Origin: Spirochaetota bacterium
Lineage (GTDB): Bacteria; Spirochaetota; Brachyspiria; Brachyspirales; JACRPF01
Assembly (NCBI GenBank): GCA_038043445.1
Contig: JBBTBY010000071.1
Location: forward strand, 24,315 to 60,567
DNA length: 36,253 bases
Direction: 5' to 3'
Positions 1-36,253 of this stretch are shown here, one piece after another. Below the pieces are notes generated by a model. It made no database searches. It was given only the letters and a program-made list of their open reading frames with translations, and had not been told where the DNA came from. Within the stretch, counting starts at the first letter, position 1. Each line of letters begins with the position of its first letter. The position numbers were made by a program, and so were the translations under genes.

Positions 1-790
1 AAGCACAGCCGACGACAAGGAGTTCGGATGATGTAGCCTGCATGCGGGTAGACCCCGCAATAGCCATGGGCCCGGTGGCGATGCTCATCGAACGTACACG
101 CGGATCATCGATGACAGCACGCGATCGCTCGACGAGCTTTACGAGCATGTCGGATGGGTTGTTGAAAACAAAATGCGCCTTCGCTCCGCGATCGACGGCC
201 TCATGGATCGTTCCGATGACCGACGATGTTTCACCGCCCTCAGAAATAGCGACGAGCATATCGCCTTTGCCAAGACCCGTTCCACGCACCTGCTCGCGGC
301 CGAATTCCTGATAGTCCTCGAAGAACTCGACGCTTCGTATCAATGCATAATCGCCGCCGGTCATGATGCTCAGCACACGGTTCTCGGCATCGGGGAATTG
401 CGATGCGATCAACGATTGGGATGTTTTCAGTGCTTTCCAGAGCCGCCGCCATGATGCTTCAAGGAGTATCGCAAGACGACCGGTCGCGCCGCAGCCGGAG
501 AAGCAGATCCTGCCGCCATGTGAAAGTGTATCGAACATATCATCGCAAAGGCGTGCGTATGTATCGCTGTTAAAAACACGGCCGGCCATTGCAGGGATGT
601 CATCGTCGACCGACTGGAGCATGCGTATGCCCGCAGCGGAATCCCGAGCTATCGTCTGTGAGAAGCTGCAGGTTTTGGGATGCGGCTGTTCGGTGATGAG
701 CAAGCCCAGGTGAAACTGCGTTTCCCTTTCGAGGAATGTCCGCGCTTCATCAAGTGCCGATCGCCGTTCTGATATAGTTGTATCGCCCAA
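1..790 (-). CDS. MurQ/GKRP-like SIS-domain protein (3' end beyond window)
   Basis: Sugar-phosphate isomerase (SIS) family protein related to N-acetylmuramic acid 6-phosphate etherase (MurQ) and glucokinase regulatory protein (GKRP). From a TTG start, 263 residues are visible and the C-terminus lies outside the window. The N-terminal LITEQPHPKT (31-40) matches the MurQ opening. The SIS phosphosugar loop is SGCGATGRLA (98-107), closer to the GKRP wording than to MurQ. A second SIS segment has SEGGETSS (183-190), and GPMAIAGSTRMQA (240-252) matches the GS(S/T)RMKA motif of the family. The TTG is chosen because GAGGAG lies 7 bases upstream. The gene is divergent from an AraC regulator, which may control it. 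Etherase activity versus a purely sugar-phosphate-sensing role cannot be decided. The SIS family is certain; the subfamily is inferred. Confidence 0.8.
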   Translation of the reverse strand, partial: MGDTTISERRSALDEARTFLERETQFHLGLLITEQPHPKTCSFSQTIARDSAAGIRMLQSVDDDIPAMAGRVFNSDTYARLCDDMFDTLSHGGRICFSGCGATGRLAILLEASWRRLWKALKTSQSLIASQFPDAENRVLSIMTGGDYALIRSVEFFEDYQEFGREQVRGTGLGKGDMLVAISEGGETSSVIGTIHEAVDRGAKAHFVFNNPSDMLVKLVERSRAVIDDPRVRSMSIATGPMAIAGSTRMQATSSELLVVGCA

Positions 791-838
791 GTGAGTGCTC
801 CTCGAGAATGCACGGCCGATCACAGCCCACGCGCATGA

Positions 839-866
839 TTGCCATTCCCTGCTGATGTACTATAAT
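839..866 (+). promoter_or_regulatory. Putative promoter of the AraC-family gene
   Basis: A TTGCCA -35 (839-844) and a perfect TATAAT -10 (861-866) are separated by 16 bp, in the 132-bp gap between the divergent SIS gene and the AraC regulator. Prediction from the sequence only. Confidence 0.5.
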
Positions 867-896
867 CTATACATGATATTGCCGTGCGACTATCAT

Positions 897-916
897 AATC
901 CGTTCATGCTCGGATT
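897..916. promoter_or_regulatory. Inverted repeat at the AraC-gene start
   Basis: Perfect 6-bp arms AATCCG and CGGATT flank an 8-base spacer and sit directly before the ATG at 923. The position downstream of the predicted -10 suits an operator for autoregulation or a translation-blocking hairpin. Function is inferred. Confidence 0.35.
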
Positions 917-922
917 TTGAAA

Positions 923-1873
923 ATGAAGCAACCTGTCCCGGGCAACATCACCATACTGAGCGTGCATAATCCGAACGAGGAGCGCGCACTAGGCCCTGCA
1001 CCAACTCCATCACGAGAGCGTAATTTTAGGCGGATATACACCGACAGGCTGTTCGTACCGCATATCGTATCGATCGGACAGGGGAAGCGTACAGATGCGG
1101 CGCTTACGATACGCCATCAGATACACCCCGGGGCCATAGAGCTCTACTATATCGCGAACGGTGTGTTCGATATCAGGATCGGCGACACGGCGCATATCGT
1201 CAAAGGCGGCGATATCATATCAGTTCCGCCGGATACCTGGCATGAGGGCGGCGTGCTCCCGCTGCAGAAACCCCATTTCTACTGGTGCATCATCCGCATC
1301 CCGAAAAAAGGCGAGCGCTTTCTTGGGCTTTCCCGCACAGAAACACATCGCCTGTTCTCAGCACTCACGGCATCACGCGTCCGCCCGCTTGCCATCGGCA
1401 ATGGATCGAAGTCGATGTTCGATGCAATGCTTGCTTCACTTATCGGCCGCGACCCCTTATGCGGCGCCATCGTATCGCGGCATGTGCTTGCGATGCTCCT
1501 CGATACTATCGCATGTGGAAAGGTGAAACCCTCCCGCGATGATATGCGCACGGCTCTGCGCATCGATCTCATACGCCGCTATGTGCTTCATCACATGAAC
1601 GAATTGATATCCGCAGAGGCGTTGAGCGAGACATCCGGCCTTTCACCGGCAACGCTCCGGCGTGAATTCAAGAAAAGCACGGGTATGCCGCTCCACGACT
1701 ACATCATCCGTGAAAAGATACGGAAAGCGGAATACGCTCTCAGAAACGGTACGTCAGCGGTGACCGATATCGCGTACGATCTCGGGTTCTCAAGCCCGGC
1801 GCATTTCAGCACCGTGTTCAGGAAATGGACAGGGATCACACCACAGGCATTTCGCGAACGCATCAAGCGATAG
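923..1873 (+). CDS. AraC-family regulator with N-terminal cupin sensor
   Basis: Transcription factor of about 316 residues. The N-terminal half contains an AraC-type cupin fold, seen from HPGAIELYYI through the GGDIISVPPDTWHEGG turn (roughly residues 67-113), which would bind a sugar-like ligand. The last 100 residues form the two-helix-turn-helix AraC DNA-binding domain, with LSETSGLSPATLRREFKKSTG in the first helix pair and ITDIAYDLGF-type wording (VTDIAYDLGFSSPAHFSTVF) in the second. The ATG at 923 is preferred over an in-frame TTG at 917 because a GGA lies at suitable spacing before the ATG. It is divergent from the SIS-domain gene and convergent with the secreted glycosidase-like gene, so either could be a target. 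The effector is unknown. Confidence 0.9.
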   Translation: MKQPVPGNITILSVHNPNEERALGPAPTPSRERNFRRIYTDRLFVPHIVSIGQGKRTDAALTIRHQIHPGAIELYYIANGVFDIRIGDTAHIVKGGDIISVPPDTWHEGGVLPLQKPHFYWCIIRIPKKGERFLGLSRTETHRLFSALTASRVRPLAIGNGSKSMFDAMLASLIGRDPLCGAIVSRHVLAMLLDTIACGKVKPSRDDMRTALRIDLIRRYVLHHMNELISAEALSETSGLSPATLRREFKKSTGMPLHDYIIREKIRKAEYALRNGTSAVTDIAYDLGFSSPAHFSTVFRKWTGITPQAFRERIKR

Positions 1874-1895
1874 CCTGATCGTGAACGGGTATCGA

Positions 1896-4013
1896 TTATC
1901 GTGACGGCAGACGGTACACGTGCCGCTGGTATCCGAGGAAGCCGTCCTTGAGCACGGCTCCGCTCATCGCAATGCTGCGTCCTTCGAACATGACTTCCGC
2001 CTTTCCCATTATTCCCTGAGACAGCGTGAATACAGCGGGAACATTGCTTGGCAGCGTGTTCACGGCGATTATATACGTATCTCCCGAATATTTTTTCACG
2101 ACAAAATCGATATCCTTCGATGATACGTTCACGTTCGGCGCATCATCGAGCGAATAGAGCACCGGTGTGAGCGTGCGGACCTCTCGTGCAAGATGCTGCA
2201 TGGCGTTCCAGAGTTCAGCAGTGAGAGGTTTCTGTGCGAACCATTTTATCCCGCGTACGCCGTTGATGAGCGAGCAATAGGTCATGCATTCGGCTTCTGG
2301 CCCCGTCGGCTCGCGGGATTTGAAATACGCATACCCGCTCCCCTGCAGCCATATCCAGCTCGGCTTGCCGGCGCGCGACGCTGAAAATTCCATGGTGCGG
2401 GAAAGCCCGGCCATTATTGCCGGCATGTATTCAGGTATCGGGTATTGGTCCATACTGGCGATATCGCCGAGCTTGTTTTCCTCATACAGCGTATAGTTAA
2501 GATATGTTGGGTGCATGGGGTCGACGGTGCGGGCCATATCGTAAAGTCCCTGTATCTCGGATGTTATGACCGCGGGCTCATCGTACACATACCATGCCAA
2601 TACGGCAGGATGGTCCTTCAACTGTGTGATATGCTCGCGCATGGCAGTTGCAGAAACATTCCTGTGGAACCAGACTATCGCCATAAGGCCGTTGTTTTTC
2701 GCTGCATCAAGCAATGATCGATGTGCATCGACCGTTACCCTGCTCGTGGCACACCAGGTTATCGCATTGCATCCGGCACGTGCCGTATCGCGTATCATCT
2801 CCGGCGTGGGGACGCTCTCCCATCCGGTCGCGAAGGGAATGAACGGCTTTCCGTTCACAAGCACACGTCTATGTTCATCGATCGATACTGTTGTCGCAAC
2901 AGACAGCGGCTGAACAGAAAAAATTTCGGGAGATGTCATACGCGGTAATGGACGTACTACTGCCGCGGGCGATGCATCGATGCGTGCGGGCTTCCAATCA
3001 GTGACCGTGTTGCCCTGTTCAAGTTTCACGTCATCGATCCAGAGCGTGCCGTTCGCTGATGGGATAATGGTGCACATCCGCGCGCGCGGCTTTTTTTCAG
3101 CGCCGATGAACGTGTACCGCTGCCACGTTTTCCCGACCGATACCGGCCTGCCGCCGATGCCGTCTATCGACATTGTCACCGGATATGCGTCGCGATCGCT
3201 TTTCAGCCACGCGGAAAAAGTATAATCTCTGTCGGCATCGAGTATTACCCGCGTCGAATAGAGCCGCAACCCTGCAGTGTTCGTATCACCGACTATCCGC
3301 ATTGCTCGGCTTCCGGAATGGACTTCGTCCGTTACCGTGCCCCATCGAGCCCTCCATGCAGGGGTGTCTGCAACCCATGCCGGCGCACCCAGGCCCCAAT
3401 GACCGGGGCCCCAGCTGTCGGGAAAATTCTCAATGACCGCGGCCTCAAACCCGCTGTTCGCGAGCAGATTCTCCCCCGGCTCCGATGCGATGAGTTCCAC
3501 AGAAGCGATGTATAATGAAAAATCGCCGGTTTCTGACTGGAAGGGCGAGAGGCGTATACCGTCTATTGCATTCCATCCGTCGCAATTGCCTTCGGTGCCA
3601 TTGAACCATGTGCGCGGTATCGATACGGTATTCCATCCGTCGTTGAGCAGATATATCGCGGCAAAGTTGAGATAATAACCCTTGCCGCTTTTCAGGTAGA
3701 CACTGAATTGAGATATCTTCTTATGATCGGATACCTTTAAGCGAAAAACGATCTGCGAAACGCCGGTAAGATCGGCCTTGAGCGGTCTGTCCCACGCCGC
3801 GCGTATGGTGTTCGTCGCGAAGGTACACGGAAACCGAAGGCAGTCGACGCCGTCAATGTTCGCGGCGATCGGCGCAAGAGCACCCGGACTACCCAGCGTC
3901 CAGCCCTGCGCTTCCACTATCGGTGAAAATGCATTCGCAGGAAAAAGCGTCGATGTCATAAGGCAAAATGCATACGCTATGCTCAATGTACGCGGTCCAA
4001 GATGCAGTTTCAC
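1896..4013 (-). CDS. Secreted carbohydrate-binding, glycoside-hydrolase-like protein
   Basis: A 705-residue secreted protein. A signal peptide (about 1-28, ending near ANAFS) is followed by two beta-rich regions that look like carbohydrate-binding modules. The first spans about 33-175. The second, about 180-345, opens with LLANSGFE and ends with WIDDVKLEQG, the pattern of CBM4/9-like domains. From about 370 there is a TIM-barrel glycosidase-like domain: VLVNGKPFIPFATGW, then WYVYDEP with candidate acid/base Glu479, and the strand KPSWIWLQGSG. A second catalytic Glu could not be assigned, so activity and family (clan GH-A-like) are uncertain. The start is GTG with GAGGAGG six to seven bases upstream. 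It lies 152 bp downstream of the GH5 gene on the same strand and probably acts on the same polysaccharide in the periplasm or outside the cell. Confidence 0.75.
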   Translation of the reverse strand: MKLHLGPRTLSIAYAFCLMTSTLFPANAFSPIVEAQGWTLGSPGALAPIAANIDGVDCLRFPCTFATNTIRAAWDRPLKADLTGVSQIVFRLKVSDHKKISQFSVYLKSGKGYYLNFAAIYLLNDGWNTVSIPRTWFNGTEGNCDGWNAIDGIRLSPFQSETGDFSLYIASVELIASEPGENLLANSGFEAAVIENFPDSWGPGHWGLGAPAWVADTPAWRARWGTVTDEVHSGSRAMRIVGDTNTAGLRLYSTRVILDADRDYTFSAWLKSDRDAYPVTMSIDGIGGRPVSVGKTWQRYTFIGAEKKPRARMCTIIPSANGTLWIDDVKLEQGNTVTDWKPARIDASPAAVVRPLPRMTSPEIFSVQPLSVATTVSIDEHRRVLVNGKPFIPFATGWESVPTPEMIRDTARAGCNAITWCATSRVTVDAHRSLLDAAKNNGLMAIVWFHRNVSATAMREHITQLKDHPAVLAWYVYDEPAVITSEIQGLYDMARTVDPMHPTYLNYTLYEENKLGDIASMDQYPIPEYMPAIMAGLSRTMEFSASRAGKPSWIWLQGSGYAYFKSREPTGPEAECMTYCSLINGVRGIKWFAQKPLTAELWNAMQHLAREVRTLTPVLYSLDDAPNVNVSSKDIDFVVKKYSGDTYIIAVNTLPSNVPAVFTLSQGIMGKAEVMFEGRSIAMSGAVLKDGFLGYQRHVYRLPSR

Positions 4014-4165
4014 GATCGCCTCCTCAATGTGTAAACGTAACAGAACGCTCTGTGTGAATTGATAGTGTATAGTATATACGGAATTTGAATATGGAGTATC
4101 GATGTTTTTCGATATGGTTTGCCGTATTTTATATCGTCTTTGTCAGCACGGAGGGGATGATGCGA

Positions 4166-5668
4166 TCAGCGGGTGTTCTTCGCCAATCCCCGCTTCACCA
4201 CTTTCGCACGCTCGGTCTCATTCGTTGTCGGCGCAGGCACAGGGGACTTCTGGTCCCAGAACGCATCATCATGCTCAAAGCTCCACCCCGGCCATTCGCG
4301 GAACGCATGATAGCTCCACGACCAGCCGTTCTTTTCGAACACATCGATGATATCGGTGAGATACCGCACGGCATCCTCTTTCGGCGCCCACTTGATAACG
4401 CTGAATTCCCCGAAGTATATCGGCACGCGGTATTTTTTCTGGAAGGCCGCGGTCGTTGCCAGCTCCTGTTCCATCACACTTTTATCATACACGCGTCCGT
4501 TCACTTCGGACGGATAGCGGACGTTGATCTTTTTCATCACTTCTGCAAGATCGGTATTTGCGATGTTCCCCACGCCTTGATGCGTGAACTCATGCGGTGA
4601 ATAGAAGTGCGCGCCGTAGATGACATGCGTGTCGGGAAGCGGTTTTAATCCGTCGAATCCCGATGAAAGGCCGCCCGGTCCCGTTTCATAGACGACCCAT
4701 ACGTCCTTATCGATAGCGCGTATCGCTTTTATTCCTGCGATGGCCACTGTCCGCCACTGCCGCGGAGGATACGGCATTTGTCCCCAATCGAGTGCTTCGT
4801 TATAGAGATCATACGCCCATATGCTTTCTCGGTAGGGCAGAAGACGTTGCGCGACCATTTCCCATATCCGGCAGAAATTCTTTTCGATATCAGGATGGTC
4901 CCAGAATTCACTGCTGCTGTTGTTCACCTTCCCATCCATGATGATGCCGCCAAGCACTGGAACGACCTTTATTCCTTGTTCATGCGCGCATTTTACCTGC
5001 GCTTCAAGATGGTCGAGCATGTCCGGCATTGCATCCCATATCCCGGCTGTTTTTTTCTTCAAATAGTACGCTTTGGGGCCGAAGAAAACGCGTACAACGT
5101 TCGCGCCGGTCGCACGCAAAGCTGCATACGTTTCCCGGTTCGTCGAACTTCCGGTGGTGCATCCGCGGACTATCGCCGGGCTCGGGCGTTCTTTTTCGAG
5201 CACGGCGGCATCGGGGATGTCGGTATCAGGAAGTACCGGCGCCTGTTCGATCTTTATCCATTGTATCTCGCCCTTGGTCTCCCCTGCGGCCCCGAAACTT
5301 ATCACGAGGATATAGTTACCGCCGTCAGTTTCGAATTGTCGCCAGTCGGTGCGCCATTCGTCGCGGGTAAGATTGAGGTTGACAAGCGCTTTTTCTTTCG
5401 CGTCCCACGTACGCCTGAGCTGGAGTACCGTCGTTCCGCGAGCGCGGCCGGATATCGTGTAATTCCCTTTCTCAAGCCTTACGGAGCGATACATCTTCGC
5501 GTCCCAGCCGCTGCCGGTATACCGCAGGGATCCTTCCGATGTTTCGATGCTTGCCTGCTTTGTTTTTCCCCAGCCGTCGGCACCCTTTTCGCCGGAAAAG
5601 TCGAACGATGCGACGGTCTGTGCGTAAGCCGCTGCCGATAGGATAGCCATAATGATGCTCCATTTCAT
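4166..5668 (-). CDS. Secreted GH5-family endoglycanase-like enzyme
   Basis: A 500-residue secreted glycoside hydrolase. A short signal peptide (1-16, ending AAAYA before Gln17) is followed by a beta-sandwich region (about 18-142) that resembles a carbohydrate-binding module. The catalytic barrel runs from about 165. AYDLYNEAL carries the predicted acid/base Glu291 and PIYFGEFSV the predicted nucleophile Glu421, the arrangement of GH5 cellulases and mannanases. The aromatic run SWSYHAFREWPGWSFEHDD (450-468) would line the substrate cleft. The ATG at 5668 has GGAGG eight bases upstream. A longer in-frame extension to 5758 would hide the signal peptide and is rejected. The XylR-like regulator gene ends 46 bp upstream on the same strand. 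Exact substrate (glucan, mannan or other) cannot be read from sequence. Confidence 0.88.
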   Translation of the reverse strand: MKWSIIMAILSAAAYAQTVASFDFSGEKGADGWGKTKQASIETSEGSLRYTGSGWDAKMYRSVRLEKGNYTISGRARGTTVLQLRRTWDAKEKALVNLNLTRDEWRTDWRQFETDGGNYILVISFGAAGETKGEIQWIKIEQAPVLPDTDIPDAAVLEKERPSPAIVRGCTTGSSTNRETYAALRATGANVVRVFFGPKAYYLKKKTAGIWDAMPDMLDHLEAQVKCAHEQGIKVVPVLGGIIMDGKVNNSSSEFWDHPDIEKNFCRIWEMVAQRLLPYRESIWAYDLYNEALDWGQMPYPPRQWRTVAIAGIKAIRAIDKDVWVVYETGPGGLSSGFDGLKPLPDTHVIYGAHFYSPHEFTHQGVGNIANTDLAEVMKKINVRYPSEVNGRVYDKSVMEQELATTAAFQKKYRVPIYFGEFSVIKWAPKEDAVRYLTDIIDVFEKNGWSWSYHAFREWPGWSFEHDDAFWDQKSPVPAPTTNETERAKVVKRGLAKNTR

Positions 5669-5714
5669 GTTCATTACCTCCGTGATAATATAACAGATCG
5701 ACTGGCGATAGGCT

Positions 5715-6986
5715 CTAACTATTGTGATGTTCCTTCGATGCAACTTTTGTGCGTTCACGCATCCGGTATTCGCCCGGCGTGCAGCCGTACGATCGTCGGA
5801 AAAATTTCATGAAATTCGTATGATTATTGAAACCCGTATTCATTGCTATCGAGGTAATGCCTTCATCCGAACCGGCAAGCGATCGTGCCGCTGAAGCAAT
5901 GCGCACGTCGTTCACGTAGGCGACAAAACTTTTCCCGAACACGTGAGAGAAGCGTCGTGAGAACTGTGTGCGGGAGATACCGATCGTTGAAGGAAGCGAA
6001 CGAATCATTTCGGGATAGGGATGCCACTCGCGTATGCGTGCCTCGACAAAGTGTTTGAACGCATCGCCGCTCTCGCCGCCGAGGGAATTCTTAAGCGATG
6101 AACGGCGTATGATGAGCGCAGGTTCGATGAGCGCAGTCCCGGTCCCGCCGTTGCCGCGTATCTGCGCAAAAAGCATGCGCGCAGCCGTACGTCCGATGGA
6201 AATGCCGTCATGGCGTATCGTCGTAAGCGCGACCGGCAGGGGACGTTCCGGCATGTCGTTGAAGCCGGCAACAGCGATGTCCCGCGGTATTGACAGCCCG
6301 CTGCGGTCGGCATGCTTGATGAAGCGTGATGCGAAAAAATCCGATTCGAAAACAACAGCATCGACAGGGCGAGCGCGAATATCGTCGAGAAGCGCCTCGG
6401 CCGCACGATCGGGGGCATACGGTCCGTGCTTTTCATAGAGATGACGGTAATTGACCGTCCTTCCCGCGGCGTTTTTCGGGAGGGAGTTCAGGAACGCCTG
6501 CTTTCGTATCGCCGCATATGATTCTCTGTCAAGCCCGGCATAGACGAACGATCGATGTCCTTCTTCGGCACAATGCGACATCACCTTCCGTATCGCGAGC
6601 GCGTCATCAGTACCGACGAATGCGCGCGGTTCCTTTCGCGGCATGGACATGACCGCCACCGACGGCAGTCGTTCGGATACGGCGTTCCATAGTGTCTGCG
6701 CGGCATTGCCCGCCGGGATCGCAGCGATGATGCCGTCATACATCCGGTGCATCCTCGATACAATGCGTCGGTCGAACATGTCGCGATCGATAAAATCGAT
6801 AACGGTCCCTTCACTCACCGCTATATCCTGTATGCCGGATATCGTCTTTATCCAGTATTCGGCGGCGAGCGAATTCGCCCACGAGGCGAACATGTTGATG
6901 ACGGCGATACGGTCCCGCAGCGGCCTATCCCGCTTTGCACTCTGTTTGTTCATCACGCGCATGACCGGATTATAGTTTCGATCCAT
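5715..6986 (-). CDS. XylR-like regulator: LacI-type sensor plus AraC DNA-binding domain
   Basis: About 423 residues with the domain order of E. coli XylR. An N-terminal periplasmic-binding-protein-like sensor without its own helix-turn-helix covers about 20-290 (FVGTDDALAIRKVMSHCAEEGHRS, then VAGFNDMPERPLPVALTTIR typical of LacI/GalR sensors). A C-terminal AraC domain follows (about 310-415: ISRTQFSRRFSHVFGKSF, then ITSIAMNTGFNNHTNFMKFF). Such regulators bind a sugar and activate catabolic genes. The next gene downstream is the GH5 enzyme, so it probably senses a product of that enzyme. A GTG at 6995 is an alternative start; neither has a clear Shine-Dalgarno. It begins 26-35 bases after azlD and could be partly co-transcribed with it. 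Confidence 0.9.
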   Translation of the reverse strand: MDRNYNPVMRVMNKQSAKRDRPLRDRIAVINMFASWANSLAAEYWIKTISGIQDIAVSEGTVIDFIDRDMFDRRIVSRMHRMYDGIIAAIPAGNAAQTLWNAVSERLPSVAVMSMPRKEPRAFVGTDDALAIRKVMSHCAEEGHRSFVYAGLDRESYAAIRKQAFLNSLPKNAAGRTVNYRHLYEKHGPYAPDRAAEALLDDIRARPVDAVVFESDFFASRFIKHADRSGLSIPRDIAVAGFNDMPERPLPVALTTIRHDGISIGRTAARMLFAQIRGNGGTGTALIEPALIIRRSSLKNSLGGESGDAFKHFVEARIREWHPYPEMIRSLPSTIGISRTQFSRRFSHVFGKSFVAYVNDVRIASAARSLAGSDEGITSIAMNTGFNNHTNFMKFFRRSYGCTPGEYRMRERTKVASKEHHNS

Positions 6987-7020
6987 CGTTAACACAATAT
7001 GGGGACATGTGCGAACGCTG

Positions 7021-7350
7021 TTATGCGGTGCGGAATATCAGATGAAGCAGTACAAGGTAGACCGCCGTTCCCCCGACAATGCTCACGAAGGCGTTGCGAA
7101 GGAGCAGATGTACACCTGCGACGACAGTGAGCGCGAGTATTTCCGGCGCGCCGTACGGGAACAGGGCCCAGCGAACATCCTTCAGACAGTATATGACGAG
7201 GATGGTGAGCACGAGCGGGGGTATCACTGTTTCAAGATAGACGAGCAGCGTTGGCATTTTACCCGAGCGGAATATAAGGAACGGTGCAAGCCGTGTCGCG
7301 AACACGATGACGGCTGTTCCGGCGATAAGCATGATGATATCGATGCTCAT
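7021..7350 (-). CDS. azlD: AzlD-family branched-chain amino acid exporter subunit
   Basis: A 109-residue, four-helix membrane protein of the AzlD (LIV-E small subunit) family. Hydrophobic segments are seen at about 3-22, 38-60, 66-85 and 88-107, with the family phrase ATRLAPFLIFR at 17-27. It pairs with AzlC to export branched-chain amino acids or related compounds. The ATG overlaps the azlC stop by four bases (ATGA), showing translational coupling. Confidence 0.9.
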   Translation of the reverse strand: MSIDIIMLIAGTAVIVFATRLAPFLIFRSGKMPTLLVYLETVIPPLVLTILVIYCLKDVRWALFPYGAPEILALTVVAGVHLLLRNAFVSIVGGTAVYLVLLHLIFRTA

Positions 7351-8048
7351 GTGTTGCGCGGCCTCAGCACGAGAAGTATGATCACGCCGGCGACGATCGC
7401 CGCCAGGAGCATATATGCGTGCGGAATGAACAGAAGCGAGAGTATCCCGGAAACGGCAGCGACGATGAACGGTGTCAATCGGCGCACCGCCTTCCATTGT
7501 TCGATCACGAGTACGGTGAAAAGCGCCGCAAGTGCAAAATCAAGTCCGGCAAGTTCTACATGAACGGCAGCACCGATGAGCGCACCGACAGCAGACCCGA
7601 TGATCCAGTAGAGATGATCGAAGATCGATATGAAGAAAAAATATCGCTTGCGGATGGACTCATTCGGCAGAGCGCTTGCGGCAAGGGCATACGTTTCATC
7701 GGTGAGGGCAAATATCAGGTACGGCTTCAGCATGCCCGTGCCGCCGTATTTCCTCAGAAGAGATAGGCCGAAGAAGGCATGCCGCAGATTGAGCAGGAGC
7801 ATGGTAAAGAGCGCCATGGGGAGCGGGGTGCCCGCAGCGATGAATGACAGCATGAGGAATTGCGTCGCGCCGGAAAATACGAACACGCTCATGATAAGCG
7901 CCGCGTACCAGACAAGCCCTGCTTTTACGAGGAGAAATCCGAACGTCATCCCGACGGGGATATAGCCGAACATGACAGGGAGCGTATCAATGAACGCTCG
8001 TGAGATCGGGTGCGGTCCCGTTTTTATTGCTGATCGTGTTCGCTGCAT
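7347..8048 (-). CDS. azlC: AzlC-family branched-chain amino acid exporter
   Basis: About 233 residues with several transmembrane helices. The family motif region IPVGMTFGFLLVKAGL lies near residue 30, and VFSGATQFLMLSF and LLNLRHAFFGLSL follow, all standard for AzlC. It is the large subunit of an AzlCD exporter; substrates in other bacteria include branched-chain amino acids and analogues such as azaleucine. The ATG at 8048 lies four bases after the stop of the DUF1295 gene, and the 3' end overlaps azlD by four bases, so the three genes form one operon. Confidence 0.92.
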   Translation of the reverse strand: MQRTRSAIKTGPHPISRAFIDTLPVMFGYIPVGMTFGFLLVKAGLVWYAALIMSVFVFSGATQFLMLSFIAAGTPLPMALFTMLLLNLRHAFFGLSLLRKYGGTGMLKPYLIFALTDETYALAASALPNESIRKRYFFFISIFDHLYWIIGSAVGALIGAAVHVELAGLDFALAALFTVLVIEQWKAVRRLTPFIVAAVSGILSLLFIPHAYMLLAAIVAGVIILLVLRPRNT

Positions 8049-8052
8049 CAAT

Positions 8053-8916
8053 TCAGCGACGCGGCAGCGGCACGAGCGGCGACAGCTTCATTCGCCGTGC
8101 ATACCCCGGGCGTTTCGCCATATGACGGTCTATCATCGGAACGCTGATAAAGACGAACAGAAGCGTCATCGCAACGGGGCCGACACTGGTCCACCAATAT
8201 TCCGGGAAACGAGCGAGCGAGAAAAGCCACAGCCCCCACCAGAACAGCACTTCGCCGAAATAGTTCGGATGACGTGCATATCTCCAGAGCCCGTGTTCGC
8301 AGAGCGCGCCTTTTTTACCCGTGCGTATCGATCGCGAAAGCACTTCATCGGAAACCGCTTCGATCACGACGGCAGCGATGGCAACGAACGCACCGAGGAT
8401 ATCGAACACGCCGAACGGGGCAGATGACGCGAATGCCGCGAAGAGCGAAAGACACCCGGCAAATACGATGAGCGTGGGAAAACCATGAATGCCGAGGAGG
8501 CTCACCAGCCAATACCATCGCCCGGAGCTTTGCCGGAAATCGGCGTACCGCCAATCCTCGTGTGATAATCCCTTCCATCTCCGTATCCAATTCCCGGTAA
8601 GCCTGAGCCCCCAGATCGACACTATACCGGCGATAAGGATAATACGCCAGAGCGGCGCATCAAGAACAAGGGCAAAATACAGTGCGATCGGTATCGGGAT
8701 AATGCTCCAGTACGGGTCGTATACGCTCGAGTTGTCGGAAAAGACCGAAAAGAGGAACACAACAAGCATGGCAGCGCAGTCGGCAATGAGAACGGCAAGT
8801 AGCGGATGCAAACCGTGAAGTACAGGAGAAATAAGTACGATAAGCACGCCAGCGCACATATATGCGGCAAAACAGTATGCGAGGCCGAACGCTTTGGTCA
8901 CTACGATGTTTTTCAT
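8053..8916 (-). CDS. DUF1295 / steroid 5-alpha-reductase-like membrane protein
   Basis: A 287-residue polytopic membrane protein. The C-terminal third has the ICMT/DUF1295 signature YARHPNYFGEVLFWWGLW followed by a hydrophobic helix and the terminal PGYARRMKLSPLVP. Earlier WSIIPIP and GNWIRRWKGLSHEDWRYAD match the family. Relatives are NADPH-dependent reductases or methyltransferases acting on lipids, but bacterial DUF1295 substrates are mostly unknown. The start is uncertain: the ATG at 8916 gives the usual family length but has a weak ribosome site, and an upstream extension would run into the ara promoter. It is the first gene of the azlC-azlD operon; a functional link with amino acid export is not obvious. 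Confidence 0.8.
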   Translation of the reverse strand: MKNIVVTKAFGLAYCFAAYMCAGVLIVLISPVLHGLHPLLAVLIADCAAMLVVFLFSVFSDNSSVYDPYWSIIPIPIALYFALVLDAPLWRIILIAGIVSIWGLRLTGNWIRRWKGLSHEDWRYADFRQSSGRWYWLVSLLGIHGFPTLIVFAGCLSLFAAFASSAPFGVFDILGAFVAIAAVVIEAVSDEVLSRSIRTGKKGALCEHGLWRYARHPNYFGEVLFWWGLWLFSLARFPEYWWTSVGPVAMTLLFVFISVPMIDRHMAKRPGYARRMKLSPLVPLPRR

Positions 8917-8974
8917 GCCCCGGATTATAGCAAGAGCAGGAGAAACAGCAAGCAGACCCCGCATGCATACCTGC

Positions 8975-9003
8975 TTGACAATACATGCGTATGCGCATAT
9001 ATT
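8975..9003 (+). promoter_or_regulatory. Strong sigma-70-type promoter of the arabinose operon
   Basis: A perfect TTGACA (8975-8980) and TATATT (8998-9003) are separated by exactly 17 bp, 35 bp before the LacI-type regulator gene. Inside the spacer, ATGCG and CGCAT arms (8985-8998) form a small palindrome that could be an operator half of the downstream inverted repeat. Confidence 0.75.
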
Positions 9004-9023
9004 ATGCGTGTACGTTAACGCAT
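9004..9023. promoter_or_regulatory. Putative operator for the LacI-type regulator
   Basis: Inverted repeat with arms ATGCGT and ACGCAT around an 8-base spacer, directly after the -10 box. A second palindrome with the same ATGCG/CGCAT arms overlaps the promoter spacer. Repeated half-sites at this position point to autorepression of the operon. Binding is inferred. Confidence 0.5.
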
Positions 9024-9037
9024 TATTTGAGTGAAAA

Positions 9038-10063
9038 ATGCCGAATGTTACGGTAAAAGACATAGCACGCCGCGCACGGGTGTCGATCGGTACGGTTGAC
9101 CGCGTCCTCCACAAACGCGGGCGGGCGGCGAAATCGACCATCGTGAAAGTAATGAAAGCCGCGAAAGAGATGGATTATCAGCCGAACATCTTCGCGCGAA
9201 ACCTTTCGCTCGCGAAGAAGCTCCGGTTCGGCGTCGTCATGCCGCGTTCGGCGCAGAACGGCGGCTACTGGAAACTCGCCGATCGGGGGCTTCTGGATGC
9301 CGGGAAGGAATTTGCGCCCTTCTCTGTATCGACGGCTGCATTCCGATACGACCGTTATTCGCGCACATCGTTCGAGAAGGCGATGCGCTCTGCAGCGGAG
9401 GAATGTCCTGACGGGCTTCTCGCCGCCGTTGTAGATCCCTCCGCCGGCATACCGCTGCTTACCGATATCATGTCGCGCATACCTGTCGTGTTATTCGATT
9501 CGTATATCCCGGATGTAAGCCCCATCGCGTTCATCGGGCAGGACTCCTATCAGAGCGGCGTTCTTTCCGGCAAGCTCATGTCCCTGGCGGCCGGAGACGG
9601 AGAGATCGTTGCCGTTCAACCGGTGGCCGACGACCATCATATTTCCGACCGCATACGCGGCTTTGCCGACCGCATGGGCGGCCCATCCCGTATCATCGTC
9701 GAGCCGCTTGACGGGAACGCAGAGGACGATGCGGCGGTCAAAGCCCTTTTCCTGCGACACCCGGATGCGAAAGGATTCTTTGTAGCAAGCGCCGATGTCC
9801 ACCGCTTCGCAACCTATGCTGCGGCTGCCGGCGGAAAAAGGGAACGGACCTTTATCGGGTATGATCTTACCGAGGTCAACCGCATGCATGTCGAGACCGG
9901 TATGATCGACTTCATCATAGATCAGAAGCCCGATGTGCAGGTGCGCAACGGCCTCACCCTGCTGTACCGGAGCGTGGCGCTGAAAACCCCGCCGGAAGCC
10001 GACCGCATGCTCATGCCGCTCGATATCATCACGAAAGAGAATGTCCGCTATTACCGGGCATAA
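9038..10063 (+). CDS. LacI-family regulator of the arabinose operon
   Basis: A 341-residue LacI/GalR-family repressor. The N-terminal helix-turn-helix is VTVKDIARRARVSIGTVDRV (4-23), then a hinge near MDYQPNIFARNLS. The rest is a periplasmic-binding-protein-like sensor with PVVLFDSYIP and FIGQDSYQSGVLSGKLM, typical of the family's ligand domain. It is the first gene of an operon with araB, araD and araA, so it probably senses L-arabinose or a derivative. This differs from E. coli AraC (AraC family) and from Bacillus AraR (GntR-type DNA-binding domain). It has no strong Shine-Dalgarno. Its stop lies 10 bases before araB. Confidence 0.92.
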   Translation: MPNVTVKDIARRARVSIGTVDRVLHKRGRAAKSTIVKVMKAAKEMDYQPNIFARNLSLAKKLRFGVVMPRSAQNGGYWKLADRGLLDAGKEFAPFSVSTAAFRYDRYSRTSFEKAMRSAAEECPDGLLAAVVDPSAGIPLLTDIMSRIPVVLFDSYIPDVSPIAFIGQDSYQSGVLSGKLMSLAAGDGEIVAVQPVADDHHISDRIRGFADRMGGPSRIIVEPLDGNAEDDAAVKALFLRHPDAKGFFVASADVHRFATYAAAAGGKRERTFIGYDLTEVNRMHVETGMIDFIIDQKPDVQVRNGLTLLYRSVALKTPPEADRMLMPLDIITKENVRYYRA

Positions 10064-10073
10064 GGAGACAGCC

Positions 10074-11747
10074 ATGGCTGTGAAGGATCGTGTACTCGGT
10101 GTTGATTACGGAAGCGATTCTGTCCGAGCGGTCATCTGCGATGCCCGGACCGGGAAAGAGCTCGGGAGCGCCGTGTCGTACTACAAACGATGGAAGCAGG
10201 GAAAGTATTGTGCGCCGGCGAAGAATCAGTTCCGTCAGCATCCGCTCGACTACATCGAGGGACTCATTGCTGCGGTGAAAGGTGCAGCAAAGCGTGCAGG
10301 TACATCGGCCGTCCGCTCGATACGCGGCATGGCTGTCGACACAACCGGATCAACGCCGGTAGCGGTGGACAAGAGCGGCACACCGCTTGCCCTTACCAAC
10401 GCATTTGCGGAAAACCCCAATGCGATGTTCGTGCTCTGGAAGGATCACACCGCGGTGAAAGAGGCAGAAGAGATCAATGCGCTCGCAAAAAAGTGGAGCA
10501 TCGATCACACGAAATATTCCGGCGGCATCTACTCATCGGAATGGTTCTTCTCAAAAATACTCCATGTGCTCCGCGCCGATGCGAAGGTCCGTGAAGCGGC
10601 GTTCTCATGGGTCGAGCATTGCGACTGGCTCCCGGCGCTCCTCACCGGCAATACGGACCCGCTCACGCTCAAGCGAAGCCGCTGCGCCGCGGGACACAAG
10701 GCGATGTGGCACGCGGATTTCGGCGGATTGCCGTCGGAGGAATTCCTTGCTGCGCTCGATCCGCTCCTTGCCGGGATACGCAAACGGCTTTTCACCGACA
10801 CCTATACATCCGATGTATCTGCGGGAACGCTCACGCCCGAATGGGCTGCAAAGCTCGGTCTTCCCGTCGGCATTCCCGTTTCCGTCGGTGCATTCGACGC
10901 GCATATGGGCGCCGTCGGCGGGATGATAGGACCGTACACGCTCTCGAAGGTGATGGGGACATCGACCTGCGATATGCTCATCGCACCGAATGCGGAAGTC
11001 GGCGGAAAGCTCATCAAAGGCATTTGCGGGCAGGTCGACGGCTCGATAATCCCCGGCATGCTCGGCATGGAAGCGGGACAGAGCGCGTTCGGCGATGTGT
11101 ATGCATGGTTCAAGAAACTGCTGCTGTGGCCGACACAGACCATTCTCGGCAGATCGAAGTCGCTCTCGAAAAAAGCAAAAGCGAAGATCATCGATGAGGT
11201 ATCGGATGCGCTCATCGTCGAGCTGTCAAGATCAGCGGAGAAGATGCCTGTCGGTGATACCGGTCTTGTTGCGCTTGATTGGCTCAACGGCCGCCGTACG
11301 CCTGATGCGGATCAGCTTCTTACCGGCGCTGTTACGGGCCTTACTCTCGGCACGGATGCGCCGATGATATTCCGCGCGCTCGTTGAAGCAACCGCCTTCG
11401 GTGCGAAAAAGATAGTCGATCGCTTTGAGGCGGAGGGCGTGCCGATAAAAAGCGTCATCGCGCTGGGCGGCATTGCTAAGAAATCATCATTCGTCATGCA
11501 GACAGTATGCGATGTGCTCGGGCGCCCCATCAAAGTGGCTCAGTCCGATCAGGCCTGCGCGCTCGGCGCCTCTATGTTCGCTGCTGTCGCGGCAGGATTG
11601 TACCGAACGGTGGATGATGCGCAGCGTGCAATGGGAGGCGGTTTCTCGAAGGAATACAAGCCCGACGCGAAACGCACCGAGGCGTATCGCGCGCTCTATG
11701 AAAAGTACACGAAGCTCGGAGAATTCGTGGAAAGCCGGACGAGGTGA
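10074..11747 (+). CDS. araB: Ribulokinase
   Basis: FGGY-family carbohydrate kinase of 557 residues, near the 566 of E. coli AraB. It phosphorylates L-ribulose to L-ribulose 5-phosphate with ATP. The N-terminal ATPase strand is VLGVDYGSDSVRAVICDA and the family phrase DTTGSTPVAV follows. VEHCDWLPALLTGN and KVMGTSTCDMLIAP are characteristic of ribulokinase. The C-terminal half has VIALGGIAKKSSFVMQTVCD, the FGGY second signature. AAGGAG lies seven bases before the ATG at 10074. An upstream in-frame ATG at 10041 overlaps the regulator gene and lacks a ribosome site. araD follows directly. Confidence 0.96.
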   Translation: MAVKDRVLGVDYGSDSVRAVICDARTGKELGSAVSYYKRWKQGKYCAPAKNQFRQHPLDYIEGLIAAVKGAAKRAGTSAVRSIRGMAVDTTGSTPVAVDKSGTPLALTNAFAENPNAMFVLWKDHTAVKEAEEINALAKKWSIDHTKYSGGIYSSEWFFSKILHVLRADAKVREAAFSWVEHCDWLPALLTGNTDPLTLKRSRCAAGHKAMWHADFGGLPSEEFLAALDPLLAGIRKRLFTDTYTSDVSAGTLTPEWAAKLGLPVGIPVSVGAFDAHMGAVGGMIGPYTLSKVMGTSTCDMLIAPNAEVGGKLIKGICGQVDGSIIPGMLGMEAGQSAFGDVYAWFKKLLLWPTQTILGRSKSLSKKAKAKIIDEVSDALIVELSRSAEKMPVGDTGLVALDWLNGRRTPDADQLLTGAVTGLTLGTDAPMIFRALVEATAFGAKKIVDRFEAEGVPIKSVIALGGIAKKSSFVMQTVCDVLGRPIKVAQSDQACALGASMFAAVAAGLYRTVDDAQRAMGGGFSKEYKPDAKRTEAYRALYEKYTKLGEFVESRTR

Positions 11748-11750
11748 TCC

Positions 11751-12449
11751 ATGCCTGCTTATAAAGAATTGAAACGCGAAGCATACGAGGCGAATTGCGA
11801 GCTCCCCGAACGCGGCCTCGTCCTGTACACCTTCGGCAATGCAAGCGCTGCCGATAGGAAGCGCGGCGTCATTGCGATAAAACCCTCCGGCGTTGATTAC
11901 GCCGATCTCACCTGGAAGGATATGGTGGTGCTCGATATCAGCGGGAACGTTATCGAGGGGAAGCATCGTCCCTCGTCGGATATGAAGACCCATCTCGTCC
12001 TCTACCGCGCGTTCGCGGACATCGGCGGCATCGTGCATACGCATTCCACCTATGCCACAGCATGGGCGCAGGCGATGAGATCCATTCCCTGCTTCGGCAC
12101 AACGCATGCCGATCATCTTCCCGGCGAAGTGCCGTGCACGGCGATGATATCCGACGCGCAGATCAAAAAAGATTATGAAGAAGAAACAGGTAATCAGATA
12201 GTCGCTGCATTTAAAAAGAAAGATCCGAATGAAACACCGATGGTGCTCGTCGCCGGGCATGGGCCGTTCACCTGGGGCGCTACGGCGATGAAAGCGGCAT
12301 ACAACAGCGTCATACTCGAAGAGCTCGCGAAAATGGCATCGATAACCTGCACAGTCGACCCGCGCGCCGGCAGCATTAAGCGCACGCTTATCGAGAAACA
12401 TTTCAACCGAAAGCACGGCAGGAACGCATACTACGGCCAGGGCGAATAG
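11751..12449 (+). CDS. araD: L-ribulose-5-phosphate 4-epimerase
   Basis: A 232-residue class II aldolase-fold enzyme that converts L-ribulose 5-phosphate to D-xylulose 5-phosphate, the last step before the pentose phosphate pathway. Diagnostic segments are LYTFGNASAADR, KPSGVDYADL, the metal-binding IVHTHSTYATAWAQA and VLVAGHGPFTWG. Length matches E. coli AraD (231). The GAGGTGA ribosome site overlaps the end of araB with only three bases between genes. Confidence 0.96.
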   Translation: MPAYKELKREAYEANCELPERGLVLYTFGNASAADRKRGVIAIKPSGVDYADLTWKDMVVLDISGNVIEGKHRPSSDMKTHLVLYRAFADIGGIVHTHSTYATAWAQAMRSIPCFGTTHADHLPGEVPCTAMISDAQIKKDYEEETGNQIVAAFKKKDPNETPMVLVAGHGPFTWGATAMKAAYNSVILEELAKMASITCTVDPRAGSIKRTLIEKHFNRKHGRNAYYGQGE

Positions 12450-12488
12450 CGTAACGCCGCACTATCATAGCATTAACGAGGAGTCATC

Positions 12489-13976
12489 ATGAACGCACTG
12501 AAAGAAAAACAGGTCTGGTTCGTCACCGGCAGCCAGCATCTCTACGGGGCTGAGACGCTCCGTCAGGTGGCGAAGAACGCAAAGGAGATAGCCGATTCGC
12601 TCGCGGCAGAGAAAGAGATACCCGTGTCAATTGTCTTCAAACAGGTGGTGACGACCGCTTCGGAGATCGAGCGTGTTCTTGTCGAGGCGAACAGTGCAGC
12701 GGAATGCATCGGCCTCATCTTCTGGATGCATACATTCTCGCCGGCGAAGATGTGGATAGCAGGGCTTTCACGCCTCAATAAACCGTTCGTACATCTTCAT
12801 ACGCAGTATAATCGCGATATTCCCTGGTCGACCATCGATATGGATTTCATGAACCTGAACCAGGCCGCCCACGGCGACCGAGAATTCGGCTTTCTCTGCA
12901 CACGCATGAAAAAGCGGCGGAAGGTCGTCGTCGGTTTCTGGAAGGACCCCCGCGTCGTGCATGAACTCGCCGTCTGGTCTCGCGCCGCAGCGGGATACAA
13001 TGCGCTTCGCACGATGAAGGTGGCACGCTTCGGCGATAATATGCGCGAGGTAGCCGTCACCGAAGGGGACAAGGTGGAAGCGCAGATGAAGCTCGGTGTA
13101 TCCGTCAACGGCTTCGGCATAGGTGATCTCGCGGCCACGATACAGGCGGTATCGGATGCGGATATAAAAAAGCTCATCGATGAATATCAGGCAGACTATG
13201 ATGTGGAGCCGGCATTACTTCCGTCGGGCGCGAAACATGCGTCGCTCAAGGAAGCGGCACGCATCGAGGCCGGTATGCGGGCATTTCTTACGCGCGGGGG
13301 ATTTTCCGCGTTCACGACGACATTCGAGGACCTGTACGGGCTTGGTCAGCTTCCCGGACTTGCCGTGCAGCGCCTCATGGCCGACGGATTCGGTTTCGGT
13401 GCCGAGGGCGATTGGAAAACTGCAGCGCTGCTCGCCGCGTTAAAGGTGATGGACGAAGGGCTTTTCGGCGGCACATCGTTCATGGAGGATTATACGTATC
13501 ATCTGGACGGGAGCGGCATGGTACTCGGTGCGCATATGCTCGAGGTATGTCCCTCGATAGCGACCGCGAAGCCATCGCTTTCGATACATCCCCTCGGTAT
13601 CGGCGGCAAGGCCGACCCTGTGCGATTGATATTCACCGCAGCGGCGGGCGAAGCGCTCAACGCATCGCTCATCGATATGGGGAACCGATTCCGTCTCATA
13701 CTGAACGCCGTAGCGACGGTATTGCCTTCGCAGGAAATGCCGAAGCTGCCGGTCGCTCGCGCCCTGTGGAAGCCGCATCCGAATCTCCCGACGGCGGCAC
13801 AGGCATGGATACTCGCCGGCGGCGCGCATCATACGGTATACAGCCGCGCGCTTACGATGGAGCATCTCATTGATCTTGCAGAAATGGCGGGGATAGAATG
13901 TCTGTGCATCGACGCGGATACGGATATTCGTTCGTTCAAGAACGAACTGGCGCTGACGGAAGTGCTGGCCGGGTAG
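12489..13976 (+). CDS. araA: L-arabinose isomerase
   Basis: A 495-residue enzyme (E. coli AraA has 500) that isomerises L-arabinose to L-ribulose. The opening [16 protein letters not shown] is the family hallmark. The metal and catalytic residues are recognisable in [13 protein letters not shown], the FMEDYTYHL segment, the [13 protein letters not shown] segment, and GGAHHTVYS near the C-terminus. GAGGAG lies seven bases upstream of the ATG. It is last in the operon; no arabinose transporter is encoded nearby, so uptake must be encoded elsewhere. Confidence 0.97.
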
Positions 13977-14042
13977 AGCGGCTTTGCATCACGGATGTCA
14001 ATACAGCCTCAGATCTGCATAATGCGATTCTCAGCACGATAT

Positions 14043-14107
14043 ACACTCACCCCATCCCCCGGGCCCCTTCCCCTCTCTCACGGAAATGTGAGAGAGGGGA
14101 AGGGGAG
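14043..14107 (+). repeat. Dispersed hairpin repeat, copy A
   Basis: Begins ACACTCACCCCATCCCCC, followed by a perfect 18-bp inverted repeat (arms 14064-14081 and 14088-14105) around a 6-base loop. Nearly identical to copy C at 30567-30630 and related to copy B in opposite orientation at 14281-14357. REP/MITE-like non-coding repeat. Confidence 0.85.
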
Positions 14108-14280
14108 AAGATGAAATATGATATCGAAGCGCATGCTACCGACTGAATTTCAATCCATAACCCTTTTGCCACGGAGTTATTCCACAACATCAACCCGGTG
14201 CAAATTTGTTTGCACGTAAGTACCGTGCACGCATGGTAGACTCTCTTGTCAACATGATATATCCAAAAATGTAATCTTAC

Positions 14281-14357
14281 CCCCCTTCCCCCTCTCACTT
14301 CCCTGTGAGAGAGGGAAGGGGGTGCCGCGTATTTCGCGGCGGGGGATGGGTGAGTGT
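14281..14357 (-). repeat. Dispersed hairpin repeat, copy B (inverted)
   Basis: On the minus strand it begins ACACTCACCCATCCCCC like copies A and C, then has an extra small hairpin (GCCGCG/CGCGGC) before the main C-rich/G-rich hairpin with a GTGAGAG apex. Together with copy A it flanks about 170 bp, giving long inverted ends. Confidence 0.8.
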
Positions 14358-14429
14358 TCTATCGGCAGGAAATATTTAAAACGATTGTGGCAACACCCTT
14401 AATTGCGGTACGTAGTGGGAACGAATACG

Positions 14430-14906
14430 TTAAGGCTTTTTTGCTCGCTCGATCATCGCCGTCGTCGAATACCCGTCGCGGAAGCTCACCGTTTTCACGC
14501 GTCCGCCGTAGGCGGTGACCGTCGCATATTCGGGAAGTGTTTCCGGTTTGTAGTCCCCGCCCTTCACATGAATGTCGGGCTTAAGGAGCGATAAAGTCTC
14601 TATCGGCGTGTCCTCGGTGAACCAGGTCACAAAGCGCACCGATTCAAGCGCGGCGATCACCGCCATCCTGTCGGCAAGTTTATTGACCGGCCGCGTCGGC
14701 CCTTTCAAACGCACCACCGATGCATCGTCATTAAGCGCGACGACAAGCAATTCCCCGAGCGAGCGGGCCTCGGCGAGATAATCCACATGGCCGCGATGGA
14801 GTATGTCGAAACAGCCGTTGGTGAACACGACCCGTTTCCCCTCGCGGCGAACCGCAGCAAGGAGCGGCGCGAGCTCTTCGCGGCGTATTATCTTTTCCAC
14901 GCTCAT
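14430..14906 (-). CDS. rfaE2: D-glycero-beta-D-manno-heptose 1-phosphate adenylyltransferase
   Basis: A 158-residue stand-alone nucleotidyltransferase matching the C-terminal domain of HldE (RfaE domain II). It transfers AMP from ATP to heptose 1-phosphate in ADP-heptose synthesis for the LPS core or other heptose glycans. VVFTNGCFDILHRGHVDYL contains the HxGH nucleotide-binding motif (37-40). RPVNKLADRMAVIAALESV and VKGGDYKPETLPE are family hallmarks, and YSTTAMIER closes the active site. It is the last gene of the leftward TPR/hflX operon, seven bases after the stop of the voltage-sensor gene. The partner kinase and phosphatase are not in the window. Confidence 0.93.
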   Translation of the reverse strand: MSVEKIIRREELAPLLAAVRREGKRVVFTNGCFDILHRGHVDYLAEARSLGELLVVALNDDASVVRLKGPTRPVNKLADRMAVIAALESVRFVTWFTEDTPIETLSLLKPDIHVKGGDYKPETLPEYATVTAYGGRVKTVSFRDGYSTTAMIERAKKP

Positions 14907-14913
14907 GGGCGGC

Positions 14914-16197
14914 TCACCTGCCGATATGTTTCTTGATATACGCGGCGATGGTCTTCGTGCTCACCGTGACCGCGTCGACGGCGGCGGCCTTCGTCATCGC
15001 GGCGAGCGTATCCGCATCGGCGATCACCTTGCCTGCGAGCGCCTCATCGACAAGACGACGGACCGTATCCGCATCCACACCATGGAGCGTGCCGCTCTCA
15101 ATTTCCGTTCCGGCGGCCGATGGGGAAGCCTCGGAAAGACGGGCGAGTTTCGCCGTCATCTTCACAAGGCTGCGTATCTCATCCTCGCCTTCGATGACCG
15201 CAAGCGACCCGTCGGGCGAAAGCCCGCGCGCCTCCTCTTCGAGGAGCATGTAGTCGTTGGCGTCGATGGAATCGATGATAAGATGCACATGCCGCATATC
15301 ATGCGCAAAAATATAACCCATGTACATGATGATGACAAGGAGTATGCCCACGAGCGTTGCGATGAGGATGAGCATGATAACATCGTGCTTGAACATGAGG
15401 TCGTTGGAAGTGATGACAATGGACGTGAGGGGGAGCTTCACATGCGGCGCAGCGATGAATGACGACGACGAGAGCGGCACAACGACATTCCACTCTATCT
15501 CACCGTGCACCCGGTGGAAAAGATGCTCTATCTCCTTCTGATCGGTGACGGCCGATCCATCGCGGCTGTACACGGCTCCGTCCTCGGTATAGAAAAGCAC
15601 CTTCTGCCCGTAGAACATGCGCGTCATGCCGACATCGCGGTTGAACGCCTCGTTCTTCTGCTGCACCGCCGATACGCGCAGGTCGATGAGATGCTCATAG
15701 GTGAAGTGGTCGGTAAGCGCAATGCCGACGATGAAGACGAGGACGATGGATACGCCTATCTTCATGATGCGTTCTTGCACGAACGCACTGTCGCCTTTCA
15801 TCCGGTTGAGAAAGCTGAATATGCGCAGGAACCTGAGCAGGCGGATTATCTTGAAGAAACGCCCTATGCGGGTGACCTTAAAGGTCGCAAAAAACGACAT
15901 CGCACCCTGGAAAATAAGCGCGATACCGGGAATACTTGCAAGAAGGTCTATCCATCCGTAGCCTTTGAAGAAATACTGCCTGATCGGGAGCGTCGCCATG
16001 CGGACAACGAAATCGAGGACGAAGATGATGTCGATAACGTGGTTGACCATGATAAGCACCGGCACCCCGGAAACAAGCACGGTCTTAAGCGGTGTGAACT
16101 CAAGGATCAGCCCCGCGATGGACACCATGACGATGTACGGGTTCACCGCATCGGCGGCCTTCACCAGGAATGGCAGGCGTAGTGGCTTTATCATCAT
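14914..16197 (-). CDS. Voltage-sensor-domain membrane protein with HAMP-like cytoplasmic region, no visible pore
   Basis: A 427-residue membrane protein that automated pipelines would probably name ion transporter. Helices at about 21-35, 48-70 and 81-100 match S1-S3, with FVLDFVVRM in S2 and GWIDLLASIP in S3. Residues 104-130 form an S4 voltage sensor with Lys107, Arg110, Arg113, Lys116, Arg119, Arg122 and Arg125 at every third position. Instead of a pore loop there is a helix (146-163), a 110-residue loop predicted to lie outside the membrane (164-272) and another helix (273-297). No potassium, sodium or calcium filter motif is seen. After the last helix, 298-355 resembles a HAMP linker, including DEIRSLVKMTAKLA, then a helical tail. 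Voltage sensing coupled to signalling is an inference. The start overlaps the hflX stop by four bases. Confidence 0.7.
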   Translation of the reverse strand: MMIKPLRLPFLVKAADAVNPYIVMVSIAGLILEFTPLKTVLVSGVPVLIMVNHVIDIIFVLDFVVRMATLPIRQYFFKGYGWIDLLASIPGIALIFQGAMSFFATFKVTRIGRFFKIIRLLRFLRIFSFLNRMKGDSAFVQERIMKIGVSIVLVFIVGIALTDHFTYEHLIDLRVSAVQQKNEAFNRDVGMTRMFYGQKVLFYTEDGAVYSRDGSAVTDQKEIEHLFHRVHGEIEWNVVVPLSSSSFIAAPHVKLPLTSIVITSNDLMFKHDVIMLILIATLVGILLVIIMYMGYIFAHDMRHVHLIIDSIDANDYMLLEEEARGLSPDGSLAVIEGEDEIRSLVKMTAKLARLSEASPSAAGTEIESGTLHGVDADTVRRLVDEALAGKVIADADTLAAMTKAAAVDAVTVSTKTIAAYIKKHIGR

Positions 16198-17294
16198 ACG
16201 ATATTCCCCCGGAGCGCAGCGCGCGTTCCCGATTCGGATGACAGTATAATGCCCTTTATCTTTTCTTTCAATTCGTCGATACCCGTCCGCATACGCGCGC
16301 TCACCCGCAGCGCTTCAGGGTTCGCCGTGCGAAGTATCGCGCTTCGGTACTCATCGATACGGTCGCATTTGTTGAATACGACAAGCCGCGGGATGTCGTG
16401 TGCGCCTATCTCGGCAAGTACCGCTTCAACGCTCCGCATATCGCGGTCCACCGCTTCTTTTTCCGCATCGACCACATGCACGAGAAGATCGGCATCCCTC
16501 ACCTCGGCCAGTGTGGACGTGAACGATTCCACAAGCAGGTGCGGAAGATCTGCAATGAAGCCGACGGTATCGCTCACCACCACATCGAGGCGCACATCGT
16601 CCCCGAGATAGAGCTTTCTCGTCGATGTATCGAGCGTTGCGAAGAGCTTGTCCTCCACATAGGCGCTTTCATTGCATAGCGCGTTAAACAGCGTGCTTTT
16701 TCCCGCATTGGTGTAGCCGACAAGGGCGCAGGTGAACGCGTCCTTTCTTGATTTACGCCCGGTCGCCATGTTCTTCACGGCACGCGCAAGATCACGCCGT
16801 ATCGCATGCATTCGCTCGCGGGCATGACGGCGGTCATATTCGAGCTTTGTCTCCCCGGGGCCGCCGAGCTTTCCCGTCACCGCATCGGTGTGCGACATGG
16901 TGGACCATGTGCCCTTAAGCCGCGGGTACTCGAACGTAAGCCGCGCAAGCTCCACCTGCAGCTTCGCAATGTTCGTCCGTGCACGCATGGAGAATATCCG
17001 GAGGATGACATCGGTACGCGTAAGCACGGCGAGCTCGAACATATCCTCAAGATTGAGCCGCTGCGACGGGGAGAGTTCGTTATTGAACACGACCGCTGCC
17101 GCGTTGACCTCACGCGCACGGGCGGCAATGGCCTCGATCTGTCCGGCACCGAGATAATGTTTGGGGTGTATGCGCTGCACGCGGGGCGTTCTCTTTTCCA
17201 CCGCGTTCATGCCGAGCGTGTCGACAAGGAGCGAAAGCTCCGCGAGCGATGTTTCCGCGGACTGCGCCCCTTCCCTGCTGACGATGGCGTGCAC
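16194..17294 (-). CDS. hflX: Ribosome-associated GTPase HflX
   Basis: A 366-residue HflX-type GTPase that binds the 50S subunit and helps rescue or recycle ribosomes. The N-terminal HflX domain has HPKHYLGAGQIE, VVFNNELSPSQRLNLED and TDVILRIFSMRARTNIAKLQ. A coiled segment with GGPGETKLEYDRR follows. The G domain contains the P-loop GYTNAGKSTLFNAL, DTVGFIADLPHLLVESF (G3) and FNKCDRID (G4). The GTG at 17294 is the first standard start codon, but it has no ribosome site and begins inside a beta strand. A CTG at 17321 with GGAGG seven bases upstream would overlap the preceding stop as CTGA and may be the true start (see findings). The 3' end overlaps the voltage-sensor gene by four bases. Confidence 0.93.
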   Translation of the reverse strand: MHAIVSREGAQSAETSLAELSLLVDTLGMNAVEKRTPRVQRIHPKHYLGAGQIEAIAARAREVNAAAVVFNNELSPSQRLNLEDMFELAVLTRTDVILRIFSMRARTNIAKLQVELARLTFEYPRLKGTWSTMSHTDAVTGKLGGPGETKLEYDRRHARERMHAIRRDLARAVKNMATGRKSRKDAFTCALVGYTNAGKSTLFNALCNESAYVEDKLFATLDTSTRKLYLGDDVRLDVVVSDTVGFIADLPHLLVESFTSTLAEVRDADLLVHVVDAEKEAVDRDMRSVEAVLAEIGAHDIPRLVVFNKCDRIDEYRSAILRTANPEALRVSARMRTGIDELKEKIKGIILSSESGTRAALRGNIV

Positions 17295-17317
17295 GGTGAT
17301 GACGGGAACGCGAGCGC

Positions 17318-18667
17318 TCAGAAGATATCCTCCCCGTCAAGTGCGGCGGCAAAACGCTCACCGGTGATAAGCTCCACCGGACGGGATGTGATGAACTGAA
17401 AGCACTCCTCGTGAAAATCGAACGGGGTGATGACATACGCCTGCGTTGCATGGCGGTTCTTGATGAGGATGAAAAGCTCGCGCAATTCCTCCTCCACGGA
17501 TATCTGCTTGGGCTTTCTCGTAAAGAGCAGGATGAAGGCGAATTTCATCTGCCCCATCTTGTTCTTCTGACATTGCACGATGATCTCGTCGCCGCTCCTC
17601 ACCTCGAGCGCCTCGACATAGAATTCATGCTGCTCAAGAAAACGGCGGACGAACATCTCGTATTTTTCGTCCGGGAGCGAGAAGAACGATGCGAGGCGAT
17701 TGCTGTTGAATATATGACGGAACAGCGCCATGCGCCCTTTCGCCTCCGGGTGAATGGGACTGACCTTCAATATGCTCTCCCAGATGATGCGCACCTCGTT
17801 GACATTGCGAAGCTTAAGATAGCACTCGGCGAGCGACTCGAGCACGGTGAGATAGAACCGGTCGTTCTCCGGTATCGTAGCAAGGGCTTCCTTCAACACC
17901 TCGGACGCGCCCTCGAATTCATGCATGCCGAAGAGCGACAGGCCTTCGTAGATGATCGATTCCCGATAGCACTCGGCGTTCGCCTTCGCGATGGTGAAAT
18001 TCTTCTGCGCGCGGACGAAATCCTTCAGATCGTAATAGAGGCGCCCGAGCTCTTTGTGCGCCTTGTAGAAATTAGGATCGAGCACGGTGCACATCGTGAA
18101 CATATCGATGCCGCGCTTGATGTCCTTCTGCGCCGCGGCGATGGTGCCGAGCAGGAAGTAGATGTGGGGATTGCGCGAATTGATCTTGATGGCGCGGGAG
18201 AGATACGACTCGGCTATCTGATAATTGCGCTGTTCAAAATACAGTTTGCCGAGCGTGTACAGCGAATCGAAATGGTCGGGCTTCAGATGCACCGCGAACT
18301 GGAGCTCGAGTATCGATTCCTTAAGGCGTCCCGTCTTCTCATAGCAGTAGGCGAGCCCCTCATGGATCTGATACTCCTTGAGGTCGGCCGTATAGCGGCG
18401 GCGCTTCAAGATATCCTGCAGCGCCACCATCGCGAGTATGTACTGCCCCTCGGCGATGTTCGCCTGCGCAAGAAGCCACTTCGCCATGGGGTCGTCGCGC
18501 TGCGATGCGGGGAGTTTATCGACGGCGGCCTTCGCTTCCGCGTACCGCTGACTGTCGATGAGCTCGCGTATGGCTTTCACCTTCCGGGGAAAGATATACC
18601 CCTGATACATTATCATCGCCCAATAGGATACGGCGAGAACGAGTGCTACGAGCAGTACGACCCACAT
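17318..18667 (-). CDS. Membrane-anchored TPR protein with C-terminal Mrr-like domain (paralogue 1)
   Basis: A 449-residue protein. One N-terminal transmembrane helix (about 2-20) is followed by about eight tetratricopeptide-type repeats from about 40 to 320, for example DHFDSLYTLGKLYFEQRNYQIAES wording. The C-terminal 120 residues resemble the restriction-endonuclease-like fold of Mrr proteins, ending AYVITPFDFHEECFQFITSR and PVELITGERFAAAL, the usual last helix and strand of that fold. The catalytic D-(E/Q)xK set is not convincingly present; only an irregular QCQKNK lies at the expected strand. It is therefore more likely a binding than a cutting domain. Same architecture as the protein at 20960-22297. 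First gene of the operon with hflX, the voltage-sensor gene and rfaE2. Function unknown. Confidence 0.8.
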   Translation of the reverse strand: MWVVLLVALVLAVSYWAMIMYQGYIFPRKVKAIRELIDSQRYAEAKAAVDKLPASQRDDPMAKWLLAQANIAEGQYILAMVALQDILKRRRYTADLKEYQIHEGLAYCYEKTGRLKESILELQFAVHLKPDHFDSLYTLGKLYFEQRNYQIAESYLSRAIKINSRNPHIYFLLGTIAAAQKDIKRGIDMFTMCTVLDPNFYKAHKELGRLYYDLKDFVRAQKNFTIAKANAECYRESIIYEGLSLFGMHEFEGASEVLKEALATIPENDRFYLTVLESLAECYLKLRNVNEVRIIWESILKVSPIHPEAKGRMALFRHIFNSNRLASFFSLPDEKYEMFVRRFLEQHEFYVEALEVRSGDEIIVQCQKNKMGQMKFAFILLFTRKPKQISVEEELRELFILIKNRHATQAYVITPFDFHEECFQFITSRPVELITGERFAAALDGEDIF

Positions 18668-18737
18668 AGTGTTACCGGTTATTCGGTCCGATACGTATTA
18701 ATATGATAGAACTCATCATTATTATCGACACAAGACG

Positions 18738-19523
18738 CTATGAACTGAAACGCCGCTTTACCGCCCCCGAAGCATACCGTGTGGGAGGCACACCGCAATG
18801 CCGCTTGAAATCCCTTGAAAATTCATGTATCCCCGAGTACCCGAGATGATCGGCTATCTCCGTGACCGACAGGGCCGAGTACGCGAGAAGGCCTTTCGCC
18901 TCTTCGAGACAGAGCTCCCTGAGCCTTTTCGCTATCGATCGCCCCGTCGCTTTCCGGCAGGCGCGGTTGAGCGTAGCATAGCTTTTCGCATAATGCCCCA
19001 GTATCTCCGGAACGCTCATGCGATAGCGCTTCTCCCCGCGGATGCGGTTCTCCACCGCCCACCATTCATTATCGCGTGCGATGACCGTATGCGCATTGCC
19101 GCGGGCGATACCGGCCAATATCCGTGAAAGACCGGCATAGAGAAGGAATATCCTTTCATTGCCTTCGGGGAGAAGCGAATGCCGGTAGAGCGATGCGAAG
19201 TCGCGTTTGAGCGACGGCAGGGACATGATGCGCCGTTCCGGCGGCGGCGGCATGATGTCCGCCAAAAAGCCCACGGAATAGAACGTCACCGCCGAACGTT
19301 TGCCGCGCCAGAGCACGTTCTCCGAATCATGGTAATAGATGACCATGCCCGCCGATACATCGCGTGTGCGTCCGCTCACGGTGAGTTCATACCCGCCGGA
19401 TGCGATGAAATGGACGAGATGCCCCGGGAGTGAACGCGCCTCGCTCACGCGCAGGGAAGGCCGATGGAATTTCCATACGCCGGTGATGCGTTCGATGGGA
19501 CACGGCGCGAAGGTCGATGTCAT
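18738..19523 (-). CDS. AraC-family regulator
   Basis: About 261 residues. The N-terminal region, with HLVHFIASGGYELTVSGR and AGMVIYYHDSENVLW, looks like a beta-rich AraC sensor domain. The C-terminal AraC DNA-binding domain runs from about residue 165, with HYAKSYATLNRACRKATGRS and LSVTEIADHLGYSGIHEFSRDF. The ATG at 19523 is selected because GGGGAG lies five bases upstream; a longer open frame extends past it into the intergenic region. It is divergent from the UroD-family gene with 111 bp between, so that gene is the likely target. Its stop is 70 bp upstream of the TPR gene on the same strand. Confidence 0.88.
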   Translation of the reverse strand: MTSTFAPCPIERITGVWKFHRPSLRVSEARSLPGHLVHFIASGGYELTVSGRTRDVSAGMVIYYHDSENVLWRGKRSAVTFYSVGFLADIMPPPPERRIMSLPSLKRDFASLYRHSLLPEGNERIFLLYAGLSRILAGIARGNAHTVIARDNEWWAVENRIRGEKRYRMSVPEILGHYAKSYATLNRACRKATGRSIAKRLRELCLEEAKGLLAYSALSVTEIADHLGYSGIHEFSRDFKRHCGVPPTRYASGAVKRRFSS

Positions 19524-19593
19524 GATGCTCCCCGGCATGCAAAAAAATGCGAAACAGATGCCACGTTCTGCCAAAGCCCGTTCATACTGTGCG

Positions 19594-19603
19594 TAGTATA
19601 CTA
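19594..19603. promoter_or_regulatory. Palindrome between AraC and UroD-family genes
   Basis: TAGTATACTA is a perfect 10-bp palindrome, extendable outward with one mismatch, in the divergent intergenic region. It contains a -10-like TATACT. Possible operator or promoter element; no good -35 was found. Confidence 0.3.
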
Positions 19604-19634
19604 TGCCTGCGGACAAAAGAGAAGGAGCGATGCC

Positions 19635-20789
19635 ATGTGCGGTACAATGACACGAAAAGAACGGCTCGAACGAACCATTCGCGGGCAAGAGGTCGACCGC
19701 CCGCCCGTATGCTTCTATGAGATAAACGGCCTTACTCAGAACGAGCATGACACGGATGCGTTCAATATCTATTCCGATCCGTCATGGAAGCCGCTCCTTG
19801 CACTGACCAGGGAGAAAAGCGACCGCATCGTCAACGCTTCTGTCGCCATGCGCGGCACATCGCACGATCCGCTCGCGGAACGCACGACCGTGGATGTACG
19901 CATCGAGGGCGATGAGCGTCTTGCGACAAAAACGATACGCACGGACGGACGCGTGCTCACGGAGTCGTCGCGGCGGCACAAGGACATCGATACGGTATGG
20001 GTGACCGAACATCTCCTTAAGAACGTCGATGACCTCAAGGCATATCTCTCCCTGCCGGAGTCCCCGATCGACGGCACCCCTGACATCGCACCTGTTCTCG
20101 CAATGGAGAAGTCGCTCGGCGACAGCGGCATCGTGATGCTCAATACGGCGGACCCGCTCTGCATGGCGGCGGCGCTTTTCCCCATGGACGAATATACCGT
20201 CATCGCGATGACGGAACCCTCGCTTTTCCGCTCGCTCCTTGACCGATGCGCACGCATGATCTACCCCCGTATTGCGGCGACGGTCCGTGCTCTTCCCGGC
20301 AGACTCTGGCGCATCTACGGTCCGGAATATGCGTCGGAGCCGTATCTCCCGCCGTCATTGTTTCGCGACTATGTCACCGGATACGATACGGAGATAGTAC
20401 GCCTGATACAGGAGACCGGCGGCATCGCACGCATACACTCGCACGGCAATCTCGCCAACGTGCTCCATCATATCGCAGCTACCGGGGCCGACGCGCTCGA
20501 TCCGATAGAGCCCCCGCCCCAGGGCGATGTTTCACTTGCAGCGGTGCGAAAACGGTATCCGTCAATGACGCTCTTCGGTAATCTCGAGGTGAGCGATATG
20601 GAAACGCTCCGCCGGGATGAATTCATACCGAAGGTACATGCCGCCCTTGATGAAGGAGATACGCTCGACAGCCGCTTCGTGCTCATGCCCTCCGCCTGCC
20701 CATACGGCAGGGCCCTGCCGCAGCGGACACTCGGCAATTATGAAGCGATCATTCATATTATGGAAGAACGATACGCAGCGAATCGATGA
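19635..20789 (+). CDS. Uroporphyrinogen-decarboxylase-family protein, probably methyltransferase-like
   Basis: A 384-residue UroD-superfamily protein. The N-terminal TRKERLERTIRGQEVDRPPV is typical of the non-haem UroD-like methyltransferases. His268 and His270 in RIHSHGNL and Cys355 in MPSACPYGRAL occupy the positions of the zinc ligands of MtaA-type cobamide methyltransferases, so methyl transfer is more likely than decarboxylation of a porphyrinogen. A partner corrinoid protein was not seen in the window. GAAGGAG lies seven bases before the ATG at 19635. Divergent from an AraC regulator, an arrangement common near glycan-use genes in some phyla. Substrate unknown. Confidence 0.85.
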   Translation: MCGTMTRKERLERTIRGQEVDRPPVCFYEINGLTQNEHDTDAFNIYSDPSWKPLLALTREKSDRIVNASVAMRGTSHDPLAERTTVDVRIEGDERLATKTIRTDGRVLTESSRRHKDIDTVWVTEHLLKNVDDLKAYLSLPESPIDGTPDIAPVLAMEKSLGDSGIVMLNTADPLCMAAALFPMDEYTVIAMTEPSLFRSLLDRCARMIYPRIAATVRALPGRLWRIYGPEYASEPYLPPSLFRDYVTGYDTEIVRLIQETGGIARIHSHGNLANVLHHIAATGADALDPIEPPPQGDVSLAAVRKRYPSMTLFGNLEVSDMETLRRDEFIPKVHAALDEGDTLDSRFVLMPSACPYGRALPQRTLGNYEAIIHIMEERYAANR

Positions 20790-20853
20790 CCGATGCTTCA
20801 TCCGATGAAAAACCCTCTTTCCCCCGTATTCCCCATATTTCCCGGCATTCACC

Positions 20854-20882
20854 TTGACAAAGGAAGATGCCCGACGTAGAAT
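20854..20882 (+). promoter_or_regulatory. Sigma-70-type promoter of the TPR/dksA-like/priA run
   Basis: A perfect TTGACA (20854-20859) and TAGAAT (20877-20882) are spaced by exactly 17 bp, 78 bp before the TPR gene start. Confidence 0.7.
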
Positions 20883-20959
20883 GTATCCCGCCTATGGCAT
20901 TGCGTTCAGAATGCGATGGGTAAAAGAAACGATGCCCAACGGCATCGGCGGAGGGCGAG

Positions 20960-22297
20960 ATGACGGTCGCGATCGTATTTGCGAGCATAATTGTCGGCAT
21001 CGGCATCATCGTCATATCCCTCGTCATCTCCAGTTACGGCGGCGGGTACCAGAAGGCCGTCGGATTTTTCAACCGCGCCAATTACGATGCCGCCCTTGTC
21101 ATTCTTGAAAAGCTCTCGCGCTCACCATCGGCGAACCCCGACAGCCGCTGGTACCTTGCGCGCACCTATGAAGCGAAACGTTTCTTCGATAAGGCGATAC
21201 GCCTGTACACCGATCTGCTCGTAAAGAAAGTATACTCCGAAGTGTACCGTGAATTCGATGTGCGTACCCGTCTCGCAGAGATATATCTCAAACGCGAAGA
21301 GATCGATGCCGCGGAACGCGAGATCAAGGCCATGGCGAAGCTCAAGCCGGACAGCTCTGCGGTACAGGTGAAGCTCGCCGAGCTTACGCTCGCGAAAGGC
21401 GATTACGCCGCCGGGAGCGTTGCGCTCAAGAAGGCGCTCTCGCTCGACCCGCATAACGGCACCGTCGCCCGCGCGCTCGGCATGGCATATTTCTCGATGG
21501 AAAAACACGCGGAAGCCCTCGCCGTGTTCAGCCGTGCAATAGAGCTCGGCACATCCGATGCAGAAATGTCCTATACCATGGGGCTTGCCGCGCGCGGCAT
21601 AAGCAAATTCGTCGAAGCGGTGCGCTATTTCGACCAGGCGGCGAAGAACCCTGCCTGGTCGCAGCGGGCGCGTCTGAAAGCCGCCATCACCAATTTCGAG
21701 ATAGGCGATCTCACTACGGCCATTCCCATGCTCGAGGATGCGGTCGCCAAGGGCGGCAGCAACGATGATATGCTCGATGCGATGTACATACTCGGACAGG
21801 TACGCACCCGCGAAGGCAAGCTCGATAAGGCGCTTGACCTGTGGCGCCGCATATCGAACATAGACCCTGATTTCCGGGACGTTCCGGAGAAGCTCAAGGA
21901 TTTCGGAAAGATAAAGGGCGTAGGCAACGAGCTCGATTCGCTCCTCATGCTCCCGCTTTCCGATTTCAAGGCGACGCTCATGAAGGTCGCGGAAAAAATG
22001 GGTCACCGTGTCATCAAAGAGATCGTCGACGGCGAGAAGATAATATTCCACACCACCTTCAAGGACGGCACGACCATATTCGAGAACGTCATCGAGGCGG
22101 TGAAATCGGCGAACCCCATCGGCGAGCTCCATATTCGGGAACTGCTCGCACGCATGAAGGACAATCGTGCCGACCGCGGCATCTATTTCGGCCCGGCCGG
22201 ATTCACGGAAGCGGCGCAGAAAGCATCGGAACGCTATGCGGTGGACCTTGTCAGCGGAGAGAAATTCAAGCGCCTGCTCGGCCAGATCAAGCGCTAG
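20960..22297 (+). CDS. Membrane-anchored TPR protein with C-terminal Mrr-like domain (paralogue 2)
   Basis: A 445-residue protein with the same layout as the product of 17318-18667. A transmembrane helix covers about 3-25, tetratricopeptide repeats run from about 28 to 315 (for example SAVQVKLAELTLAKGDYAAG and GTVARALGMAYFSMEKHAEA), and a C-terminal region resembles the Mrr restriction-endonuclease-like fold. That region includes LMKVAEKMGHRVIKEIVDG, a beta hairpin, and the closing YFGPAGFTEAAQKASERYA and VDLVSGEKFKRLL. The metal-binding D-(E/Q)xK residues are missing. GGAGGG lies six to eight bases before the ATG. It is followed by the DksA/TraR-like gene 29 bp later. The role is unknown; a membrane scaffold binding protein or nucleic acid is possible. 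Confidence 0.8.
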   Translation: MTVAIVFASIIVGIGIIVISLVISSYGGGYQKAVGFFNRANYDAALVILEKLSRSPSANPDSRWYLARTYEAKRFFDKAIRLYTDLLVKKVYSEVYREFDVRTRLAEIYLKREEIDAAEREIKAMAKLKPDSSAVQVKLAELTLAKGDYAAGSVALKKALSLDPHNGTVARALGMAYFSMEKHAEALAVFSRAIELGTSDAEMSYTMGLAARGISKFVEAVRYFDQAAKNPAWSQRARLKAAITNFEIGDLTTAIPMLEDAVAKGGSNDDMLDAMYILGQVRTREGKLDKALDLWRRISNIDPDFRDVPEKLKDFGKIKGVGNELDSLLMLPLSDFKATLMKVAEKMGHRVIKEIVDGEKIIFHTTFKDGTTIFENVIEAVKSANPIGELHIRELLARMKDNRADRGIYFGPAGFTEAAQKASERYAVDLVSGEKFKRLLGQIKR

Positions 22298-22326
22298 AAA
22301 TACGACATGCAACGGAGAAGAAACGC

Positions 22327-22698
22327 ATGAATCAGAAAAGCCAGAAAAAGTTCAAGGACATCCTTCTCACCGAGAAAAAGGCGGTGCTTGAGGAGCTCAT
22401 GCAGGAGAATGAAAGCTACAATGCCATCAAGGAACCCGAAGAAGGCGACATTGCCGATATCGCATTCCAGGCGTATGAAAAGCAGCTTCTCGTCGGGCTT
22501 TCACAGAACGAAAAGAACCGTCTCGAACGCTTGAACGCTGCGCTCAAGCGCATCGACGAGGGATCATACGGCAGCTGCATCGACTGCACGGTCGAGATAG
22601 AGGAAAGCCGCCTTGAGGCGATCCCCTACGCACTTCGCTGCATCAAGTGTTCCACGAAGCAGGAAGAAGAAAAAAAACGCCATCGCGCGACCGAATAG
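22327..22698 (+). CDS. DksA/TraR-type C4 zinc-finger protein
   Basis: A 123-residue protein. An N-terminal coiled-coil (about 5-78, rich in Glu and Lys) precedes a four-cysteine zinc finger with Cys84, Cys87, Cys105 and Cys108 (GSYGSCIDC ... ALRCIKC). This is the DksA/TraR family, which inserts its coiled coil into the RNA polymerase secondary channel. Coiled-coil tip residues that define true DksA (the DxxDxA motif) appear as DIADIAF (41-47), a plausible match. GGAGAAG lies upstream of the ATG. Encoded 15 bp before priA, so the two may be co-expressed. Confidence 0.88.
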   Translation: MNQKSQKKFKDILLTEKKAVLEELMQENESYNAIKEPEEGDIADIAFQAYEKQLLVGLSQNEKNRLERLNAALKRIDEGSYGSCIDCTVEIEESRLEAIPYALRCIKCSTKQEEEKKRHRATE

Positions 22699-22712
22699 CG
22701 TTCTTTCGGGCG

Positions 22713-24689
22713 ATGTACCTTACCGTCGCGATAAACACCCCCGCCGACGGCGTTTTCACCTACCGCAAACCGGATGCTGTCGCTCACGCGATCAATGGAT
22801 GTCGTGTCATCGCACCCTTCGGGAAACGCACGCTCAAAGGGATAGTCGTTTCTGAATCCGAAAGCGACGGCGGCATTCGCGGCATAAAGAACATCATCTC
22901 CGTCGTTGATGATCGTCCGATATGCGATGAACGCGCCATTGCCATGGCCCGATGGATGGCATCGTACTATCACTGCTCCTTCGGCGAGGCGCTCTTCGCC
23001 TCCCTCCCCGCAGGCGATCCGGCGAAACGGATACGCGCCGTGCACGATGAGCCGCGTGTACCGGAGAGAGCGCTCACGCTCACCGATGAACAGGATGCAT
23101 CGCTTACGAAGATCACCGAAGCGCTTACGGCGCACGATGCGAAGGCATTCCTCCTCTACGGCATAACCGGGAGCGGCAAGACCGAAGTGTATATCCGCGC
23201 CATTGCGGAGGCGATACGCCTCGGCCGTCAGGCCATCGTCGTGATACCGGAGATATCGCTGACACCGCAGACGATAGAACGTTTCACGCGGCGCTTTGAC
23301 ACGCCGATAGCCGTGCTCCACAGCCGTCTCGCGAAGACGGAAAAATACGCCTACTGGCAGCGCATACGCTCGGGCGAAATATCCATCGTCATCGGCGCAC
23401 GCTCGGCGATATTCTCACCGCTCAAGGACCCGGGCATCATCATCATCGATGAGGAGCATGAAACGAGCTATAAATCGTCCGAAAGCCCGCGATTCCACAC
23501 GCGGCAGATCGCGTTCTACCGGATGAAGCATGAATCGATGACCGTCCTTTTCGGGAGCGCGACGCCGTCGATAGAAACGTATCATCATGCGAGCAAAGGC
23601 GAGGGGCTTACGCTCCTGACGCTTACCAAACGCCCGGAGGGGATAGAGCTCCCGACGGTGCGCGTCATCGATATGCGCACGGCGAAAAAGGCGGAACTCT
23701 TCCCCGCGATGAGCGAGGACCTTGTCGAAGCGGTGCATGGCGCCCTTGACCAAGGCAAGCAGGCGATACTCTTCCTCAACCGCAAGGGCTATTCACCCAC
23801 CGTTGTCTGTTCATCCTGCGGCACGGCGGAGCGCTGTCCGCACTGCAGTGTAACGCTCACCTATCACAAGGGGCGGCGGCAGCTTCTCTGTCATTACTGC
23901 GGCTATAGCAAGCACTTCACCGACACCTGCGCGGAATGCGGCGCATCGCCGGTACGGTTGACCGGCACGGGGACGGAGAAAGTGCATGAAGAGATAGCGC
24001 TCCTTTTCCCCAAGGCGCGCATCGGGAGAATGGACCAGGAATCGACGAAACTGCGCGGTGCATATGAACGCATACTCGGGGATTTCGCCCGCGGGGAGAC
24101 GAACATACTCGTCGGCACGCAGATGATAGCCAAGGGACTTCATTTCCCCGATGTGACCCTCGTCGGCGTGCTCTCGGCGGACACAGGAATTCACTTCCCG
24201 GATTTCCGCGCATCCGAACGCACCTTTTCGCTCATCACACAGGTGTCCGGCAGGAGCGGCCGCGGGGTAAGCCCGGGTGAGGTCATCGTGCAGACGTACA
24301 ATCCCGAACACAGCGCGATACGCTTCGCACGCACGCATGATTATCTCTCGTTCTATCGCTCCGAGATAGAACTTCGTGAGGCGCTCCGTTATCCGCCGTT
24401 CTCGCGGCTCGTGCGCCTTGTCGTACGCGGCGAGGATGAAACGGCCGTTGCCGATGACGCACAACGGATACGCGCGCTCTGTACCGAACACACGTACAGC
24501 GGCGTCGATGTGCTCGGCCCAGTACCCTGCCCGCTCTCAAAGCTCAAGAAATATCACCGCTATCATCTGATACTCAAAGCCGACTCACAGAAAGCGGTGT
24601 CCGGTCTTATCACGCATATACGCGATACCTTCCGTGCGAAAAAGAGCAACTTTCTTGAGATCGATGTCGACCCTGCGAGCATGCTCTGA
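22713..24689 (+). CDS. priA: Primosomal replication restart helicase PriA
   Basis: A 658-residue superfamily 2 helicase that reloads the replisome at stalled forks. The N-terminal DNA-binding part has TYRKPDAVAHAINGCRVIAPFGKR. The Walker A motif is LYGITGSGKTEVYI and the Walker B is IIIDEEHETSYK. FGSATPSIETYHHA is helicase motif III. Eight cysteines in CSSCGTAERCPHC and CHYCGYSKHFTDTCAECG form the PriA zinc sites. GTQMIAKGLHFPDVTLVGV and ITQVSGRSGRG are motifs V and VI. Start set at 22713, where the family sequence begins; an upstream extension overlaps the zinc-finger gene. It ends one base before the convergent gene's stop. Confidence 0.96.
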   Translation: MYLTVAINTPADGVFTYRKPDAVAHAINGCRVIAPFGKRTLKGIVVSESESDGGIRGIKNIISVVDDRPICDERAIAMARWMASYYHCSFGEALFASLPAGDPAKRIRAVHDEPRVPERALTLTDEQDASLTKITEALTAHDAKAFLLYGITGSGKTEVYIRAIAEAIRLGRQAIVVIPEISLTPQTIERFTRRFDTPIAVLHSRLAKTEKYAYWQRIRSGEISIVIGARSAIFSPLKDPGIIIIDEEHETSYKSSESPRFHTRQIAFYRMKHESMTVLFGSATPSIETYHHASKGEGLTLLTLTKRPEGIELPTVRVIDMRTAKKAELFPAMSEDLVEAVHGALDQGKQAILFLNRKGYSPTVVCSSCGTAERCPHCSVTLTYHKGRRQLLCHYCGYSKHFTDTCAECGASPVRLTGTGTEKVHEEIALLFPKARIGRMDQESTKLRGAYERILGDFARGETNILVGTQMIAKGLHFPDVTLVGVLSADTGIHFPDFRASERTFSLITQVSGRSGRGVSPGEVIVQTYNPEHSAIRFARTHDYLSFYRSEIELREALRYPPFSRLVRLVVRGEDETAVADDAQRIRALCTEHTYSGVDVLGPVPCPLSKLKKYHRYHLILKADSQKAVSGLITHIRDTFRAKKSNFLEIDVDPASML

Positions 24690-24690
24690 T

Positions 24691-26505
24691 CTATTTCCCA
24701 CCGCGGATGAATCCTGCGGCTAACGCGTTCGATTCATGCGCGAAATACACGATATTGTTCTCGGAGATGCGTTTCGCCACGCGTTCATGATCGCTCGTCC
24801 ATGGGAGATAGTATCGCCGCGTCGCACGATTACCAATGACACCTTCGGCGGTCTTGACGCCTATGTCTGTCTTGATGCCATCGGTCAATGACGTATCGCA
24901 TTCACGATCGAGCGCTATCACCCGAGCGCGACGTTCGGCATGGCATCGCTCGCGGAATTCGGCCGGTGTCTCGGTAAGTGCGAAACGTTCCGACCATATA
25001 CCGATGCGCCTCTCCTTTGCATTGGATGCGGCAGCACGCACCATGCTCGATGCATTCGTATCGGTGAACACCCATCCCGATGATGCCATCGCCGCTGCAA
25101 GGGAATAGTTCGTACGGGTACGCACATCCGCTATGAACGAACAGTAACCGTTCTCACGCACGATGGAAACGCGCGCCGTCTCCCCTGCCGCGATGAGCGC
25201 AAGCGTCTCCCGCGCATACGCCGCCTGCGGATACTGGCCTGCACCGGCATCGACGGCCGGCGCTTCGATGCCGGCAAGCCGTACGACGACGTACTCATCG
25301 AGCCCGCTCACCTCGCAGCGCATCACATCACCGCTCACTATCTCCCGAATGATGCAGTGAAAAACGCCGTTCGTGATACGGCTCTTGAGCGTTCCGGCCG
25401 TTCGTACAGCGCATTCGTGGGTGAATACCTCCCACGGGACGGGCTTCTTCCCTCCCGCGATCGTTGTCTCACAAAGCGATCGATACTGCTCGGAACGCGA
25501 AGGCTTGTTGAAACGCTTGAAGAGCAGTGCGTGCCGCGATGCATACGCCTGGGCAAGCGGCCGCGACCGTATCATGAGCACGTTCTCATTGTTGTTGCGC
25601 TCGGCGTTGAGCGAGAAATTGAACGATCCGGTTATCACCGTATCGGCATCACAAATGATGGTCTTGTGATGTATCTTCGCATCCTCATTATCGTAGCGCA
25701 CGACGGCGCCCGCGCGTTCGGAAAGCTCACGGAACGGCACCGTTCTCCACGAGCGCGTCGCGAGCGGGTTCTCGAACACATTATCGAAAACGCCGAACAC
25801 GGACACGCCGCGCCGCTCGGCGTATGCTATGGCGCCCAACACAGCTTCCGATGAGAAGGCGAAGGTAAGAAAGCGTATCGTATCGTTCGCACGACGCACC
25901 GTCTCCCCGATGCGGTAGGATACGCCGCCGCCGGGAGAAAAGAGCACGACAATACGTTCGGTCCCGAGTGTGAACGAGCGTTCGCGGCTGCGTGCTGCCG
26001 GGAACGTCACCGGATCGCTTATCGATAAGGCCTCGTCGGTATAGAACGCGGCGACATCCATTGATTCGATGCGCAGGCAGTCATTGTAATTGCGGAACAT
26101 GTCATTGCAGGTGAAATTCGCCGAGCCCGTCCACACGCGTACGCCGTCGGCGACTAGGAATTTATTGTGCATGAGCCCGCTCTTTCGTTTGTCGGGGAAT
26201 ATCCTGACGCCGCATTCACGGAGCACGGCAAGCGCCGCCCGTGACCTGCCCTCCATGTTCTTCGTTTCAAAGCACAGTTCGACCTCGACACCGCGCCTCC
26301 TTGCATCGGCAAAACGCGCCGCTATCGATACCAGGTCAAGTTCATGGACGGCACCGCGTATGGTGTTCGTCGCCGTGTCGATGAACGAAAGAAGGTTGCG
26401 GTAAATACCGTTCGTATCGGCAGCGGACGAAGGCCCGAACCATGCCGTTACCGCCGCGCCATGCAATGTACAAGCGAGAAAGAACAGTGAATATAGGGCT
26501 CTCAT
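24691..26505 (-). CDS. Secreted PLD-family protein fused to SNase-like and Ada-like domains
   Basis: A 604-residue exported protein. A signal peptide (about 1-18) precedes a phospholipase-D-superfamily region with two HKD motifs: HNKFLVAD (His113, Lys115, Asp120) with GSANF, and HHKTIICD (His279, Lys281, Asp286) with GSFNF. Two motifs make one complete active site, as in PLD-type nucleases such as Nuc. Residues about 385-505 look like a staphylococcal-nuclease-like domain (RLAGIEAP, AYARETLALI), but its usual catalytic Glu after the Pro and the second Arg are not seen. The last 45 residues (RRYYLPWTSDHERV, NIVYFAHESNALAAGF) resemble the small Ada-type metal-binding domain often found at the end of secreted nucleases, with its metal-binding residues changed. 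GGGAGGGG lies before the ATG. Probable extracellular nuclease or phosphodiesterase. Confidence 0.85.
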   Translation of the reverse strand: MRALYSLFFLACTLHGAAVTAWFGPSSAADTNGIYRNLLSFIDTATNTIRGAVHELDLVSIAARFADARRRGVEVELCFETKNMEGRSRAALAVLRECGVRIFPDKRKSGLMHNKFLVADGVRVWTGSANFTCNDMFRNYNDCLRIESMDVAAFYTDEALSISDPVTFPAARSRERSFTLGTERIVVLFSPGGGVSYRIGETVRRANDTIRFLTFAFSSEAVLGAIAYAERRGVSVFGVFDNVFENPLATRSWRTVPFRELSERAGAVVRYDNEDAKIHHKTIICDADTVITGSFNFSLNAERNNNENVLMIRSRPLAQAYASRHALLFKRFNKPSRSEQYRSLCETTIAGGKKPVPWEVFTHECAVRTAGTLKSRITNGVFHCIIREIVSGDVMRCEVSGLDEYVVVRLAGIEAPAVDAGAGQYPQAAYARETLALIAAGETARVSIVRENGYCSFIADVRTRTNYSLAAAMASSGWVFTDTNASSMVRAAASNAKERRIGIWSERFALTETPAEFRERCHAERRARVIALDRECDTSLTDGIKTDIGVKTAEGVIGNRATRRYYLPWTSDHERVAKRISENNIVYFAHESNALAAGFIRGGK

Positions 26506-26559
26506 ATACCCCTCCCTTTTCTGATCCGGCGATTGTAGCACAATTCGGCGGACAGCATT

Positions 26560-26576
26560 TGGTACCGCCGGTACCA
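26560..26576. promoter_or_regulatory. Perfect inverted repeat, possible operator
   Basis: Arms TGGTACC and GGTACCA around GCC, 55 bp upstream of the secreted PLD gene start. Its position and symmetry suit a repressor site for that gene. No regulator is assigned. Confidence 0.35.
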
Positions 26577-26660
26577 GTTGATCGAATTTATATCACCCGG
26601 AGGAGGTATATACCGCTATACAATGCTACATATACTACAAAATCGGATAGAGATCGATCG

Positions 26661-26780
26661 AACCACAGAGATGATCACAGAGAAAGATAGAGAGGATAAG
26701 AAATACTGCCTATGGTGGTTTCGAATATCTTATTAATCGATCCATTTCCCATCTCTTTTCTATCTCGGTGCCCCGTGGTT
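26661..26780. repeat. Imperfect inverted repeat of ACCACAGAG type
   Basis: The left end AACCACAGAGATGATCACAG (26661-26680) and the continuing AG-rich stretch are mirrored imperfectly by the minus strand of 26743-26780, which begins AACCACGGGGCACC and is also AG-rich. Elements starting ACCACAGAG are seen between genes in many bacteria. No protein is encoded. Confidence 0.5.
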
Positions 26781-26870
26781 TTTCTTCTTTGAATAGCACC
26801 ATTGATCCGGCAGCGAATGTTTCCTTTTCATCCGACTTATTGTATAATCCGCCTACTGCCAGGGGAGATT

Positions 26871-27725
26871 ATGCGTGCCACATCGATAGTGATACTCGTC
26901 AACAGCGGCAAGCGCGAGCATGAGAAGGTCGTCGCGTCGCTCATTGCGGTCGCCGCGCGGTCGCATGTGAAGGCGCGCATCTGTGCGCTCGATATCGCGC
27001 ATGCTCGAAAGACGCCGTCCGCAAAAGGCGTATCGGGGGCGAAACTTCTTATCACGGTGGGCGGTGACGGCACCTTGCTTGCCGGCATTCGGATGGCAGC
27101 GCCTTATCGCGTACCCGTAATGCCGGTATATTACGGCACGCTCGGCTTCATGGCGGAGAATACCGTCGATGAAAGCATGGAAATGCTGCATGATCTTCTC
27201 ACCGGCAGAAAAAAGAATTACATCATCGAGACGCGTCACATGCTCGATGTTTCGGTGCGTTCGAAGAGACACAATCGAAAAATGATGGCGGTGAACGAAG
27301 CGGTGGTCGCGAAAGGCCATTATCCGAAGCTTGCACGGTTCTCGGTAAGCATCGGCGGAAGGGGCATAGCCCCGATAAAAGCGGACGGCATCATCGTCGC
27401 TTCCCCCACCGGTTCCACCGCGTACGCGCTCTCCGCGGGCGGGCCGATCGTCAATCCGCGCGTGGACGCCCTTGTCCTCGTGCCGATAGCACCGCACGCA
27501 CTCACGTTCCGTCCGCTCGTCATTGCCGGTGACGATACGGTATCCATATCGCTCGCCTCCGGCGCTCCGGACACGGTCATATCGGTCGACGGGCTCCCCG
27601 GCGAACATTTCCGCACGGGCGACACGGTAACGATATCGCGCTCACGCACGAGCTTCATGCTCGTCAAACAGAAGCGCTTAAGCTTCTATCAGATACTCAC
27701 GGACAAGCTCAATTGGGGACGATGA
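26871..27725 (+). CDS. nadK: NAD kinase
   Basis: A 284-residue ATP-NAD kinase that makes NADP from NAD. The glycine-rich ITVGGDGTLLAG contains the GGDG motif with the catalytic Asp. YYGTLGFMAE, MMAVNEAVVAKG (the NE pair) and VASPTGSTAYALSAGGPIV are the conserved NAD-binding segments. GGGGAG lies three to four bases before the ATG at 26871; an earlier in-frame start at 26802 adds residues that are not family-like. The stop is directly followed by the ATG of recN, so the two are translated from one transcript. Confidence 0.96.
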   Translation: MRATSIVILVNSGKREHEKVVASLIAVAARSHVKARICALDIAHARKTPSAKGVSGAKLLITVGGDGTLLAGIRMAAPYRVPVMPVYYGTLGFMAENTVDESMEMLHDLLTGRKKNYIIETRHMLDVSVRSKRHNRKMMAVNEAVVAKGHYPKLARFSVSIGGRGIAPIKADGIIVASPTGSTAYALSAGGPIVNPRVDALVLVPIAPHALTFRPLVIAGDDTVSISLASGAPDTVISVDGLPGEHFRTGDTVTISRSRTSFMLVKQKRLSFYQILTDKLNWGR

Positions 27726-29435
27726 ATGCTCAGCGTACTTGAAATACGGAATTTCGTCCTCATCGACAAGCTCAGGATAAAGCTCGGCCGCGGGAACAAT
27801 GTGCTCACCGGTGAGACCGGCGCGGGCAAAAGCATCATCATAAGCGCGCTTGAGATCATCACCGGCGAAAAAGGGAGCACGCTCGCGGTGGGCCCCGCCG
27901 CCGACAGGCTTACGGTGAGCGGCGTCTTTGACATACGCGATGCGAAAGCCGTCATCATGCCGAAGCTCACTGCATGGGGCATTACGCCCGAGAACGATGA
28001 GATCACGATACGACGCGAGATAACGAAGGACGGGAAAAGCCGTTCCTTCATCGATCACACGGGCGTGAAGGTGTCGCAGCTCAAGGAAATAGGCGATGTG
28101 CTCGTCGATATACACGGGCAGCATGAGCATCAATCGCTCTTTCATACTGCGTTCCATCTCGACTTTTACGATACCTTTATCAACGCGAACGATCTCAAGT
28201 CACGCTTCCGCACCGCGTTCAATGCGCTCACATCGCTCGTGCGCCGTCACCGGGAAATAGTCGAGAACCGCACCGCGCTCGCGCGCGAACGCTCCTTCCT
28301 TGAATACGCGGTGAACGAGATAAGCGCCGCCAAGCTCACGGCGACCGAAGAGACGGATGTGCGCGAAGAGATAAATAAATTATCGAATTTCGAGAAGATA
28401 GCCTCCGGCATATCCGGCGCGTATGAAGCGGTATACGGCTCCGATGAAAGCGCGCTTGCCATGCTCGGCAAAGCGCTCTCCGCCGTGCAGCCGCTCTCGG
28501 AATACGATGCGCGCTTCGCGGAAGCGGCCGCCATGCTCGAGGACATCTCGTATCGCACCGGCGACGTGCGCGATCTTATCGCTGAGATTAAGAACGGCGT
28601 GAAATTCGATCCCGCGCGGCTAGAGGCGCTCAACGAACGGCTTTTTCTCATAAGCTCGCTCAAGAAGAAGTACGGCGGCACGATACCGGAGGTGATAGCC
28701 TACGGCGCATCGGCAGGGGAAAAGCTCTCGCTCATCGACTTCTCCGACGAGGACATAAAAAAGCTCGAAGCGGAAATAGCGGTCAAACGGCGCGAAGCGA
28801 GCGCGCTTGCGCTTGAGCTTTCCGAACTTCGCCGATCATCGAAGGATGCGTTCGTCGGACGCATACGCACGGAGATAGCTGACCTCGGCATGGAGAACGC
28901 CGTGTTCGATGTCGAGATGGTGCGCGAAGAGGACGACGCAGGCGTGATAGAGGTGGACGGCGCGCGATATAAAGCTTCAGCGGAAGGCGTAGACACCGTC
29001 GAATTCCTCATTGCGCCCAACAAGGGGAGTATGCCCGCACCGCTCAGGAAGATAGCTTCCGGCGGCGAGATATCGCGCATCATGCTCGCGATGAAAACGG
29101 TGCTTGCCGACGGCGACTTTACCGGCACCATGGTGTTCGACGAGATCGATGTCGGTGTCGGCGGGCGCATCGCCGAGGTCATCGGCGAGAAACTTGCTGC
29201 GCTTGCCGAGAAGAAACAGGTGCTTGTTATAACGCATCTTGCGCAGATAGCCTCGCATGCGGATACGCATTTCATGGTATCGAAATCCGACGTGGACGGG
29301 CGTACCGTGTCGAACATAGAGCTCCTCTCCGATGAGGCACGGGTGAACGAGGTCGCGCGTATGATAGCCGGGAAAGAGATAACCGATACATCGCGTGCGC
29401 ATGCGGCGGAAATGCTTGCAAGGGCGAAGGGATAG
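27726..29435 (+). CDS. recN: DNA repair protein RecN
   Basis: A 569-residue SMC-like ATPase that acts early in double-strand break repair. The opening MLSVLEIRNFVLIDKL and the Walker A GETGAGKS (29-36) are typical. The VDIHGQHEHQSLF segment is a RecN hallmark. A central coiled-coil region (about 150-390) separates the ATPase halves. The ABC signature lies in KIASGGEISRIMLAMKT, and the Walker B and D-loop region is MVFDEIDVGVGGRIAEVIG, followed by VLVITHLAQIASHAD. It abuts nadK with no intergenic bases, a pairing found in many bacteria. Confidence 0.97.
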   Translation: MLSVLEIRNFVLIDKLRIKLGRGNNVLTGETGAGKSIIISALEIITGEKGSTLAVGPAADRLTVSGVFDIRDAKAVIMPKLTAWGITPENDEITIRREITKDGKSRSFIDHTGVKVSQLKEIGDVLVDIHGQHEHQSLFHTAFHLDFYDTFINANDLKSRFRTAFNALTSLVRRHREIVENRTALARERSFLEYAVNEISAAKLTATEETDVREEINKLSNFEKIASGISGAYEAVYGSDESALAMLGKALSAVQPLSEYDARFAEAAAMLEDISYRTGDVRDLIAEIKNGVKFDPARLEALNERLFLISSLKKKYGGTIPEVIAYGASAGEKLSLIDFSDEDIKKLEAEIAVKRREASALALELSELRRSSKDAFVGRIRTEIADLGMENAVFDVEMVREEDDAGVIEVDGARYKASAEGVDTVEFLIAPNKGSMPAPLRKIASGGEISRIMLAMKTVLADGDFTGTMVFDEIDVGVGGRIAEVIGEKLAALAEKKQVLVITHLAQIASHADTHFMVSKSDVDGRTVSNIELLSDEARVNEVARMIAGKEITDTSRAHAAEMLARAKG

Positions 29436-29454
29436 GTGGTATCCGTGATCAAGA

Positions 29455-29480
29455 GAACAAGGGGGCATGCCCCCTTGTTC
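29455..29480. terminator. Bidirectional palindromic terminator between recN and prsW-like gene
   Basis: A perfect 26-base palindrome whose left half is GAACAAGGGGGCA lies between convergent genes, 19 bp after the recN stop and one base before the prsW-like stop. The stable GC-rich stem supports termination in both directions, but the T-tracts are short. The same GAACAAGGGGGCAT start recurs at 35979. Confidence 0.65.
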
Positions 29481-29481
29481 T

Positions 29482-30450
29482 TCAAGTACGATTGATGAAT
29501 GCGCGCTTCGTTACAGCGATCCGCTGACTGGGACGCGGAAGGACTATATCGCCTTTGTTGATATACACGCCCGGGCGCACGACAGCACGCGCATCGAAGT
29601 GACGCACTTCTTCCGGCAGCGGTGTTCCGGCGAGCTTTGATAATTTCCTGTGAGCGAATTCGAGCGGCGGTATTATCATCCAGCGCAATGTAAACGCTTG
29701 CTTTTTTACGCGCACCGCTCCCGGACGGGACGCATCGTGTACTACGGATTTGTTGATGAGATGGCGGAGGATGAGGAATTCGATGGGCAGGAGCAGCCAT
29801 TGTGCGTAGACAACCCAGCCGCCTTCGTACATCTCCAATCCGCCGAATTGACTTAACAGGAAATTCCATGTCCCGTGAAGGAATATCGCGGATATCCAGC
29901 CGATTATGACATAGAAATCTTCATACGCCCGATGTGCACGGCCTTCGTACTTTGCCACCGCTACGAAATATCCGGCAATACCGGTCATGAGCGCATGCCC
30001 GGGGGTGCATAGAATAGCCCGTTGGATGGCGATAAAGAACGAGTGCTCGGGATAATATTGGAACATGTAAACAAGGTTCTCATGGAAAGAGAATCCTAGA
30101 GCGGCGACTACGCAGAACACAATTCCATCCATACGCTGATTGAAATCCTTGCGGTCATATACTATCCAGGCAATGGCGAGTATCTTGAACGTTTCTTCGA
30201 CAAAACCGGCAATGAAATATGATTCATATATATAAAATGCTGTTGATTCCAAGTATCCGCCGACTACCCAGGCTAGAAATTCTTCCACAAAGCCGATAGG
30301 GAATCCTATAAGCATGCCGAGAGCGAAAACCTTGAAAATACTGGTATCACTGTAAATCTTGTGTATATTGCGCCGACGGACATAAAAGGCGATTAGCGCC
30401 ACCGGGACGACGGCGATGAAGAAAGCGACCACTTTCAGGAGGAAGTCCAT
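29482..30450 (-). CDS. PrsW-family intramembrane metalloprotease
   Basis: A 322-residue polytopic membrane protein of the PrsW/CAAX-protease-like group. The paired glutamates appear in IAGFVEETFKILAIAW, the second motif in ALGFSFHENLVYMF, and the metal-binding His in GHALMTGIAGYFVA and FLHGTWNFLL. Homologous PrsW cleaves anti-sigma factors in Bacillus; the substrate here is unknown. About eight hydrophobic segments are seen up to residue 235, then a polar C-terminal tail of 85 residues that is longer than a bare PrsW core. GGAGGT lies five bases before the ATG. Confidence 0.85.
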   Translation of the reverse strand: MDFLLKVVAFFIAVVPVALIAFYVRRRNIHKIYSDTSIFKVFALGMLIGFPIGFVEEFLAWVVGGYLESTAFYIYESYFIAGFVEETFKILAIAWIVYDRKDFNQRMDGIVFCVVAALGFSFHENLVYMFQYYPEHSFFIAIQRAILCTPGHALMTGIAGYFVAVAKYEGRAHRAYEDFYVIIGWISAIFLHGTWNFLLSQFGGLEMYEGGWVVYAQWLLLPIEFLILRHLINKSVVHDASRPGAVRVKKQAFTLRWMIIPPLEFAHRKLSKLAGTPLPEEVRHFDARAVVRPGVYINKGDIVLPRPSQRIAVTKRAFINRT

Positions 30451-30784
30451 AGTACACCTCCATGCGACTAATATACTGCCGGAAACGACAAAAGTTGTCG
30501 GATACAGAGAAAATCGTCTTTTCGGACACCTTTCTTATACGGAGGAAATGGCGGGATATTCCTAAAACACTCACCCCATCCCCCGGCCCCTTCCCCTCTC
30601 TCACGGGGAAGTGAGAGAGGGGAAGGGGAGCAAGAGGGAATAATACAAAGGGATTCAATGCGATGGATAGAGGGACGTATTACCAACCCCCGCCGTCTTC
30701 CCGCGCTGCGGGGCCAAATTCGATCGCTTCAATGTCTTGCATTGGAATGGGTTCTGTGGTACCATTGCATCGAGGTAATGAGAT
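30451..30784. other. Non-coding region between prsW-like gene and hicBA
   Basis: This 334-bp region contains a perfect CGACAA/TTGTCG inverted repeat (30486-30500), hairpin repeat copy C (30567-30630) and, before hicB, a weak promoter candidate TTGCAT-17 bp-TACCAT (about 30738-30766). No gene was recognised in it. Confidence 0.5.
30567..30630 (+). repeat. Dispersed hairpin repeat, copy C
   Basis: Same start ACACTCACCCCATCCCCC as copy A, then an 18-bp perfect inverted repeat (arms 30587-30604 and 30611-30628) with a 6-base loop. The arms are identical to those of copy A 16 kb away. It sits about 155 bp upstream of the toxin-antitoxin pair. Confidence 0.85.
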
Positions 30785-31015
30785 ATGGAGAAAATGCTGC
30801 ATATTCCTGTACTGATCGAGATCGACGAGGATGGCGTATACATCGCAAGCTGCCCTACATTGAAGGGATGCCATAGTTATGGAAAAACGATAGACGAAGC
30901 GCTGAAAAATATACGAGAAGCCGCTGAAGTTTGCATCGAAGATGAGCACTATCCTTCAGATGAATCGGCAACGTTCGTAGGGTTCCGAGAGCTGGAACTG
31001 ACCACACATGCCTAA
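30785..31015 (+). CDS. hicB: HicB-family antitoxin
   Basis: A 76-residue protein matching the partial-RNase-H-fold domain of HicB: IPVLIEIDEDGVYIASCPTL followed by KGCHSYGKTIDEALKNIREA. It neutralises the HicA RNase encoded next. No separate C-terminal DNA-binding domain is visible, so this is a short form. GAGGT lies nine bases upstream of the ATG. The last eight bases overlap hicA. The antitoxin-first order is the reverse of the E. coli hicAB locus. Confidence 0.93.
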   Translation: MEKMLHIPVLIEIDEDGVYIASCPTLKGCHSYGKTIDEALKNIREAAEVCIEDEHYPSDESATFVGFRELELTTHA

Positions 31016-31244
31016 GTTGCCGGTGCTTTCCGCCCGCGACTTACTTCGAATACTGCGCCTGATGGGATTTGAAGAAGTACGTCAAAAAGGCTCGCATATC
31101 CGCCTTCGTCACCCCGATGGCAGGGCTACGACCGTTGCGGTGCACGGCAATTCCGATCTGCCGAAAGGGCTTCTCAGAAAGATCATTCGTGAAGATATCG
31201 GTATGGAATTAGACGAATTTATTCTATGGCATAATACACATTGA
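31008..31244 (+). CDS. hicA: HicA-family mRNA-interferase toxin
   Basis: A 78-residue double-stranded-RNA-binding-like toxin. LRLMGFEEVRQKGSHIRLRH includes the conserved Gly-Ser-His with the catalytic histidine, followed by GRATTVAVHGNSDLPKGLLRKIIRE, which is characteristic of HicA. It cleaves mRNA when free of HicB. All expected residues are present, so it looks intact. It overlaps hicB by eight bases and ends 33 bp before the convergent CHAT gene. Confidence 0.94.
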   Translation: MPKLPVLSARDLLRILRLMGFEEVRQKGSHIRLRHPDGRATTVAVHGNSDLPKGLLRKIIREDIGMELDEFILWHNTH

Positions 31245-31277
31245 TCACACAGATGCGCTTTTGATTATCGCTATCTT

Positions 31278-34130
31278 CTACTTCCCGTAATACACGAACG
31301 GCGCCCAGTAAAACGGGGCTTTATACTTCCCGCCGCCCGCCTTGCCGCTGATGAAATCTCGCTTCGTCTGCGTAAGCGCAGTCGAATACGGCACGCCGTT
31401 CTTGACGTAGGTGTAGAACGTCTTCATGAATTCCATCGATGCGATATCGTTCACCTGCCAGAGCGTTGCGATGACGCCGTTGGCACCCGCGATGAGGAAG
31501 GCCTGTGTAAGCCCGACAACGCCTTCACCGGCATAGATCTTCCCCAAGCCGGTTTCGCATGCGGAAAGCACTACAAGATCGGCATTGAGCTTAAGCTCCG
31601 ATATTTCCTTGAGCGTCAGGTATCCGTCCTCTCTATCGCCTTTGCCCGGCTCTGAAAGCACTATCGCCGAAAGCTCGGGTATCTCGGGAACAGCGATGCC
31701 GTGCGTGGCGAAATGTATTATCCGGTATTTCGCAAGCTCGCCGGACTTCGACAGCGATTTCACGAGCGATTCGTTCACCGACTTCCCCGATTCTATGCGC
31801 GACGATGGATAGATAGCGCTTATCGCTTTCACCTCGTTGAGCGAGAACGGCAGGTTCTTCCAACCGCCGAAACCGATGTCGCGGTATTTCGATGAAAGGT
31901 CATCGCCGCGGTTCATCGATATGACCGTCTGGCTCTGCAGGTATTTCATGAAGCGATCGGAGAGGGACATATCGCGTTTGTAGGTGCCGGGTTTGTAGAC
32001 GGCGCCGCCGAAGGCGAGGATATCATTACGGGCGCTGTATTGGCGGTTTTCGATGTAGTTGAGTACGGTGAGTGACGGAGCATATTTGATGTCGTATTTT
32101 TCGATGAGATATTTGCCGTCTGGCAAGATCAATGATTCAAAAGGGATAAATCCGAGAATACCGTCAGGTACTACGGCAATTTTATTCTCTAATTTTTCAG
32201 AAACGGCAGGCAATACTGCAAAAAGGGTATCATGCAGTAATTTACCAAGCTTGCGGATCACTTCCGCTTTCTGTGCATCAGCACTATTTCCGATGAGCGA
32301 GTTGTAGTAGACGGCGAACGGCGCGAGCGAATTGTTCACGTCCTGCATCTGTGTTCGTTTACCGATGAAAGAATCGTAATACGAAAGCACATCGTTCGAA
32401 AGCTTTCTATCGATGTTTTTCAGCACGGCTCCCTGCGAAAGAACGGCAGTGCTGATCCGTTCGTTCGTAATTATCAGCCGCAGCAATTGATCTTCATGCT
32501 CGATATTTATGAAATATATTATCGGTGATGCGAACTTGGCCAGATCTATCTTCACCTCACTATATGCCGCTTTCGCCATGTCATCTGCCATGGCTCTCGC
32601 CTTCATTTTTTCCGCTGTATCAAGCGCCATACGCCCATTGCCGTTATAGCTGTACACCGCACACAGATTCCTGTAATACGCGGCCATCGTGGAAAGGAAA
32701 CTCGCTCGCGATACATCCGGCGTCCGGCGGTATAATTCATCTGCGTTCTGTATTGCACGGTTGAAAGAATCGACCGCCGCTGAGGTATTCGACTGCTTGT
32801 AATGGCAGATGCCTATCTCGCTCAACACATGCGCGACATTGCTGTATCCGACATCCTTGTATATCCCAAGCGCATCGGTGAAGTATTCCATGGCATATTT
32901 GTATTCGCCTTTTTTGATATGCATCGTACCGATATTGCACATATAATCGCCGATGGATTCGTTCACATCGTTGCTGAGCATGAGCTGCACAGCCATTTTG
33001 TAATGCATCATAGCTTTATCATCGTTCCTTCCGGAAAGCGAATACAAATAACCGAAATTGTTGTAAATACTTGCCAGCTGTTCGTTATCATGTGTTTCTA
33101 TGGCAAGATATATACCTTCCTGGAGGTATCGTATCGAGTTCGAGTACATCTGCATCTTCGCGCACACAAGACCGAGATTATTAAGCCGCGATATCATCAT
33201 ATTCGTTCGAGCATCCGTCCGTGCGATCGCAAGTGCTTCGCGATAGTTCTTTTCGGCGTCGGTAAACTCCCCGAGCGTATCGGACATATTCCCAATACTG
33301 TTAAGCGCATCAGAAACAAGCTCCCGGTAGCCGGTCTTCCGCGCGAGGGCAAGCGCGTCGGTGAATCCCCTGCGCGCATCATGATAATTTCCGATCTGCA
33401 TATTCATGCCCGCGTGGGAACGAAAAGCATAGTAAGCATAAAAATAGTTTGTAAGCGAAACAAAGAGCACGCCCGAATGGCTGAATAATTCTGCCGCCCG
33501 CTCGAATTCATTCCGGCGTTCGTATATCTGCGCAAGCGTCTGCATTGCATGCGCCTGTCCCTCAGCATCGCGCAATTCGGTAAAAAACGATACGGCTGAG
33601 GATGCATGCGTAAACGCCGCGTCATTTGAACGCACGGTAAAATACTCCTGTGAGAGAAGCAGGTGGGAAAGCGCCTGCATCGGCTTTAAGGATATGCGCT
33701 CGAACAGGTCAAGCGCGGTTTTTCGATACTGTATGCATTCCTGATAGTTGGTTTCTTTATTCATTCTGTTGGCGAGCGAGGCGTATGAATAGCCGATGCC
33801 TTCCAATGAAAAATATACTGTATTCGTATTTGCAGAATTGGTAAGTGAGCTGTAGTTCGATATCGCTGATCCATATTGACCGATGTTTTTATAGCAATCG
33901 GCGATGCGGAGGACGAGGGAGCTGATGTTGGCGGGGTTATTGATTTTTATCAATAGATTGCGGGCGGTTTCGTATTCTTTTATTGCTTCCTGTGTCTTGT
34001 TTTGGGATTCGAGTGTTCTACCCAAGGAAATCATTGCTGTTGCCATTCTAATTTCTTCATCCGCTAGTATTGTATGCAATATGGAAGATGAAAGAAATAT
34101 AAACAGAATTGAACTAATAGAAGCCTTCAT
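31278..34130 (-). CDS. Secreted TPR-CHAT protease
   Basis: A 950-residue exported protein. The signal peptide (about 1-23, ending ILA) is followed by a long array of tetratricopeptide repeats to about residue 500 (for example YRELVSDALNSIGNMSDTLGEF), then a CHAT caspase-like peptidase domain (about 600-950). The catalytic dyad is visible as His810 in IIHFATHG and Cys858 in VVLSACETGLG, and the domain ends in FYWAPFVYYG as usual. CHAT proteases process partner proteins in several bacterial systems, with TPRs recognising the partner. A signal peptide places this one outside the cytoplasm, unlike the CRISPR- or gasdermin-linked types. Its start lies three bases after the stop of the YD-repeat gene, in a leftward operon. 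The 5' part is AT-richer than the core genes of the window. Confidence 0.9.
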   Translation of the reverse strand: MKASISSILFIFLSSSILHTILADEEIRMATAMISLGRTLESQNKTQEAIKEYETARNLLIKINNPANISSLVLRIADCYKNIGQYGSAISNYSSLTNSANTNTVYFSLEGIGYSYASLANRMNKETNYQECIQYRKTALDLFERISLKPMQALSHLLLSQEYFTVRSNDAAFTHASSAVSFFTELRDAEGQAHAMQTLAQIYERRNEFERAAELFSHSGVLFVSLTNYFYAYYAFRSHAGMNMQIGNYHDARRGFTDALALARKTGYRELVSDALNSIGNMSDTLGEFTDAEKNYREALAIARTDARTNMMISRLNNLGLVCAKMQMYSNSIRYLQEGIYLAIETHDNEQLASIYNNFGYLYSLSGRNDDKAMMHYKMAVQLMLSNDVNESIGDYMCNIGTMHIKKGEYKYAMEYFTDALGIYKDVGYSNVAHVLSEIGICHYKQSNTSAAVDSFNRAIQNADELYRRTPDVSRASFLSTMAAYYRNLCAVYSYNGNGRMALDTAEKMKARAMADDMAKAAYSEVKIDLAKFASPIIYFINIEHEDQLLRLIITNERISTAVLSQGAVLKNIDRKLSNDVLSYYDSFIGKRTQMQDVNNSLAPFAVYYNSLIGNSADAQKAEVIRKLGKLLHDTLFAVLPAVSEKLENKIAVVPDGILGFIPFESLILPDGKYLIEKYDIKYAPSLTVLNYIENRQYSARNDILAFGGAVYKPGTYKRDMSLSDRFMKYLQSQTVISMNRGDDLSSKYRDIGFGGWKNLPFSLNEVKAISAIYPSSRIESGKSVNESLVKSLSKSGELAKYRIIHFATHGIAVPEIPELSAIVLSEPGKGDREDGYLTLKEISELKLNADLVVLSACETGLGKIYAGEGVVGLTQAFLIAGANGVIATLWQVNDIASMEFMKTFYTYVKNGVPYSTALTQTKRDFISGKAGGGKYKAPFYWAPFVYYGK

Positions 34131-34133
34131 ATG

Positions 34134-35015
34134 CTACTTGTAGTACTCGTATGAAGATATTATTATCTTGTCCAATCTATACTTATTAAATAATAAAAAC
34201 CTGCATCCGGTTTTTATGAATATCGATATTTTATATTGATTCCCCGCTGAATCATATTCGTAAATAGTTTTACTTCCATCAGTATTGTTATTAAAAACAG
34301 GAAAAACGCCATTCATTTCGTTTTCAACCTCCTTTTTTATATTCCTGCTTTTATCATACTTATATTTTATTACCCGGTCAGGATGCCAATTGAAATCAGG
34401 GTACCAATAGTACGAACCATCGTAATATCGACGAACGGCATGAAATATCAATTGTTTTTTCACATCCTTTTCCATATTATATTTATAAATGTTTTTATTA
34501 TCAGGGTTGTCATCCGAGTTGGTGGCCACGACTTTCCTTAACAACCCTTCTGATGAGAATTTATAAACATATTTAGTAGTAGGTGTATTATTTGAAAATT
34601 TATACAATGACATCACTGACAAGCTATTTTTTTCGTCGTATTCATAAACATATTTATCCATAATTGACCCGAAGGCGCTATAACGGACAATCTCGCTTAT
34701 TTCCCCAAAAGAATTGTATTTGTAAATTGATTTGCTATGAAGAACACTAGCTGGAACAAAAACTAATTCTTCGATCTTATTTCCACTGTTGTCATAGGTA
34801 AAAATAGTGCGCATTCTTGATGAGTCGTCAGCATTATATTCTGATATTTCTATTTTATTCCCATCTTCATTATAAACGTATACGGTTTTTCTTTTTAATA
34901 CTTCTTTCTGTTCTCCGATTACATTATATTCCAGATCAACTCTATTTTTGACTTTGCCTTTTATTCCATCATTTCCCCAACTGTTTCTTGTGTTTTCGCT
35001 TGATTTGTTTTTCAT
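34134..35015 (-). CDS. YD-repeat (RHS-like) protein of unknown function
   Basis: A 293-residue, Tyr-, Asn- and Lys-rich protein built of about eight short repeats of the type YxYDxxGNK: for instance TVYVYNEDGNKIEISEYN, TIFTYDNSGNKIEELVF, YVYEYDEKNSLS, IKYKYDKSRNIKKE and TIYEYDSAGNQYKIS. These resemble YD/RHS repeats that form beta-rich spirals on cell surfaces. No signal peptide follows the chosen start, whose GAGGAGGGG ribosome site is immediately upstream; in related proteins one would be expected. The ATG overlaps the upstream stop (ATGA), and the downstream CHAT gene begins three bases after its own stop. The DNA is clearly AT-richer than the core genes, suggesting transfer. Confidence 0.7.
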   Translation of the reverse strand: MKNKSSENTRNSWGNDGIKGKVKNRVDLEYNVIGEQKEVLKRKTVYVYNEDGNKIEISEYNADDSSRMRTIFTYDNSGNKIEELVFVPASVLHSKSIYKYNSFGEISEIVRYSAFGSIMDKYVYEYDEKNSLSVMSLYKFSNNTPTTKYVYKFSSEGLLRKVVATNSDDNPDNKNIYKYNMEKDVKKQLIFHAVRRYYDGSYYWYPDFNWHPDRVIKYKYDKSRNIKKEVENEMNGVFPVFNNNTDGSKTIYEYDSAGNQYKISIFIKTGCRFLLFNKYRLDKIIISSYEYYK

Positions 35016-35605
35016 TCCCCTCCTCGCTTTTCCGTATTCGAATTCACATTTCTCTTCGTGCTCCAATTTTCTTCATTTATTTCAATAGGCACGCTTTGAT
35101 TTTGCGCAAATTCATATATGTTTTGATAGCGATAAAATGCCCCTACAATTTTTGCCAACAGAATCTGTCGTTTATCATAATAATACTTTTTCCCATTCTT
35201 TACGGCGAAATATTTTGGCAGTGGAACAAAATACCTGCCCCCATCCAATGAAATAAATAGTTCGCTTTCCAGTTGCATCGCGTTAGCTTCCAACCGAACA
35301 TAGAATAAAGCATTATTTTTCTTATCCAGAAAAACAGCATCATTCATCCAATCCTCATGGAAATCTTTTTTAACTTCTGTATCCCAATCTATGACAATTC
35401 GAAAATTGGGGTATTTAACATGGCGATATATAGAAAGGTGATCTTTAATCCCTTGGAACTTTTCCCAATTTCTGAAGTCTCTAATATATTTCATAAATCT
35501 CTTTATCGGATTTACAAACGATATATACGCCATATATGCACCGACGATACCAAAGAACAAACCTAGTATCCCCACACTTAATGAAATTACGTCTAGCGTT
35601 GTCAT
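35012..35605 (-). CDS. Membrane-anchored protein of unknown function
   Basis: A 197-residue protein. One N-terminal transmembrane helix (about 6-28, LSVGILGLFFGIVGAYMAYI) is followed by a polar domain with no recognised family. The C-terminal tail ENWSTKRNVNSN resembles the NWSTKGNVNPYTGK tail of a family of small secreted bacterial proteins. The same tail can be read after the stop codon of the gene just upstream. GAGGAG lies about seven to eight bases before the ATG at 35605. Four-base overlap with the YD-repeat gene. AT-rich like its neighbour. Its operon partners suggest an envelope role together with the CHAT protease. Confidence 0.65.
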   Translation of the reverse strand: MTTLDVISLSVGILGLFFGIVGAYMAYISFVNPIKRFMKYIRDFRNWEKFQGIKDHLSIYRHVKYPNFRIVIDWDTEVKKDFHEDWMNDAVFLDKKNNALFYVRLEANAMQLESELFISLDGGRYFVPLPKYFAVKNGKKYYYDKRQILLAKIVGAFYRYQNIYEFAQNQSVPIEINEENWSTKRNVNSNTEKRGGE

Positions 35606-35658
35606 ATTTTTTCTCCTCTGCATTTCATAATATACGGATTCACATTCCCCTTCGAACT

Positions 35659-35862
35659 CTAATTAATCGCCCTCGTCTCATTCACCCGTGTCCGATAATA
35701 ACTTTCAACATAGTAGCCGTCCCTGCGATAATACCCGTTCACCTTCACCTCATCGCGATTGACGTACGAATGATCGCTCGATCGCGTATAAGCAGCATCA
35801 TACGCATAACCGCTGAAAACGCAAGTAAATGCGGCGAATATCAGGCAAATGATAGTCTTCAT
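35659..35862 (-). CDS. Small secreted protein, probably truncated by an amber codon
   Basis: A 67-residue protein. A signal peptide (about 1-24, ending SGYA) is followed by VKVNGYYRRDGYYVESYYRT, a motif of small secreted proteins whose C-termini usually continue NWSTKGNVNPYTGK. Here the stop is TAG (35659-35661), but the same frame continues with SSKGNVNPYIMKCRGEKI and ends at TGA (35602-35604), overlapping the next start as ATGA. The TAG stands where Trp (TGG) stands in the neighbouring gene's tail. The short product may still be made. GGAGG lies four bases before the ATG at 35862. First gene of the CHAT operon. Confidence 0.65.
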   Translation of the reverse strand: MKTIICLIFAAFTCVFSGYAYDAAYTRSSDHSYVNRDEVKVNGYYRRDGYYVESYYRTRVNETRAIN

Positions 35863-35978
35863 AGCGCCTCCTTGTTCCATCTGGATAGTGTATACGGATG
35901 AAAACGAATTATATTCCTCGGATGCAACGAATGCGCGGGTACAGATATGTGTATATGAAAACCATCAGCAGAATGACG

Positions 35979-36028
35979 GAACAAGGGGGCATGGTTCCCG
36001 AGCCTGGTCGAGGGATGAGCCCTTGTTC
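35979..36028. repeat. Hairpin sharing ends with the recN terminator
   Basis: Nine-base arms GAACAAGGG (35979-35987) and CCCTTGTTC (36020-36028) enclose a 32-base loop. The first 14 bases, GAACAAGGGGGCAT, are identical to the left half of the palindrome at 29455. Possible terminator or dispersed element. Confidence 0.5.
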
Positions 36029-36180
36029 TCTTGCATACCGGCAGTTGTCCCGCGCATCCATACGCTCGCGCCCGTTTCAGACGTACCCGTTACATCGCCT
36101 ATGTAATCCTGCTCAGGATCTCCAGAAAGCCCGAATTCTAATAATTCTGATCTGAATTATATCCCGCAAAGGCTTGCCCG

Positions 36181-36253
36181 CTCTCCGCAAGGATCGAAAC
36201 ATTCCCCGCAAGGGTCGAAACATTCCCCGCAAGGATCGAAACATTCCCCGCAA
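36181..36253. repeat. 21-bp tandem repeat at the window edge
   Basis: Three complete units (36191-36211, 36212-36232, 36233-36253) of a 21-base sequence, GGATCGAAACATTCCCCGCA plus a final A, differ at one base, with a partial diverged unit before them. The array continues to the last base and probably beyond. Head-to-tail units without spacers rule out a CRISPR array. Confidence 0.9.

What the first reader, a model, noticed from the sequence alone, without database searches (positions are those of the whole stretch)
14914..16197. Voltage-sensor domain joined to an extracytoplasmic loop and HAMP-like linker instead of a pore
S4 has seven basic residues at exact three-residue spacing, so the voltage-sensor assignment is strong. 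What follows has no selectivity filter: a 110-residue external loop between two helices, then a HAMP-like segment. This looks like a sensor that could couple membrane potential to signalling rather than conduct ions.
Basis: partly seen in the sequence, partly recalled or inferred. Interest (0 to 1): 0.7.

Follow-up and report, generated by a model that had tools for sequence, protein, structure and literature searches.

The report
Pore-less voltage-sensor receptor of spirochaetes
This gene encodes a spirochaete membrane protein that joins the voltage-sensing half of an ion channel to a receptor-type signalling stem instead of a pore; relatives occur across the phylum, usually beside an unknown partner gene, so these bacteria may read their own membrane voltage as a signal.

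Summary
The 427-aa minus-strand ORF at 14914-16197 is as described. It has a genuine voltage-sensor domain: seven basic S4 residues at exact three-residue spacing (0 of 20,000 segment shuffles), and an invariant F59/D-E62/D84 charge-transfer centre in 49 of 49 aligned members. The pore is replaced by TM5, an extracytoplasmic loop and TM6, then a HAMP-like stem. No aligned member has a selectivity filter; every non-spirochaete database neighbour examined is a K+ channel with T[VI]G[YF]GD.

The architecture is a spirochaete-wide family, found full length in about 50 genomes. The larger subfamily (FAM0) has a HAMP by profile comparison, and its model matches WalK (TM-sensor-TM-HAMP) plus voltage sensors. 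The window's subfamily (FAM7) has a diverged HAMP-like stem with a 10-residue insert; direct HAMP tests fail, so "HAMP" is inferred through FAM0.

Each subfamily co-occurs with its own helical partner of no known family, usually the gene just upstream. One relative fuses voltage sensor, TM5, loop, TM6 and a HAMP-like stretch to an HD-GYP-type domain.

Best reading: a dimeric voltage-gated receptor passing S4 movement through TM5/TM6 and the stem to a partner. Voltage dependence, absence of current and the output are untested. The architecture is undescribed in the papers I could search.

The parts
14914..16197 (-). Voltage-sensor receptor, 427 aa (FAM7 subfamily)
   Evidence: ORF; Ion_trans S1-S4 only; orthologs 68% (G001) and 41% (G040)
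15796..16173 (-). Voltage-sensor domain S1-S4 (residues ~9-134); F59/D62/D84 charge-transfer centre; S4 K107-R125
   Evidence: (alignment to Kv1.2-2.1)
15706..15786 (-). TM5 (residues ~138-164), start of the long helix 138-196
   Evidence: AlphaFold2 model
15382..15705 (-). Extracytoplasmic loop (residues ~165-272); no pore helix or filter
   Evidence: in the FAM0 model the equivalent is helix-helix-strand-strand-helix-strand-strand
15304..15381 (-). TM6 (residues ~273-298)
   Evidence: helix 265-313 in the model
15124..15303 (-). Diverged HAMP-like stem (residues ~299-358): helix 1 'HDMRHVHLIIDSIDANDYMLL', connector with insert, then 'EGEDEIRSLVKMTAKL'
   Evidence: FAM7-FAM0 TM6-stem P 9e-4, FAM0-HAMP P 3.5e-7, FAM7-HAMP no match
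14917..15075 (-). C-terminal helical tail (residues ~375-427) ending 'AVDAVTVSTKTIAAYIKKHIGR'
   Evidence: conserved in FAM7; a similar tail ends the own-genome paralog (C175) and a separate 220-aa protein of G001
16194..17294 (-). HflX GTPase, directly upstream, 4-bp overlap; same order in G001
   Evidence: TIGR03156 3.3e-115
17318..18667 (-). TPR protein with Mrr_cat-like C-terminus, upstream of HflX in the same gene run
14430..14906 (-). HldE-type heptose-1-phosphate adenylyltransferase, directly downstream
   Evidence: TIGR02199 3.7e-59

Best explanation
The gene encodes a pore-less voltage-gated transmembrane receptor. Shown by sequence and model: S1-S4 form a canonical voltage sensor with a complete charge-transfer centre; S4 leads into TM5, which with an extracytoplasmic loop, TM6 and a HAMP or HAMP-like stem forms a receptor-type relay; no selectivity filter exists; and each subfamily co-occurs with its own helical partner protein. 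Inferred: the protein is a homodimer (HAMP stems are dimeric four-helix bundles). A change of membrane potential moves S4, the S4-TM5 junction shifts TM5 against TM6, the stem changes state, and the conformational signal passes to the partner docked on the stem or C-terminal tail (in one natural fusion, to an HD-GYP-type c-di-GMP phosphodiesterase domain). The loop may add a second, periplasmic input, but it is optional because Brevinematales members lack it.
For: S4 run of 6 or more basic residues at i+3 in 47 of 49 members; F59 and D84 49/49; D/E62 49/49. These align with Kv1.2-2.1 F233, E236 and D259 (alignment; Kv numbering from general knowledge and the F233W entry title). No filter in any aligned member, whereas all non-spirochaete neighbours examined have T[VI]G[YF]GD. 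Phylum-wide: 91 of 393 genomes hit, about 50 of them full length. FAM0 TM6-HAMP against own-genome TM-HAMPs P 3.5e-7, reversed control 0.058. The family profile's TM6-HAMP part also hits HAMPs of an MCP, a histidine kinase, a guanylate cyclase and two SpoIIE proteins. FAM0 model (pLDDT 77.6): best PDB hit is a WalK model, 9a5d, prob 1.00; chemoreceptor McpB/C and the Ci-VSP voltage sensor are lower matches. FAM0 partner adjacent upstream in 37 of 50 loci and present in 25 of 28 FAM0 genomes against 1 of 17 without an intact FAM0 receptor; FAM7 partner in 8 of 8 FAM7 genomes, including G000 where it is unlinked, and 0 of 5 without a FAM7 gene. Brevinematales members keep VSD and HAMP but have almost no loop. 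Natural HD-GYP fusion L216.
Against: No functional data. The window's subfamily fails every direct HAMP test. Foldseek E-values are weak (best 0.019), and the WalK target is itself an integrative model. The HD-GYP fusion is a single case in a MAG (85% complete, 6% contaminated), although its GC and tetranucleotide make-up match the MAG. Several lineages keep the two-gene unit but have lost the S4 charges, so the unit has a function that does not need voltage sensing.
Confidence: 0.7

Rival explanations
1. It is an unusual voltage-gated ion channel: TM5 and TM6 line a pore and the loop supplies an unfamiliar filter.
For: S1-S4 belongs to the Ion_trans family, and phmmer aligns part of the loop weakly with the Kv pore region.
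Against: No filter motif in 49 members; the model has a long TM5-to-periplasm helix and a TM6-stem helix; the loop varies widely in length and is almost absent in L056 and L063, which a pore loop could hardly tolerate; the FAM0 stem is HAMP.
Confidence: 0.07
2. It is a voltage-gated proton channel (Hv1-like): the voltage sensor itself conducts.
For: Pore-less VSD with S4 arginines, as in Hv1 (general knowledge).
Against: The mid-S1 Asp that Hv1 needs for proton selectivity is missing: 48 of 49 members have no D/E in the S1 core. Hv1 has no TM5-TM6-HAMP stem. A 2024 review places proton conduction by voltage sensors in eukaryotes (PMC13095418).
Confidence: 0.06
3. The VSD fold is only a structural anchor; the protein is an ordinary periplasmic or membrane-stress receptor.
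For: VSD charges are lost in Borrelia-size genomes, genomes of the window's order and some others while receptor and partner stay together; the own-genome paralog at C175 is also degenerate.
Against: In 47 of 49 aligned members the S4 charges, and in all 49 the charge-transfer centre, are kept although identity to the window protein falls to 14-20%; an anchor would not need them.
Confidence: 0.15

Closest known systems
Voltage-sensing phosphatases (Ci-VSP, TPTE/VSP)
   Same: Pore-less VSD coupled to a cytoplasmic signalling output; the Ci-VSP VSD (4g7y) is among the FAM0 model's weak fold matches.
   Different: VSPs are eukaryotic and run from S4 into a PTEN-like phosphatase; here S4 runs into TM5-loop-TM6-stem, with a separate partner and no phosphatase domain.
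HAMP receptors: sensor histidine kinases (WalK) and chemoreceptors
   Same: TM-extracytoplasmic sensor-TM-HAMP relay.
   Different: No kinase, MCP or cyclase domain in the main family; a VSD precedes the first receptor helix.
Prokaryotic Kv channels (Ion_trans with T[VI]G[YF]GD)
   Same: Homologous S1-S4, including the GWIDxxxSIP motif at S3.
   Different: The channel pore and filter are replaced by the receptor stem.
Hv1 voltage-gated proton channel
   Same: VSD without a separate pore domain.
   Different: No mid-S1 Asp; extra TM5-TM6-HAMP stem.

Membership tests
Ion_trans voltage-sensor domain | S4 with several basic residues at every third position | tested here: met
   Seven in the window protein; 6 or more in 47 of 49 members
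Ion_trans voltage-sensor domain | Charge-transfer centre: aromatic plus acidic in S2, Asp in S3 | tested here: met
   F59, D/E62, D84 in 49 of 49
Voltage-gated cation channel (Ion_trans, full) | S5-P-loop-S6 with selectivity filter | tested here: not met
   Profile match ends at 135 of 241; no filter motif in 49 members
HAMP-domain receptors | Match to HAMP model or profile directly after the last TM | tested here: not met
   For the window's FAM7: PF00672 0 of 49 at E 0.05; profile comparison none. Met by profile for FAM0 (P 3.5e-7)
HAMP-domain receptors | Two amphipathic helices joined by a connector after TM6 | tested here: inconclusive
   Helices 265-313 and 340-357 in a model of mean pLDDT 66; clearer in FAM0, 263-311 and 329-353
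HAMP-domain receptors | Homodimer | not testable with these tools
   No oligomer prediction available
Voltage-sensing phosphatase | C-terminal PTEN-like phosphatase | tested here: not met
   No Pfam domain above its cut-off after the VSD
Hv1 proton channel | Asp in the middle of S1 | tested here: not met
   1 of 49 members has any D/E in the S1 core; the window protein has none
Any voltage sensor | Measured voltage-dependent S4 movement | not testable with these tools
   Needs gating current or voltage-clamp fluorometry

The most novel reading that the evidence does not exclude
Spirochaetes have a dedicated class of membrane-voltage receptors: VSD-TM5-sensor-TM6-HAMP proteins with cognate partner proteins that turn membrane potential into an intracellular signal. 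This would be, to my knowledge, the first non-channel voltage sensor with a signalling role in prokaryotes, and a candidate for the unexplained voltage-dependent chemosensory signalling reported for Spirochaeta aurantia.
Probability: 0.45. Interest if true: 0.92.

Novelty: new variant of a known kind. Interest (0 to 1): 0.78.

Why it matters
Membrane potential is known to vary in bacteria, but I know of no dedicated prokaryotic protein that reads it other than channels; a 2024 review of voltage sensors names non-channel examples only from eukaryotes in the passages I read (PMC13095418). [quoted passage not shown] titles seen in the reference list of PMC4841586). No sensor protein is known to me for that. 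This family offers concrete, testable genes, although a link to chemotaxis is not shown here: CheA is present in 34 of 35 family-positive and 21 of 25 family-negative genomes, a difference that is not significant (p 0.15).

Tried and rejected
Filter search and pore alignment (rejected). Direct HAMP assignment of the window protein by Pfam and profile comparison (failed). Hv1 membership by the S1 Asp (not met). Chemotaxis link by CheA co-occurrence (not significant; G033 has a family gene and no CheA hit). Identity of both partner families by Pfam, PDB sequence search and, for the FAM0 partner, NCBIfam: none convincing. Homology between the two partner families: none found. More VSD-HAMP-HD-GYP fusions: none found among 393 spirochaete genomes. 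A wider out-of-phylum search was not possible because the tool wants genome handles. The VSD tree groups FAM7 (95/96) and separates the Kv channels (100/99) but does not settle whether FAM0 and FAM7 are sisters. Papers on VSD plus HAMP, or voltage sensor plus HD-GYP, in bacteria: none found.

Full report
THE OBSERVATION. The minus-strand ORF 14914-16197 encodes 427 aa. Pfam Ion_trans matches residues 23-157 at E 2.1e-12, covering only the S1-S4 half of the profile. S4 carries K107, R110, R113, K116, R119, R122 and R125. A run of seven basic residues at three-residue spacing appeared in none of 20,000 shuffles of the segment and in one of 20,000 shuffles of the whole protein. phmmer aligns the protein with the Kv1.2-2.1 paddle chimera (E 2.7e-5), placing F59, D62 and D84 on the channel's charge-transfer centre. 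So the voltage-sensor assignment is strong. After S4 there is TM5, about 110 extracytoplasmic residues, TM6 and a cytoplasmic stem. No selectivity filter is present.

A FAMILY, NOT A FREAK. Close orthologs occur in G001 (68%) and G040 (41%). A profile of the first eleven members hits 91 of 393 spirochaete genomes, about 50 of them over the full length. Every spirochaete locus recovered from 84,980 species genomes and read here lacks a filter, while every non-spirochaete neighbour read has T[VI]G[YF]GD, that is, it looks like a K+ channel. That scan used one S3 motif and kept the best 80 of 288 places, so members outside spirochaetes are not excluded. Two subfamilies emerge: FAM0 (large, mostly 350-510 aa) and FAM7 (the window plus seven others). 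In the 49-member alignment F59, F63, Y75, G81, D84 and P90 are invariant, D/E62 is 49/49, and 47 of 49 have six or more S4 charges in register, although identity of FAM0 to the window protein is only 14-21%. Conservation of exactly the charge-transfer residues under such divergence argues that the sensor works.

THE STEM. No member matches Pfam HAMP by single-sequence scan. Profile comparison is clearer: FAM0's TM6-stem matches TM-HAMP segments taken from this genome's own receptors with P 3.5e-7 (reversed control 0.058), in register through the 'DEI..LA..YN' end. The family profile's TM6-HAMP part also picks up genuine HAMPs of a dCache-MCP, a histidine kinase, a guanylate cyclase and two SpoIIE phosphatases. 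The FAM0 model (mean pLDDT 77.6) has two helices, two strands, a helix and two strands in the loop, then a TM6-stem helix and a second stem helix. Its best PDB match is the WalK kinase model 9a5d (prob 1.00, E 0.019); lower matches include chemoreceptors, Kv2.1 and the Ci-VSP voltage sensor. For FAM7 the direct HAMP test fails; its stem aligns with FAM0's at P 9e-4 with about ten extra residues in the connector. 'HAMP-like' is therefore right for the window protein; 'HAMP domain' is an inference through FAM0. The loop is not essential: Brevinematales members L056 and L063 go from TM5 to TM6 with almost no loop and keep VSD and HAMP.

PARTNERS. In 37 of 50 FAM0 loci the gene immediately upstream, usually touching or overlapping, encodes a ~310-aa protein of no Pfam, NCBIfam or PDB family. 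It is present in 25 of 28 FAM0 genomes tested and 1 of 17 without an intact FAM0 receptor (Fisher p 2e-8, not corrected for phylogeny). FAM7 has a different upstream partner, also without convincing relatives. It is present in 8 of 8 FAM7 genomes, including the window's genome (G000:C50) and G001, where it is not adjacent, and in 0 of 5 genomes without a FAM7 gene. In the window the receptor instead lies in a TPR-HflX-receptor-HldE gene run.

OUTPUT. L216 (G080) is a single 576-aa ORF with VSD (Ion_trans 1.4e-17), TM5, a loop, TM6, a HAMP-like stretch read by eye, and HD_5 (7e-25): a natural fusion of this type of sensor to an HD-GYP-type, probably c-di-GMP phosphodiesterase, domain. It is one case in a MAG of 85% completeness and 6% contamination; its GC and tetranucleotide make-up match another contig of the MAG. 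For the window protein the output is most likely the cognate partner, possibly docked on the stem or on the conserved C-terminal helix, but this is inference.

DEGENERATION. Borrelia-size genomes (0.9-1.2 Mb), genomes of the window's order and others keep the receptor-partner pair but have lost the S4 charges. In the Borrelia-size genomes the pair is convergent with a cheA-cheW-cheX-cheY run (these gene names are read from sequence by eye, not by a family search). So the pair has a function beyond voltage sensing, or the voltage input was dropped in these lineages.

MECHANISM. Shown: VSD anatomy, missing pore, receptor stem in FAM0, conserved partners. Inferred: dimer, S4-to-TM5-to-stem coupling, partner output. 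Not shown: voltage dependence, absence of current, physiological role. CheA co-occurrence does not separate family-positive from family-negative genomes (p 0.15), so a chemotaxis role is only a suggestion, attractive because Spirochaeta aurantia chemotaxis was reported to be inhibited by a voltage clamp (reference list of PMC4841586).

NOVELTY. All modules are known and eukaryotic voltage-sensing phosphatases already couple a pore-less VSD to signalling, so I call this a new variant of a known kind. A VSD on a TM-sensor-TM-HAMP stem is not described in the papers I could search, and most subscription papers are not in that library.

Noticed in passing
L158, L160, L161, L164, L172, L182, L183: A cyclic-nucleotide-type K+ channel (Ion_trans plus cNMP_binding in the member scanned, L158:3549-5183) lies directly downstream of the VSD-HAMP gene in seven loci of one family of genomes.
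   Followed up: partly
L240:10019-11922, L241:7722-9625, L242:7325-9231: In Borrelia-size genomes the receptor (S4 charges lost) and its partner are convergent with a cheA-cheW-cheX-cheY run.
   Followed up: partly
L163:6290-7696 (G000:C175): A paralog in the window's own genome keeps VSD-loop-TM topology and the C-terminal tail but has lost most S4 charges; a HAMP protein of 625 aa lies close by on the other strand.
   Followed up: partly
L015:1057-1716 (G001:C6): A 220-aa protein without obvious membrane helices ends in the same kind of tail ('VAIEAVKVSTKSIVEYLKK') as the window protein; possible shared docking or assembly module.
   Followed up: partly
window 17318-18667 (-) and 20960-22297 (+): Two paralogous TPR proteins with an Mrr_cat-like (restriction endonuclease fold) C-terminus.
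   Followed up: no
L059, L095, L098: Members that keep VSD, TM5, loop and TM6 but end before the HAMP.
   Followed up: no
L268, L269, L221: A further subfamily with Ion_trans-like S1-S4 poor in S4 charges, a loop, TM6 and a HAMP-like end.
   Followed up: no
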